Source: Medakamo hakoo
Taxonomy: Eukaryota; Chlorophyta; Trebouxiophyceae; Coccomyxaceae
Assembly (NCBI GenBank): GCA_026636295.1
Contig: CP089454.1
Span: 1,116,001-1,180,000 of the forward strand
Length of the DNA: 64,000 nucleotides
Direction of reading: 5' to 3'
The notes under the pieces are model-generated. The model had not been told where the DNA came from, did not search any database, and was given only the letters and a program-made list of their open reading frames with translations. The stretch's first letter is position 1, and each line of letters starts with the position of its first letter. The translations under genes and the position numbers were made by a program. Shown piece after piece: positions 1 to 64,000 of the stretch.

Positions 1-736
1 CGGCGGGCGGCGGCGCGGCCGTGGTGGCCGGCCCGTAGAAAAAGGCCGAGACGGCGACCCGCGCCGGCCCAGCCTTGACCGCCCTGACCTCGTGCGGCGT
101 GGACGACGACCACGCCAACGCCCGGCCGGCGGCGGGGCGGACGACCAGCTCGCAGCACGCGGACGGGTGCAGCACCAGCTCCCCGCCCTGGGCGCCGGCC
201 TGCAGGTAGAGGACGGCGGTCGCGAGCCGGCCGGGCGCGCCGGGCCCGCCGTCCACGTGCTTCGCGTACCCGGGGCTGCCGGGTGCGTACGACGCGACCT
301 GGATGGAGGACCGAGACGGTGGGGCCGCCATGAGGCCGGCGCTGGTCAGGGCGGCCGCCGCGGCGGGGACGAGCGCGTCGACGGCCGCGCGCAGCGCTGG
401 GTAGGGCGCAAGAGACGACCGGTCGATGAAAGCCGCCGTGTCACCGCGGACGCCGGCGTCCGTGTGCCCGCCCGCCAAGCCGCCCTGGCGGCCGTGGACG
501 GTGAGGTAGGCCTGGGCTTCGGCCGCGGCGGACGCGGACGCGGCCGCGGGCAGGAGCGGGTCGGGGTGGAGGAAGGTGGTGGGGAAGGGCCGCGGCGTCG
601 AAGCCGATGCCTCGTCGTCGCTCTCGGCCGGCGCCGGGACGGGCGCCGACACGGCGGCGCTCGCATCGGAGCCTAGGGCCAAAGCCTGGATCTGCTGGCG
701 CAAAGCCAGGGGCAGGGCGGCCAGGCGGGCCTCCAT
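1..736 (-). CDS. 2-oxoglutarate/Fe(II) prolyl hydroxylase, EGLN-like (partial)
   Basis: The gene runs off the left edge, so the C-terminus is missing; 245 codons are visible from the ATG at 736 and no intron is seen. The C-terminal half is a double-stranded beta-helix dioxygenase. The iron triad reads H160-x-D162 (in YAKHVDGG) and H215 (in PHEVRAV), and R226 sits where the 2-oxoglutarate-binding arginine lies in the PHD/EGLN family. GGELVLH follows the pattern of the central strands. The family hydroxylates prolines using oxygen and 2-oxoglutarate; PHD enzymes act in oxygen sensing in animals, but the substrate here is unknown. The first 60 residues are acidic, low-complexity and unassigned. 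No signal peptide is evident, so a cytosolic or nuclear place is inferred. Confidence 0.8.
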   Translation of the reverse strand, partial: MEARLAALPLALRQQIQALALGSDASAAVSAPVPAPAESDDEASASTPRPFPTTFLHPDPLLPAAASASAAAEAQAYLTVHGRQGGLAGGHTDAGVRGDTAAFIDRSSLAPYPALRAAVDALVPAAAAALTSAGLMAAPPSRSSIQVASYAPGSPGYAKHVDGGPGAPGRLATAVLYLQAGAQGGELVLHPSACCELVVRPAAGRALAWSSSTPHEVRAVKAGPARVAVSAFFYGPATTAAPPPA

Positions 737-1167
737 CGTGCGTGAAATGTGACAGTGCGTGAAAAAAACGGGCGCGCGGGCCGCCCCCTTGGCCTTCCAT
801 CACACGCACACCCGTCGCGCATGCACACTCTCCCCACACTCTCTTAACACTCACATAAAAATCGCGCGCTCGTCCACACCCCACCAGTCAAGTCAGGCAT
901 TGTAAAAAGGGGGAGGCGCGGATGACAAAATCCGATTTTAGAGATATGGGATTGATTGGGTTTTTTTTTCGGCCGAAAGAAGAGGGAGGGGGCCTGGCCA
1001 GCGCGGGGTGGTGGTGGGGGGCGGGGGAGAGGTGCAACCCCTCTCCCGCCCACACAACAGGCGCCGCGACAGCCATGTCCCGGCCCGCCCGCCCTCTTCC
1101 CCGGGCATGAATCGCACTTAAATAGAGGACAGCAGCAGCAGCAGCACACACACACACCACCAGCCCA
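737..1167. other. intergenic: 3' region of GH5 and 5' region of oxygenase
   Basis: Both flanking genes read leftwards, so this stretch holds the 3' UTR of the cellulase and the promoter and leader of the oxygenase. It contains a CAG/CA microsatellite just after the GH5 stop (about 1130-1160) and a T-run near 960. I see no convincing coding sequence. Confidence 0.5.
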
Positions 1168-2758
1168 TCACAGGCCCAGCTGGCGCAGGGAGTCGATCTT
1201 GGACCAGTCGATGTCGCGCGGGTTGTTGGACGAGACGATGCCGCCCGTGTCGGCCGAGTTGGAGTTCCACCCCCAGTAGAACCAGCCGGAGAAGTCGCCC
1301 CGGCCGTAGTAGGAGGCCAGCGAGTTCCAGCAGTCGCGCTCGTTCTGGCCGCCCGTCCAGAAGTTGTTGGACGTCTCGCCGACGATGGCCGCAAACTGGT
1401 GGCACGTCCCGTCCTTGTTGCAGTAGCCGGGCGCGCGGATCTTGCCGCCAAACGAGTTGTCCAGGCGGTCGTACATTTCCTGGCCGCGGAAGCCGTCGAC
1501 GGCCTTGGAGGAGGACGGGCAGTAGATGTGCGGGGCCAGGATGGCCTGCTTGACCCAGGGCTTGGCCACGGCCGCCTCGAAGAAGGGCGTCGCGTCGGAC
1601 ACCTTGCCGCCGTACTGGGCAATCGTCTTGGGGTTGGTGATGAAGCCGTCGCCCCAGTTGGCCTTGGCCGCGGACTGGCCCGTGCCCTCGATGACGAACA
1701 GGCAGTCGGGGCACTGCGGGTACAGGCGGTCGATGGCGCGCAGGTACAGGTCGGTCAGGCCCGGGTTGCCGTTGGCGGCCTCCCACCGGATGTTGTACCT
1801 GAGTGGCAGGGGGGGAGGGGTGTATTTTTTTCCCGTGAGCGTTGGGGTTTTTTTTTGCGGGGCGGCCAGTCCCTTCCCTCGTCCCACGCGCGCTCCACCT
1901 CTCCCCTCCTCAATGCACAGCACGAAACAAAAAGGGGGCAAGCAAGCAAAAAAAAACGCACGCGTCGGGCTCGTTGATGAGGTCGATCAGCAGCTTGCCA
2001 GACACCGTCGGGTTGGCGTGCAAGTCCTTGACCAGCTTCTCCCAGTTGTTGATGAAGGAGTCGACGTCCCGGAAGGCCAGGTCGCCCACGTTGTTGGCCT
2101 TGCCCGAGTTGTGGAAGTCGACCATGACGTACATGCCCTGGGACGCGATGTAGTCGACGGCCCACAGGAAGCGGGAGTAGACCGAGTCGTCGGGGATGCC
2201 CTCATTGCACCGGCCGCCCACGTACGGCGGCTGGCCGTTCCAGCTGGACCCGCCGGGCGGGGTGACGGACGCGACCAGGGCGCCGGCCGACGCCTTGGAG
2301 CACCACATGTTGTACGGCTTGTCGTACGCGGACGAGTAGAGCGTGTCGAAGTTGAAGCCGATGCGGACGGCGTTGAAGCCGAGCGACTTGATGCGCCAGA
2401 CGACGGTGCGGAAGTCTTTGGTCATGGAGTCGGTGCCCGCGTACAGGTCGGACAGCATCTTGTACCCGTTGTTGAAGCCGAACCAGCAGATGCCCTTGAA
2501 GTAGGCCTGTTGTGTGGGTGGGTGGGTGGTGGTGGTGGTGGGGAAGGGAGGGATGAGAGGGGATGGAGGTGAGGTGTGGCCGAGTGGCCACGCGGGCGCG
2601 CGGGGGCTCGTCCCTTCCCTCCCCATCATCCATCCACCCCTCTCATCATCACAACGCACGTCCGCCTTGCCGCCGCTGGTCGTCAGGGCGGAGCCGGAGC
2701 CGGCCGCCAGCAGGACGAGGGCGGCCACGGCGACCGCCAGGGTGAGGCGGGGCGCCAT
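1168..2758 (-). CDS. secreted glycoside hydrolase family 5 (endoglucanase-like)
   Basis: Three exons: 2758-2660, 2506-1962 and 1798-1168, giving 424 residues; phase is kept across both GT-AG introns. Residues 1 to about 25 are a signal peptide (hydrophobic run AVAVAALVLLAAG). The GH5 barrel follows. The acid/base is E212 in INEPDA, H305/Y307 in LAPHIY match the family HxY motif, and the nucleophile is probably E356 in AIVGETS. The paired cysteines suit an extracellular enzyme. GH5 enzymes cut beta-1,4-glucans or mannans by a retaining mechanism. In an alga this could serve wall remodelling or use of outside polysaccharide; the sequence does not say which. The NEP motif lies right at the exon 2/3 border. 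Confidence 0.92.
2552..2647. repeat. 11-bp perfect inverted repeat inside GH5 intron 1
   Basis: GATGAGAGGGG at 2552-2562 is exactly complementary to CCCCTCTCATC at 2637-2647, with a 74-nt loop. It lies wholly inside intron 1 (2507-2659) and would bring the two splice sites together in the pre-mRNA. Confidence 0.85.
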
Positions 2759-3772
2759 GGTTTTGGGAGTGGGGCTTGGCGGCGGTGGGAGGCGGGCGCG
2801 GCCTGCGGGTGTGGGTGGCGGCGGATGGAGGGGCGTGAGCAGAGGTGGATGAGCAAAAATCGGGCCTCGAGCGCTCCGGCCCGCGCCCACGCGCCCCACA
2901 CCCGGTGCGACCGTCCAAGGCCGGGGCTTGGCCATCGGAGCAGGCAGTACCAGGGGTGCGGGTGGCGGGCGGACGGCCGAGGGGGGCGCGGGCGGGCGCG
3001 GTGGGGGTGGCCGCGCCGATGGCCCGCGCTTCTCCTCCGACGAGGGATGCGCGGCCACGCCGCGCGCGGTGCCACCACCGCAGGTCATCGCCCTTCTCCA
3101 CCTCTCAGGACTTGCTGATGACGCGGATCAGCGTCCAGAGGAGAAATGAACAGGGGAGACGGGCTGCAAGACCGCCGTCGGAGCCCCGCAGCAGCTGCAC
3201 GCAGGGGAGCCAGACCGTGCGTGTGTGCCTAGCCACAGCCTTTTCGCCGCCGCGGCAGCTGCCGCGCCCTTTCCTGCCTGCCACCACAAGCTCCAGGCTG
3301 GGTTGGGCATGGCGGGCGATCGCGAGGGATCAGGGACAGACGGACGCGGACCAAGGCGCCCAGGCGGCGGCTCCCCCCACTACACACACGCGCGGGGACC
3401 TTAGTTGGCTCCATCGGCCGAGCGCGCACGCCGGCCCATCCCGCACCGCACCGCGCCCGCGCCCGCCGTCCGCCTCCCTCGCGCCACCCACCGGACACTA
3501 GCGCTGTGTCTGGACAAGGCAGCGCGGGGCTCAGGGCGGGGCGGATCGCGGTGGGCGGGTCGTTGCTTACGCCAAAAGAATGGGAGCGCACCTGGCTGGG
3601 CTTTCCTTCGCCGGGGCAAGTCGACGGTCTGTGGAGCGGTGTGTGGAGAGGGTGACCTCTTCCTTTTCCCGCAGAGGGCCTCCCTCCGGCCACCGCACTC
3701 GCACTGGCACTCCCAACCACTCACGCGCACTCGCACTCCACACTCCACGCACGTGCACACCCGCCTAACACG
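2759..3772. other. 1-kb intergenic region
   Basis: This lies upstream of GH5 and downstream of the thioredoxin-like gene, both on the minus strand. It is GC-rich with no protein-family similarity in any frame; long open frames here have arginine- and proline-rich composition typical of out-of-frame GC-rich DNA. It presumably holds the GH5 promoter and the 3' UTR of the next gene. Confidence 0.5.
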
Positions 3773-4676
3773 CTACACGCCCCCCTCTCCTACTCCTGCT
3801 CCGCCCCCCTGCCCGCCCCCCTCCTCGCGACCGCCCCCGACGACCGCCCCCGCCACGCCCGCCCGCCGGCACCCGGCCCACAGCCACACCCGGTCGCTCA
3901 GCTTGCCCGCGTCCGCGCCGTGCCAGGCATCCACCACCCGCCCGCGGCGGTAGACGGCGACAGTGGGCGTGAAGCGCACGTGTGCGGCAGCGTCCGCCAT
4001 GAAATCCACGGTGGCCGCGACGAAGCGTGGCGCGGACGGGGACGGCGCGCGGCCGGCCGCCGGCTCGAGCGCCGGCGCGCGTGTGCTCCACGGCCACCGC
4101 CGCCGCCGCGCTCCCCGCACGCCCCCGCCACCAGTGTGCTCCACCCGGGCCGTGTCAAAGGCTTGGAGCAGGGCGTGGCAGTGCGTGCACCAGGTGGAGC
4201 CGAAGAGGACAAATACCTGTGACGGGGTGGGATGGGATGGGAGGGGGGGGGGGAGGCATGGAGGGCGGCGGGCGGGGGGGGAAGGATGGGGAGGGAGGGA
4301 GGGAGCGGGCGCGCGCCGCCCCCCGCCCCCCGCCCGACCACCCGCCAAGAAGCCTTACCGGCGCGTCCGGGTCGTGGCCGGGTGGGGGCTTGAGAGCCGC
4401 CAGCAGCTCGTCGTCCGTGCGGGCGCCGACCAGGGAGGTGGCGTCCGGTGGGGTGCCGGGCTGTTTTTTTTTTGGGGGGGGGGGTTGGGGACAGGAGAGG
4501 GGAGGAGAGCGCGCGTGAGAGCGAGGGTGGGGTGGCGGGCGCAGCGCAGCGCACAGCGACGGGGGCATGTGTTGCGTGCCGCCCCCCTTTTCCTCTCTCT
4601 CTCTCACCGTCGGCGCGTCCGGCCACTCGATGGAGCCTTCGCCGACCAGGCTGCGATCCACTGTCGACGGCGCCAT
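3773..4676 (-). CDS. thioredoxin-fold protein with CTHC active site
   Basis: Three exons: 4676-4608, 4460-4359 and 4216-3773, giving 204 residues with phase 0 at both junctions. Exon 3 opens with strand VFVLFGSTW, the redox motif C67-T-H-C70 and helix HALLQAF. RFTPTVAVYRRG carries the cis-proline of the fold. The CxxC predicts dithiol-disulphide exchange. An insertion of about 25 arginine/glycine-rich residues separates the active-site helix from the next strand, and its DNA is flanked by an 11-bp direct repeat. The C-terminus is glycine-rich and may be disordered. The N-terminus has no clear targeting signal, and I cannot assign a subfamily. Confidence 0.72.
4081..4144. repeat. 11-bp direct repeat flanking a coding insertion
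   Basis: GTGTGCTCCAC occurs at 4081-4091 and again at 4134-4144, a 53-bp period, inside exon 3 of the thioredoxin-like gene. It marks the ends of the arginine/glycine-rich insertion after the CxxC helix. Confidence 0.8.
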
Positions 4677-4976
4677 CAAGGCGGGAGCGTGTGAGGTGGA
4701 GGCTGCGAGAGAGCCACGCGGCCAAAGAACACGAAAGTCAGTGTGTGCGGTTTTTTTCCGCTTCTCCCTGTCTCCAACACTCCACCCGCCGACGACCGCC
4801 TCACTCCTCCTCACACACACGCGCCCTCCCTCTCCTCCCCTTCCCTCACGCACACCCAAGCCCTAAGACAAAGCAAGGCGACGGGGAAGAGAAGGACGCG
4901 CCAGGCTCGCACCCCCATCCCCCCTCCCCTCCCCATCCCCCATCCCACACACCCCACACACCCCTCCACGCCACCC

Positions 4977-7662
4977 TCACCCGACGCGCGCCCCCCGCTC
5001 CTCCCACTCCAGCCACGGCAGCTCCGACCGGTCCAGCTCCGTCACGGCCCACAGGCTGGGCGCCCGGGCCAGCGCGTTGCGGGCTTCCACCCGGTCGTCA
5101 AACCAGCCGCGCGTCAGCCGGCCTGGCACGTCCCAGTCCGCCCACTCCGCGTAGTCTTGCGCGCCCTTGCCCGCGAGGACGACGACGTCGTCCGGCCCGG
5201 CCGTGCCGATCGCCCACCGGATGGCCATCCACCGGTCCTCGCACACGTACCGCTGGTGCCGCCAGCACTTGTCCATGAGGAAGTCCAGGGTCGTGGAGTC
5301 GACGCGGCCCGGGTCTTGGAGGAACCCCGGCGGGTAGGGCGCGCGCGCGTTGGCGGCCAGCAGCTTGACGGGGAAGCCCGCGCACACGTCCGCCGCGATG
5401 GCGTCCGGCGCCTCGGACCGGGGGTTGCCGTTGGACACGATGACGATGTCCGACTTGTAGTGCGCGGCCTCACCCAGGAAGGGGCGCCCCGCCCGCGGGG
5501 TGTCGCCGTCCGCGGACACGAGCGTGATGACGCGCTTCGCGCCCGCCTCCCGCAGCCCGTCCAGCAGGCCGCCCAGGGCCGCCGCGGTGGCCGCCGCGTC
5601 CACCACCACCGCAAAGGGCTGGCCCTCGTCGATGGACTCGCACCGGCCCGGGATGACTTCCGTGGCCAGGATGCCGCCCGCGATGGTGGCCAGGTCGATG
5701 AGGCCGCCGCCGCCGGCCGGGTTGCCGCCGTCGCGCGCGCCGCCCACCCGGGCCGTCAGGCCGCCCGCGACGGCGGCCAGGACGTTGTAGATGTTGGTCC
5801 GGCCCAGGAGCGTGGTGGAGACGGAGACTTCGACCACTTTGGAGGGAGGGGGAGTGGACGTGCCGGCGGGCGTGGTGGCGGCGGCGGACGACGCGCCGTC
5901 CCCACCGGCCGCGGACTCGGCCCCCGCACCCCCACCCCCCGCGTCGGGGTCGGCCATCCGCACCGCGACCAGCACTTCCGTGTCCCACAGGTCCACCCGC
6001 GACTTTTGGCAGTGCACGTCCGCGCCCTTGTTGTACAGGCCGTAGCTCAGGCTGGGCACGGCGCCGCCGGCCAGGCCGTCCGGCGACGCGCCCAGGGCGG
6101 CCAGCAGGGATGCCGAGCCCGGGTCGTCCAGGTTCAGGACGGCCGTCTGGCGGTCCGGGTCGACCAGGGCGCCGAACGCGGCGGCCAGGGCTTCCACCTC
6201 CGGCGAGTCGGGCGGGCACGGCGCGCCTGTCACCGCGTCGACGGGCGGGCCCGTGTGGAGCAGGACGTTGGGCGAGAGCGCGGCGCCGGCGCCCGCGGCG
6301 AGCGCGCCCGCGCCCAGGCTCACGACCGCGACGGTCGCGCCGCGGTCGCGCGCGCCGGCGAGGACGCGGACCAGGCGCACGCCGTCCGGACACGGTTCGG
6401 GCTCCGGGTACTTGCCCTCGTACGGTGCCAGGTGGAAGGCGGCGGAGCAGGCCCGGTCGGCCGTCGGGTCCGGGACGGACGGGGACCACAGGTCGCCGGA
6501 CGCGTCCAGGCGGTCGGCGTGGATGGCATACTCGGACGAGTCGACCAGCGCGACGAGGGCGCCGGCCTCCTCCAGGATGCCGCGCAGCAGCCAGGCCGTC
6601 GTCGTCTTGCCGGGTCCGCCGACGAGGGCGATGGTGAACAGGTCGGGACAGGCGCCCGGCGACCCGTAGAATTCCGCCGCGAGGGCCGTGCCGACCGCGG
6701 CGGCGGGCGGGCCGGCGATCGCCGGGCCGCCGCCGGCCAGGGTGGAGAACGCCGCGCCCGCGCCCGCCGGTCGGCCGTCCGCGACAGCTTGGGCTGCGGC
6801 GGCAGCGGCGGCGGACGCGGCGTCCGCGGCCGCCGCGGCGGACGACGCCGACACGATGACGACGGGCAGGCCGCCGGCGCGCGCCGACAGGGCCGCCGCG
6901 GCGGCCGCCGGGTGCGCGTCTTCGTCGCTGCCCGGTCCCGCCACCACGACCGCCGCCGCCGCGCCCGCGGCGGCCGCCGCCGCCACGGCTTCACCCGCCG
7001 TCGCGGCGGGCGACCCCCTGTAAAAATCGGGGTACGCGGGCGGGGCGGCCGGGCCTGACCGCGGGGGCGGCCCCCGCCACGCCAGCAGATCGCCCGGCCG
7101 CACGGCCGCCGGGTCAGACTCCACGCCGGCCACGACCACGGCGCCCGGGTCGGCCGGGTCGCCCGCGTACGCGGCGGCGTCAATGCCGACCGCGGACAGC
7201 AGGTCCGCCAGCGTGCGTTCGCGGTGCGGCGGGGTCGGGTAGTCCATGGGCGGCGCGTCGGCGCCGTCGCCGTCGTCGTCCTCGACGCCGCCGCCGCCGC
7301 CGCCCGCGTCGGCCGGGCCGACGGCCCGGCCCCGGCCGCGCGCCGGGCGGTCGTCGCCGGCCACGACGCCCGCGATGGCGGCGTCCAGCACAGACTGGGC
7401 AGGCGGACCGGTGGAGCCGGAGCCGGCCGCGGCGGCGCGGGCGGACGCGGCGGCGGACGCGGCCGCGACGTCGGCCATCAGATCCTCGACGTCGGGCACG
7501 CCCCGGAGGACGCCGCGCCCGCCGCCGCCGCCGCGTCCGTCGTCCACGTCGTCCTCCATGGAGTCGGTCGGCCCGCCGCCGCCCCTGGCGTCAGCCAAGG
7601 CCGAGCCGTAGATGTCGTCGTCCTCGTCCTCGTCCTCGTCGTCGTCGTCGTCATCCTCCAAA

Positions 7663-7695
<33 letters not shown>

Positions 7696-8433
7696 AAGCC
7701 GTCGTCGGTCCCCTGCCCCAGGCCGCCCAGGACGCTGCCGGCCAAGTCGTCGTCGTCCAGCAGCGCGTCATCATCATCCAGGGCCGCGCCGTCGTCGTCA
7801 GCGACGGCGTTCAGGAGGGAGGCGGTCGGCCCGGCGGGGATCGACGCGCGCGGCGCGGGGGGCGGCCCCGGCGCGGCCCACGACGCCCGCCCGGCCGACG
7901 GGCGGGCGGACGTCGACTTTGGGGGCGGCGGGCGTGGGGGAGGGCCGTCGGGCGGCTCGTCGTCCTCGTCAAACGCGTCGTCGCCCTCGTACGGGCGGCC
8001 GGCCCGGCCGCGGGAGCCGGGGGACGGGGCGCCCGTCTCGTCTGTGGGGGAGTGGGGGGGATGGGTGTGGCATGGAGGGCGGGGTGGGTGGCGGAGGGGA
8101 GGGGGGGGGAGTGTGCGCAGGCAGGCGCATGGCCCTTGCCTTGCCCCGCTCCCCCCCGCTCCCCACGCTCTCCCACACCCAGACTAGCCCGCCCAGAATC
8201 ATCTCTAACTCACCCATGCCATCGTCCCTGCGCAGCCGGGCCGACGGAGGGGTTGCATGCGTGAGGCGGCCGAGGGACGGGCGCAGCGGCGGCCGGGAGG
8301 GGCCTAGCCGGCGCGGGAGGCGAGCGTTTGGAGGCTGGGCGACGCTCCGCCATGCTGACGCGCCCGCGGTTGCTGGTCGGATGGCGCGGCCTGGCTCCCG
8401 CGGGGTGGGGTGGGCGGTGGGCAGGGGCGTCAT
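4977..8433 (-). CDS. MurE-like protein, plastid RNA polymerase-associated (PAP11) type
   Basis: Two exons, 8433-8214 and 8041-4977 (phase 1 junction), give 1094 residues. The first 70 residues (S/T/A/R/P-rich, few acids) look like a plastid transit peptide. A long acidic region with poly-Asp (about 185-215) precedes the Mur ligase fold. The nucleotide loop reads GGPGKTTT near residue 548, where ligases have GTNGKTT. NIYNVLAAVAGGL, GRCESIDEGQPFAVVVD and NGNPRSEAP match the plant MurE/PAP11 pattern, but DYAHTP has become DAAATA and DNPR has become GNPR. In land plants PAP11 is needed for plastid-encoded RNA polymerase activity rather than for making peptidoglycan in angiosperms. The changed motifs make a structural role likely, which is inference. 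Confidence 0.83.
7614..7694. repeat. TCG/TCC trinucleotide tract encoding poly-Asp
   Basis: Runs of TCG and TCC on the plus strand encode interrupted poly-aspartate in the acidic N-terminal region of the PAP11/MurE-like protein. The tract stays in frame. Confidence 0.9.
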
Positions 8434-8532
8434 GGCCGTGTGGGAGGGCGAATGCCTGTCGCCGGTGCCGGCGGCCCCCGAAACAAATGCTGTGAGCCGC
8501 GCTGCCCAGCCAGCGACACACAGCGGGGAGTT

Positions 8533-9465
8533 ATGCGGCGCCGCCCGCTCTTCGTCGCCCTGGACGCCGCGGGCGCCAGCCCCGCCACCGCCCGCGCGCT
8601 CGCCGCCGCGTCCCTGGTGCTGCTGCTTGTGTCGTCGCACCTCCCCGCTTCGCCCGTCCCGCCGCACCGCCGCAGCGTGGAGGCCGGCCTGCGCGGCCCG
8701 ACGGCCGCCGCTGGGCCGGCCACCTGCGCGCTCGCGCCCGCCGCGCCTCGCACGCCACTCGTGCACGTCCCACGGCCGCCCTCCGGCGCGGGCGCCCTGT
8801 GCCTCCTCGCGGACGATGAGAGAGCCTGGTCCGCCGCAGCGGCAGCGCTGGCGGCCCTGGCGGCGCCCCCGACGACGGGCCCGGCCCGCCCCGGCCGCGG
8901 CGGGCTCGCGGCCGCGCCGCCGGGCGCGCGCTGCCCGCTCTCCGCCGACCACACGCTGCTGCTGTCCTCGGCGGGCGGGCGCCCGCGCTTCGACTGCGCC
9001 TCCCACCCAGACAGCGGTGACCTGCTGGCCTGGGGCCGGGCGGTCGGCGCCCGCGCCCGCGTTTCGGCCGGCCTGGCGTGCGGGCCGGGCGGCGCCGTCT
9101 CGCTCGCCCTCTCTTCCCCAAACGCGAGCGCCTTGTGCGCGGCCGCCGTCGGAGTCGGCGCCCGCCTCGCCGCGCTGGGCGCGCCCAGTCACAGGGGCGG
9201 CAAAGCGTCTGGTGGGCTGGACGTGCGCACGGCCGCCCGGACGACAGCGCTGGGCGCCGCGCTGGGTGGCGCGTGCGTCGCGGCGGCCGTGCGCGCTGGA
9301 CACACCACGCCGGCCGGCGCCGCTGCCTCCGCCGCCGCTGGCGCGGCCACGGCCGCCGCCGCGTTTGTCGAGCTGCCCTGCCTTCTTCCAGAGGCCACCG
9401 TCCTGTTCGCTGCTGCGTGGACCGCACTCGCTGCGCGTGACACGCGCCGCCCTCGCCCGCGCTGA
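8533..9465 (+). CDS. unknown alanine-rich membrane protein
   Basis: A single uninterrupted frame of 310 residues beginning at the ATG at 8533. I do not recognise the family. An N-terminal hydrophobic stretch (ALAAASLVLLLVSS) could be a signal anchor, and two or three Ala-rich hydrophobic segments in the last 90 residues could cross a membrane. About ten cysteines are spread through the middle. An in-frame ATG at 8410 could extend it, but the extra residues are unremarkable. It starts 99 bp from the divergent PAP11-like gene, so the two may share a promoter. The frame is coding by its length, clean end and spacing between neighbours; function unknown. Confidence 0.5.
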   Translation: MRRRPLFVALDAAGASPATARALAAASLVLLLVSSHLPASPVPPHRRSVEAGLRGPTAAAGPATCALAPAAPRTPLVHVPRPPSGAGALCLLADDERAWSAAAAALAALAAPPTTGPARPGRGGLAAAPPGARCPLSADHTLLLSSAGGRPRFDCASHPDSGDLLAWGRAVGARARVSAGLACGPGGAVSLALSSPNASALCAAAVGVGARLAALGAPSHRGGKASGGLDVRTAARTTALGAALGGACVAAAVRAGHTTPAGAAASAAAGAATAAAAFVELPCLLPEATVLFAAAWTALAARDTRRPRPR

Positions 9466-9538
9466 TTGCCTTTTTTTTGGGTGGGGGCGAGGCCAGCCCA
9501 GTCACACACGCCCCCCCCCCCCCCCGCTCCCCGTCGCC

Positions 9539-10365
9539 TCACTCCACCAGCCACGGCTCCACCGCCCGGCTCCACTGCACGCGGGCGTCCGACCCACCAA
9601 ACCACAGGGCCGCTTCGCGCTCCCCGTTCTCGGGCGAGTCGGAGCCGTGGACGACGTTGCGGCCGGTCTGGACCGCGAAATCGCCGCGGATGGTCCCCGG
9701 CGCGGCCGCCAGCGGGTTGGTCGCGCCGATGAGCAGGCGCGCCGACGCGACGACGCCGTCGCCCTCCCATACCATGGCGACGACCGGGCCCGAACAGATG
9801 TAGGCCACCAGGTCCCCGAAAAAGGGCTTGGCCGCCAGGTCCTTGTAATGCTCTTCCGCCAGGGACCGGGGCGGCGTGAACAGCTTGAGCGCGGTCAGCT
9901 TGAAGCCCTTGCGCTCCAGGCGGCCGATGATCTCCCCGACCAGGCCGCGCTGGACGCCGTCGGGCTTGACCTGGGTGTGGTGGGTGGGTGGGTGGGTGGG
10001 GGCAGGGATGTGTTGGTCCGCGAGCATCGTGGTGGAGAGGGGCGGGTGGGGGCGGGTGTGGCCAGGTGGGCGCGCGAGCGCATCCGCGGCGGCCGCGCCC
10101 CCTTCCCACCAGCCCCTCCGCCACCAACCCCACCCCGCACCATGATGTAGCTGATTTCGGCGCGGGCCAGGACAGCGCCGCGGCGGGCGACAGCGGCCCG
10201 GCGGCCCGCCGGGCGCCAGGCAGACGCGCGCGGCGCGACGACGGCGGCTTGGCGCGGCGCGGCAACGCACGCCCGCGGCGCGGTGAGGGGGGCGTGAGCC
10301 AGACCGGCACGCGGTGTGGTGGACGTGTGAACGCCGCGCGAGTTAGTAACGCAAACAGACGCCAT
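9539..10365 (-). CDS. nucleoside diphosphate kinase, probably plastidic
   Basis: Two exons, 10365-10141 and 9970-9539 (phase 0), give 218 residues. Residues 1 to about 70 are rich in A, R, S, T and V, as in chloroplast transit peptides. The mature protein begins ISYIM then [13 protein letters not shown]; the intron falls exactly inside this hallmark. The phospho-acceptor is H183 in NVVHGSDS, the conserved NDPK active-site histidine, and the rest of the kinase fold is intact. It transfers the gamma-phosphate between nucleoside triphosphates and diphosphates. It converges with the unknown membrane protein gene, with 73 bp between stop codons. Confidence 0.95.
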
Positions 10366-10473
10366 TGTGGGGATGTGTGCCGGTGGGGAGGGAGGGGAGG
10401 GCGGGACGGAAAAGGTGTGTTTTTCACGTGTGGCACCGGCACGACCTCCCCCACCTCCCCACCACCCACCCAG

Positions 10474-11445
10474 TCACGCGTGCGCCGCGCCCTCCGCCAC
10501 GGCCTTCATCTTCTCATCCGCGTACGCGTCCCTGCCTCCCGCCGCGCAAAACGCACTGAACGACTCGTACTTCGGCTTCCACCCGCCCAGCGCCGCCCGC
10601 GTGTGCGGGTTGGCCATGCGCTTTCCCTTGGAGGGCCCGTCGTCGGGGCCGCCAAAGGAGATGGGGCCGGGGGGCGGGACGCCGCCCGGGCAGGCGGCGG
10701 GGCAGGCGGCGGCGGCGGCCGTCATGTCCGCAAAGCTCACGGGCGCGCCATCGCAGCCCAGGAACACCTCCCCCCTCCACGCCCCGCCGGGCGGGGAGCC
10801 GGCGCCGTCCAGGATGGCCGCCGCCAGGCCCGCCGCATCCTCGTAGTGCAGCAGGTTGACGATGTACGCCCCGCTGCGCCCGGGCACGAGCCCGCCGGGC
10901 GCTTTGAGGAAGAAGGCGTGCGCGCCCCGGGTGGCGTGGTACAGGCCGGCCAGGCGCAGGACGCAGCCGCCCGCGGCCAGGACGGCGTCCTCGGCCGCGA
11001 GCAGGGCGTCGGTCCGCGGCGAGTCGCCCACCGCCACGGTCGGCGAGCGCTCGTCCGCCGGCCCGCCGTCGTCCACGGCCAGGACGCCGGCCGAGCCCGT
11101 AAAGACAAAGCAGGCGCCCGGCGCGGACGCGTCCCACTGCGCCAGCGCGGCGCGCAGGGCGGCCGGGTAGTCGGGCGCGCCCGACGGCGGCGCGGCAAAC
11201 GCGACTTTCGCATACCGCTCACCCGTCGCGTCGCGTCCCGTCCGGGGGGCGAAGCCCAGGGCGGCCAACGCCGCGTGGCGGGCGGGCGTGTTGGTCTGGG
11301 CGACGACGGTGGAGGACGGGTGGGCGGCCTTCCACAGGACGCCCAGGTAGGCACCGAGCACGCCCGGCCCGACGACCAGCAAGTCGTCGGGCGCTGGGGA
11401 GGCCGGAATGGACGGGGACGCGGCGGCGGCGGCGGTGCTGGTCAT
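10474..11445 (-). CDS. NAD(P)-binding Rossmann protein, epimerase/SDR-like
   Basis: One coding exon, 323 residues. LLVVGPGVLGAYLG near residues 22-35 is the glycine-rich dinucleotide loop. RLAGLYHATRGAHAFF and NLLHYEDAAGLAAAIL match the extended-SDR, NAD-dependent epimerase/dehydratase pattern seen in YeeZ-like proteins. The classical YxxxK catalytic pair is not evident, so it may be an atypical member. The ATG at 11445 gives a short Ala/Ser/Thr leader before the fold. A possible 5' UTR intron (donor near 11667, acceptor near 11510) lies upstream. Substrate unknown. Confidence 0.75.
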   Translation of the reverse strand: MTSTAAAAASPSIPASPAPDDLLVVGPGVLGAYLGVLWKAAHPSSTVVAQTNTPARHAALAALGFAPRTGRDATGERYAKVAFAAPPSGAPDYPAALRAALAQWDASAPGACFVFTGSAGVLAVDDGGPADERSPTVAVGDSPRTDALLAAEDAVLAAGGCVLRLAGLYHATRGAHAFFLKAPGGLVPGRSGAYIVNLLHYEDAAGLAAAILDGAGSPPGGAWRGEVFLGCDGAPVSFADMTAAAAACPAACPGGVPPPGPISFGGPDDGPSKGKRMANPHTRAALGGWKPKYESFSAFCAAGGRDAYADEKMKAVAEGAAHA

Positions 11446-12197
11446 GTGGGGAGGGCGTCGACGGGAGGAGCGCGGCCGGGCGGTGGTGGTGCGGGGTGGA
11501 GCGGGCCTGGGCGCGGCGGACGCGGCGGCCGGGCGGGGGAGGCGGCGGCTGGGGTGGGGTGGGGGTGGGTGAGGGAGATGAGGCGAGCAACGGCGCGATG
11601 CGGCCTGACAAAAAAAAACGGGCCGCCCGTGCGCACTGTCCCCCCTCCCAACTCCCCAAAACCTCACCTGGTCGACGGACACACGCTAGCGGTCAGTGTA
11701 GATAGGCGGGACCGGGCCTGGCCGGCGGCGCGCATTCTTTTTGAGCGGTGTTTGGAGAGCAGCGCCCGCCAAGCCGAACGCGTGAGTGAAAGCAGCGTTT
11801 GTTTGGTCTCTCTCCCTCTCTCTTGCCTCTCTCTCACGCTCACGCTTTTTCTTTTACAAGTTTTTGATTAACGCCCAGGCCGGTCGCAGTGCGGCCTGAG
11901 TCAATGCAAGGGGAGAAAAAAGAGTCGTGCGGAGGCATTGGAAAAAAGCCGGGGGGGGGGGGGGCACCAACCCGGGCCCGGGTCGGTCGAGCAAAAAAAT
12001 GGTGGAAGGGGGAGGGAAAGGCGCGCCAGGTTGGGGAGACAGCGCGCACGCCACCCGCCGCCCCTCCCTCATCTCAGAGAGAGGGCGCGCCGTCCACGTG
12101 CACGCCGCTGCTCCCCCCAACAAGGCCGCGCACGGCTGATGGGGGGGGGGGAATCGAAAAAAAGCAGTCCTCAGCTGTCTCTCACTCTCATCGCGCC
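11446..12197. other. intergenic: 5' region of SDR gene and 3' region of GS-like gene
   Basis: Both neighbours read leftwards. The sequence holds pyrimidine runs, a G-run near 11950 and another near 12140. A minus-strand TGTAA (TTACA at 11854-11858), a common green-algal polyadenylation motif, lies about 340 nt past the GS-like stop. I see no gene. Confidence 0.45.
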
Positions 12198-14488
12198 TCA
12201 CGTCCGCACGCCCGCAGACGACGCGCCGCTGGGCGAGGCGGCGCCACGGGCGGCGCCTTGCCACGTGGGCGGCGTGCCCGGCAGGTGGGCGGCGGCGGCG
12301 GCGGCGGAGGCGCGGGCGCCCCGGCGCCGCCGCGGCCCCGAGTCGCCCTCCTCGCCCACTTCCGGCTCTTCTTCCGGGCGCGGCGCGTACCGCCGCCGCT
12401 CCTCCTCGTACACGCCGCCTTCGTCCTCGTCGTCGTCGTCATCAAACATGTCGGCGTCATCCCCGAATTCGCTGTCGGAGACGTCGTCGTCGTCGTCGTC
12501 GTCGTCGTACAAGTCCTCGTCGTCGTCGCTGCACCACCCGTCCTCCTGCACCGGCCGCTCGTCCTCGGCCGACGACTCGTCAAAGGCTTCCATCAGGCAG
12601 GGCGCTTGCGAGGCGGCGGCCGTCGCGGCGCCGCCCAGGACGCCCGCGACCTCGCCGGCGAGGCCGGAGCACAGCAGGGCGGAGACGACGAGGTAGGGGT
12701 CGCACCCGCCGGCCGGGCGCCGGTCCTCCACGTGGCCGCGCCCGTGGGCGGCGACGGCGGCCGGGATGCGCAGCGAGGCCGCCCGGTCTTCGACGCCGGC
12801 TGTGAAGGGCGGGATGGCGGCGGACAGGGCCGGGCTGTCGGCCAGCCTGTGGGCGGCGCCGGCGAGGAGGGCGGCGGCGGCCAGGTCGGACCGCCCGGCC
12901 ACGAGCGCGAGCCGCGCGGCCGCCCCCGGGCCGTACACCAGGACGTGCGCCGCGTGCGTGGCCCGCAGCCGGCCGACCGTGGCCTCCAGGGCGGCCCAGG
13001 CAGGGGAGGAGGGGGCGGGCGCGGGCGCGGCGGGCGGCGGCGCGGCGGGCTGACCGTCCGCGCGCGCGCCTTCCCCCGCGCCGCCGGGCGGCGTGGCCGG
13101 GCCCGCGAGCGGGGGGGACGCCGTCGACGCGCCCGGCACGGGCACGGCCCGGGCACGGGCCGCCGCCTCACAACTGTCGCCGCCGCCGCGCGTCGCGCGC
13201 GTGGAAAACTTGAAAAACGCGCCGTTGCCGGCAAAGCCCGCGGCCGCCGCGGCCGACAGGCGGGCCGCGACCTCGGCCGGTCCGCCACCGCCGGCGGTGA
13301 AGGGGGCCGGCAGCGCGTCCACGCACGCCACCAGCCCCGCGTCCGCTGCAATGCGCACCAGCAGGTGGCGGGCGACGACCAGGGCGTCGGCCGCGGCCAG
13401 GCCGGGCAGCGGCCCGAGCGTGAAAGACCACTGCCCGGGCGCGGCCTCGGCGCGCGCCGCAGCCGGGGCCAGGCCCGCGCGGGCGCAGGCCGCCAGGTGC
13501 GCGTCGGCGACGGCCCGGCCCGGTGCTGCGGGCGAGCAGGCGGCGTGGTGGCCGCGGTGTTCGGTGTCGGACGGCCAGCCTGTATGTGTGGGGGGATGGG
13601 TGGGCGTGGGACGGGTGGGGGTGGAGGTGTGAGGAACGGGGTTGCATCTCCTACGGGGCCGAAGGAGAGGGGAGGCGCGCGTCCCTGCCGGCCTGGGACG
13701 CCCCTGCCGCCCGCGCTTTTCATCGGGACGCCGTGCCAGGCGCCACGGCATGACATCGCGCTGGGCGGAGAGCGACGTGTGGGCCGGCAAGGCCTCCCCG
13801 CCGCCTGTTTTTTTGCCGGGCGAGGTGTCGCCCGGAATCGGGCGCCGATTCTCTCACCGCTCGCCCCTGCCCTTCAACCCGACTCACCTATGACCCGGCC
13901 GCTGCCGCTCTCATGCAGTGTGTACTGTTGTGTCACCGTGAACAGGGCGTCCGCGTCCGCGCACGCATCGCACACGACGGCCGCGGGCGCGCGGGTGTTG
14001 GCCCGCGTCGGGCGCAGCGCGGGGCCGGAGCCGGGGCGGGGCGGCGCAAAGGTTTCGCACAGGGCCAGGACGCCGCCCGGGCGCAGGGGGTCGTCGTACA
14101 CAGCCCGTGGTTTTAAAAAGACGGTGGAGGGAGGCGCAGGCAGGCAGCCGGGCAGGGGCACGGGCGGGCCGGCCGCCGCCGCCGAGCCGCCGCCGCTCGT
14201 GCTGCTCCACAGCGGCAGCACGTCGGCGCTCCACGGCCGGCCGGGGCGCGGCCGCGCCACGTCCGCCAGCACGCGGGACGCGCACTTGACGTCGGCCGGT
14301 CCGCCCGGGCCCACCCACAGGTACTCCGCGAACAGCGGGCCGGCGTGGGCCGGCGCCGCAACGGGCGGCGCATGCGCAAACGCGGCCGTGAACTGGAGGC
14401 CAGCTTTGCCTTGGCCGCCGCCGCCGGCCGCGCAGACGCCGGGCGGCAGGGGCGCGCCCACCGCCGAAAAGACGGGGGCGCCCTGCAT
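12198..14488 (-). CDS. glutamine-synthetase-like protein with degenerate active site and acidic tail
   Basis: Two exons, 14488-13888 and 13579-12198 (phase 1), give 660 residues. The whole length of eukaryotic GSII can be followed: FAEYLWVG, YDDPLRPGG, QQYTL, GWPS, APGQWSFTLGPLPG, KFSTRATR, AHVLVYG and EDRRPAGGCDPY. Catalytic elements are eroded: the Asp/Gly loop after the first strand is an unrelated S/G/A stretch, the two glutamates of EQEY are T186 and Q188, and the GxGxHxN nucleotide site reads NGAFFK. EDRRPA and one active-site Glu survive. A C-terminal tail of about 130 residues is Asp/Glu-rich, then basic. GS normally joins ammonia to glutamate; this protein looks like a pseudoenzyme or has a new role. 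It begins 120 nt after the HAP2 stop on the same strand. Confidence 0.8.
13816..13850. repeat. two back-to-back perfect hairpins in the GS-like intron
   Basis: CCGGGCGA/TCGCCCGG with a 4-nt loop (13816-13835) is followed directly by AATCGG/CCGATT with a 3-nt loop (13836-13850). Both lie inside the 308-nt intron of the GS-like gene. Confidence 0.85.
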
Positions 14489-14608
14489 CCCTGTGTGTGG
14501 GGCAGGAGAGGAGGAGGGCCTCCCGCACCGCGGGCGCGAGGGCAGAGAGGTGACAGTCCAAGTGAGAGGGGGGAAACGTCGCTCTGCAGGCGACGCTCCC
14601 CGCGCGCG

Positions 14609-17099
14609 TCACGGTGCGGCGACCGACGGCCGCCGCCTCCTGCGCGAGCAGCAGCAGCTGCAGGCCGCCCGGCCCAGGCGCCACCACCACCCCCGGACGC
14701 AGCCGAGGACGGCCACGCCCAGTCCAGCCGCCACACCCAGCCCCGCCGCGACCGACGCCAACACCTCCCGCCAGCACCGCGCCCGCAGGCGGCACCCAAA
14801 GTCGCGCCACCACGACGGGCACGCGGCCGCGCACGCGGCCCGGCCGGCCCGCCCCGCGCCCGCGCCCGTCCCGCCCCCGCCCGGGTCCTGGGGCGGGGGC
14901 GCCACGGCCGTGGCGTTGATGGCAAACCGCACGGTCTGCGACGCGGACAGCGCGCCCGCCGCGTCCAGCACGCCGACGTCGCAGGCGGCGGCCGCGACGC
15001 CGGCCGCCGACGTCGCGGCCAGCGGGAACTCGACGACCGCAGCGCCGCCCGGCCGCAGCGCCGCCACGGCCGCCGGCGGGTCCAGCACCCCGCCCGAACA
15101 CCGGGACACGGTCACGGTGAAGGCCGACGCGACGGCGCCGGCGTTGCGGACGGTGACGACGAGCGCGCCCGCGCCGGACAGGGCCTGGAACGACGCGCTC
15201 GGACCGCAGCCGGCCAGCGACGGCGGCGGCGCCAGCACGGCGCCCGCCGCCGGCCGCGCGCAGACGACCGCGCCGTCGATGACGCCCGCCGCCACGGCCG
15301 TCACCACCCTCAACCCGGCCGCGTCCAGGGACAGGGACACGACGGACGACGCGGTCGACGGCAGGGGCAGGCCCAGCCACAGCGGCCCGCCCGGCGACCG
15401 CCGAAACGCCTGGCGCGCGCCGGGCGCGCCGCCGCCCCACCGGGCCAGGCGGTAGAGCGGGCCCGCGCCCGCCGCCACGCGGGCGGCGTCGGCGGCGGCC
15501 AGGTCGGACAGCTGGTTGGACAGGCAGGTGCCGGCGGGCTGGGCGCACGCGTTCTGTGTGTGTGTGGAGAAGGGAGGGAGGCGGCTGGTGGGGTGAGGGG
15601 GCAGGGGCGAGCCGAACCCCAACCCCCCCTCTGCCTCCCCCCCCCCTCACCGGCTGCGCCCGAAACGCGGCGTAACTCGTCCCCGCCCGGTCGCACTCCG
15701 TCCCGGACAGCGACGTGAGCGACCGGTCCACCATGAGCCAGTCGGACAGGTTGGAGGTCAGGGCGGACGCGGGCGTGGAGCCTGGCACACGATGGGGGGA
15801 GGGGGAGGGGGGGAGGGTGTGTGGCGTGGGCACGCGCGCATCTGCGCCTCCCCCTCCCCTCCCCCCCCCCCCCACGCACCGGGCGGGAACGGCACCATCA
15901 GCACATGCCCGCCAAAGTCCGGCATGGCCCGGTATGTGGCGAGGTCGCCCAGGAGGCGGGCCGCCGCCCTCGCCGTCGGCGACGCGGCCGCCGGGACGGA
16001 CGGCGACAGGGCGAGCGTCGCCGACGACGCGGCGGACCCGCCCCCGCCGACGGTCACGGTCACGTTGAGCCCAAAGTCCAGCTGGCCGGGCCCGACGTCG
16101 TAGCCCGCGTACCACAGCGGGTCGTGGCGCAGGCAGTGCGCGGAGCCGGGCAGGATGAGCCAGGAGGACAGCAGGTTGCAGTCCAGGTTGGCGCGCGTGG
16201 CTGGGTGGGGAGGGTGGGTGGGTGGTGGTGGTGGGTGGTGGTGGGGGAGTGGTCGAGTGGACGGGGAGGCACCCCCGCCCGTGCACCCCCCTCACACACA
16301 CCACCCACCCTGCGTCGACCCGCCGCCCAGCGTGTCCGATCCAGCCTGGTCCAGGCTGCACGCACAGCAAAAGCCCTGGGAGGCGGGCACGCGCGCGCCC
16401 GTCACCGTGTCGGTCGCCCACCCGCACGTGGGCGAGCCGGACGCGGCCCCGTCGTCGCACGCCAGCGACGGAAAGCCCAGCCCCGTCCGGATGATGAGCT
16501 CGGTCGGTTTGGCGTTGAACGACCTGACGTAGGTGAGCGGGTAGGTGGCGTACGCCGGCGTCTTGGTGAGGGTGACGGTCACCGGGGCCGCCAGGTCGAC
16601 GCACCCGCACGCCGGGTCGGCCGCCCTGGAACAGGGGCACGGGCAGGCTCCGTCCGGGCTGCCCGCGCAGGCCAGGGACGCTTCCAGCCGGGTGGTGCCG
16701 GACAGGGCTGACCCGGCGTCGACGGCCAGCGAGATGAGGAGCTTGGTCGTGCAGTTGAGGGTGGCGTCGAAGGACTGAGAGGGGGGGGGGGGGGGAGGGG
16801 AGGGCGGGGTCGGGCGGGCGGGCGCGAGGGGGCACCCCCCCCCCCCCCCACCTGCCTCGCCGCCTTTTTGCTGCCTGGCGTGCGGCGGCGGGACCCTCTC
16901 CACGCAACACCCCTCCCCCCCCACAAACACCTACTGTGCCGTCATCCGTGCACGCCACGAGGCTGGAGGCGGAGATGAGGGAGTTGGCGGCCGTCGCGGC
17001 GAGCGTGGCGCACAGGCAGAGGAGGGAGAGGGCGGCCGCTGGAGGAGGTGGGAGGCTGGGCCGGCCGCCGTGGCGTCCTCGCCTGGGCGGCCCGGTCAT
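14609..17099 (-). CDS. HAP2: HAP2/GCS1 gamete membrane fusion protein
   Basis: Five exons: 17099-16935, 16774-16309, 16200-15880, 15781-15651 and 15553-14609, all phases consistent, 675 residues. Residues 1 to about 38 are a signal peptide. The cysteine-rich ectodomain carries the family hallmarks QGFCCAC (189-194), AHCLRHDPLWYAGYDVG, and GTECDRAGTSYAAFRAQ followed across the last intron by GTCLSNQLSDL. One transmembrane helix lies near 625-647, then a short cysteine- and arginine-rich cytosolic tail, as in known HAP2 proteins. HAP2 is a class II fusogen that merges gamete membranes in algae, plants and protists. All key regions look intact, which implies selection for sexual fusion. It is divergent from aspartate aminotransferase across 681 bp. 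Confidence 0.95.
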
Positions 17100-17780
17100 G
17101 AAGGGGGTGGGGAGGTCGAGGGAGGGCGAGGCGCTGTGCTCCCCGACCCGCTGGCCAGATGCAGGGCGCGCCTCGCGCGAGGCGCGCGGTGGAAGAAAAG
17201 GAATGAAAAGGAGTGGTTGGTTGGTCGGTGCCTCCCTCCCCTCCACTCCCGCCGTCGCCCTCGCCGCGACACAGCGAAAAAAACGAAAGAAAAAACCTCG
17301 TCACTCTCACAACCTGCCGCCCACCCGCCCCTCACCTTTGCATGCTGTCATCGCTCAAGCCTGGCGTCGTGTTTGGTGGTCGGGTGAGTCTCGAATTCTG
17401 TGGGTTGTTGGGCGTGTTGTTTTTTTTTCGGCGCTCGCCTCCCTCTCGCGCCGCCCTACAATTTGCACGTCGGAGCGTCGCGACCGGCCACCCAGCCACC
17501 CGCCTGATGCCGCCCTCCACGGCTGCGGGTACCAGACACGCCTCGCATTGTTGTCGAAGCACCATCTGTGTCAGCGGGCCGCTCTACACCCCACACGCCT
17601 CCGCCAAGGAAAGGCCGTCGGCGCCCCCTCGATCGGGCCTAGCCACTCGACCCCGACTCCCCATCCCACCCCACTCTTCACCAGGCCGTCCTCCCCGCCC
17701 TCGCCCGCACCGCCCGCTCCATCGTCGGAGGGCCGCCCTCCCACCACCACCACTCCTCCCGCTCGCTCGCCGCGCTTGCC
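17100..17780. other. divergent promoter region between HAP2 and aspartate aminotransferase
   Basis: Both genes start from this 681-bp stretch. It contains A-runs near 17280-17300, a T-run near 17420 and long pyrimidine-rich leader sequence before the ATG at 17781. I found no conserved protein-coding frame and cannot name specific factor sites. Confidence 0.5.
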
Positions 17781-19368
17781 ATGCCGTCGTCTGAAGCCGC
17801 CACGTCCGCCAAATCCGTGCTGGACGGCGTGCCCCAGGCCCCGCCCGACCCGATCCTCGGCGTGTCGGAAGCGTTCCGCCGGGACAGCCACCCGGACCGC
17901 CTGAACCTGGGCGTGGGCGCCTACCGCACCGAGGAGGGGCAGCCCTGGGTGTTGCCCGTCGTGCGGGAGGCGGAGGCGCGCCTGCTGGCGGGCGGCGGCG
18001 ACAAGGAGTACCTGCCGATCGAGGGCCTGGCCGACTTCAACGCGGCGACCGTCCGCCTGTTGCTCGGCGACGCCTCGCCGGCGCTGGCCGAGCGCCGGGT
18101 CGCCACCATCCAGGGCCTGTCTGGGACGGGGTCGCTGCGCGTCGGCGCCGCCTTCCTCGCCAAGTTCCGCCCGGCCGGCACGGTCGTCTACTGTTCCGAC
18201 CCGACGTGGGGCAACCACTTCAACATTTTCGGGGACGCCGGCCTGGAGACGCGCAAGTACCGTTACTTTGACCCCAAGACGGTGGGCCTGGACTTTGAGG
18301 GCATGGTGGCCGACCTGCGGTCCGCGCCGGAAGGGTCGGTCATCGTGCTGCACGGTGCGTTCCGTCGTCTCCTGTTGTTTGGGGTGGGGGTGGGCGCACT
18401 GGGTGAGAGCGCACCGCCGGGGGACACACTCTCTGGGCGCGCTCCGGGCAGCAGTGATTTTCAAGTCCGTCAGGGCGCGCCTCCATTTTTCCTCCGATGG
18501 CCGACCCCTGAAAGCAAGCGACACTGCGAGAGCAGAGTTTTACTGGAGCGGCAGACGTACTGGCCCGCCGCCGCGCCCCGGTGGGCGGCGTTTTTGGCAA
18601 TAGGTGGTCGCCCCACACTCCCGGGAAACGGCGCAAGAGGAAACACCCACCTCCGCCCCCTCCCACCCCTCCCACCCACCCACCAACACACCCACAGGGT
18701 GCGCCCACAACCCCACCGGCGTCGACCCCACCCGCGAGCAGTGGGCGGCCATCGCGGACGTGTGCGCGGCCCGGGGCCACCTCCCCTTCTTCGACGTCGC
18801 TTACCAAGGCTTCGCGTCCGGCGACTTGGACGCCGACGCCTGGGCGCCCCGGTACTTTGCGCACGAGCGGGGGCTGGAGATCCTGGTGGCGCAGTCCTAC
18901 TCCAAGAACCTGGGCCTGTACTGCGAGCGCGTCGGCGCTTTGAACTTTGTGCTGGCCGAGCCGGGCGCCGCGGCCCGGTCGCTGTCCCAGGCCAAGCGCA
19001 TCGCGCGCGCGCTGTACTCCAACCCGCCCGCCCACGGCGCCCGCATTGCGGCGACGGTCGTGGGCGACCCCGCCCTGTTCGCCCAGTGGAAGGCGGAGAT
19101 GGCGACGATGGCCGGCCGCATCAAAGAAGTGCGCGGGCGCCTGGCGGCCGAACTGGCGGCCGCCGCGCCCGACCGCGACTGGTCCTTCGTCACCCGCCAG
19201 ATCGGCATGTTCTCCTTCACGGGCCTGACGCCGCCGCAGGTGCAGCGCATGACGGAGACGCACCACGTGTACATGACGGGCGACGGGCGCATCTCGCTGG
19301 CGGGCCTGTCCAGCGCGAAGGCGGCGTACTTGGCTGCGGCCATGGCCGACTGTGTGAAAAACGCCTGA
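17781..19368 (+). CDS. aspartate aminotransferase
   Basis: Two exons, 17781-18354 and 18698-19368 (phase 1), give 414 residues. The class I PLP fold is complete: LNLGVGAYRTEEGQPWVLPVV, SGTGSLRVGAAF, DPTWGNHFNIF, CAHNPTGVDPT just after the intron, FFDVAYQGFASGD, and SYSKNLGLY with K261 as the PLP Schiff-base lysine. The enzyme swaps the amino group between aspartate and 2-oxoglutarate. The ATG at 17781 gives a short leader of about 20 residues with no strong transit character, so a cytosolic form is more likely than an organellar one. The single intron is 343 nt. Confidence 0.96.
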
Positions 19369-19566
19369 GGTGGGGTGGGGGTCGGGGTGGGGGGGTGGGG
19401 GGCACACGCTCTTTGGCGGGGGGGTTTTCGAGAGACAGAGAGAGAAAGAGAGAGAGAGAAAGAGAGGCACGGCGGGCGCGCTGCGCGCCCCATTCTTTTT
19501 GATTTTTGAGTGTGCGTTTGTGTTTGTGTGGAACGACGGAGTTTTTTTACTTTTTTGGTTTTTTAT

Positions 19567-19612
19567 TTTACAGCTCCTCAAAGACTCACTTTTTACAGCT
19601 CCCCAATGACTC
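19567..19612 (-). terminator. duplicated TGTAA polyadenylation motif
   Basis: A roughly 22-bp unit is repeated in tandem (19567-19588 and 19591-19612). Read on the minus strand each copy contains AGCTGTAAAA, so TGTAA occurs twice, about 14 and 39 nt after the stop of the small secreted protein gene. TGTAA is the usual polyadenylation signal in green algae. The first copy overlaps the stop codon. Confidence 0.55.
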
Positions 19613-19979
19613 ATAACGCCTCGCCGAAGTCGACGCACCCGATCAGCGCCTCCCCGCCCGTCTGGGACAGGCGGCGGCCCTTCAGCATGTCCAGCTTGGC
19701 GAGCGTGATGTTTTTGATCTGGCAGGGCGTGGGTTTGGCGCCGGCCTTGACGATGCTCTCCAGCTCGTCCAGGATCGTGAATTTGGCGGCGTGCGCGGCC
19801 TCCGTCTTGTTCTTCAGCTCGTCGATCAGTGCAGCTTTTTTCTCGGCGACGAAATCGAATTTAGCGAGTTTGGTGCCGTTTTTGGCTCTGGCCAGGGCCG
19901 CGCCGGCTTCGCCGTAGGCAGAGACGGACGTCGTGGTCGTGGCCAAGGCGGCGACCAGGGCAAAGGCGATGCAACGCAT
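19611..19979 (-). CDS. small secreted protein, unknown
   Basis: One exon, 122 residues. Residues 1 to about 21 form a clear signal peptide ending TTTTSVSA. The mature part is charged and helical, with many Lys, Ala, Glu and Leu residues (KFDFVAEKKAALIDELKN). Two cysteines (in TPCQIKN and IGCVDF) could form one disulphide. N-glycosylation sequons occur (NGT, NKT, NIT). Its base use is less GC-rich than its neighbours and it has more Lys and Phe than most proteins here. I recognise no family. Confidence 0.7.
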   Translation of the reverse strand: MRCIAFALVAALATTTTSVSAYGEAGAALARAKNGTKLAKFDFVAEKKAALIDELKNKTEAAHAAKFTILDELESIVKAGAKPTPCQIKNITLAKLDMLKGRRLSQTGGEALIGCVDFGEAL

Positions 19980-20660
19980 GTTTGGTTTGGATGGGCGGAG
20001 AGTCTGGTGTGTGTGTGTGTGTGTGTGTGGGGGGGGGGCGTGTGTGTGTGGGGTGTGCGCGGGACGGACGTCTTACTCCCCCTCTCTCTCATCATGCCGG
20101 CCCGGCGGCATGATGAACAATGGCGGCATGGTGAGCGCGCACGTGAACGCCGTTGCTCGCGCAAATCTGTCTATTATCTCGCTCCGCCGCAACCGTGTGG
20201 CACGGCCTTCCCTGTCAACTCATCCACGCTTGCGCCGCCAGGCGTTAAAGCGCCCAAGCCGCATAGATGGGCGAGGAAGCGGAGAATCGACGCTTCCCTG
20301 GCTGGCGGCCGGTACAGGCCCCGGGCCGCGGACCAACCGCAATGCTCCCGCGCGCGGCCAGTGTGTCCGCGCGCCGGACAGATGGGGAGCCGGCTCCACG
20401 TCAATGATCCGTTTTTCAAGCGCAGTGAAGGCGTGACATCGCCACGCGCGGGTAGCTCAGGCCCGGAGGCCAGGAGCCGCCGCTCTCGTCCCATAACCGC
20501 ACCGTTTTTTCTTTGGTTTGTTCTGGTGACTCTCTCGAGGCCGAGTCTTTCAACTCGCTCAGACACCACCGTTCGCTGCTCCAACGGCGCTGCCGCGCGC
20601 GCCCGCACCACCACGCCACACCCCGCACATCAAATCGGCCCCGCCTGCGGTGCTGCAAAC
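19980..20660. other. divergent region between small secreted protein and Stt7-like kinase
   Basis: Contains a GT microsatellite followed by G-runs (about 20005-20055). The frame leading into the kinase stays open through most of it, so the kinase start is uncertain. No other gene was recognised. Confidence 0.45.
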
Positions 20661-23600
20661 ATGCTGTGCCTCCCGCCCGGCCGCGCGCCGGGCCTGGCCA
20701 AGTGCCCGGCGCCGCGTGCGGCCCGCCCTGCGCGGGCCATGCGCTTGACCCGCACCGCTGCGTTAAAAGACCGCGGCACGGCCGTGGACGTCTCATCTTT
20801 CGACGTCAACCGCGGCCTGAAGAGCCTGGGCGAAGGCAGTTATGGCCAGGTCTATGAAGTGAGTGTTGCAGGCGGTGGCAGCGGTCGCGTGTTCTCCCTT
20901 TTTCTTTGTTCCTCGCGGGCGCTCCCGCCCACCCACTCGCCCACACCCACTCGCCCACCCACTCGCCCACCCACCCACCCACCCAGACCGTCATGGACAC
21001 GCCCTCCGGCCCCACCCGCGTCGTGCTCAAGCGCATGAAACCCCGCGTCTCCGGCGCGGCCGGCTTCTTCGAGTCGGAGCACCTGCTCAACGTATACGCC
21101 GCGCGCAAGGCGCGGGACGGGCTCGCGTCCTTTTACGGTTTCGTGGACGTCCCGCCCGACCGCGCCGGCCGGCAGCTGGGCGCGGGCACCTACCTGTGCT
21201 GGTTGTACGAAGGCGAGCGCACGCTGGCTGAGTTCCTGAGGCGGCGGGACTGCGAGGCCGCCCTGGCGGCCGCGCTCGGCCTGGGCGGGGGCGCCGGCCC
21301 CCTCGCGCCCGGCGTCCTGGCCGCGACCGTCGCGTCGGACATCCTCACCGGCCTGGCGGGCTTGCACGCGGCCGGCGTCGTCCACCGGGACGTCAAGCCC
21401 GCCAACCTGATCCTGGCGGACGTGCCCCCCGGCGGGTGGGGCGAGGAGGCGCGCGGCGGGGCCGGCTCCACCGGCCGCCGCCGGTCGCGCGCGCCGCCGC
21501 CTCCGCGCTTCAAGCTCATCGACCTGGGCGCGGCCGCCGACCTGCGCACGGGCACCAACTACGAGCCCGTCGAATCCGTGCTGGACCCGCTGTACGCCCC
21601 GCCCGAGAAGTTCGTCCTGCCCACCGACGGCCCGGACCTGGCGTCCAAGCCGGGCGTCCTGGCCTCGTCCGTCCTGTCCCCGCTCCTGTGGGCGCGCTGG
21701 CGCCCGGACGCATTCGACGCGTACTCGGCGGGCCTGGTGCTGCTGCAGGTGGCCCTGCCCCGCCTGCGCTCGCCCGCCGGCCTGCGGGCCTTCAACGCGG
21801 CGCTGGCCCGGGCCGGGGGCGACCTGTCAGCCTGGCGGGACGGCGCCCGCCTGAGCGCGTCCGAGACCGCGGCCCTGGACGCCCTGGACGGCGCGGGCTG
21901 GGACTTGGCGTCGTCCCTGCTCGCGCCCCGCCCGGGCCTGGAAACCACGCCGGACGGCGGCGTCAGCTTCGCAGGCGGCGGCGGCGGCGGCGGCGGCCGC
22001 CCCACGGCGGCGGCCGCCCTGAAACACCCCTTCATCGCCCGCCTGGCCGTGCCGGTGAAACGGCGCACGCCCGCCTCGCCGCCCGCCGGCGCCGGCGCTG
22101 CCGCTGCTGCTGCCGCCGCGGCGGCGGCGGCGCCCGCCGCGCGGGGCGGGCCGGCGCCCGCCACCTCCGGCAGCCGCGCCTCGTCCGCGGTCGGCCTGCT
22201 GACCGGCACGGCGTCCGCCCTGGTCCGGTCCGTCTCCAAACGCCTGTTCGCCCTGGAAGGCCGGCTGCTGGCCCAGGCGGACGCCGTGGCCACACAGACG
22301 ACGCGCGTGCAAGCGGCGGCAGCGGCCGCCGCCGCAAAAAAGGGCGACGCGGCCGCGGCGGCCGCGTTGGCGGCGGAGGAGCGCGCCCTCACAGCCGAAC
22401 AGACAAAGCTGGCCGGCCTGACAGCCGACTTCCAGGCGACGGCGGCGCGCGCGTCGGAAACGCTGTCCGGCCTCTTGGGCAAGAGCGGCGGGACGGCAGA
22501 GGGCGGGCTCGACCCGGCTGCCCGGGCGCGCGCGGCCCTGGCCGTCGACCAGGGCAAGGCGGCGCCGGGCGGCCAGGACGGGGGCGGGCGGTCGCCCTCC
22601 GCCCTGACGACCGCGGCCGTCGGCGGCCTGGCCGGCGCGCTGCGGTGGACGGGCACGGCCTTGCGCGTCGCCACCGCCCTGGCCGGCCAAGTCGCGGCGG
22701 GCGCCGAGCGCGCCGCGGCCGAGGAGTCCGAGCGCGCGGCGGCCCTGCACGTCGCGCGCGCCGACGCCGCGGCCTTTGTCGAAGCCCTGCGGTCCCTGGA
22801 CCCGCCGCCGCCGCCGGGAGCGGACTGGGAGGCGGACGTGCGCCCCCGCCTGGCCCGGGACGGGCGCGTCACGGCCGTGTCGCCGTCCGCCGCGGCCGCA
22901 CTGTACGAGGCGTACGCCGCCGCGCGCGCGCGCGCCGCGGCCGCCCGGGCGTCCGAAGCCGAGCGCGGCTTCGCTGCCGCCCTGGCCGCGGCGTCCATCC
23001 CGCACACCGTCCCCTGGGCCGACGCGCAGCGGGTCCTGGCGTCCGACCCCGCCACCGCCGCCGTGCTCGCGGCGGGCCTCGACCCCGCGTCGCTGTACGC
23101 GGCCGCGCAAGCGGTCGCGGCCGATGAGGCCGCGTTCAACGACTTGCTGGCCGAAACCATCGGCCGCACCCGCCGCGGTGCGCGGTGGGGCGCGCTCCGC
23201 CCGTCCATTTGCGACGACCCGCGGTTCGCGCCCGTCCCGGAAACCCGGCGCCGGGAGATTTATGCTGTCGTGCGGGCGGCGCACGATGCGGCGGCCGCGG
23301 CCGCTGAAGCGGCGGAGGCAGAGGCGGCGGCCGCGCGGGCGGCGGAAGCCGCGGCCGCGGCGGAGAAGGAAGCGGCAGCGGCTGCTGGTGCGCGTGCCGC
23401 CGCCGACGCCTCCAGCGACGACGAGTCGACGACCTCGTCGGCCCCGCCCTCGCCCGCCAACGGCGCGACGGACGCCGCGCTGGCGGCGGCCGCCGCCGCC
23501 GCGGCCGACGTCGGCCCCGCCCTCCTGGAGGAACAGGCCCGCCTGCGCGCCGAGTACGAGCGCATGGAAGCGAAACTGCGGGCGATGGAAGCGGCGTTGG

Positions 23601-23710
23601 CCGCTGCTGCTGCCGGGAGCGGCGGCGTCAGCCCCGTCCCTGGCGCGGTCGACGGCGGTGGCGGCGTCGTGGCCGCCCTGGCCGGCCGCGAGGTGGAGGA
23701 GGACGAGTGA
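20661..23710 (+). CDS. Stt7/STN7-like protein kinase fused to FF-like repeats
   Basis: Two exons, 20661-20858 and 20987-23710 (phase 0), give 973 residues. The kinase (about 53-420) matches the state-transition family: LGEGSYGQVYE, VVLKRMKPRVSGA, EHLLNVYAA, RRDC, VVHRDVKPANLIL, LIDLGAAADLRTGTNYEP with DLG in place of DFG, LDPLYAPPEKFVLPTD, and a LRAFN element. STN7/Stt7 phosphorylates light-harvesting antenna proteins. Past an Ala-rich linker come three repeats of FF-domain type near 661-720, 725-778 and 781-835; the last reads AFNDLLAET, then W, ICDDPRF, REIYAVV. Coiled-coil segments close the protein. With this start there is no transmembrane helix or lumenal Cys pair. An in-frame ATG at 20382 would add a hydrophobic segment. 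Confidence 0.85.
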
Positions 23711-24003
23711 GGACGAGCCCTTTCCCTTTTTTTCCGGTCTGTTCTGATGATTTTTTAAACACACCAAGCACGGTTTTTTGATTCCGCGACAGAGGTACCA
23801 TGAGAGATGTGAGCGAGAGAGGGCAGAGATGAGATGTAAAGTCACACGACGACACACACGACACACGATGAGAAAAGGAGAGGGATGGATGGAGGTAGAG
23901 GGGGGGGGGGGGGTGGTGCGAGACCACGCTCCGGTGCACGTGTCTCACTCCAACAAAAGAGAGAGGAGGGTTCGCGCTCGCTTGTCCCCCCATCCGCCGC
24001 GCC
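23711..24003. other. intergenic: kinase 3' UTR and ARFRP1-like promoter
   Basis: TGTAA at 23835-23839 lies about 125 nt after the kinase stop and may be its polyadenylation signal. A G-run follows near 23900. Nothing coding was seen. Confidence 0.5.
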
Positions 24004-24793
24004 ATGTACACCCTCCTCAGCGGCCTGTATGACTGGGCCACCTCCAGGGAAGAGGTCCGCCTCCTCATGATCGGCTTGGATGGCGCGGGCAAGACGAGCC
24101 TGATGCATGCTCTCGTCGCGGCCGCGAGCGCGACGCCGTCGACCGCGCCCACGCCGTCGACTCGCCCGACTGTCGGACTCAACGTCGGCCGCCTGGACGT
24201 AGGCGGCGCGTCCGTCATGTTGTGGGATCTTGGTGGTGCTGCGGGCCTGCGTGTGATTTGGGAGAGGTGCGTGTTGATTTTTTCAAAGGCATTCGGTTTG
24301 GCCGACCAGCTGCGCGCGCGCGCGCGAGGGGCGCCTGGAAGGGCACACGGACGGACGGCGGGCGGCCTCACGCACCCTGTCCCACCCACGCAGGTATTAC
24401 CGCGACGCGCACGGCCTCATCTTTGTGGTCGACGCTGCCGACCGTGGCCGGTGGGAGGAGGCGCGCGCGGCGTTGGAAGCGGCCGTCGCTCACCCGGACC
24501 TGGCCGGCGCGCCGTTGCTTGTGGTCGCGCACAAGGCCGACGCAGTGGACGGGAGCGGGAGTGGGGGCGGAGGGACCAAGGGCGCGCCCGGCGTGGCGGA
24601 CGACATTGCCACCGCCCTGGGCCCGGCTGCCGCGGACGGGCCGCCTGGTGGGCCGGGCGGGTTGGTGGTCGCGGCCGCTGCCCGCCCGGCGGGCGGCGGC
24701 GCCGCGCTCGCCCACGCCCTGGCCTGGCTGGTGGAGCGGGCGCGGCGCGGAGGGCGGGCGGCGGCACTGAGAGAACGAGGAACGCCGGCGTGA
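24004..24793 (+). CDS. ARF-family GTPase, ARFRP1-like
   Basis: Two exons, 24004-24266 and 24394-24793 (phase 2), give 220 residues. The P-loop is GLDGAGKTS (24-32). VGLNVGRLDV and MLWDLGG mark switch regions, and ERYYRDAHGLIFVVD resembles ARFRP1 rather than ARF1. ARFRP1 works at the trans-Golgi in recruiting ARL1 and golgins. Two oddities: the switch II glutamine after DLGG is A79, and the NKxD base motif reads HKAD (134-137). The first is expected to weaken GTP hydrolysis. No N-terminal Gly for myristoylation follows Met, as in ARFRP1, which is N-acetylated. Confidence 0.82.
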
Positions 24794-24903
24794 GAGGGTG
24801 GTGGTGCGAAGTAAAACAACAACAGCAGGCTGTTAGGTTTCTTTTTTTTCTCAGTGTGCTACACAAAACATAAAATGGTCTCATCTCGTTTTTTTGTTGT
24901 TTT

Positions 24904-25488
24904 TTAGAAGGGCACAAACAGGCGCGCGGCCGCTTTGCCACGCCCCAGCGCGACCGCGCCGCGCAGCCGCGGCCGGCTGCCACCATTCCCACCACCACCA
25001 CCGCCGCCGTGCCCGTCGCGCACGTCCGCCGCCGCGACGGACGCGATGCCGTCCCCGTCCAGGCTGGCGCCGCCGCCAAAGGCGAGGCCAAAGCGGACGG
25101 GGCCGGCCAGGGAGAGGCCGGAGGCGGCTGGCGCCGCGCACGCGGCCGCGTCGGAGGCGCGCGGCGTGCGGCCCAGCGCACCACCCCACCGGGTCGGGGC
25201 GTCGCCGCAGCCGCCGCCCGCCAGAAAGAGCGACGGCGGCGCCGCCTCGGCAAAGGCGCTCCACTGCAGCGGGCGGCGGGGCGGGGGGGTGGGGGTGGGG
25301 CGGCGCCCAGCCCCGTCGCCGCCGCCCTCCGCCGCAGGGGCCGCCGGCACCGCCGTCCGCGCGCGCGGCGCGGACGCCAGCTCCAGGCGGGCCGCGGCGG
25401 GCGTCAAGCGAGCGGTCAGGACGGGCGCGGCCCAGGGCGCGGGCGCGGGCGGCGGCGGCAGCGGGGGTGCGGGCGGCGGCTCGACCCG

Positions 25489-25530
<42 letters not shown>

Positions 25531-27057
25531 CCTCCCCCGCCACCGCCGCAGGGCGGTCGGCGGCCAGGTCGCCAGCGCAGACGGCGGCCGCGCCGCGGCG
25601 GCGACCAGGCCGCGCGGGCTGGGCAGGCGGGCGGATAGTTCCAGGGCCCACCCGGCGGAGCGGTCGGGCCCGCGCGCGGCGCCGCCCGTGCACAGCGCCG
25701 CGCGCGCGCGCGCGGCGCCGCCCGGCAGCAGCGGCGCGCGGACGTCCACCCGCCAGCCCGGGCGCAGGGAGGGCGCGGAGCCCAGCGGCACCCAGGCGCC
25801 CGCCTTCAGCAGGGCGGGCGGTGGGGGCGGCGGCGGCGCCGACGCGGCATCTGCGCCGGGCGGGGCGGCGGCGGGCGCGCCGGTGCCGCCCCCGAGCTCC
25901 ACGCCAATGCTCGCCTGCGTCGCCCGGCACCCGTCCGTGCCCAGGGCCAGCCGCACCGTGCTGCGCGGCGCACCTCCCAGCCCAGGCCGGGCCGCGCTGG
26001 CGGGCGTGGCCGCGCCCGCCAGCTCGGCCCAGGGCCGGCGGCGGGCGGCGAGCGTCAGCGCCGCGCCGCGCGAAATGATGGCGCGGTACGACGGCGCGCG
26101 GTAACTGTCGCCCGCCCGCAGTTCCAGGCGGGCGAAATTCGGGCCGGCGGCCATGGACTGGAGCGGTGGCGGGGGCGGTGCGCCGGCGGGCCGTGGCGAC
26201 GGCGGCGGCGGGTGGAGGGCGGCGGCGGCCGCGGAGGTGGCGGTGGCGGCGGCGCCGCGCCCGCTGCGGCGCCGGCCGCCGCCGCCGCTCCCCGACGAGG
26301 CGCGGCGCCCGCCGGCGCCGCCGCCGCCGCCGTCCGCTTCCCAGCCAGCTGGCAGCGTCCAGGCCGCCGTCGCGTCAAACATGAGCGGGCCGGCCACGCA
26401 TCCGGACGCCGACACGCCGGCGGCGCGGCGCAAGTCTGTCCAGCCGTGCGCGCGGAGCGCGAGCGGCGGGGGCGGCGGGCCGGGCGGGGGCGGGCCGGAC
26501 GGCAGGGCGGACGGCGGGGTGAGGGCGGCGGCGGAGCGGGTGGGCGACAGGACGGCCCGGCTGGCCGCGCCCGTCAGGCGGGCGGGCAGCAGGCGCAGCG
26601 GGGCCGAGACCTCCAGGCGGCGGGGCTGGGCGGGCGGGGAGGCGGGCGGTGGTGGGAGTGGGGGTGGGGGTGGGGGGGTGAGAGGCGTCGGGGCGCGCGG
26701 GGGGTGGGCGCGTTTTTCCCCTCCCCTCCGCCCTCCACCTCTTACCGGCTTGCGGTCCACATCAGCCGCCTGGCTGCCCGCCCGCAACTGGGAGTAGGTC
26801 AGCGTGGCGCCCCCACCGCGCGAGAGCGGGGCGGTGAAGGAAAGCGGGGCGGTGGACAGAGACGCAGGCGTCGTCGCCGTCGCGCCGCTCGTCGACGTGC
26901 CCACCGAGCTGGGCGCGACAGCCGCCAGTAACGAAGCGACGTCGCTGGAGGTTCGGCCACGCCCGCCTGAGACGGCCGTCATCAGAGGAGACGGCCCGGA
27001 CGACCGGCCGGGCCCGCGGGGCCGGCGCGGGCGACGCCGGCGCCGGCCGTTGGCCAT
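24904..27057 (-). CDS. large low-complexity protein, unknown (possible beta-barrel)
   Basis: Two exons, 27057-26746 and 26625-24904 (phase 0), give 677 residues. I cannot assign a family. The protein mixes poly-Gly, poly-Pro and Ala runs with repeated short segments of strand-like alternation (for example ARLELRAGDSYRAPSYRA and AAPVLTARLTPAAARLELA). It ends in an aromatic residue after LFVPF, which is reminiscent of outer-membrane barrels such as plastid TGD4-type proteins; this is only a guess. The N-terminus begins with a basic [10 protein letters not shown] stretch. The start at 27057 is divergent from the prolyl hydroxylase, with 289 bp between. Confidence 0.5.
25490..25530. repeat. CCG trinucleotide microsatellite encoding poly-Gly
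   Basis: About 14 CCG units in a row inside the coding exon of the unknown low-complexity protein. On the coding strand they give uninterrupted glycines. Confidence 0.9.
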
Positions 27058-27346
27058 GATGAGGCTGTGCTTGCCGATGCGAGGCGGGCGCGCTGTGAAC
27101 CCGTCAGGCGTGCAGTGAGGCTGGCACGACCAGGCGGCGAGGCGGGTAAGGCGTGGCGGGCCGGCCGGTCGCGGCGGCGGCGGGGAACGCCTCCCCCCCC
27201 TGTGTGTCTGTGCGAAAGAACGAGTGCGTGGCGAGAGGAAGTGCATTGCTCGGTATTTTTTGCTGGCTCACCACGGGAGCCTGTGGCCGCCCGCTCCTCA
27301 CTTGGTCCCAGGCGCGCAGTGCGCGATTGTGTGGAGCCGCCCACGC

Positions 27347-28366
27347 ATGCCACTCCCGCCGTCGACGGCGGCCGCCCTGCTGCTGCTGGCCGCCGCCCTC
27401 TGCTCGTCACCATCCAGCGGCGCGCTCGCCGCTGCGCCGACGGTCCTGCCGCCGCCCGCGACGAGCCGGGCCTCCCAGGAGAAAGGGCGTGGCGTGACGT
27501 TCGGCGTGGGCGCGCACGGTCAGGAGGAGTGGCGCGGCGAGGTCATCCAGGTGTCGGCCTGGGCGCCGCGCGCGACCCTGTTCAAGGCCTTCCTGTCGCC
27601 GGCCGAGTGCGCGCACCTGCGGTCCCTGGCGGGGCCGTCGCTGGCCGCGTCCACGGTCGTGGACTCGTCGTCGGGCGAGCCCGTCCCGTCCCGCGTCCGC
27701 ACCTCGTCCGGCGCGTTCCTGGAGCCGGGCCAGGACGCGGTCGTCGCCCGCATCGAGCGCCGCATCGCGCTCGTCAGCCACCTGCCCGCGGACAACGGCG
27801 AGGCGCTGCACGTCCTGCGCTACGAGCGCGGCCAGCTGTACGAGCCGCACCTGGACGCCTTCCACGGCGACGACCCCAAGAACGCGCGGCCGGAGGTGGG
27901 GGGGCAGAGGGTGGCGACGCTGCTCATGTACCTGGCCACGCCCGGGGAGGGCGGGGAAACCGTCTTTCCCCGGGCGGAGTCCAAGGCGACCGGCCCCGGG
28001 TGGTCGGCCTGTGCGCGCGAGGGCCTGGCGGTCGCGCCCGTGGCGGGCGACGCCCTGCTGTTTTACTCCACGACGCCCGACGGGGCGGTCGACTTCACGT
28101 CCGTCCACGGCTCCTGCCCCGTCGCCCGCGGGGACAAGTGGACGGCCACGCGCTGGGTGCACGGCGCGCCGTTTGGCGACGCCAACCCGCTCGCGCGCGC
28201 GCGCGCCGGCGAGTGCCTGGACGGCTCGCCCGACTGCGCCGCCTGGGCAGCCGCCGGCGAGTGCGCCGCCAACCCGGGCTTCATGCTCGCGACGTGCCGG
28301 GTGTCCTGCAAGTCGTGCGCGGACGGCGGCGGTGGTGCGGGCGGCGGCGGGTCGGTCGCGGTGTGA
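27347..28366 (+). CDS. prolyl 4-hydroxylase with C-terminal ShK domain
   Basis: Intronless, 339 residues. The N-terminus (LPPSTAAALLLLAAALCSS) is a signal peptide or anchor. The P4H catalytic core shows LRYERGQLYEPHLDAF with the HxD pair, GGQRVATLLMYLATPGEGGET, GDALLFYS, SVHGSCPV with the distal His, and KWTATRWVH with the 2-oxoglutarate lysine. The last 45 residues (GECLDGSPDCAAWAAAGEC through VSCKSC) form a six-cysteine ShK domain, a pairing common in plant and algal P4Hs. The family hydroxylates proline in secreted hydroxyproline-rich glycoproteins in the ER/Golgi. The proline-rich protein at 56.4 kb is the kind of substrate it could act on, which is inference. Confidence 0.93.
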   Translation: MPLPPSTAAALLLLAAALCSSPSSGALAAAPTVLPPPATSRASQEKGRGVTFGVGAHGQEEWRGEVIQVSAWAPRATLFKAFLSPAECAHLRSLAGPSLAASTVVDSSSGEPVPSRVRTSSGAFLEPGQDAVVARIERRIALVSHLPADNGEALHVLRYERGQLYEPHLDAFHGDDPKNARPEVGGQRVATLLMYLATPGEGGETVFPRAESKATGPGWSACAREGLAVAPVAGDALLFYSTTPDGAVDFTSVHGSCPVARGDKWTATRWVHGAPFGDANPLARARAGECLDGSPDCAAWAAAGECAANPGFMLATCRVSCKSCADGGGGAGGGGSVAV

Positions 28367-28575
28367 GAGAGGGAGAAAGAGATTCGCGGGGGGTGCGGGC
28401 GACGTGCGCTGTGTGGGCGTGCTTGCGGAAACAGAAGATAGGACCCCCCACTAGCAACTCACACACAAAACGACGCGCCCGGCCCCACCCCGCCTGGGCG
28501 TGGCGGAGGAACAGAAAGAGCGGAACATCCCCTAGCAACACACACACACACACAAAACGACGCTCCCCCCACGCC

Positions 28576-29100
28576 TCAATCATCGCCGGCATACCCGCCG
28601 TGCGAGGGCACGCCGCCCGCGTCTCCGCCCCCTCCCACCGGCCCGTGCCCGACCGTGACGGCCGCGACGGCCAGGTGCATCGCGTCGCTCGCGTCGCCCT
28701 GCGCCGCCAGGGCGATGTACGACGGCGTGGCCAGGCCGCCGTCCACCACCTCGACCGTCACAGCGCCGTACGGAAAGACGGCCGCGACCGCGGCCGCGTC
28801 GACGGTCTCGGGTGCGGGCACGCCCACCTTCACGTGCACCCGCAAGTTGGCCACGCCGCCCGGGATGAGGGCCCGGAGCGGCAGGGAGTTGAACTCGATG
28901 GCGTTGCGGGCCGCGCGCACGGCCGCCTTAGTGGAGTCCTGGCCGTGGCCGTCGTTGCCCCACCCGCACTCGACCAGGAGGACGGCCGCCATGCCCGGCG
29001 GGGGCGGCGTGGACGGCGGGTCGGGCGCGGGCGCCGGCGCGGCGCGCGACAGCAGGCCTCCTCCTTCTGCGCCCTCGGCGCACGCGTCGTGGCCGTCCAT
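28576..29100 (-). CDS. Lin0512-family protein
   Basis: Intronless, 174 residues. The core ECGWGNDGHGQDSTKAA, RNAIEFNSLP, IPGGVANLRVHVKVGVP, VFPYGAVTVEVVDGGL, GDASDAMHLAVAAVTVGH follows the Lin0512 family found in bacteria and in plants and algae. The biochemical role of the family is not established. A stretch of about 35 residues, Ala/Pro/Gly-rich, precedes the core; an internal Met right before AAVLLVECG could be the true start of a shorter form. The 3' end is glycine-rich. Confidence 0.85.
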   Translation of the reverse strand: MDGHDACAEGAEGGGLLSRAAPAPAPDPPSTPPPPGMAAVLLVECGWGNDGHGQDSTKAAVRAARNAIEFNSLPLRALIPGGVANLRVHVKVGVPAPETVDAAAVAAVFPYGAVTVEVVDGGLATPSYIALAAQGDASDAMHLAVAAVTVGHGPVGGGGDAGGVPSHGGYAGDD

Positions 29101-29336
29101 GCTGGGAGCGCGACGTGTAAGAGGAGACCGTGGGCGACGAGCCGACAGCGGGTGCAGGGTGGGTGGGCGGGTGGGCGGCCGCGGGCGGGCCAATCCGTTC
29201 ATCTCTCTTTTGGCGTGTGGGGAGGGCTAGCCGGGGGGGGGGGTGCGAGCGGCCGGCCGCTCACGCACACATGAAACCGACGCGCGCGCACACACACACC
29301 ACCACCCGACCCACGCCGCCGCCCTCCCCCCCCACC

Positions 29337-29735
29337 ATGACCGCCACCACGCCCGCCCGCGAGCCGGCCAAGGCCAAGGCGGCGCCAGCCCGCCCACCGG
29401 CGAAGAAGAGTCGGAGCGGGTCGCGCCGCCGCCCGCCGCCGCCCGCGCCCGCGCCGCCGCCGCCCGCGCGCGCGCCCCGCCCCAAGAAAAAGAAAGGGCC
29501 CGACGACTCTCCGTCCCCGCGCGACCGGCAGGCGTCGCCGGCACCGCCCGGCCGCAAGCGGGCGCGCGCGCCGTCGCCCGAGTCCCGGGGTGAAGAGGGC
29601 GCGCCGCCGCCGCCGCCGCCGGCGTCCGCGCGCGCGTCGGCCGCGCCAAAGGCGCGCGCGGCCGGCGCCGCGGCGCGCGGCGCGGCCGCGCCGCCCAAAG
29701 CCTCCCCCTCCCCGTCCGCGGCTGGAGGAGGGCCG

Positions 29736-29776
<41 letters not shown>

Positions 29777-30683
29777 GTCCGCCCGCCGCGCCACCACCCG
29801 GTCCGTCTCCCGCAAAAGCGGCGCCGCCGCCACGCCGGCCGCGCCGTCGCCGGCGGAGGTGGAGACGGCGCCGCCCGCGCCCGCCTTTGAGGAGGAAGAA
29901 GGAGAGGGAGAGGCTCCCGCCCCCGCCACCGCGCCCGCCGCGCCCGCCGCGCCCGCCGCGGCGGGCGCGCCGCCTGCACCCGGCCAGGCCGCCAAGACGG
30001 CCGTCCAGACGGAGGAGGAAGCCCTGTCCGTGACGGAAGAAGCGGCGGCGGCGGCGGCGGCGGCTGAGGCCGCGCCTGCTGCCACGGGCACGACTGCCGC
30101 TGCGGACGCAGGCGCAGGCACCATGCCCGCCGTCGCGCCGGCGGCGGCGTCCCCAGCCGCCGCCCCGCCCGTCGTCGTCGTCACGCCCGTCGTCATCCCC
30201 GCGCCGGGCGACGCGGAAGAGGTGCCGCCGCCCGCCGTCGCGGCCGCCACCGCGCCGCCGCCGACGCCCGCCGCCGCCGCGGCAACGGACGTCGCCGCCG
30301 CGACCGCGGACCTGCCGGCGGGACAGGGCGTCCTCGTCGCGCGCGGCGTCGCGTGGACGGCGTTCGCGACGCGCGACGCCTTTGAAATCTACACCTACAT
30401 GCCGGGCGTCGCGCCCGGCGACGTCCAGATCATGGCCGACGCGGCCGGGCGGGTCGCCATTCGCGGCACGCCGGCGCCGGGGACGCCCTGGCCGGCGGAG
30501 GTGGTGGCCGTCGACGTCGCCCTGCCCGGGCCCGTGGACCCGCACCGCCTGCACGGCCAGCTGACCGTGTACTCCGGCCTATTTGTGTCGGTGCCGCGGC
30601 TGGTGGGCGGCGGCGGCGGCCAGGCGGCGGCGGCGGCGGCTGGTGCAGGCGACCCACTGGCGGCGGCCGCGCCACAACCTTGA
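29337..30683 (+). CDS. disordered basic protein with C-terminal Hsp20/alpha-crystallin-like domain
   Basis: Intronless, 448 residues. The first 320 residues are low-complexity: Lys/Arg-rich patches (KKSRSGSRRR, PRPKKKKGPDD) that could act as nuclear signals, an (Ala-Pro) run, then acidic and Ala-rich stretches. Residues about 340-425 resemble an alpha-crystallin/Hsp20 fold: RDAFEIYTYMPGVAPGDVQI, AAGRVAIRGTP, VDVALPGPVD, SGLFVSVPR. The last element fits the closing strands. Such domains bind unfolded or client proteins; here the long basic tail suggests a nuclear or nucleic-acid-linked role, which is inference. Confidence 0.7.
29736..29776. repeat. hexanucleotide GCGCCC minisatellite encoding (Ala-Pro)n
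   Basis: About seven tandem CGCGCC-type units encode the run of alternating alanine and proline in the Hsp20-like-domain protein. Confidence 0.9.
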
Positions 30684-30903
30684 AGAGGGTTTTGCGTGTG
30701 TTGCGCCCTTTTTTTGCTCTGAGAGAGCAGGGGGGGCCCTCATGGGCGCATGCGTTTGTGCGAGTGCGTGTGTGTGAGCGTGTGTGCGTTGAGGGAGAGA
30801 GAGAGAGCAGGTGGTTTTTTTGGTGTCGAACACAAGAAGAAGGAAACACACAATTCAGAGGAATACCGCCACACGCCCACACAGGCCCTCCTCACTCCCC
30901 GGT

Positions 30904-32809
30904 TCACCCCACTTCCACGGCAAAGTCGACGACGACGCTGATGTGGTCCGACCCGAACGCGGGTGTGGGCAGGCCGGCGGGCAGGGCGGCCAGCGGCGGC
31001 GGCGCGAGCGCGCGCACCGGGCGCAGGCGGGTCGGCGGCGGCCGCGCCGCCTCCCCGCCGCCCGCCTCCGCCGCGCCGCCGCCGCCGCCGCCGCTCCGCC
31101 GGCCCAGCGCGTCGGGCGTAAACCAAATGTAATCCACCGTCCCCACAAAGCCCGAGTGCGCGGACGTGAAGGCCGGCTCGGAGCCGTCGGGCGTGGCCGC
31201 GGCGTACGCGGACGCGAGGCGCAGCGGGTGGCGCGCCACCCAGGCGGACGGGGCGGACGCGGCGGCGGCGGACGCGGGGCCCGGCCGCGTGGGCGGCGGG
31301 AGGGCGGGCGCGGCGGCGCGCCCCCCCGCTTGTTTGGCCGACGCCGGCGGTGGTGGCGCCGGCGGCGGCGGCGGCGCGCAGCCCGGCCCGACCGTCGCCC
31401 GCAGCTGGTCGACCGTCCAGGCCGGGTTGATGAGGCGCGGCGGCGGCGTGGGGGCCGGGGCGGGGGGTGGTGGTCCCCCGCCGCCCCGCCCGCCGCCCTC
31501 CCCGTCGCCCGTGAACTCGTCGTCCGTGTCGACGTCACCGGACGTGGTCGTCGTCGCCGTCGTCGCAGCTCCAGTGCTGGCGCCGTCGGCCACGGGCGCG
31601 GTCGCCGCGCCGGGCGCGCCCCGCCACCCGCCCCCGCCCGCCACTCCCGCCAGCTGGCCGCTCATGCGCCGCCGGTCCAGGGGGCCGACGTCCAGCGCGC
31701 CGCCCGCCACAAACGCGTACACCGCCGACCCGGGCGTCGCGTTGAAGTCGCCGGCCACCAGGGCGTGGCCCGCGCCCGCCGCCTCGGCCAGCCCCGCCAG
31801 CGCTTCCAGCAGCGTGCGCGCTTGCGCGACTTTCACGTCGCCGCGCTTGGGGTTGAACAGCAGGTGCGTGTTGGCGATGGCCAGGGGGGCGGCGGCCGGC
31901 CCGCCCCCGGCGGCGCGCGTCCCCACCGGCCTGAGCACGGCCAGCAGGGCGACGTTGTCTTTGAGGCCGTGGTCGGCCATGCGGACGGCGGTCGCCTGTC
32001 CCACGAGCTCCCAGCGCTCCGTCCGCCACGCCGTCAGGCAGCCGTCCGCCCGGCCGCCCGTGCGCGGGGCGTACGCGCACGCGTAGCCCGCCTCCCCCAG
32101 CAGCGCGGTCAGCTCGTCCGGGCGGTCGACTTCCTGGAGGCACGCGACGTCGGCGGCCCACAGCGTCAGCTCGGCCAGCAGCGCCGCGCGGCGGGCCGGC
32201 CAGGCCAGGACGGCGGGAGGGACGCAGCGGTAGAGCGCGGGCGCGTGCTCGCGGGCCAGGCCGTCAGCCAGGCAGTTGTAGGTGAGCAGGCGGAAGGTGT
32301 GGGCAGGCGGCGCGGCCGTGGGCGGCGGCGGCGCCTGGGGTGTGGGGCGGGATGGGATGGGATGGGATGGGTGGAGGTTGAGGTGCGCGCGCGCCCGCGC
32401 CCGGCTAGCGATTGGTGCACACGCCGCGGCCTCCCGACCCGCACGCCACCGGTCCACACCCCTCCACGCATCTCACCTCGATCCAGACGCGTTCGCCCGG
32501 CGTGCCACCGGGTGGGGCCGCCGGCCCACGGCCGTTGCCGCCGCGGCCACGGCCGTTTGCGGACGCACGCCCGCCGCCGCCGTCGCCGCGCCGCCCGCCG
32601 TGCAAGAAACGGCACGCGCCGCCAAACCGGCACCACCCGCGCGACCAGAAGAAGCACATGGTCGTGGCCGGCTTGGAGGCGCCGCCGCCGCTGCCGTGTG
32701 CGGAGGGGGAGGGAGACGGAGCGGGGCGGCCGTCGGAGCGGGCACCACGGCCGAGCCCGCGTCCGCGTCCGCTGCCGCTGACCTCGCCGCCGCCTCGTCC
32801 GTCGGCCAT
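30904..32809 (-). CDS. CCCH zinc-finger plus endonuclease/exonuclease/phosphatase (CCR4/Angel-like)
   Basis: Two exons, 32809-32477 and 32334-30904 (phase 0), give 587 residues. Exon 1 codes for Gly/Arg-rich sequence and one CCCH finger: C52-x7-C60-x5-C66-x3-H70. Exon 2 is an EEP nuclease: RLLTYNCLADG, CLQEVDRPDE with the metal-binding Glu, NTHLLFNPKRGD, GDFNATPGS, and the terminal SDHISVVVDF. These match CCR4/Angel/Nocturnin enzymes that trim mRNA poly(A) tails. A low-complexity insertion of about 130 residues interrupts the nuclease between the GDFN block and the final strands. The CCCH finger probably guides RNA binding. It is divergent from aspartate kinase over 232 bp. Confidence 0.88.
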
Positions 32810-33041
32810 GCACCAGGCCCGGCGGGCAGAAACTCGGGCACTGCGCGTGCGGGCTGGCACGCTGGATGAAGCCGCGGGCCGCGGCGCCGGTGTGCGACGT
32901 AATAAGAACAGTGAGGAGATGGAGGGGGCGGCGAGAGCGCGTCCTCAAAAAACGCGAAACCAAAACGCGAAACCTCGCGCGCCGAACAGCTCGCTTGCCG
33001 CGGCTGCCACCGGGCCTGGCCACCGTCCGCTCCTCCTCCCC

Positions 33042-34878
33042 ATGCCCACGCTCGCAAGTGCGGGCCGGGGCGCGCCCGCCCGGCCGGGTGCCGTGCCGCG
33101 CGCCGCCGTCGCGACTGCGCGACCTCGCCTCGCGGAGCCGCGGCCGGTGCTTCGCATCGCCGCGCCGGCCCTGCCGCCCCGCCCGGCCCGCCTCCACACG
33201 CTCATCTCCGCCGTCCCTCCCTCGGCAGCATCCTCCCAAGTCCCCATGACCCCACCCGGCCGCGACCGCCCGGCCCCGACCGTCGTCTACAAGTTTGGCG
33301 GGTCGTCCGTCGCCGACGCGGCCCGCATGCGCGAGGTCGCCGCCATCGTGTGTGGGGCGAGCCCGGACGACCTGCCGGCCGTCGTCCTGTCGGCCATGGG
33401 CAAGGTGCGTGTGTGTGTGTGTGTGTGGGAGGGGGGTGGGATGGGTGTTGGTGCGGGGATGCCGTACACACAGCAGCCGAGCGAACTCAACGTCCCACCA
33501 AAAATAAAAAACACACGCGCTCACTCAGACGACCAACCTGTTGCTGGAAGCCGGCGACGCGGCGCTGCGGTCGGGCCCCGGCGCCGTGCCGTCCCTGCCC
33601 GCCCTGGCGTCCGTGGCCGCCCTGCACCGCGCCACGGTGACCGACCTGGGCCTGCCGCCCGCGACGGCGGACGCCGTCGACGCCCTGCTGGGCGAGCTGA
33701 CCCAGCTGCTGGTCGGCGTGGCCATCGTCCAGGAGCTCACGCCGCGCGCGCGCGACGCGCTCGTCTCGTTTGGCGAGCGCCTGTCCACCCGCATCTTTGC
33801 CGGCTACTTGGGTGTGTTGGGCGTGCCGGCCGCCCAGGCGGACGCGTGCGCCGAGGGCTGGATCACCACGTCCGACGAGTTCGGGTCCGCGGACGTGGAT
33901 TATGGCGCCAGCCTGCAGGCCCTGGCCGGCCGGTGCGCGCCCGGCGCCCGCCCGCCCGGCACCGTCCTCGTCCTCACCGGCTTCCTGGGCCGGGGGCGGC
34001 GCACGGGCGCCATCACGACCCTGGGCCGGGGCGGGTCCGACCTGACGGCCGTCCTGCTGGGCGCCGCCCTGCTGGCGCCGGACCACGGGGCCGTGACCGA
34101 GGTCGTCGTCTGGAAGGACGTGGACGGCGTGCTGAGCGGCGACCCGCGCCTGGTCGGGGCCGACGCCGCGCGCCCGGTCCCCGCCCTGACGTACGACGAA
34201 GCGACGGAGCTGGCGTTTTTCGGGGCGGCCGTCCTGCACCCGCTGGCCATGCAGCCGGCCATGCTGGCGCCCGCCGGCGCGGCCGGCCTGGCCGTGCGCG
34301 TGAAAAACTCGTACAACGTGGCCGCGCCGGGCACGGTCATCGCGCGCACGCGCCCAGGCCTGGGCGGCGGGCCGCCGTCGGCCGCCGCACCCCCGCCCCC
34401 GCCCGTCTCGTCCATCGTGCTCAAAGACAACGTCACGCTCGTGGACGCGGCCTCCCCCCGCGCCTCCGGCGGCGTCGGCTTCCTGGCCTCCGTCTTCGCC
34501 GTGTTCCGGGACGCCGGCATCTCGGTCGACGTCGTCGCGACGTCCGAAGTCTCCGTGTCCGCCACCCTGGACCCGACCCGGCTGTGGGAGCGGGACCTAG
34601 TGGAGGCGGAGCTGGACGGCCTGGCGGGGGCCCTGGCGTCGTCCGCGGGCGCGGCGGCCGTGTCCGTGACCCGGGGCGTGGGGTGCGTCTCCCTCATCTG
34701 CGACGTCGGCCGCACCGCGCCCATCCTGGAACGCGCGTTCCGCGTGCTGGGCGGGTGCGGCGTGCCCGTGCTGATGATTTCGCAGGGCGCGTCCAAGACC
34801 AACATCTCGCTGATTGTGGGGCCGGGCGGCGGGCCGGCGGCGGCCAAGGCCCTGCACGACGAGTTTTTCGGGGGGTGA
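33042..34878 (+). CDS. monofunctional aspartate kinase, plastid-type
   Basis: Two exons, 33042-33404 and 33529-34878 (phase 0), give 570 residues. The first 70 residues are an Ala/Pro/Arg/Ser-rich transit peptide. VVYKFGGSSVADA (K84 region) starts the kinase; TTSDEFGSADVDY, GRGGSDLTAVLLGAALLA, VWKDVDGVLSGDPR and FFGAAVLHPLAM follow. Two ACT domains close the protein (about 445-565), including SVFAVFRDAGISVDVVATSEVS and MISQGASKTNISL. It phosphorylates aspartate, the first step to lysine, threonine, methionine and isoleucine. ACT domains in plant-type enzymes bind lysine with S-adenosylmethionine, so feedback control is expected from the family. Confidence 0.96.
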
Positions 34879-36257
34879 GGGGGGGGGGGCGCGTGGGGAT
34901 GGGATGGGATGGATGATGGGGGAGCGGGGCGGGGGGGGGGGGGGGGCGCCCCACCCGGCCACACCCGTGTGCGTCTTGCTGTGTGTGATAAAAAAAAGAC
35001 GTTTTTCGTGGGTTGTTGGAACTACACTCGACACACTCCCGTCAAAGCTCACAGCCTGCTGTTTCTCTGGCTGGGGGGAAAAACCTGTTCTTTCCGGCGA
35101 ACCCGCCACGTTTTTGGGTGGGGAAATGCAATTTAAAAAAGGAATTGGTGGGGGGGGGGCTTGATGGAAACACACACGCGCACTGGGGGGCTGGTGGGGC
35201 GCCCCAATGGAAAAAAAAAGTCGGGGGAGGGACACGCACACACCATGGCCGGCCCAGCAGCAGCTGCACAGGGGGGGCCCGTCCGGTCGGTTTCTTTTGG
35301 GTTGTTTGTTTGGGGGCATGAAACGCTGCCAGCGTTTTTTTTTTCTCGACGCGGACGGCTTCCCACAAGGCAGCGCTGCTCGGCGCGGACGCATACTTAA
35401 AAAAGGACACACACAGGGAGGAAGGAGATTGGAAAAAAAGACGATGCGACGGGTTTTCTTCAGGGACGACGCACGCAGACACACACGCCCGCGCTGCCTG
35501 GCAGCAGCGGGTGGGCTTGGTTGGAACAAATAAGAAGGAGACAAAGACACGGGAGGGAGGACAGGGGGAAACGGGAGGTGGCGCGCGCGGGACGGGGCGG
35601 CCCTACAGGAAACGCGCACACAATGTGGCTGCGCTCCGCCCGCGCGCGCCACCAAAAAAAAGAGGGAGGCGGGCGTTTTGGTCATTCGTAAGGTTTAATG
35701 GCTGGTGGGTTGGTTGGTGGTGGGGAAGGCCGGTGTGCGGGGGCGGGGCAAGCACGCCACGCACGCTCTCGTGCTGGCGCGCTGCGCTCCTACGCCGCCA
35801 CCCACACGCGGCCGGCTCCCCCGGAGCGGAAGGAGCGGGAGCGCGTGGGGGTGGCAGGGGCGGGGGGAGGCCCCCCCCCCCCGGCGCGCGCGCGACCTCC
35901 CTTGCTCACCCTGAGCAGGGGAGGGTTGTCGCAGCGGCAGGGCCGGGGGGGAGGGCTCTCCCTCCACTCGCCACACGCACACTCACCCTCCTTGTGCGCC
36001 TCCACAGGGAGGGAGGGGGGAATGGGATGGGCTGATGGAAGCAGGGACATACACGCCAAGAAAGAAAGGAAAAGAATCGAAAAGGACTGGGGTAAACACA
36101 CACACTCGATCGTGTTTTGGTTGGGTGTGTGTGGGAGGTGCTTTTTGGTTTCTAACCCGGGGCGGTTGTTGTTGGCGTGCGCGCCCGGAAAGGGGGCGGC
36201 GTTCACGCATGAAAAGAACAATGTAGGTGCGGGTTCTGTTGGTATAAAGACGACGGC
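34879..36257. other. 1.4-kb convergent non-coding region
   Basis: Lies between the stops of aspartate kinase (plus) and the ERF factor (minus), so it holds both 3' UTRs. It is less GC-rich than most of the window, with A- and T-runs (about 34990, 35215, 35335, 35655), a G-run near 34930, and CA repeats. I found no supported frame, tRNA or snRNA. It is the longest gene-free stretch here. Confidence 0.5.
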
Positions 36258-38207
36258 TCAGAAGACGTGCGCGCCGGTGTGGCCGCCAAAGGCGGACGCC
36301 CACAGCGCGGCGCCGGCCGCGTCGCCGCCGGGCGACGTGCCAAAGCCGGTGAGGAGGGCCGACGCGCCGGCGCCGGCGGCGGCGGCCTCGCCGCCCGCCG
36401 CCCAGCCGGGCAGGCACACCACCGGCGCGGAGGCGGCGATGCCGGCGGCGTCGGCGCCGCCGCCGTCGGCGCCGGAGCCTTCCTCGTCGTCGTCCGTCTC
36501 GTCGCCCGCGGCCTGCGTGAAGAGCGGGCCGCCGGCCGCGGCGGCGCCGCCGCCGAAGAAGAGGGCGTCCTCCTCCAGGTCGTCGCAGTGCGTGGCGCCC
36601 GCGCCGGCGCCGTCCTCGTCGTCGGACGAGCAGGGCGTCTCGTACGTGCCCGTCGCGACGGCGACGGCGGCCGGCAGCGCGGCCGCGGCCGCGACGGCCG
36701 CGAGGTGCGAGTCAAAGCCCACGTGGGCGCCAGCGGTCGACAGGTGGGACGGCGACGCGCGGGCGGCCGCGCCCATGAAGCGGTGCGGCGACCCGGCGGG
36801 GACGCCGCCGCTGCCGCCGGCGAAGCCCGTGCCGTCGGAGCCGCCGGAGGAGGGCGACGTCTCGTCGCCGGACGCGACGCGCGGGAGCAGCAGCTGCTGG
36901 GTCGGTGGGCAGGCCGCCGCCGCCGCCGTGACCGCGTGGTGGTGGTGCGCCGCCGCCGCCGCCGCCGCCGCCGTCTTTTGGCGCTTGAAGGCTTTCGTCG
37001 CCGCTTTCTTGGCGGCGCGGGCCGCGGCGGCCAGGGCTTCCGCGTCGGGCGAGCCGGCGGCGGCGGCGGCCGCGGCGGCGGCGGCCGCAGCCGCGGCCTG
37101 CGCGCCCGCGCCGCCGCCCTTGCGCTTGCCCGCCGCCAGGATCGTCAGGTCCGGGCACGGCACGGAAAAATCGTTGGGGAAGTTGCAGACGGCCCCCGCG
37201 CCGCGGATGTGGCGGGCGGCCGCGTCGTACACCTTGGCGGCTTCTTCCGGGCTGGGGTGTTTGGGAGAGTGGGGAGAGAGGAGGGAGGGGGGTGAGCGGG
37301 GGAGGCGAGCGCGCGCGGAGCGACGGTCGAGACGAACTCCCGCCCTCCGGCATGCGACCGCATTGCTTGGCCGCCCAGCTGATCGGAGCCGATGCCGGGG
37401 CGCCACACGCTCTTTCACCCGCCACGTGCAAGCTTTGGACAATCGGCTGGCCATCGGACGCAAAAACGGGCGCGGAGCGCCGGCTCTTCCGTGCCCGCCG
37501 CCGCATAAAACACGGGCTCTGTCTTTTTTCGGCGCAAACGCGTCGCGGCCCAAATGCCCGCGCGCGCCCCTCCCCAAAAAACGCTCGCCGCCGCGCCCAC
37601 ACCCGCCCGCTCCCTCCATCACTCACCTGTCAAAGGTCCCCAGCCACAGCCGGGCGCCAAACCGCGGGTCGCGGATCTCGGCGGCCCACTTGCCCCACGG
37701 GCGGCGGCGCACGCCGCGGTAGAGGTTGTTGAAGCTCGTGGCCTTGCCCTGGCCCGCCGCCGGCGCCGCCGCCGCCGCCGGCTGGCCGTCAAACAGGGCG
37801 GAGAACTCGCACACGCCCGGCCTGGCCGCGACGCCGGACGAGCCGGTGGAGTTGGAGGGCGAGGCCGCCTTCTTGGGCGGGCGGCCGGGCGCCTTGCGCG
37901 CCTGCTGGAACGCGGCGGCGAGCGCCGGCGGCGGCGGCAGCACGCCGCCGCGCTTGACCCCCTTCTTGGCGCCGGGGCCGCCGCGGCGGCCGGCCTTGGG
38001 CGCCGGCAGCGCGACCGGTTCCAGCAGCTTGGCCGGCGGCTTGATGGCCCGGCCGGACGAGGCGCGGGAAGGCAGCGCGACGGACCCGGCCTTGCGCGGG
38101 GCGCGCGGGCCGGGGTGGGCCGGCGCCGGCGCCGCCGCGTCGACGACGGCCGCACCGGCGGGGCTACAGGCCGCCGCCTCCAGGGGCGGCGGGGGTGGGG
38201 GCGTCAT
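36258..38207 (-). CDS. AP2/ERF transcription factor, ERF subtype
   Basis: Two exons, 38207-37627 and 37251-36258 (phase 2), give 524 residues. A single AP2 domain (about 160-220) reads [19 protein letters not shown], then WLGTFD, the intron, and [21 protein letters not shown]. The sheet residues A and D in KWAAEIRD are of ERF rather than DREB type, which favours binding of GCC-box-like DNA. Lys/Arg- and Ala/Pro-rich sequence lies before the domain, including KKGVKRGG and GRPPKKA, an AT-hook-like and nuclear signal-like patch. The C-terminal half has poly-Ala, poly-His and acidic Asp/Glu patches suited to activation. The long leader upstream is consistent with regulated expression; targets are unknown. 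Confidence 0.93.
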
Positions 38208-39270
38208 GGTCTGGGACGAACGGCGGGAGTGTTCAATCGTTGTGTGGATCTGCGCCGGCGGCGAGTGTGGGGGGACGCAGGCAGGAGGGGACTGGAGTGT
38301 GAGAGGGAGGCGAGAAAAAAAAACGCGGCGAAGCGAGGCCTCCAGGCCGCCTGCAGTCAGGCCTGGGGGGACGGGGCCGCGCGCACCGGGTGCGGCGGCC
38401 GTCCGCGGCCCTCCACCCCACACTAAGCGTAGGCCTGTGTCCGAGCATGCAAATGAGGCCGGGCGGCGGGCCGGCGGCGCGGTGTCCAGGCCGGCCGGCC
38501 GGGGGCCAGGGGGACACAGGTCGCAGGTGTTGCTGCACGCGGGCCGGGGAGCGCTGCTCCCCCATGGCCGCGGAGCGAAGCGACGCGGTGCCGGACTTTG
38601 GGCCGGCCGTGCGCCCCGCCACCCCCCGTCCGCGCGATCGCAGCCACGCCAGATGCAACCGCGAGCATGGCCTCCACCCTAGAGAGGGAAGATCGGGGGC
38701 GGGAGGCGGGCGCAACCCGGCCGCCCGCGGCCGCGGAATGTCTGGCGCCCGCCTGCACTGAGGCGTGGCGGTCTCCTGCCTGGCAACACCGACTTGCTGG
38801 CGGCTGGCGCCGCTCACACCTCCCACACCGCTCCGTCCCGCCCCAACTCCCTTGTATTGGCTGGCGCGCGTTCCGATCATCGCACCTGGTGGGAAGCAAG
38901 GCGGGCGGAAGCCCGCGGCAAGGGCGCGCGGGGCGGGCAAAGGAGGGGGTCCCTCTGCAGAGGGGAGAGAGCAGGGGAGTGACAGAGACTACCAATAAAG
39001 CGCGAGGCCCCTCCACAAACTCGCCTGCCTGTGGCCTGCCTGTCAGCAGGCGGCCTTGTACTGAGCCCAGCGCCCCGGCCCCGGGCTTGACCCCCTCTGA
39101 CCCCTCCTCCCCTCACACCACACACCCCCCACCCCCACCCCCCACCCCCCCACCCCCGCGCGCCGCTCTCTTGCCCCGCCGTCGTCGTGGCTGGCAACCC
39201 GCACACTATTCATTTCATCGCACGCCCCACACCCACGACGCCTGGGCACGGCACGCCGCACACTTGCCGC
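38208..39270. other. 1.06-kb divergent promoter region
   Basis: Feeds the ERF factor (minus) and D-ribulose kinase (plus). ATGCAAAT, an octamer-like sequence, occurs near 38446. C-rich tracts with ACCCCC repeats lie at 39120-39160. No protein-coding frame with family similarity was seen. Confidence 0.45.
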
Positions 39271-40780
39271 ATGCGGCCCGCGGCCCCGGCGCCCGCCGCG
39301 TCCAGGCCGCGCGGCGCGCCGTCGGGCCGCGCGCACATTCGCCGCGCCGCCCCGCCCGCGGCCACGCCGCCGGCACTCTACCTGGGAGTGGACGCGGGCA
39401 CGTCCGGCGTGAGAGCGTGCCTGGTGGATGGTGCGTGGATGGGAGTCGGAGAAAAGGGGGGGGGCATTTGTGGGCACGGAAACAACAAAAAAAACACGCA
39501 CGGCCCCCACCCCCCACCCCCACCCCATCCCAGCCTCCGGCACCATTGCCGCCGAAGCTAAAGTCCCGTACGCGTCTCGCGACGACTGGGCCACCGCCTG
39601 GAGAACCGGCCTGTCCGGCGCCCTGGCCGGCTTGCCGGCCGAAGCCTTGGCCGCGACGGCGGGCGCGGCCGTCGCCGGCACGTCCGCGAGCGTCCTGTTG
39701 GTGGACGGCGCCGGCAGCCCGCTCGCGCCGGCGCGCCTGTACTCCGACGCGGCCAGTGCTGAGGCGGTGGCCGCTGTGCGGGCGCTGATCCCGGGCGGCG
39801 GCGGCCACACCGCCGCCGCGCCGACCGCGTCTGCTGCCAAAGCCATGGAGTGGTGGTTGGGCGGCGGGTGCGGCGGGCCGCCGGGCGCGCGCGTCGTCTC
39901 CGCCGCGGACTGGCTGTCCGCCCTCCTCGCCCGCGACCCCGCCCGCCTGTCGTACACAGACGACAACAACGCCCTGAAAGCGGGGTGGGACCCGGCCGCG
40001 CGCCGGTACGAGCCCTGGCTGGCCGGCCACCCGGTGTGCGGGTGGCTCGCGCCGCGCGTCGTGGAACCGGGCCGGCCGACGACGGCGGCGGTCGGCGACC
40101 CGGCGCCAGGCGTGCCCGGCCTGCCCGCCGGCTGCCTGATCGCGGGCGGGACGACGGATTCCATTGCCGCGTACGTGGCGGCGCTGGGCCCGGACGCGAC
40201 GGCCACGGCCGCCGTCCCGACGGCCGTGACCTCCCTCGGCTCGACGCTGGCCTTGAAGCTCGCGTCCCCCGTCCGCGTCGACGACCCGGCGACGGGCGTC
40301 TACTCCCACCGCCTGTTTGGCGCCTGGTTGGTCGGCGGCGCGTCCAACGTGGGCTGTGCGGCCTTGGCGGACTTTTTCAGCCCTGCCGAACTCGACGCGC
40401 TCTCCGCGCGCATCGACCCGGCCGTCCCCTCGCCGCTCAACTTTTACCCGCTGCCGGCAGGGACGGTCGGCGAGCGTTTCCCCGTGCCGGACGTGGCCGC
40501 CACCGCGCGCGTCACGCCCCGCCCGGCCGACGACGCGGCCTTCCTGGCCGGCCTGCTGGAAGGCATCGCCCGCGTGGAGGCGGCCGGGTACCGGCGGCTG
40601 GCCGACCTGGGCGCGCCGTACCCCGGGCGCGTGTTGACGGCGGGCGGCGGGGCGGCCAACGCCGTCTGGGCGGCCATGCGGGCGAGGGTGCTGGGTGTGG
40701 CGGACGTGCGTGCGGCGGAGCACGGGGAGGCCGTGTACGGAGCGGCGTTGTTGGCCCGGGCGGCCGTGATGGGCGGGTAG
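39271..40780 (+). CDS. FGGY carbohydrate kinase, D-ribulose kinase-like
   Basis: Two exons, 39271-39430 and 39534-40780 (phase 1), give 468 residues. After an Arg/Ala/Pro-rich leader that may be a plastid transit peptide, YLGVDAGTSGVRACLVDGA is the phosphate-1 loop of the FGGY fold. Later come GCLIAGGTTDSIAAYVA with the catalytic aspartate, TSLGSTLALKL as phosphate-2, and AGGGAANAVWAAMRA as the adenosine motif. The closest known plant type is the plastid D-ribulose kinase once called XK1. It would phosphorylate D-ribulose to ribulose 5-phosphate, salvaging sugar for the Calvin cycle. Substrate choice is inferred from family resemblance. Confidence 0.87.
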
Positions 40781-41355
40781 GATGGAGAGGATGGAGAGAG
40801 AGGAGGCTGTGTTGCGAGGTTGGTCGGCCCGCGGGCCGCGAGCACACCCCTGAATCCAGGAGAAAAAGGTAGTGCACCAATTCCGGGGGGGCACGAGCCA
40901 CTGCCGCCGCCTTTCCGTGCGTGCACGCGTTCACGCAGGCCGCTCGCGCCCTCGCCTGGCGCGACAGGCGGGGCTGGGCTGGCGGATCCCGGCGGCGAGG
41001 CGCCCCCCCACACGCCCAGCGCCGACGTGCTCGGGGAGAGAGCGCACACGCCCCCCCCCCCGCCTCCTCGCCCCTCGCCCGGCGCGGGGGGCACGCATCC
41101 CCACTCTGGCCCGTGTCACAGCCGGGAGACAGTGTCCAGCTTGTAACAGCGCTTGGCGGCGCATCAGTTGAAGCGGCGCACCGTGCCCGCGTGCGCGTTT
41201 TTTCCTGGCGAGCGAGAGCGAGGGTGCCGCGCGAATGCCCACCCGCTCACCCTCTCCTCTCCACACTTCACAACCCACACAGGGCCCTTGTGTGCCGGGG
41301 CGCGCGCGCGGCACGACCACACACCACCCCGCCGCTGCGCGGAAACGCATCGACC
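40781..41355. other. intergenic between D-ribulose kinase and pseudokinase
   Basis: Both neighbours read rightwards. TGTAA at 41142-41146 could be the polyadenylation signal of the upstream gene (about 360 nt after its stop). The remaining 200 bp before 41356 serve as promoter and leader. No gene seen. Confidence 0.45.
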
Positions 41356-44180
41356 ATGACCACCCCGCCGCGCCACGCGCGGCGGTGGGCCGGCCTGGCG
41401 CCGGCCGCGGCGTTTCTACTGCTGTGCATCGGGCTGGCCGCGGGCCAGGTGAGGGGGAGCGGAGGGGTTGGGGGGGGGGGGGGGGGGGGAGACAGGGGAA
41501 CGCCCGCCCCCTCACCCGCCGGCTCCTCACACGCCCGACCCCCCATCCTCAGTCCTCGCCCATGACTGGCCCTCCCGTGCCCGCCGCCTGGCGGGACAAG
41601 GGCTCGCCGGGCACCGTGGCCGCCGTCCTCAACCTGACCGCGCCGCGCCTGGGCGAGCTGACCGAGGCGCAGGGCGACGCCATCAAAAAGGCGTTGCTGG
41701 CCACGCTGGCGTCGGACGTGCCGGGGCTGGACGTGCGCCGCATCAAACAACAGGGCACGGCCGCGCCGGTGGTGGTGGACGGCGGCAAGGCGGGCGCCGG
41801 GTCGGCCGACCGCATGCGCGTGGCCGTCGACCTGGTCGCCCAACAAGCCCGCCTGTCGGACTTGCTGCGGCGCATGCAGGCCGTGTCGGACAACGCCGAG
41901 CTGGCCGGGTCGTTACGTGCCAACGGCTTCTACGACCTGGGCGACGCCCGCTTCGACAGCTACGAGCTGCGGGCGGGTGGGAAGAGCGTGGACGGCAAGG
42001 AGGACAAGCAACCGCCGCAGGATGGCGGCGCGGTCATCGAGCTGCCGCCCCTGCCGCCGCTGCCCAAGCCCGTCCCCGTGCCTGTCACGCCGGCACCAGC
42101 GCCGGCGCCTGCCCCTCCTCCTCCTCCTCCTCCTGCTGCTGCTGGTGCGTCCGACGCGGCCGCCGCCTCGGACTCCAAGGCCCCCAAGCCGGTGACGGCT
42201 GGCATTGAGGTGTCCGGCACGTCGCCGACCTCGGCCGACCCGACGCCCGACCGCCAGGCCGCCCTGGCCCGGGCGGTGGCGGTGCTGGCCGGCGTCAACG
42301 CGGACCAGGTCAAGGTTGAACTCGCCGACGGCCGCGGCCGCCGCCGCCGCCTGCTCCAGGACGAGCCGTGGGCACGCCGGTTTCGGGTGGCGGTGACGCC
42401 CGCGGACGCGGCCCAGGCCGCGACCGCCAAGGCCGCCCTGGAACGCCTGGCCACGCCCGCCGGGGCGGCGGACTTGCGCGCCGCCCTGGCCTCCCAGGGC
42501 TGGGACGGGCTCACGGGCGCGGGCATCACGGCCGTCAACGGCAAGCGGGTGCGGGGCGCGGGCACGGGGCTCGTGCCCGACGGCGGCGGCGGTGGCGGCG
42601 CCGGCACCTCGTCCGGCGGCGGCGGCGGCGGCAAAATCGCGGGCATCGTCATCGGCTGCCTGGTCGGCGCCACGCTCCTGGGCCTGGCGGTCGCGTACGC
42701 GCTGGCCCACTTCCTGGGCTGGTGCCGCTGCCTGGGCGCCGGGTACAAAGGGTCTGGCGAGGACGAGGAAAAGGCGGGCGGTGCCACCACCAAAAAGCCT
42801 GGCGGCGGCGGCTTCTTCGGCCGGGGCGCCCGCCCCGCCAAACACACGACGGACGACACGGACGTGGGCCAACGGGACGCCGACTTGAAGGCCGCCGCCG
42901 CGGCGGCGGCGGCGGCCGGCGAAGACCCGACGGCCGCGACGGCCGCGGTCGCCGACGACGCCCGCCGCGACCTGGCGTCCATCGCCGCGGCGGGCGTGAC
43001 GTCTCTGCGCCGCTTGGCGAGCGGCGCCAAAGACCGCGCCGCCCGGCCCGGGTCGGCGGGCGGGCCGGCCACGCCCGGCGTCAGTGGCGCGCGCGGCGGT
43101 GGCGCGGGCACGGCCGCGGCCGCTGTCGCGGCCGCGACGGCGGCCAGTGCTGCGGCGGCGGCCGCGGCCGCCCGTGCCCGCGCGGCCGGCGGCGACCCGG
43201 CCGCGACCGCCGACGCGGTCATGGACTTTGTCCGGTCCGGCGCGCCCTTGGCGGGCGCGTTTGCCCTCGACCGCGGGGCGCTCACCCCCCGCGGTCGCAC
43301 CGTCACAGTCGGCGCGCGCGAAGTCGGGGGCGCCCGCCGCCCGGCCACCGCCACGTTTTTCGCCGACGACGCCGACTACACGCGCGCGGCCGGCCTGGGC
43401 GCCCGCCTGCCAGACGGCGAGTGCACGCCCGCGGTGCTGGCCGCCTACGGGCGCGGCGACGCGCCTGGCGCGCCCGGCCTGCCGCCGGTCATCGTGCGCG
43501 AGGCGGCCGACTACTCCATCGAGGACTGGCCGTCCAAGCGGAGCCGCACGCCCAACCTGATCCAGCGCAAAGCCGTCCTGGCCATGACCGCCAAGCCCCT
43601 GGCCGCCTTCGCGGCCAAGGGCCTGGTCCACGGCGCGCTGCGCCCGGCCGCCGTCCAGTGGTTTGCCGACGCAAACGCAATGAAGCTGGGCGGGTGCGAC
43701 GGCTGGGCGGGGCGGGGGGCCCAGATCGGCGTGCACCCGGTGCCCGCGTTTGCGGCGCCCGAAGTCATTGCCGCCACGCTCAAGGCGGACGGCGGCGGCC
43801 GCGGCGGCGGCCGCGGCGGCGGCGGCGGCGGCGGTGGCCCCGCCCCGACGCTGGCGGCCAGCCCGGCCCAGGACGCGTGGTCGCTCGGCATGCTGGCTTA
43901 CCTCATCCTCACGGACGCGCACCTCATCCCACCGGACGCGGACGCGGCCGACGTGGCGGCCGCCCTGGGCAGCTCCGGCCCCCTGCCGTGGGAGAAGCCC
44001 GGCGGCGCGCTGGAGGAGCTGGCCGACCCGGACGCGGCGGCCGCGATCCGGAGCCTGCTGCAGCGGGAGCCCAAGCGCCGGGCGTCCGCGGCCGGCCTGC
44101 TGGGCGGGCCGCTGTTCAAGGGGCTGGCCGCCGCCGCGGCGGCGGCGCAGGGGACGACGGGCACGCCCCGGCGGAAATGA
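41356..44180 (+). CDS. single-pass receptor-like pseudokinase
   Basis: Two exons, 41356-41448 and 41553-44180 (phase 0), give 906 residues. Exon 1 is the signal peptide (ending LLLCIGLAAGQ). The outer region has two related alpha/beta segments, near 45-150 and 225-340, split by a Pro-rich linker; both contain a pattern of 'A/V..L..(D).. ' helices followed by an RV-rich strand. A Gly-rich linker leads to a transmembrane helix (about 391-418, KIAGIVIGCLVGATLLGLAV). The inner part ends in a kinase-like fold (about 600-890): HRD is replaced by HGALRPAAV, DFG by GCDGW, but the APE-like FAAPEV and DAWSLGMLAYLIL remain. Catalysis is very unlikely, so a scaffold or co-receptor role is inferred. Confidence 0.75.
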
Positions 44181-44323
44181 GCAACGTGAGGCAAGGTAGG
44201 GAGGAGGGGTGTGGGGAGAGGGGGCGGCGCGGGGCGTGAGGGGGGGAGTGCGTGCGTGTGTGTGCGTGCGTGCCCGCGTGCTGCTGCTGCTACCGCCTGA
44301 GAGTGTGAAGGCGCTGCCTGTCT

Positions 44324-44520
<197 letters not shown>

Positions 44521-44734
44521 GGCAAGAGAAGGGAGACGGAGAGAGAGTGTGTGTGTGTGTGTGTGTGTTACCCGCGGGGTCCGTGAGCGGGATGGATGGG
44601 CGGAGATGGGTGGAGTGAGTGCGACCGGCCGGGGGGCAGAGCCGCGTCTGCAGAGAAGGCACAGAGGCGGTGCCTTCTTACTCGCACGCACACACACAAC
44701 CCAACTCCCTTTCCTTCTCTCTCTGCGCGCCATC

Positions 44735-47700
44735 ATGCAGACGGCCGTCGTGCGCGACCAGGGCCTCCAGGTGAGTGAGCGTCGGAAAGGCGGCGGCGAG
44801 GCGCACACACGAACTTTGGCTGCCGTGCGTCCGTTTTTTTTCAATTCGACGCGCGGCCGGCGGTCTTTCCTGGCACCCGGCCCCGGGCCACTCACGCCCC
44901 TCCACCCTCCACCATCCCCACACCAACAGGAGCTGGAAGCCCTGGCCGCGGGCGTGGCCGCCGCCTCCAAAGCGAAAGCCGCGGCTCGCCGCGTGTCCTC
45001 GACCGCCGGCGAGCCGGCAGCAGCTGCGACGCAGCCCGCCGCGTCCGACGCGTCCACCCCACGCCCGGCGTCGCCATCGGCCCGGTCCCCACGCGCACCC
45101 GCGTCCATGCGCCGCCCTGGGCGCGGTGGGATGGGTGGTGGCGGGGTCGATTCGCCGTCCCCTCCACCCGGCCGGTCCGAGTGCGGCGGCGGCCGCGCGG
45201 CCGCGCCCGTCAACAACAGCTGCATGCCTCCGCCACCGCCCGCGACCACCACGCCGGGCGCCGCGTCCAGCGCGCTCCGCCCGCCCGTCCCGGCTCACAC
45301 CACTTACCACGACGCGTCTGACGAGGATTGCGGCGAATCGGAGGGCGGCGCCGCGCCTCCCCCTCCTCCGTCCAACCTGGACCACGACCGCGTGCGCGCG
45401 GCTGTCGCGGCCGCCGAGTCGCGGGCTGCCCGCGCCGACGCCGACTTGGAGTCGGCCCTGGAAGACGCGGGCGCCCAGGTGGAAGCCGCGCGCGCTGTGG
45501 CCGAAGCGGCCGCCGACCGGGCGCGCGCGGCCGAAGACGCGGCCCTGGCCCTGCTGGAAGCGCGCGGCGGCGAGCTGGCTGCCGCGCGTGAGGCTGGGTG
45601 GGCCGCCGCCGCCGAAGCCGCGGCGGCGGAGCGGGCTGTCGAAGCCGAAGCGGCGGCGGCGGCGTTGGCGACGGCGGAGGCCCGGGCGGCCGCGGCGGAC
45701 GGGGCCGCGGCCGCGGCCGCGGCCGCGCTGGACGCCGAACGCGCGCGCGCGGGCGCCCTGGAATCCCGGCTGGCCGCCGCCCTGGAGGAAGCGTCCGCCA
45801 ACGCGGGCGCCCGCGCGGAAGCTGATGGCTTGGCCAAGGCTTTTGAAGACGCCCGGGCCCGGGCCGACGGCGCGGCCGCCCGCGTGGTGGAACTGACGGG
45901 TGCGGTGGCAGCCGAGCGCGCGGCCGCGCAAGCGCGCGTCGACGCCCTGCTCGCCGAGACGGCGGCCCAGGTGAAAGCCGCGACAGACGCGGGCGCGGCT
46001 GCCGCGGCTGAGGGCGAAGCGTCGGCTTCCCACGCGTCCGCCGTCCTGGCTGCCACGGAGCAGGCGCGCGCGCAAGCGGTCGCGGCGCTGTGCGACGCGA
46101 GCGCGCGGGCCGAACGGGCGGAAGCGGAGGTGCGGGAGGTCCGGGCCGCGGCGGAAGCGGCGGCCGCTGAGGCCCGGGCGTCTTTGGACGCTGCGCTGGC
46201 CCGCGCCACCGCCGCCGAAGGCGAGGCCGCCAAGCTGGGCGCGGAGCTGCGCGGCGTGGGCGCGGCGCTGGCCGCTGTGCCGGAATGGGCCGGGCCGCGC
46301 GCCGCCGCGGCCGCCGGCGACGACGCGTCGTCGTCCGCCTCCCAGGCGCCCCTCTCCCTGCCCGACTGGGTCTCGCGCGCCGCCGCGGCCGCGACCGCCG
46401 CCCGGTGCGGGTGGGAGCGGGAGCGGGCCGGCCTGGAGGCGGACCTGGTGCGGGCGCGGGCGCAGGCCGAGGCGGCCGACGGGCGGGCGGCCGCGGCGGC
46501 GCGCGCGCAAGCAGAGGCGGACGCGGCGGCTGCAGAGGCGAAAGCCGACGCGGAAGCGGCCGCCCTGGCCCGCGCCGCTGCCGAAGCCGCCGTCGCGGGC
46601 GCCCGGGACGCGGTGGACGCGGCCAAGTCCCGCATGGAAGCGGCGGTGCGGGCGGAAGGCGACGCGCGCGCGGCCGCGGCCGGCGCGGCGGATGAGGCGG
46701 CGGCCGCGGCCGCCGACGCGGCGTCCGCCCGGGCCGCCGCCGCCCGCCTGTCCGCGCTGCCGGGCGCGGTCCAGGCCATCACGGCGGCCTTCCACCGGCT
46801 GGCTGTCGCGGCCGCGCCGCTGGTCGTGGCGAGCGGCGTCGTGGCCGGCGGGGAGGGCGGCCCGCCGTCAGCCCTGCCCGGGCTGTTGGCCGACGCGGGC
46901 GCCCTGGTGTCGGCCTGGACCGACGAGCCGGCCGGGCTCGAGGCCCGCCTGACCGCCGCCACCGAGATCGCGTACCTTGCCGTCACCCGGGCGGCTGAGA
47001 CGGGCCCGCGCGCCCGGGCGGCCGTGCGCGAAGCCCGTCGCCGCGAGACGGCGGCGGTGGAAGGCGGCGCGGCGCTGCAGGCGGCGGCGGCCGCGGCGGG
47101 CGCGCTGCTGCGCGCCGTCGCCACGGGGGACGGGGGCGGCGGCACTGCCACCCCTGCCGACGCGGCTGCCCTGGAAGCGGCGACGACGCTGGCGACCGCC
47201 GCGGCCGCGGCGGACGCCGCCACCCCTGACGCACTGGCGTCGTCCCTGACGGCTGCGGCGGAGGCCGTGGCCTCGGCGCTCGGCCGGGCGCGGGCGGCGG
47301 CCGCCGCGGCGACGGCCACCGCCTCGTCCACGCAGGCCACGCTCGACGCCGCCCTCGTCGCCCTGGCTCAAGCCGAGCGCGTGGTCGCCCGCCTGCGCTC
47401 GACGCGGGACGAAGCCCGCGCCGCGGCGGCCGCGGCCGAGTCGCGCCTCGCGGCCGCACGCGCGGCCGCCGACGCCGCGGCCGCCGACGCGGCGGGCGCG
47501 GTGCGGGCAGCGGTCGCGCGGGCGGACGGCGCCGAAGCCGAAGCCGCTCGGGCGGTGGCTGCTGCCGAAGCTCGCGCCCGCGCGGCTGACGCGGCGGCGG
47601 GCGTCGCTGCCGCGGCCTCGGCGGACGCGGAGAAACGGGCGTCGGACGCGGCGGTCCGGGCAGAGGGAGCGCTGGCCGACGCGGCCGCGGCGCGCGCGCA

Positions 47701-48679
47701 AGCTGCGGCCGCTCAAGCCGCGGCGGACCAAGCTGCGTCCGCCCGTGAGGCCGCCCTGGCCGCTGCTTCCCGCGCCGAAGACGCGACGCTGGAGGTCGTG
47801 GGCCGGGCGGCGACGCTGGAGGCGGACCTGGCCCGGGCCCGCGACGCGGCCGCGACCGCGACGGCAGCCGCGGCGGCGGCGTCTGCCCGTGCGGCCGCCG
47901 CCGAAACCGACGCCGACCGGGCCCGGGCCGAAGCGGGCGCCATGCGCGAAGCCGCTGCCGCGGCGGGCCGCACGGCGGAAGCCGCGCGCGGTGAGGCGGC
48001 CGCTCAAGCCGCGGTCGCGGCCGACGCACGCGCCGCGGCCGAGAAGGCTGCGGGCGACAAAGCCGCGCTGGCGGCGGAGGTTGCGGGGCTGCGGCGCGCG
48101 GCCAAAGCCGCTGCCAAGGCCGACCAAGAAAACGCACACCCCCACCCGGCCGGCGCTGCTGCTCCTGCCAAGCCCGACGCCGCCACGACCGCCCGCCTGG
48201 TGGCGATGGAAGCCGAGGTCGGCGCCGCGCGCGCGGCCGCGGCGGCCGCGGCCGCCGACTTGGAAGCCGCCCGGTCCGCCGCCACGGAAGTCAACCGCTT
48301 GCGCACCGCTCTGGCCGCCGCCCAGGCCGATGCCGCGTCCGCGCACGGCCAGCTCCAGGCCGCGCGCGCGGCGGTGGCGCGCGTGGAAGCGAGCGTGGCG
48401 GACGCGCGGGCAGAGGCGCGCGCGGCGCGGGCGCAAGTGGAGGCTGTGCGCGAGGCGGGGTCTGACGGGCTGGCGGCGGCGGAAGCCCGGGCAGCGGCTG
48501 CTGAGGCGGAGGTGGCGCGGCTGGGGGAAGAGCTGGACGCCGCGCGTGCGGAGGTGGGCGGCCTCAAACGGCTGGTCGCAGCCCTGGAAGCCGCGCGGCT
48601 GGCGGGTGGAGGGGGGGTGGGAGGGGGTGAGGGCGGCCCGGTCGCGGCTGCGGCGGCCCTCCGGGCCGCGGTCGAGTGA
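44735..48679 (+). CDS. long alanine-rich coiled-coil protein, unknown
   Basis: Two exons, 44735-44770 and 44930-48679 (phase 0), give 1261 residues. The first exon encodes only MQTAVVRDQGLQ. Residues about 20-130 are Pro/Ser-rich and disordered. From about 135 to the end the protein is almost continuous heptad-like sequence rich in Ala, Glu, Arg and Asp (for example LALLEARGGELAAAREAG), broken near 435-470 and 585-680 by less regular segments. A QENAHPHP break near 1075 splits off a last coil with more Leu. The Ala excess may reflect GC pressure on a myosin-tail or golgin-like rod. I cannot name a family; a scaffold or tether is likely. The stop is only 49 bp from the convergent stop of the next gene. 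Confidence 0.75.
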   Translation: MQTAVVRDQGLQVSERRKGGGEAHTRTLAAVRPFFFNSTRGRRSFLAPGPGPLTPLHPPPSPHQQELEALAAGVAAASKAKAAARRVSSTAGEPAAAATQPAASDASTPRPASPSARSPRAPASMRRPGRGGMGGGGVDSPSPPPGRSECGGGRAAAPVNNSCMPPPPPATTTPGAASSALRPPVPAHTTYHDASDEDCGESEGGAAPPPPPSNLDHDRVRAAVAAAESRAARADADLESALEDAGAQVEAARAVAEAAADRARAAEDAALALLEARGGELAAAREAGWAAAAEAAAAERAVEAEAAAAALATAEARAAAADGAAAAAAAALDAERARAGALESRLAAALEEASANAGARAEADGLAKAFEDARARADGAAARVVELTGAVAAERAAAQARVDALLAETAAQVKAATDAGAAAAAEGEASASHASAVLAATEQARAQAVAALCDASARAERAEAEVREVRAAAEAAAAEARASLDAALARATAAEGEAAKLGAELRGVGAALAAVPEWAGPRAAAAAGDDASSSASQAPLSLPDWVSRAAAAATAARCGWERERAGLEADLVRARAQAEAADGRAAAAARAQAEADAAAAEAKADAEAAALARAAAEAAVAGARDAVDAAKSRMEAAVRAEGDARAAAAGAADEAAAAAADAASARAAAARLSALPGAVQAITAAFHRLAVAAAPLVVASGVVAGGEGGPPSALPGLLADAGALVSAWTDEPAGLEARLTAATEIAYLAVTRAAETGPRARAAVREARRRETAAVEGGAALQAAAAAAGALLRAVATGDGGGGTATPADAAALEAATTLATAAAAADAATPDALASSLTAAAEAVASALGRARAAAAAATATASSTQATLDAALVALAQAERVVARLRSTRDEARAAAAAAESRLAAARAAADAAAADAAGAVRAAVARADGAEAEAARAVAAAEARARAADAAAGVAAAASADAEKRASDAAVRAEGALADAAAARAQAAAAQAAADQAASAREAALAAASRAEDATLEVVGRAATLEADLARARDAAATATAAAAAASARAAAAETDADRARAEAGAMREAAAAAGRTAEAARGEAAAQAAVAADARAAAEKAAGDKAALAAEVAGLRRAAKAAAKADQENAHPHPAGAAAPAKPDAATTARLVAMEAEVGAARAAAAAAAADLEAARSAATEVNRLRTALAAAQADAASAHGQLQAARAAVARVEASVADARAEARAARAQVEAVREAGSDGLAAAEARAAAAEAEVARLGEELDAARAEVGGLKRLVAALEAARLAGGGGVGGGEGGPVAAAAALRAAVE

Positions 48680-48728
48680 AAGAAGAACCATCCCTCCCTC
48701 GTTGTTACAACACACACACACTGTCCCG

Positions 48729-50372
48729 TCACCGCCGCCCCGCCGCCCAGGCGACCAGGCGGTCCCACTCGGCCGCGCCGCCGCCGCCGCGCGCGGGCGG
48801 GGTGGGCCGGACCTGGGCACCGGCCGACCGGGCCCAGGCCGCCAGGCGATCGCGGGCGGCGACTGCGTAGACCAAGGACGTCGGCGGTAGGGGTGGGGGT
48901 GGGGCGGGCGCCGCCGCAAAGAGGCCCGCGCCCGCGCGGAGGGCGGCGGCCAGGGCGCCGCACACGGCCGCCACCAGGACAGCCACGGACGCGGCGACGA
49001 GCAAGGCCGGCGCGGCGGCCAGGACCGCCGCCGCCAGGCGGCCGGGCAGGCCGCGGCCGGCCGCCCCGCCCTCCACGCGCAGCGTGTGCCACCGCCGCTC
49101 CAGGGACAGGGCAGCGTCCCGGCGCGGGCGGCGGGCGACGGGGTGGGAGGCCAGGGACGCGCACGCGGCGGGCGCGGTCAGGCGGATGGGCCGGGCGAGC
49201 CAGTGCGGCGCGGTCGGCGGGGGCGGCGGCGGCAGGAAACGGAAGTCGTCGCTTCCCGCGACCGCGACGAGGACGGCACGGGCGCGTTCACAAGCGGCCC
49301 AGGTGACGCGCGACCGGGCTGGGGGCGCGCCCGCCACCGCCGCGTCCAGACCGGTGAGCGCGGCGGCCGCGCGCCAGGTGAGCACGGCCGGCGGCGGCGC
49401 GGCCGCGGCCGCGGCCGCCAGGTCGGCCGCGCCGGACGCCCAGGCTGCGGCGAGGCCGTCCAACGCCGGTTGGGCGGCGGCCAAGTGGGCGGCCAGGGCC
49501 TCCCACGCGGCGGCCAGGCGGGCGGCTGCCGCGGGCGAGAGGCTGGCCGTGACCCGGGCGGGGAGCGGCGGCGGCGGTCGCCGGGCGAGCGCGCGGCGAG
49601 GCGCGCGCGCGCGGTCCGCCGCCGCCTTCACCGCACCCGCCACCGCCCGGTCCACCGCTCGCACCAGCTGGGTCACAGCCCGTTCCGACAGCGCGGCCAA
49701 GAGCGCGTCGCCCAGCGGCGCCGGCGGCGCGTGCGCCGGGACGACGGTCTGCGCGAGCGTGACCGTGCACGAGGGCGCGCCGCGTTCGTCGCAGCCGTTG
49801 TCGACGACCGTCCACGCCCGGTCCCACCGCCGCATCGCGCCCTGCGAGGCCAAGGACCAGGAGACGGTGCGGCGAGCGGCGTCGCACCGGACCAGGTGGC
49901 GGGCGGGGACGGCGCCGTGCCAGGCGACGGGGCCGGCGACATGTTCGACCTCGACCGTGGACGTCGCCCCGCCCTCCGCCAGAACACGGCGGCGGAGGAC
50001 GGTGACCACGCCGTTGACGGGTCCTGGCACAGGGTTGGAAATCAAAGCGTACACGAGGTCGGCCGGGGCCGGGATGGACGCGGACGCGGACGCCGAGGCC
50101 AGGTAGCCGGGGGAGGTGGACGCGGACGCGGACACGGGCGTCGCGCGCGGCAAGTTTTTCACGATTGCTCGGGCCGCGGACGCCAGCGACGGCCGGGACG
50201 GCTGCGCCTGCGACGGGTGGGCCACTTCATGTTGTCCCCCATGAACTGGGACGCCAGGATGGGTGGCGGCGGGCGCGGCCGGTGCGGCGGGCGCGCCGCC
50301 CGCGGCCGCGGCGCGTTTTTTGACGTTGCCGCCCGCTCCCGCCATCACAGAGATGGTGACGGCGCCGTCCAT
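48729..50372 (-). CDS. SRPBCC/polyketide-cyclase-like protein with C-terminal membrane anchor
   Basis: Intronless, 547 residues. After about 90 low-complexity residues comes a segment (about 95-240) with the strand pattern of START/SRPBCC lipid-binding folds: DLVYALISNPVPGPVNG, VVTVLRRRVL, STVEVEHVAGPVAW, RRTVSWSLASQGAMRRWDRAW, CTVTLAQTVVP. The middle is Ala-rich and helical. A strong hydrophobic stretch near 450-485 (LAAAVLAAAPALLVAASVAV) should cross or anchor in a membrane, followed by about 60 soluble residues. SRPBCC domains carry hydrophobic ligands, so lipid handling at a membrane is a fair guess. The domain call is tentative. Confidence 0.55.
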   Translation of the reverse strand: MDGAVTISVMAGAGGNVKKRAAAAGGAPAAPAAPAATHPGVPVHGGQHEVAHPSQAQPSRPSLASAARAIVKNLPRATPVSASASTSPGYLASASASASIPAPADLVYALISNPVPGPVNGVVTVLRRRVLAEGGATSTVEVEHVAGPVAWHGAVPARHLVRCDAARRTVSWSLASQGAMRRWDRAWTVVDNGCDERGAPSCTVTLAQTVVPAHAPPAPLGDALLAALSERAVTQLVRAVDRAVAGAVKAAADRARAPRRALARRPPPPLPARVTASLSPAAAARLAAAWEALAAHLAAAQPALDGLAAAWASGAADLAAAAAAAPPPAVLTWRAAAALTGLDAAVAGAPPARSRVTWAACERARAVLVAVAGSDDFRFLPPPPPPTAPHWLARPIRLTAPAACASLASHPVARRPRRDAALSLERRWHTLRVEGGAAGRGLPGRLAAAVLAAAPALLVAASVAVLVAAVCGALAAALRAGAGLFAAAPAPPPPLPPTSLVYAVAARDRLAAWARSAGAQVRPTPPARGGGGAAEWDRLVAWAAGRR

Positions 50373-50639
50373 GGGCAGGGTGGACGCGTTCCGATTAAGC
50401 TCTCGTTGGGCTCCAGGAGCGAGTGTGTGTGCTTGGGGAGGGAGGGCGTGCGGGCGCCGGGTGGCGCCGCGACGTGTGTGTGGACGGTCTGCCTTTTGGC
50501 AGGACGCTTCAAAAAAAAACGCAGCAGTGGATGCGACGGCGCTGGCCTCACTCTGTTTTCCGACTGGGCCGACGTGCGCACCTGGCCCGGTCCGCCGTGC
50601 TTGGCGCGGCGCGGTCGGACCGCACGGTCACCCGGCGCC

Positions 50640-52265
50640 ATGGCCGACCCCCGGCCGGGCGTGCGCGTCCTCGCGTCGGCGCCAGGCACGCCACCCGCCG
50701 CGGACCCGCACCCGCCGCCCGGTGCCGCCCCCCCGCCTCCCATCCCATCCGCGGCCGGCGCCGCCCTGGCCCAAGCCCTGGCCGCCTTCACCGCCCTGAA
50801 CAAGCGGGGCAAACCCCAGGCACACGAGCACACGGTGCTGGCGGCGTGGGTGGTGGAGCGGTGGAGTGCCGCCGCGCCCACCATGCCACCCCACTACGCG
50901 GTCGTCGCGCTCGCGACCGGCCTCAAGTGCTTGCCCGCCGCGTCCCGCTGCCCGGCCGGCAGCGTGCTGAACGACTGCCATGCTGAAGTCTTGGCGAAAC
51001 GAGGCTTGCAGGCGTGGCTGTACGGGGAGGCGGAAGGCGGCGTGGCCGCGTTTGGTGCGGACACGGGCGGGGGCGCGCCTGCTGCCAGCGTGGCCGACCC
51101 GCGCCGCCCACCCCCGCCGCGTCCCGTCCTGACGCCGTCCGGCCTGTTTGAAGTGCGGCAGAGGGCCGACGCCCCTCCGTCCTGCTTGCCACTCTCCCTG
51201 GCCCGCACCCCGCACTGGCGCCTGCATTTCACAGTCACCGCCGCGCCGTGCGGCGACGCGGGCGTGTGGGGCGACTGCGTGACGGGGGCGCGGGCGTTGA
51301 CGGACGACGGCGGCGCAACCGAGCCGCCGTCCGCCGGCGTGGAAGGGCGCATCGACGTCCGCGACCAGGCGGTGGGACTGGTGCGGCGCAAGCCCGGGCG
51401 CGGCCCGCCCACCGCGTCGGCCTCCTGCTCCGACAAGCTGGCCCGGTGGGGCGTGCTGGGCGCCCAGGGCGCGCTGTTGGCGGACGTGCTGGAGGCGCCC
51501 CTGCGCCCGGACTGTGTGACCGTGTGCGCGGGCTGTGGGCCGGCCACCGTGGCGGACGGCGCGTCGCCGCCGGCGATGGACGGGGCGGCCGCGGCTGCGG
51601 CGCTGGCCGCCCTGCGCCGGGCCGTGTCCGGGCGGTTGGGTGGCGTGACGCCACGCCTGGACACGGCCGGGCCCTTTGCTGTCGGGGGCGCCTGCCCTGC
51701 CACGGCCATTGCCAGCCTGGACGGCGGACACGTCGAGGCCCTGGGCCTGGCGCCCTCGCCGTCCCGCACCTCGCCCGCGGGCGGCGCGCTCGTCTGGTGG
51801 CGGACCCGGCCACTGCCGCGCCTGCCGCTGTCCGACCGTGACGCGGCGGACGGGCCGGTGCGGGGTGGCACTGCGCAAGTCCTGGTCGGCGCGCGCGGCG
51901 TCCTGGCGGGCGCGACCAAAAGCAGCGGGGGCAAGCGGGCGAGGGGGGAGGAGGGGGGCGGGCACGGCGCTGCGGCGGTCGGTCCCCCGCTCCCCGCCCT
52001 TTCCAAGGCTGCCATGGCGCAGCGGTGGGCGCGGCTGTGTGCGGCCGTGCGACAGGCCGCGCCGCCCGGGCGAGGGCCGCCCGCCGCCCCTCCGCGGCCG
52101 CCGCCGCGTCCACCGCCGACGACAACATACCGCGCGGCCAAGGCGGCGGCGGCGGGCGGCGCGTATGCGGCCGCCTGGGCGGCCCTGCGCGCCGCGCCGT
52201 CGCCACTGGCGGCCTGGCCGGCCAAGGCGGCCGGGCTGGAAGAGTTTAGCGTAGCGACAGAGTAG
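50640..52265 (+). CDS. tRNA-specific adenosine deaminase 1 (ADAT1-like)
   Basis: Intronless, 541 residues. The deaminase/editase domain shows VVALATGLKCLP, the catalytic NDCHAEVLAKRG (zinc ligand His and proton-shuttle Glu), the TAAPCGDAGVWGDC motif giving a zinc cysteine, and SCSDKLARWGVLGAQGALL with the other. This order is typical of ADAT1/Tad1, which changes adenosine 37 next to the anticodon of tRNA-Ala to inosine. No dsRNA-binding domain precedes it, which argues against ADAR. The N-terminus is a Pro-rich leader of about 40 residues. A Lys/Arg-rich KRARGEE patch at about 445 may be a nuclear signal. Confidence 0.93.
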   Translation: MADPRPGVRVLASAPGTPPAADPHPPPGAAPPPPIPSAAGAALAQALAAFTALNKRGKPQAHEHTVLAAWVVERWSAAAPTMPPHYAVVALATGLKCLPAASRCPAGSVLNDCHAEVLAKRGLQAWLYGEAEGGVAAFGADTGGGAPAASVADPRRPPPPRPVLTPSGLFEVRQRADAPPSCLPLSLARTPHWRLHFTVTAAPCGDAGVWGDCVTGARALTDDGGATEPPSAGVEGRIDVRDQAVGLVRRKPGRGPPTASASCSDKLARWGVLGAQGALLADVLEAPLRPDCVTVCAGCGPATVADGASPPAMDGAAAAAALAALRRAVSGRLGGVTPRLDTAGPFAVGGACPATAIASLDGGHVEALGLAPSPSRTSPAGGALVWWRTRPLPRLPLSDRDAADGPVRGGTAQVLVGARGVLAGATKSSGGKRARGEEGGGHGAAAVGPPLPALSKAAMAQRWARLCAAVRQAAPPGRGPPAAPPRPPPRPPPTTTYRAAKAAAAGGAYAAAWAALRAAPSPLAAWPAKAAGLEEFSVATE

Positions 52266-52365
52266 GTGCGGTGGGGGGTGGCGGGCTGTAGACCTGACCG
52301 TACGTTTTTTCGTTTCGTTGCTGCGACCGCGCACACCCCGCCACACCCCCACACCCCGCCGCGCC

Positions 52366-53247
52366 TCACCCCTTGAGCGCGGCCAGCCGCCTTTTCACCT
52401 CCTCCGGCAGCTCCTCCTCCTCCTCTTCTCCTCCTCCTCCTTCTTCAGCCGGTTCGGGCGCGGACCGCTTGCGGCTGGCCGGGGGAGGGGGTCCGGCGCC
52501 GGCGCCGTCGCCCGCGGCCTGCCCATCACCCCCACCACCGGCCGGGCCCGGCCCGACACCGCCGGCGGCGGCCCACGCACTCGTCCCGCCCCCGCCGCCG
52601 CCCTCGCCGTCGCCCTCCTCCTCATCCTCCAGCGGCGTGTTCCACCAGATGGGCCCGCCGAACCTGCCGTCGCCCGACGCGCAGCAGATGCACCCGGTCT
52701 GGACGTCGGGCTGGACGCGCTGGGCGGGCGCGCGCGACTTCATCGGGACGCTGGGGATGGAAAAAAAAGGTAGGGGATGGAAAAAAACAGGAGTGAGCGC
52801 ACCCGCGACGGACAGAGCCCGGCCGCGCTCCTCGCCGCAGCACGCGCCGCCCCGCCTCGCCTCCACACCACACAGCACTACTCACCGGCAGTGGCTGGTC
52901 GTCCCGAAGTTGTGGCCGCTGCGCTGGATGGCCAGCATGGAGCACAGGATCTCGTACCCGGGCTTGCGCCACTTGGAGATCAGGGCGCCGTCCGCCACCT
53001 TCTCGCGCACCAGCCAGTCGAACAGGCCCTTGTCCAGCGCTTTGCGGACGTACATGAGGTCGTGGATGAACCGGTTTTTCTCCCAGTGGATGCGGTGGAC
53101 GGCCCACGCGCTCTCCGCGCGGCGCTTGCCCTCGTGGTCGGCCGCGACCGCGTCGCGCATCTGGGCCTCGAAATCCTCGATGACCTCCTCGATCTGGGCG
53201 AAGGCGGGCGGGATCTTCTTGCCCTTGAGGCGGCGGCGGACGGACAT
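52366..53247 (-). CDS. BUD31/G10 splicing factor-like, extended
   Basis: Two exons, 53247-52886 and 52750-52366 (phase 2), give 248 residues. IEEVIEDFEAQMRDA, KRRAESAWAVHRIHWEKNRFIHDLMY, GLFDWLV, ISKWRKPGYEILCS, SGHNFGTT and CRVP follow BUD31 throughout, and CASGD marks the conserved end. BUD31 is a core part of the activated spliceosome. Two unusual points: several cysteines of the zinc cluster are gone (the usual CLRC reads CSML, TTCVC reads TTSHC, and the last cluster is shortened to TGCICC), and about 95 extra residues, acidic and Gly/Pro-rich with a KRKSAPE-like patch, follow CASGD where the family normally stops near 145 residues. Confidence 0.9.
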
Positions 53248-53674
53248 GGCTGCCGGGCGTGGGGGGTGGGGTGGGGTGACGGGGCGGGGGGCGGGTGAAG
53301 GCAATGCGACGAGGCGGCTGGCGGGCGGACGAAACACAGCAGGCCGCCCGCGCGCGAGCTGCTTCCTCAGCCCACGCACCTGCGGGCTGAGAGGCAGAGG
53401 GCCTGCAGTGATGCAGCTGGCGGGTGTGTTGGGCGAGAGAGTGGGTGGTCGGTCGGGCGCCGCGGCTCCTCTCTGTTTCCGTCCGCCGTGACGGCGGGCA
53501 AAGCGCGAGTGTCTGCGGAAGCAGCGAGCCCTGCGAAGCGCGCGCGGGGGAGACGCGCGTTCGCGTGCAGGCAGGCGCGCGCGCATTTGGGCCGCCGCCC
53601 CGCCACGCCGTCCCGCGTCGCCAGCGCTCGCGACCCATCTGCGAGGGCGCGCCAGGCCTCTCTGTCAACCAAGC
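53248..53674. other. divergent region between BUD31-like and helical protein genes
   Basis: 427 bp serving both start codons. GC-rich with a CTGCAG-containing stretch near 53405. No coding frame is supported. Confidence 0.45.
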
Positions 53675-55783
53675 ATGGCAACGCCGCCGCCCCACTCCCC
53701 GCTTCCCGCCCTCGTGGCGGCCGCCTCGCCCGGCGCGGCACCGGCGGCGCTCACCCGCGCCGCGGCCGCCACCCAGTCCCACATGGACGCCGGCCGGTGC
53801 GCCCGCGGCGATGTGGTGCGCGCGGTGCTCGATATGCAGCCTCCCGCATCCACGCAAGCCATGTGGGCCCTCCACGCCTCCCGCCTCGTCCTGCTGGACG
53901 AGTTTGTGGGGAGCGAGGCCGGGCGCGGTGCGCTCGTGGCGCGGCTGTCGACGGCGGACGGCGCGGCCGCCTCCTGGTCCCGGCTCGCTGCGTGGGTGGT
54001 GGAAGCGGCGCACGCGCCGGCAGCGGGGCCGCGCGGGCCCCGGACCGCGGCCGCGGCGGCGCGGGTGCTGGATCGGTTGCCGGCCGCGGCCGCGGCGGCC
54101 GTCGCGGCCGCGGCAGCCCGCACCGCCGCGCCCGCCTCCGCCGCCGCGGGCTTTGCCCGGGCCGTCGCACGCCGGGCAGTGAGCGCGCGCGACGGCGCCG
54201 GCCTGGCGGCCATCGCCGCCTCGGGCGCGCTGACGCCCGCCGACGCGGCGGGCGTGCTTGAGGTGGCGGTGCTGGGCGGGGATGATGGGCGCCTCGCCCC
54301 TGCCGCGGCGCCCCTGGCCCGGGCGGCGGACAGCGAGGCGGCGGTGACGGCCGCCTGCCGCGCGGGCGCGGCCGCTTTGATGGCGGGCGACGACGTGCGC
54401 CTGCAAACCGCGGCGCGCGCGGCCGCGGGCGCGCTGGCGGGCGGTGCGGCTGCGCCGGCGCTGCACGCCGCGTGGGCCGCGGCCGCCCGGCCGTGTGCGT
54501 CTGTCACAGCCCCGGGCGCACCGCTAGCCCCCGCCCGCGCCCTGGAATTGTCCGACCGGCTGGCGCGCGCGCGCCAAGCCTTGGTCGCGGCCACGGTCGA
54601 GGCCGAGGACGGCGACGACTGGTGGGGGTGGGGCGGCGGATGCCTGGAGCCGGGCCCCCCTCCTCCACCCCTGGCCGCGTCCGCCGCCGCCCGCCTGACG
54701 CACGCAGCCGGTGTCGGAGACGGTCCCGGCGCGCGAGGCGCGGCGGCCCTGCTGGTGGCGGCACTGGACGCGGGCGGAGACGACGACGACGACGACGATC
54801 CCAGCTGCAGTGGTGGTGGTGGTGAGGGAGAAGGACGACCGGCGGCCGTGCGTCCGTCCGCCGTCGTCGCGGCCGTCGACGCGGCCGTGGCCGCGGCGGC
54901 CGTGTGCCTGGACACAGCCGCTGGCGAAGCCGCGCCCCCGCCCGCCTGGCTGCGCCCCCTGGTGCGGGCCGCGCGCGCGGCGGGCGCGGCGACCGCCGAC
55001 GCGCGCGCGGCGTCCGCACTGCTCGAAGAGGGCGGCGGCCGCCGGAGCGGCGCGGCCGCCTGGTGGGCGTGCTGCTTGGGCGGCGACGTCCCCGCCCTGG
55101 CCCCCGGCCGCCTGCTCGTGCGCCCCGGCGTCCCCGTCGCGGCGTCGGCCCAGCGGGGGCTGGACGCGGTCGTCGCGCTGGCCGAGGCGGCGGCGCGGCG
55201 GGCGGGCGCCGCGCCCGCCGCCTTCCCTCCGGCCCTCACACCCGTCCTGGCCTGGGGCGCGGCGCCGACCGGCTTGGTCGGCAACCGCCTGCCGGCGCCG
55301 GCAGTCGCTGCAGCCGCGGCGGCGCTGGCCAAAGTGGACCGCCCAGGCGACGCCGCGCCCACCCCCATCATCCCAGCCATCCTGGACGCGGCGGCGCGCG
55401 CCGAACAGGCGGTCGTCGCGGGCAAGGCCCCGACGGCGGCCGCGGCGGTGGCGGCGCTGGAAGGCGGGCAGGCCACCGCGTCGGCCGCGGGCCTGGCCGC
55501 GGCTGCCGTCGCGAGCGCTGTGGCCGCGGGCGTCGCGCGCGCGCTGCGCCAAAACACGCGTGCCGACAGCACTGCTGGCCCGTCCGCGACGGCGGCCGCG
55601 CCCAGCGTCGACTACCTTTTGGTGAGCGGGCTGGGCGGGCCTGGGCGAGGCAGCGTGGCGGGGGCGGCGGCCACGCTGGCTGGCTGGGTGCGTGGGGAGG
55701 GCGCGTCCGCTGCCTGGCCGCGTCCAGAGACAGACCTGGCCGCGGCCGGGGTGTGCGTCGTGTGGGGGCGGGGGTGGGGGTGA
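53675..55783 (+). CDS. large alanine-rich helical protein, unknown
   Basis: Intronless, 702 residues. I do not recognise it. The sequence is almost all helix-forming, with repeating pairs of hydrophobic helices and short turns, suggesting an alpha-solenoid (ARM/HEAT-like). Fixed points are SRLVLLDEFVGSEAGR near 70, LSDRLARARQALVAATVEAEDG with a Trp-rich DDWWGWGGG at about 310, a poly-Asp/Ser acidic loop near 370, and LPAPAVAAAAAALAKVDRPGD near 545. There is no signal peptide. Clean length, a start in good context and tidy spacing support a real gene. Confidence 0.6.
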   Translation: MATPPPHSPLPALVAAASPGAAPAALTRAAAATQSHMDAGRCARGDVVRAVLDMQPPASTQAMWALHASRLVLLDEFVGSEAGRGALVARLSTADGAAASWSRLAAWVVEAAHAPAAGPRGPRTAAAAARVLDRLPAAAAAAVAAAAARTAAPASAAAGFARAVARRAVSARDGAGLAAIAASGALTPADAAGVLEVAVLGGDDGRLAPAAAPLARAADSEAAVTAACRAGAAALMAGDDVRLQTAARAAAGALAGGAAAPALHAAWAAAARPCASVTAPGAPLAPARALELSDRLARARQALVAATVEAEDGDDWWGWGGGCLEPGPPPPPLAASAAARLTHAAGVGDGPGARGAAALLVAALDAGGDDDDDDDPSCSGGGGEGEGRPAAVRPSAVVAAVDAAVAAAAVCLDTAAGEAAPPPAWLRPLVRAARAAGAATADARAASALLEEGGGRRSGAAAWWACCLGGDVPALAPGRLLVRPGVPVAASAQRGLDAVVALAEAAARRAGAAPAAFPPALTPVLAWGAAPTGLVGNRLPAPAVAAAAAALAKVDRPGDAAPTPIIPAILDAAARAEQAVVAGKAPTAAAAVAALEGGQATASAAGLAAAAVASAVAAGVARALRQNTRADSTAGPSATAAAPSVDYLLVSGLGGPGRGSVAGAAATLAGWVRGEGASAAWPRPETDLAAAGVCVVWGRGWG

Positions 55784-56424
55784 TGGTGAGGGCGGTAGAG
55801 GCGGGGCTGGCTCGTGGCTAGAATGGATGTTAGAGGAGGAGTGTGCGGTGTTGTGTGCCGTCACAACAGCGAGTGGGTGGAGAGGCCCCCATCTTCACTC
55901 GCCCCTTTGTTTGTTGTGGCCAAGAAAAACCAACACCGCTTGGGTGCGCGCTGGAACACACACACCTTACATCCTCACACCCTTTCCCTGACACTCCAAC
56001 CCGGAGCTGCTGCTTCATTCTAGGTGAGCAGACTCGGGTCTACTCTGCGGGTGGGCGTGGGTGGGGAGGGAGGCGTGGCAAGCCTGCGCGCGGGGCGGAG
56101 TTGGCGCCCGCTATTTTCGGCCACGCAGGCGTCGCGCTCGCCGATGCGCTCTGCGCGCCGCCCCGTGCGCCCGCCGCATCGCGGCGCTCCTTCCCATCCT
56201 CCCGCCCCCTGATGCCTTATTCACGGCGTCGCAGCCCACTCGCGGGGAGTGGGAGCGCGGCTGCATGGCGGAGGTGGGCGGGAGGCGGGCGCGCGTGCGC
56301 GCGCGCGTGTGTGACCGGATGCGTCGGGAGACGGCGGTCGGGAGACGGCGGTCCCCTCGACCTCCACTCTTACCCGTCCCTCACAAAACACACACACGCA
56401 CACACCCACACACGCCCAGCAACC
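55784..56424. other. intergenic between helical protein and proline-rich protein
   Basis: 641 bp between two rightward genes. The first third is AT-richer than its surroundings and presumably the 3' UTR of the helical protein. CA repeats (about 56385-56410) sit in the leader of the next gene. No gene seen. Confidence 0.45.
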
Positions 56425-57780
56425 ATGTGCCGCCCGCCCCTCCACACCGCTCACCGGGCCTTTGCCCTTGTGGCCTGGCTGCTGTCGTCCTCGTGCCTGG
56501 GCCTGGCCGCCGCCCGCGGCGGCGCGGGCGTGCCCAGCTTTGGTGGCGGTGGTGGCGCCGCTGCCCTGTCCAGCAGCGGCTCCGCCGCCGCCGCGCCCGC
56601 CCCTTCGCCCGCCTACCCGACCCGCCGCGCCCTGCGCGGCCTGGCCTCCCCTAGCCTGGGCCCGTCCCTGGAAGGCGGGGAGCTGGTGCTGGAGGGTGGG
56701 GCGGGGCCGCCGCCGGCGCCCAAGCCGGCGGCCCCGCCCGCGCCCGCGCCCACGCCCGACCCTGCCGCCACTGCCGTCCCCGTCGTCGTGTTGGCCAACG
56801 CGACGGAAGTGGAGGCCTTGGAACGGGCGGGCGTGCTGGTGCCTGTGGACGTCAATGGAGCGCCGGTGTCCGACCCGAGCGTGGCCGTGGCGGCCGTGCC
56901 GGCCCCGCCGTCGTCACGGCGCCGGCTGGCCCAACACGCGCTGGCCGCCGCCCCCCCTCCTCCCCCACCGCCGCCGCCGCCAACCGCCCGTCACGCCCGC
57001 CGCCGCCTGTTCGACCTCATCCAAAAGTCGCTCGGCTCCGACCTGGGTGGCGGTAGCATGCTGTTGAAGGGCGCGCCGCCGCCGCCGCCGCCAGCTGCGC
57101 CGGCGGACGCTGCCGCGTCGGCGCCGCCCGGGTTGGAAGGCGGCGCGGCCGGGCCGGACGGCCCGCTCGCCGACCTGGCGGCCGGCGGCGCGGGCGTCGT
57201 GTCCACCTCGTCCACGGCGGACGGCGCCGGGCCGACGGCCGCGGCTGCTGCTGCGCCGCCGCCGCCGCCGCCGCCTGAGCTGGTGTCCGTGTCGGCCGGT
57301 GGGTCCCAGGGCGCCGGGCGGGGCGACGACGCGGCGTCGGGCGAGCAGCTGCCGCCGCCGCCGCCGCCGGGGCCCGACCCCATGTCGGGCGTCTTGCCGC
57401 CGCCGTCGGACCCGGCCCCACCCGAAATCCCGACGCCCCAAAACCCGGTGGCCGTCACGCTGGACAATGGCAGCGACCTGACGCCCCAACCGACGCCCGT
57501 GCCCGCGACGGTCATGTTTTCGGGTGCGGGCGAGCCGCCCCTGCAAGCGGCCGAGGACGGTGCAGACGCCGTCGCGCCGCCGCCAACCAAGATGGCCGCC
57601 ATCTCGATCGCCGCCGAGAAGGCGGGCATCAAACTCACCGACGTCGACAAGCTGCCGCCCGCGAAAATTCCTTGGTACGCGGGCTGGGCGGCCGCCCTGG
57701 CCGCCACGGCGGCGGTGCCGGCCGGCGTGGCCGTGCACCGCTTTTTCGAAGCACGCCAGGCCGCCTCGGCTGAGAAGCGC

Positions 57781-57816
<36 letters not shown>

Positions 57817-57987
57817 TCTGCGCCGGCCAACCGCCGCGTGCGCTGGGCCGACTGCGAGGCCGCGTACGACAAAGCCTGGACGCCCGGGCGGTGGCCGTCC
57901 ATCCCGGAAGGAGACGAGGAGGGCGAGGACGAGGACGAGAGCGAGGCGTGCAAGGCTGTGCGCACCGCGTTTGCGGCCATGGTGTGA
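56425..57987 (+). CDS. proline-rich single-pass surface protein, unknown
   Basis: Intronless, 520 residues. A signal peptide (LVAWLLSSSCLGLAAA) is followed by a long outer region of Pro, Ala, Gly and Ser with many Pro runs, resembling hydroxyproline-rich wall glycoproteins. Two RRR-type sites (SSRRRLAQHAL and RHARRRLFDL) look like possible processing points. A hydrophobic helix near 415-435 (PWYAGWAAALAATAAVPAGVAV) probably crosses the membrane. The inner tail is Ala-rich then acidic (EGDEEGEDEDESEA). N-glycosylation sequons NAT and NGS occur. I assign no family; it may be a wall- or matrix-linked receptor or anchor. Confidence 0.68.
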
Positions 57988-58183
57988 GGGGAGGCGAGGG
58001 CGGGAGCGTGGCGTGGGGTGGTGGGGAGCGGGAGAGAGGGAGAGAGGGAGTGCGAGCGGTGACGGGAGTGGAAGAGAGACGCACGCGCGCGCGCGCCGCC
58101 CCCTTCGGGCGCGCCAAGGCCCCCGGTTGCAACGACAAAAAAAGAAAGATCACGCGATGCCTACAAAAAGAAACAACAGCCCA

Positions 58184-59991
58184 TCACCTCTCTTCTTGCG
58201 CGGCGGCCGGTCCCGCGCCTGCCTCTGCCCGCCCCTCCCCGACGACGCCCGCCTTCCACTGGGCCCGGTGCATGGCCGCGCGCCGACAAATCTGGCACTG
58301 CGTGTGTTCCATCGAACCGCGGGCGACGAGGCGGCGGAAGGCGGGCGACCACCCGCCCGGCGGCAGCGCGCGCCAGGCGTGGTGCTCCGCGTACGCGGCC
58401 GGGTCGGCGTTGAGGCGGACGAGCTCGGCCGCGAGGGCTTCGGGCGTGCCGCCCAGCGCTCGGTAGTCGATGACGGCGGACGGCGCGGGGATGAAGGCGG
58501 CGATGTCGGCGGCGCCCAGGTAGATGGGGGTGCAGCTGGTGGGGGTGGGTGGGTGGGGTGGGTTGGTGGGGTGGGGCGGCAACCGCGCGTGAGAGGCGGG
58601 TGGGGTGCGGGCGGCAACCGCGCGTGAGAGGCGGACTGGGGGGCACCGGCCCCGAAAAGAGGTGGTGGATGGATGGGGGGATGGCCGGGGTTGGGGTTGG
58701 GGCAGGACTGGGCCGACGACCGACCCACCCCGCCCGCCCGCGGCGGCCTCACCCACGCTCTCTGGCGCGACGGCCGCGCTTCCATGAGGCCAGCCCGGTC
58801 GAGCTGCCGGGCGTGGGCGCGGCCCAGGGCCGTGAGGCTGCTGCCAAGGAAGGAAAAAAACTGCCACCACCAAAAAAAAAAGGTAAAGCTCACCCGGCCG
58901 CCAGCGCGTTGTACACTTTTTCGCTGACATAGTCCGGCGCGACGGAGTTTTCGATGGCGATGCAGAACCGGTACGTGCGCAGCAGGTCCCCGGCGGCCAT
59001 GCGGGCAAAGCCGGCGGCCGCGTCAGAGGTGCGGCGGCACGCGCCCAGGCCGTCGACGGTCAGGGACAAGGTGGCATTGTCGCCCGGGTTGAAGATTTCC
59101 ATGAGGCGGCCGGCGATGGCGTCCCGGCCGGACGGCGCGCCGCAGTTGGAGGACAAGTACGCCACCGCCGCCTTCTTGGCTGCAAAGGGCAGGGGCGGCC
59201 GGGCCTCCCACGCCGCCTTGTACCCCGGGCTCCAGTACGCCGCCTGGACGTGCGCGCTCCGCCGGTATGTCGCGTCGATGCCAAAGTGGTCCATAAAATC
59301 CGGGTCGTCCATGGCCGGGTAGTAGGCCGCCGACTCCATGGTCAGGCCGACGGCCAGCTGGTGGGGGCGGGCGGTGAAGGAGGACCCGTCGGCAAAGGGC
59401 CCTTGGCGGGACGTGGTGGGGAGGTGGTACCTGGAGTGTGGTGTGTGTGTGTGTGTGTGGAGGGTGGGGGGCGGGGTGGGCAAGCGGCCGACCGCGTTTT
59501 GAGCGCACGCCGCTGCACCGAAAAACAGGCGGTGCAACACACACGCCCACAACTCACCACAACGCGTCCGCGTCGTCCGCGCCGTTTGTGTCCTGAGAGT
59601 AGACGCACGTCAAGTTCCACGCGCCGGGCGTGCCGGGCGCCGCGCCCCGCACGGGCCCGCACGGCACGGTCGCCGCGTACTGCCCGAAAAAGTGGGACGT
59701 CATCAGCACGATGGAGACGGACTGGTCCACCGGGGCCGAGGTCGCCCAGGGCTCGGCGCTGCCGTAGTCGCGCATCCAGGCCAGGCGGTCGGACGTGGAG
59801 GCGGCGGCGGCGGCGGCGGTCGCGGTGGTGGTGCGCGCCAGGGCGGCGGACGAACGAGCGGCCGATGCGCCCGGTTTCGGAGGCGAGCGCACGGCGGCGG
59901 TGGACGGGGTGCCGTCCACCGGCGGCGGGATGGACCGGCCGGACGTCAGGCCTGTTGTGGCCAGCAGGCAGAGGAAGGGGAGGGGCCGCAT
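58184..59991 (-). CDS. alpha-1,3-fucosyltransferase, GT10 family
   Basis: Three exons: 59991-59558, 59430-58894 and 58535-58184 (both junctions phase 2), 440 residues. A short hydrophobic N-terminus (MRPLPFLCLLATTGLTSG) fits a signal or anchor. Exon 2 contains the donor-binding half: AAVAYLSSNCGAPSGRDA, FCIAIENSVAPDYVSEKVYNAL, which continues in exon 3 as AAGCTPIYLGAADIAAFIP, the GDP-fucose-binding signature of GT10. The C-terminal CQICR segment fits the disulphide-rich end of plant-type members. It adds fucose to N-acetylglucosamine in glycans in the Golgi. GT92 lies 200 nt upstream on the same strand. Confidence 0.9.
58576..58634. repeat. 24-bp direct repeat in GT10 intron 2
   Basis: A 24-bp unit beginning GCGGCAACCGCGCG and ending GAGAGGCGG occurs exactly at 58576-58599 and 58611-58634, a 35-bp period, within the intron between exons 2 and 3 of the fucosyltransferase. 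Confidence 0.9.
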
Positions 59992-60191
59992 GGCGGCAGC
60001 GGCGAGGAGAGGGGTGTCGCGCTCTCGCTGCGGCGCTGCGGCTGTCGTGTTTGAGCGCGTGTGCGCGCTCGCGGCCAAAAATTGTCAACCCAGGTTGTTT
60101 TTCCTCGCCGCCCTCTCTCTACGCCTTGCAACAACAGCAACACTGACCGCGCTCCTCCCTCTCCACCCCCTCCCCTCACTTCACGACACAC

Positions 60192-62021
60192 TCACAGCCC
60201 GGCACACGCGGCCGCGGCCACCTCCACCACCCGGTCCCGCAGGCCGGTCACCACAAAGCGCGCGGGCCAGGCCGCGTCCTCGACGGCGAACATGGCCGGG
60301 ACGGGGACCTGCAGGCCCCCGCCCGGCGCCGACGCGTTGGCGCCCGGGCGCACGGGCCGGGGTGCGGTCGGGTGCCCCGCCACCCCGTCTTTCATGATGA
60401 AGTAGTGGTTGTGCCACGCGGACCCGTCGGCAAACGTGGCCTCCTTGCCCGCGCCGTGCAGGACGTAGTGCGCTTCCACGGCCAGCGTCGACGCCGGGAC
60501 GGCGACGAATTTGGCGCGGTCCCTGTCGACTTTGGCCGCGCGGTACGGCAGGCGGTCGATCATCGGTTCGGCGCAGGGCGACGGCGCGAGCGGCGGGTGG
60601 GAGCGCAGGGCGGGGACGGCCGCCGCCGCGAGCACCGTGTCGTTGACTTGGGGCGGGCTGTCGCGCTCGCCCTGCGGCCGCAGCTGCGACCGCGTGGGCC
60701 CATCCCCCAGCATGGACCGCCACCGGCAGGGGAAGGACACGGAGTGGGTGGACGCGTAGACGGGCGACGCCATCCACGCGCCGATGGCGCGGGTCAGCGC
60801 ACCGGCGTCGGACGCGGGGGCGGGCGGCTCGCCGCCCTGCTGCGCCGCCGCCGCCAGGTCCGCGTCGGGCACGCCCGCCCACCCGGCCGCCTCCACAAAC
60901 TCGTCGGTGTCCAGAAACAGCGCGTGGCGGTGGCGCCCCCGCACCCGGTTCAGGCAGTCGTTGTGCAGGGCGGGCTGGTTGAAGTACCAGGCGTCGGACG
61001 CCCAGGGCGACGACCGCCCGCCGACGGGCGACCAGTCGATGACGGTCGCGACGCCACGCGCCGCGTAGTGCGCCAGCACCGCGTGCACGGGGTTCTTGGC
61101 CGGCTGCCACGCCTCGTCGACGACGTACGCGTAGACGGTGTCCACGCCCGCGGCCAGGTGGTGCTCAAACCAGGAAATCAAGCCGGCGGCGGACGAGCCG
61201 TAGAGCGGGCCCACGCACGCGGCCAGGCGTTCGTACGGCGGCGACGGCGCCGGCGGGGGCAGGGCGCCTGGGTGCGGCCGGCCCTGCCCGCCGCCGCCGC
61301 CGCCTGGCACCGGGATGCCGTCGTCCGACCCGTCGTCCACCGCAAAGGCGGCGCCCAGCCCGGGCGGCGGCGGCGCCTCGTCCAGCGGCGCTGGGAAGGG
61401 CAGCGCCCCGTCACAGGCGAGCTCCGTGCCGGGCACCGCGTCGCCGAGCGGCGTCGCGCCGACCGTCGCGGCGTGGCCGCGGTCGAAGCCGACCTGGCGC
61501 AGGACGGCCGCCTCGGCCGCGTCGACCAGGCGGACGGACCCGCCGCGGCCGTGCAGCGCGCCCAGCACGCGCTCATCCAGCTTGCACCAGTGGAAGGCGG
61601 CCATCATGGCTTTGCCGTGCGAGTTGATGTGGGGCAGCGAGAGCGCGGGCGTGACCAGGGCGGGCGGGGGCAGGACCACGCCGTTGGCGCCGCCCGGCGC
61701 GTCGGGCGTGATGGAGCAGAACAGGTCCGCCTTCCTCACCCATTTGTCCAGGGCACTGGGCCGCACGCTGATGATGGGCAGCAGGGCCGGCGCCAGGCCG
61801 AAGCCCGGGTCTGGGAAGGGCGCGTACGCGGCGAGCAGCGCAACGTCGGGCGGCGAATTGGTGGCGCTCGCGTTCTTGGACTTGCACAGGGCGGCCGGCG
61901 CGACGCGGGTGGGCGGGGGTGGCGAGGCAGCGGCCGCGGCAGACGCGGCCGCCACCAGCAGGGAGAGGGCTGCCGCCGCGGGCAGGAGGGCAGCGGGCGG
62001 CCGCCTCCGCCGGGCGTCCAT
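60192..62021 (-). CDS. glycosyltransferase family 92 (DUF23) protein
   Basis: Intronless, 609 residues. A hydrophobic stretch after a basic start (AAAALSLLVAAASAAAA) is a type II signal anchor. The catalytic domain has LAACVGPLYG, GLISWFEHHLAAGVDTVYAYV, VIDWSPV, LHNDCLNRVRGRHRHALFLDTDEFVE with the DxD-like motif, and the late FADGSAWHNHYFIMKDG with the family His. GT92 enzymes are galactosyl- or related transferases acting in the Golgi; plant members make pectic galactan. The linker of about 90 residues around residue 220 is Pro/Gly-rich. It is divergent from the trypsin-like protease over 145 bp. Confidence 0.88.
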   Translation of the reverse strand: MDARRRRPPAALLPAAAALSLLVAAASAAAAASPPPPTRVAPAALCKSKNASATNSPPDVALLAAYAPFPDPGFGLAPALLPIISVRPSALDKWVRKADLFCSITPDAPGGANGVVLPPPALVTPALSLPHINSHGKAMMAAFHWCKLDERVLGALHGRGGSVRLVDAAEAAVLRQVGFDRGHAATVGATPLGDAVPGTELACDGALPFPAPLDEAPPPPGLGAAFAVDDGSDDGIPVPGGGGGGQGRPHPGALPPPAPSPPYERLAACVGPLYGSSAAGLISWFEHHLAAGVDTVYAYVVDEAWQPAKNPVHAVLAHYAARGVATVIDWSPVGGRSSPWASDAWYFNQPALHNDCLNRVRGRHRHALFLDTDEFVEAAGWAGVPDADLAAAAQQGGEPPAPASDAGALTRAIGAWMASPVYASTHSVSFPCRWRSMLGDGPTRSQLRPQGERDSPPQVNDTVLAAAAVPALRSHPPLAPSPCAEPMIDRLPYRAAKVDRDRAKFVAVPASTLAVEAHYVLHGAGKEATFADGSAWHNHYFIMKDGVAGHPTAPRPVRPGANASAPGGGLQVPVPAMFAVEDAAWPARFVVTGLRDRVVEVAAAACAGL

Positions 62022-62166
62022 CTTGTTTCAATTTTTTTTTGAAGACGGGTGAGCGAGCGCCCGGAGGGGCGACCCTCACTCGTTCTTCTCTGCGCGTGTT
62101 TGGCAGAGAGGCGCGACTCCTTTTTCCCCCCAGTGCCACACTCCTCCTCCTCCCTTCCCCCTCACC
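62022..62166. promoter_or_regulatory. 145-bp bidirectional promoter region
   Basis: The start codons of GT92 (minus) and the protease (plus) are only 145 bp apart, so both promoters and leaders must overlap here. A T-run lies next to the GT92 ATG and a pyrimidine tract next to the protease ATG. Confidence 0.5.
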
Positions 62167-64000
62167 ATGCGTGCCGCGACGTGCATCCTGGTCCTGGTCG
62201 CGACGGCCGCCCTGGCGGCGGGTCAGGTGAGGCTTGGTTGAGGAGAGGGTGGCGGCGGAGTGCCTGTGCATGCACAAACAGTCTCCTCGACAGCTGCCGG
62301 AGTTGGGGGGCGTGCCAGCGGCAGGGCGGCCTCTCCGTCCATCCGGGCGCGGGACGCGAGAGGTGAACAGCGCTGTCGGCTGGGTGGCGGGAGCGGACAG
62401 AAGCAGGCGGCGTCGCGGGACGCGCGACCAAAGGCAGGCTTCGCTGTGTCTCCCCAAAACGACGCGCGCGCGACCGCGCGCTCGCCCGGCGGCTTCCCTC
62501 TGCCCAACTTGCGCGCGCGTCTGGCGGGCCGAGGGCGGGCGTGGAGGCGACGCTGCCACGTCGCACGCCATGTCCACGGCACGCAGCACACGGCTGGCTT
62601 GGCATGCGAGACGGGACCGCGCCGCGGCGCTCCAGGACGGAGGCCCGTGTTTTTCGCACAAACCGCATGGGGCCGCCCCCTGCCGAAAAAAGACGGGCGA
62701 GCATGTGTTCTTGCAACGCCGCCGCGCGCTCTGGCGGCCCCACCGCCGCCCGCTGCCCACGCCGCTGCCCGCGGGCGGCGAGAGAAATGACTGAGCCTGC
62801 CGGGCCGGCAGCCGTGTGCCGCGGGAGTGCCTGCCCGGGCGGCGTGCGGGCGAGCGCCGAAACACAAAGCTCAACCCTGGGGCGCGGGGTGCCGCGCGGC
62901 GCGCGCGCGCGCCCCCGTTGGCGCACGCCCGGCCATCACGCCCGGCCGTGTTTTTTGGGAGGTCGCCTCGCTCGCGCCCACTGCTGCCTGCCGGACGCCA
63001 GCGGCCGGGGCCAGAGCTCGTCGAGGCCTGCGCTCCGTGCTCTCTCACGTGCCACCCTCTCCCTCCCGCCACCCCACCCAGCTCGCCGAGGACGGCCAGG
63101 CCCCGCCGCCCGGCCTGCCCGACATCCCCATCCCGCCGGAACCCACGCCGGACCCGGGCCCCGTCGTGGAAGTCGGCACGGCCGTCACCTGGTCGGCGAC
63201 GGTCGGGTCCGCGACCAAGGCCCCGCCGTCCTCCGCGGACGTCGCGCCGCCGTCCGCCCCGCTCCCCGGTGCGTCCGGCGCCGACCAGGCCTTTGACCGC
63301 ACCTTCCCGCCGCCCTCGCCCCGCCCGCCGCTGGTGGGGGCGGCGGCCGCCCGGTCGTCCGCGCCCTCCGGCCGGGCGTCCGGCACGTCCGGCCTGACGT
63401 TTGCGGACTCGCGGTTTGTGGGCTATGAAGCCCTGGGTCGCGCGGCCGGCAAGCTCAACATGTGCTTCGCCAAGGGCGACGACGGCGCGTGCGACGGGTG
63501 GTGGATGTGCTCCGCCTCCCTGATCGGGCGGTCCCTGCTGGTCACGGCCGCGCACTGCGTCCACAAGTTTGGCCGCAAGGCCGACGGCTGGCCGGCGTCC
63601 GTCGACGGCAAGCTGCAACTGTACTGGCAGCCCGGCCTCGTGAACGGCACGGCCCCGTACGGCGAGTGGTGGGCGGAGGACGTCATGATCGGCTCGCCCT
63701 ACTTCAACGGCACGGACACGTGCGACTCGTACGGGCCGGGCGTGTCGTGCAACAACGACCTGGTGCGTCCCCCGCCGCCTGGCCAGGCGATGGTGGTGGA
63801 GGGGTGGAGGAGGGTGGCCGCCTGCCCTCACACCCACCTTGCCTCCTCTGACCACCCACCCCACCCCACCCCACCCCACCCCCACCCGTCCCCACCCCCA
63901 CCCCGACCCCGCCCAGGCCCTCATCTGGCTGAAGCCGGGCGGCAACGGCCCGTCCCCCCAACCCGCGGGCGACGCCCTGGGCACCCACTTCCGCTACGGC
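62167..64000 (+). CDS. secreted trypsin-like serine protease (partial)
   Basis: Exons 62167-62226, 63082-63762 and 63917 to the right edge (all phase 0); 275 residues are visible and the gene continues. Exon 1 is the signal peptide (CILVLVATAALAAGQ). A Pro-rich propeptide-like region of about 110 residues precedes the S1 domain. SLLVTAAHCVHKFG carries the catalytic His, and CNNDLALIWLKP, split by the second intron, carries the Asp. The catalytic Ser would lie beyond 64000. Sequons NGT occur. Intron 1 is 855 nt, the longest in the window. Role in extracellular protein breakdown or processing is inferred. Confidence 0.88.

Follow-up and report, generated by a model that had tools for sequence, protein, structure and literature searches.

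FF modules are tied mainly to RNA-splicing proteins, and the STN-type kinases known to date are, to our knowledge, plastid proteins. As stated in parts of one study (PMC3801152), both STN kinases of Arabidopsis are intrinsic proteins of the thylakoid, and an N-terminal cysteine motif is required for STN7 activity. The same parts note that some predictors call STN8, a proven membrane protein, soluble and without a transmembrane (TM) helix. FF domains are described in sections of a 2008 paper (PMC2613882) as protein-binding adaptors. In Prp40, FBP11 and CA150 they recognise the phosphorylated tail of the polymerase; in yeast Prp40 both WW and FF domains are needed for this binding. Unphosphorylated peptides, either acidic or basic, are also bound by FF domains (PMC2613882, same sections). 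Two classes of FF protein are distinguished there, one of WW/FF proteins and one of p190 Rho GTPase-related proteins; according to part of a later review (PMC8624252), the WW-FF architecture is confined to a few proteins. Here we describe a predicted gene of the alga Medakamo hakoo in which a kinase domain of the STN type and an FF array share one open frame. It lies in a window of 64,000 nucleotides, the whole stretch of DNA that was analysed.

Gene model and transcript

The features of the locus, all on the plus strand, are as follows.

20661-23710, plus strand: whole gene, predicted, two exons, 973 aa
20661..20858, plus strand: exon 1, with start codon, basic Ala/Arg/Pro-rich transit-peptide-like N-terminus and glycine loop GEGSYGQV
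20859..20986, plus strand: intron of 128 nt, GTGAGT...CACCCAG, GT-AG, phase 0; with it removed, the N-lobe of the kinase is continuous
20987..23710, plus strand: exon 2, a single open frame with the rest of the kinase, linker, FF array, tail and stop codon
20799..22045, plus strand (span includes the intron): STN-family Ser/Thr kinase domain, residues 47-419, from the MsStt7d match and Pkinase at 35.4 bits
22046..22744, plus strand: Ala-rich linker, with two amphipathic stretches (residues ~465-500 and ~606-645)
22754..22924, plus strand: FF-like repeat 1, residues 656-712, with weak sequence support and with support from the model
22949..23110, plus strand: FF-like repeat 2, residues 721-774, with a PRPF40A match (2l9v, E 0.46) and profile scores
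23114..23290, plus strand: FF repeat 3, residues 776-834, over the Pfam cut-off and with profile scores
23291..23707, plus strand: acidic Ala-rich tail (24 D/E and 9 R/K), in which residues ~910-945 look, by eye, like a coiled coil
23835..23839, plus strand: TGTAA, candidate poly(A) signal, 3' of the kinase-FF stop codon

The rebuilt gene model starts with the ATG at 20661 and ends with the stop codon at 23708-23710, in agreement with the coordinates of the original prediction. That prediction had placed the kinase and the FF array in one exon of 2.7 kb, which is accurate for the kinase past its glycine loop, the linker and the FF part; the glycine loop itself is on exon 1. Exon 2 runs for 907 codons without a stop. 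In the spliced frame, third-position GC is 0.82 or higher in all 19 of the 50-codon blocks and amounts to 0.96 in the kinase, 0.91 in the linker, 0.91 in the FF part and 0.86 in the tail. Three 60-nt blocks of exon 1 gave 0.95, 0.80 and 0.80, and 13 blocks upstream of it gave 0.50-0.80, so that the rise at the start is modest. TGTAA is the poly(A) signal of green algae, and on the plus strand between 20501 and 24100 it occurs at 23835 alone and nowhere within the kinase-FF gene. Because the codon bias spans kinase, linker and FF part, and because the sole nearby TGTAA follows the stop codon, it is likely that both parts are carried by one mRNA.

A longer N-terminus was considered, as the open frame extends in the 5' direction beyond 20661 and includes a hydrophobic stretch and cysteines there. 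We rejected it, as a judgement and not as a proof, because the upstream third-position GC (0.50-0.80) is no higher than that of the other codon positions. Pfam returned nothing at E<=1 for the linker (22181-22744) and nothing over the cut-off for the tail, and the genome contained no match to the linker at E<=1 besides the linker itself.

Several other genes were seen in the vicinity. The start of an Arf/Arl-type GTPase gene (24004-24216, plus strand; Pfam Arf 31.8 bits) is located directly 3' of the kinase gene, and the start of a class I/II aminotransferase gene was detected at 17781-18371 (Pfam 103.2 bits). On the minus strand, a frame of 122 aa (19611-19979) with a signal-peptide-like start by eye is oriented divergently from the kinase gene; it had no Pfam match at E<=0.01.

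Kinase domain, paralogues and N-terminus

The only PDB sequence match of the 907-aa exon 2 product at E<=0.01 was MsStt7d of Micromonas (4ix3; E 2.4e-30). Pfam Pkinase scored 35.4 bits in exon 2 (cut-off 31.7), and NCBIfam offered just three remote bacterial kinases, all far under their cut-offs. The catalytic set is intact in the sequence: K81, HRDVKPAN at 199-206 (HRD 199-201) and DLG at 245-247. In an alignment of four kinases, the elements LK, HRDVKP, KLID.GAAA, DP.YA, FD..SAG and LQ.A...LR were invariant. Judged by these sequence features, the window kinase is a member of the STN (Stt7/STN8) family, and an STN-type kinase does share an open frame with the FF array, as had been predicted.

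At least two further STN-type kinases are encoded in the genome. One (C10:735822-736768, L004) is an intron-split Stt7/STN7-like gene with a long C-terminal extension, in which a CHNMGC motif is followed by a hydrophobic-looking stretch, an arrangement that Stt7/STN7 shares. The other (C11:68385-69143, L003) ends directly past the kinase domain and is perhaps the STN8/STL1 counterpart, a name given by exclusion and not from a comparison with STN8. Over 261 shared columns the window kinase was 45.2% identical to the C11 kinase and 44.4% to the C10 kinase, which were 50.2% identical to each other; identity to MsStt7d was 40.6% for the window kinase, 38.3% for C11 and 36.4% for C10. Among these four sequences only, the sites that group the window kinase placed it with MsStt7d four times, with the C11 kinase three times and with the Stt7-like kinase never. 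Since it is the C10 gene that carries the CxxxxC motif, the window gene is, on present sequence grounds, a third STN paralogue and not the Stt7/STN7 orthologue. No FF match was found in either paralogue, in the frames scanned (without the last exon of the C10 gene) or in the six-frame genome scan.

The original prediction had also pointed out that the modelled start lacks the lumenal cysteines and TM helix of STN7, and this proved correct. In the modelled 973-aa protein no CxxxxC is present; its five cysteines (3, 15, 137, 155 and 808) are unpaired. There is likewise no strongly hydrophobic N-terminal segment: in a hydropathy count, no part of residues 1-46 was among the 15 most hydrophobic 19-mers. 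Plastid transit peptides are expected to begin with a stretch that bears R/K and is free of D/E, and the first 36 residues contain eight R/K and no D/E. In this respect the N-terminus is closer to a plastid transit peptide than to the first residues of a nuclear protein. That the cysteines and the helix are missing is not as unexpected as had been implied, because the alga has its Stt7-like gene elsewhere and the window kinase is a third member of the family; for the helix there is the added reason that, in the parts of PMC3801152 cited above, some predictors overlook that of STN8.

The FF array

All three repeats have a leading F, a central W and one D in common (the F-L-W-D pattern). The original prediction had assigned the full FF signature to each of them; the shared positions bear this out in part, and D-x-R-F is complete in repeat 3 alone (DPRF), the corresponding residues being DGRV in repeat 1 and DPAT in repeat 2. 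Alanine makes up 32%, 37% and 20% of repeats 1, 2 and 3, respectively. Repeat 3 exceeded the cut-off of Pfam FF (PF01846; 22 bits) with 24.7 bits in exon 2, 32.8 in a 187-aa piece, 23.6 alone and 23 in a six-frame genome scan. Repeats 1 and 2 excised singly had no Pfam match, and the FF hit that had been anticipated was obtained for repeat 3 and not for these two by themselves. Nine control sequences, made by scrambling or reversing the FF region, gave no FF match in Pfam. Repeat 2 had two weak matches in PDB, both to PRPF40A, the better of which was 2l9v (E 0.46). No WW domain was detected: Pkinase and FF were the only Pfam families at E<=10 in exon 2, and exon 1 gave nothing at E<=1.

The six-frame scan covered 16 contigs (15.64 Mb) and scored the three best candidates, so that the number of FF genes it gives is a minimum. 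All three stretches were over the cut-off; two belonged to PRP40 and one to the window kinase, and these were the only FF-bearing genes among the candidates scored. Repeat 3 and the second FF stretch of PRP40 had similar scores (23 vs 22.9 bits). A search of the genome for the FF family at E<=0.001 returned PRP40 only, the FF of the window having E 0.0015 at 23 bits, and a protein search with the array found no match at E<=10 besides itself. The PRP40 homologue, located at C7:588280 (L001, minus strand), has two WW stretches and two FF stretches.

We also built an FF profile (A) from both FF stretches of the alga's own PRP40 (FF1 and FF2) and a 39-residue PRPF40A piece (2l9v). It scored repeat 3 at 21.1 bits, repeat 2 at 14.3 and repeat 1 at 5.8; among 2000 shuffles, none attained the first two scores and 18 attained the third. 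Among 2677 six-frame tiles of the window, the top four were in the FF array, and the fifth, with 6.1 bits, fell within this protein's linker. Because the PRPF40A piece had been chosen for its match to repeat 2, we dropped it in a second profile (B), which gave 20.4 bits for repeat 3 (0/2000 shuffles), 6.4 for repeat 2 (7/2000) and -0.3 for repeat 1 (1026/2000); with this profile nine window tiles had 5.8 bits or more, three in the FF array and six elsewhere. A profile that also included repeat 3 of the window gave 13.1 bits for repeat 2 and 9.5 for repeat 1, and no shuffle in 2000 reached either score; being partly circular, it was given no weight.

A single-sequence AlphaFold model of the array (pLDDT 82) shows a series of helical units in tandem, and the structures that it matched best were FF and spliceosome chains. 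The helices follow the FF order in all three repeats, and the FF domains are joined by long helices; repeat 1 lacks the short element that precedes the last helix, and in repeat 3 this element has three residues. With this reservation for repeats 1 and 3, the model agrees with the helical bundles expected earlier and predicts a small helical bundle for each repeat in a tandem FF-like fold. Repeat 3 can be assigned firmly, by sequence, as an FF domain. Repeat 2 is likely to be an FF repeat, for which sequence support is moderate, and its place, F-L-W-D pattern and model weakly suggest the same for repeat 1.

Interpretation and related systems

We propose, with roughly even confidence, that the gene codes for a nuclear-encoded, probably plastid-targeted STN-family kinase, the third member of the family in this alga, whose C-terminal FF array serves as a docking arm. 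The basic transit peptide would lead to import into the chloroplast, and the kinase, having neither CxxxxC nor a clear membrane helix, would work in the stroma or on the stromal side of the membrane. By holding a partner that is acidic and possibly phosphorylated, the FF array would bring the catalytic domain to it, with substrate choice through docking and not through membrane anchoring. Plastid import, the docking role and the identity of the partner are what we infer. More tentatively, and somewhat against expectation, a chloroplast STN kinase might have captured an FF array, a module linked until now to nuclear RNA and transcription proteins and to RhoGAPs, and use it to read plastid proteins whose tails are acidic or phosphorylated, being both writer and reader. 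The reading of phospho-peptides that the original prediction suggested is conjectural, as FF domains take unphosphorylated peptides as well (PMC2613882).

In a relocated nuclear kinase, the FF repeats would carry the STN-type domain to phosphorylated RNA polymerase II or splicing factors, which would then be phosphorylated. The absence of the TM helix and CxxxxC, basic runs that are possible nuclear signals and the recognition of the phosphorylated polymerase tail by CA150, FBP11 and Prp40 via FF (parts of PMC2613882) are in line with this; however, the protein has no WW domain, and tail binding by yeast Prp40 needed WW together with FF (same parts). The basic, acid-free N-terminus suits plastid import instead, and the STN-type kinases known to us are plastid proteins. 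We therefore consider nuclear action unlikely and, because the first 36 residues are transit-peptide-like, favour a plastid kinase with FF docking.

It is similarly doubtful that the array, as a relic of gene fusion, binds no specific ligand and serves for structure or dimerisation in a kinase that acts as other STN kinases do. Low FF scores, the loss of part of the signature in repeats 1 and 2, the alanine content of the repeats (32, 37 and 20%) and the coiled-coil-like stretch in the tail would fit such an element, whereas repeat 3 retains the signature and scores as the second FF stretch of PRP40 does, and all three modelled repeats keep the FF helix order, apart from the short element of repeats 1 and 3. 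Finally, GC-rich DNA abounds in long chance frames, and two neighbouring genes might have been read as one. The GC content of the window is 66-83% by 2-kb block, and antisense frames in the gene region are long too (679 aa). Nevertheless, the 907 stop-free codons of exon 2, the third-position GC of kinase, linker and FF part (0.96, 0.91 and 0.91) and the absence of TGTAA inside the gene, with one downstream at 23835, make such an artefact very improbable.

No kinase-FF fusion appeared in the titles or abstract starts of the papers listed when 5.39 million open papers were searched with FF and kinase terms, consistent with the original remark that no STN7-type kinase with FF repeats was known; annotations may nonetheless already record the fusion, or it may be widespread among related algae. 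Viral contigs contained no fusion when scanned with the kinase (11 stretches, none confirmed), the kinase alignment (25 stretches, two confirmed, L015 and L016) or the FF array (five stretches, none confirmed). Kinase matches in bacterial and archaeal genomes numbered at least 592 stretches, at least 203 of them confirmed; the 80 of these that were retained all had prokaryotic titles, and the matches were mostly around the HRDVKP part.

An STN member that has a known binding module and neither the cysteine motif nor a clear membrane helix would make docking-based substrate choice directly testable in the plastid. As an FF protein, the window kinase would also lie outside the WW/FF and p190 Rho GTPase-related classes named in the cited parts of PMC2613882. 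Like PRP40 and TCERG1, it has tandem FF domains on long helices in the model, and its repeat 3 scores like the second FF stretch of PRP40 from the same genome; in contrast to these WW/FF splicing proteins, it has no WW domain and its array is attached to a kinase. The p190 Rho GTPase-related proteins likewise have FF modules in a signalling protein, a GTPase-related one instead of a kinase, and are likened here by description and not by sequence. With the thylakoid kinases STN7/Stt7 and STN8/STL1 the window protein shares the type of kinase domain (represented in the PDB by MsStt7d, 4ix3); it differs from them in lacking CxxxxC and a clear N-terminal TM helix, and in the extension of the kinase by a 233-residue linker, the FF array and an acidic tail.
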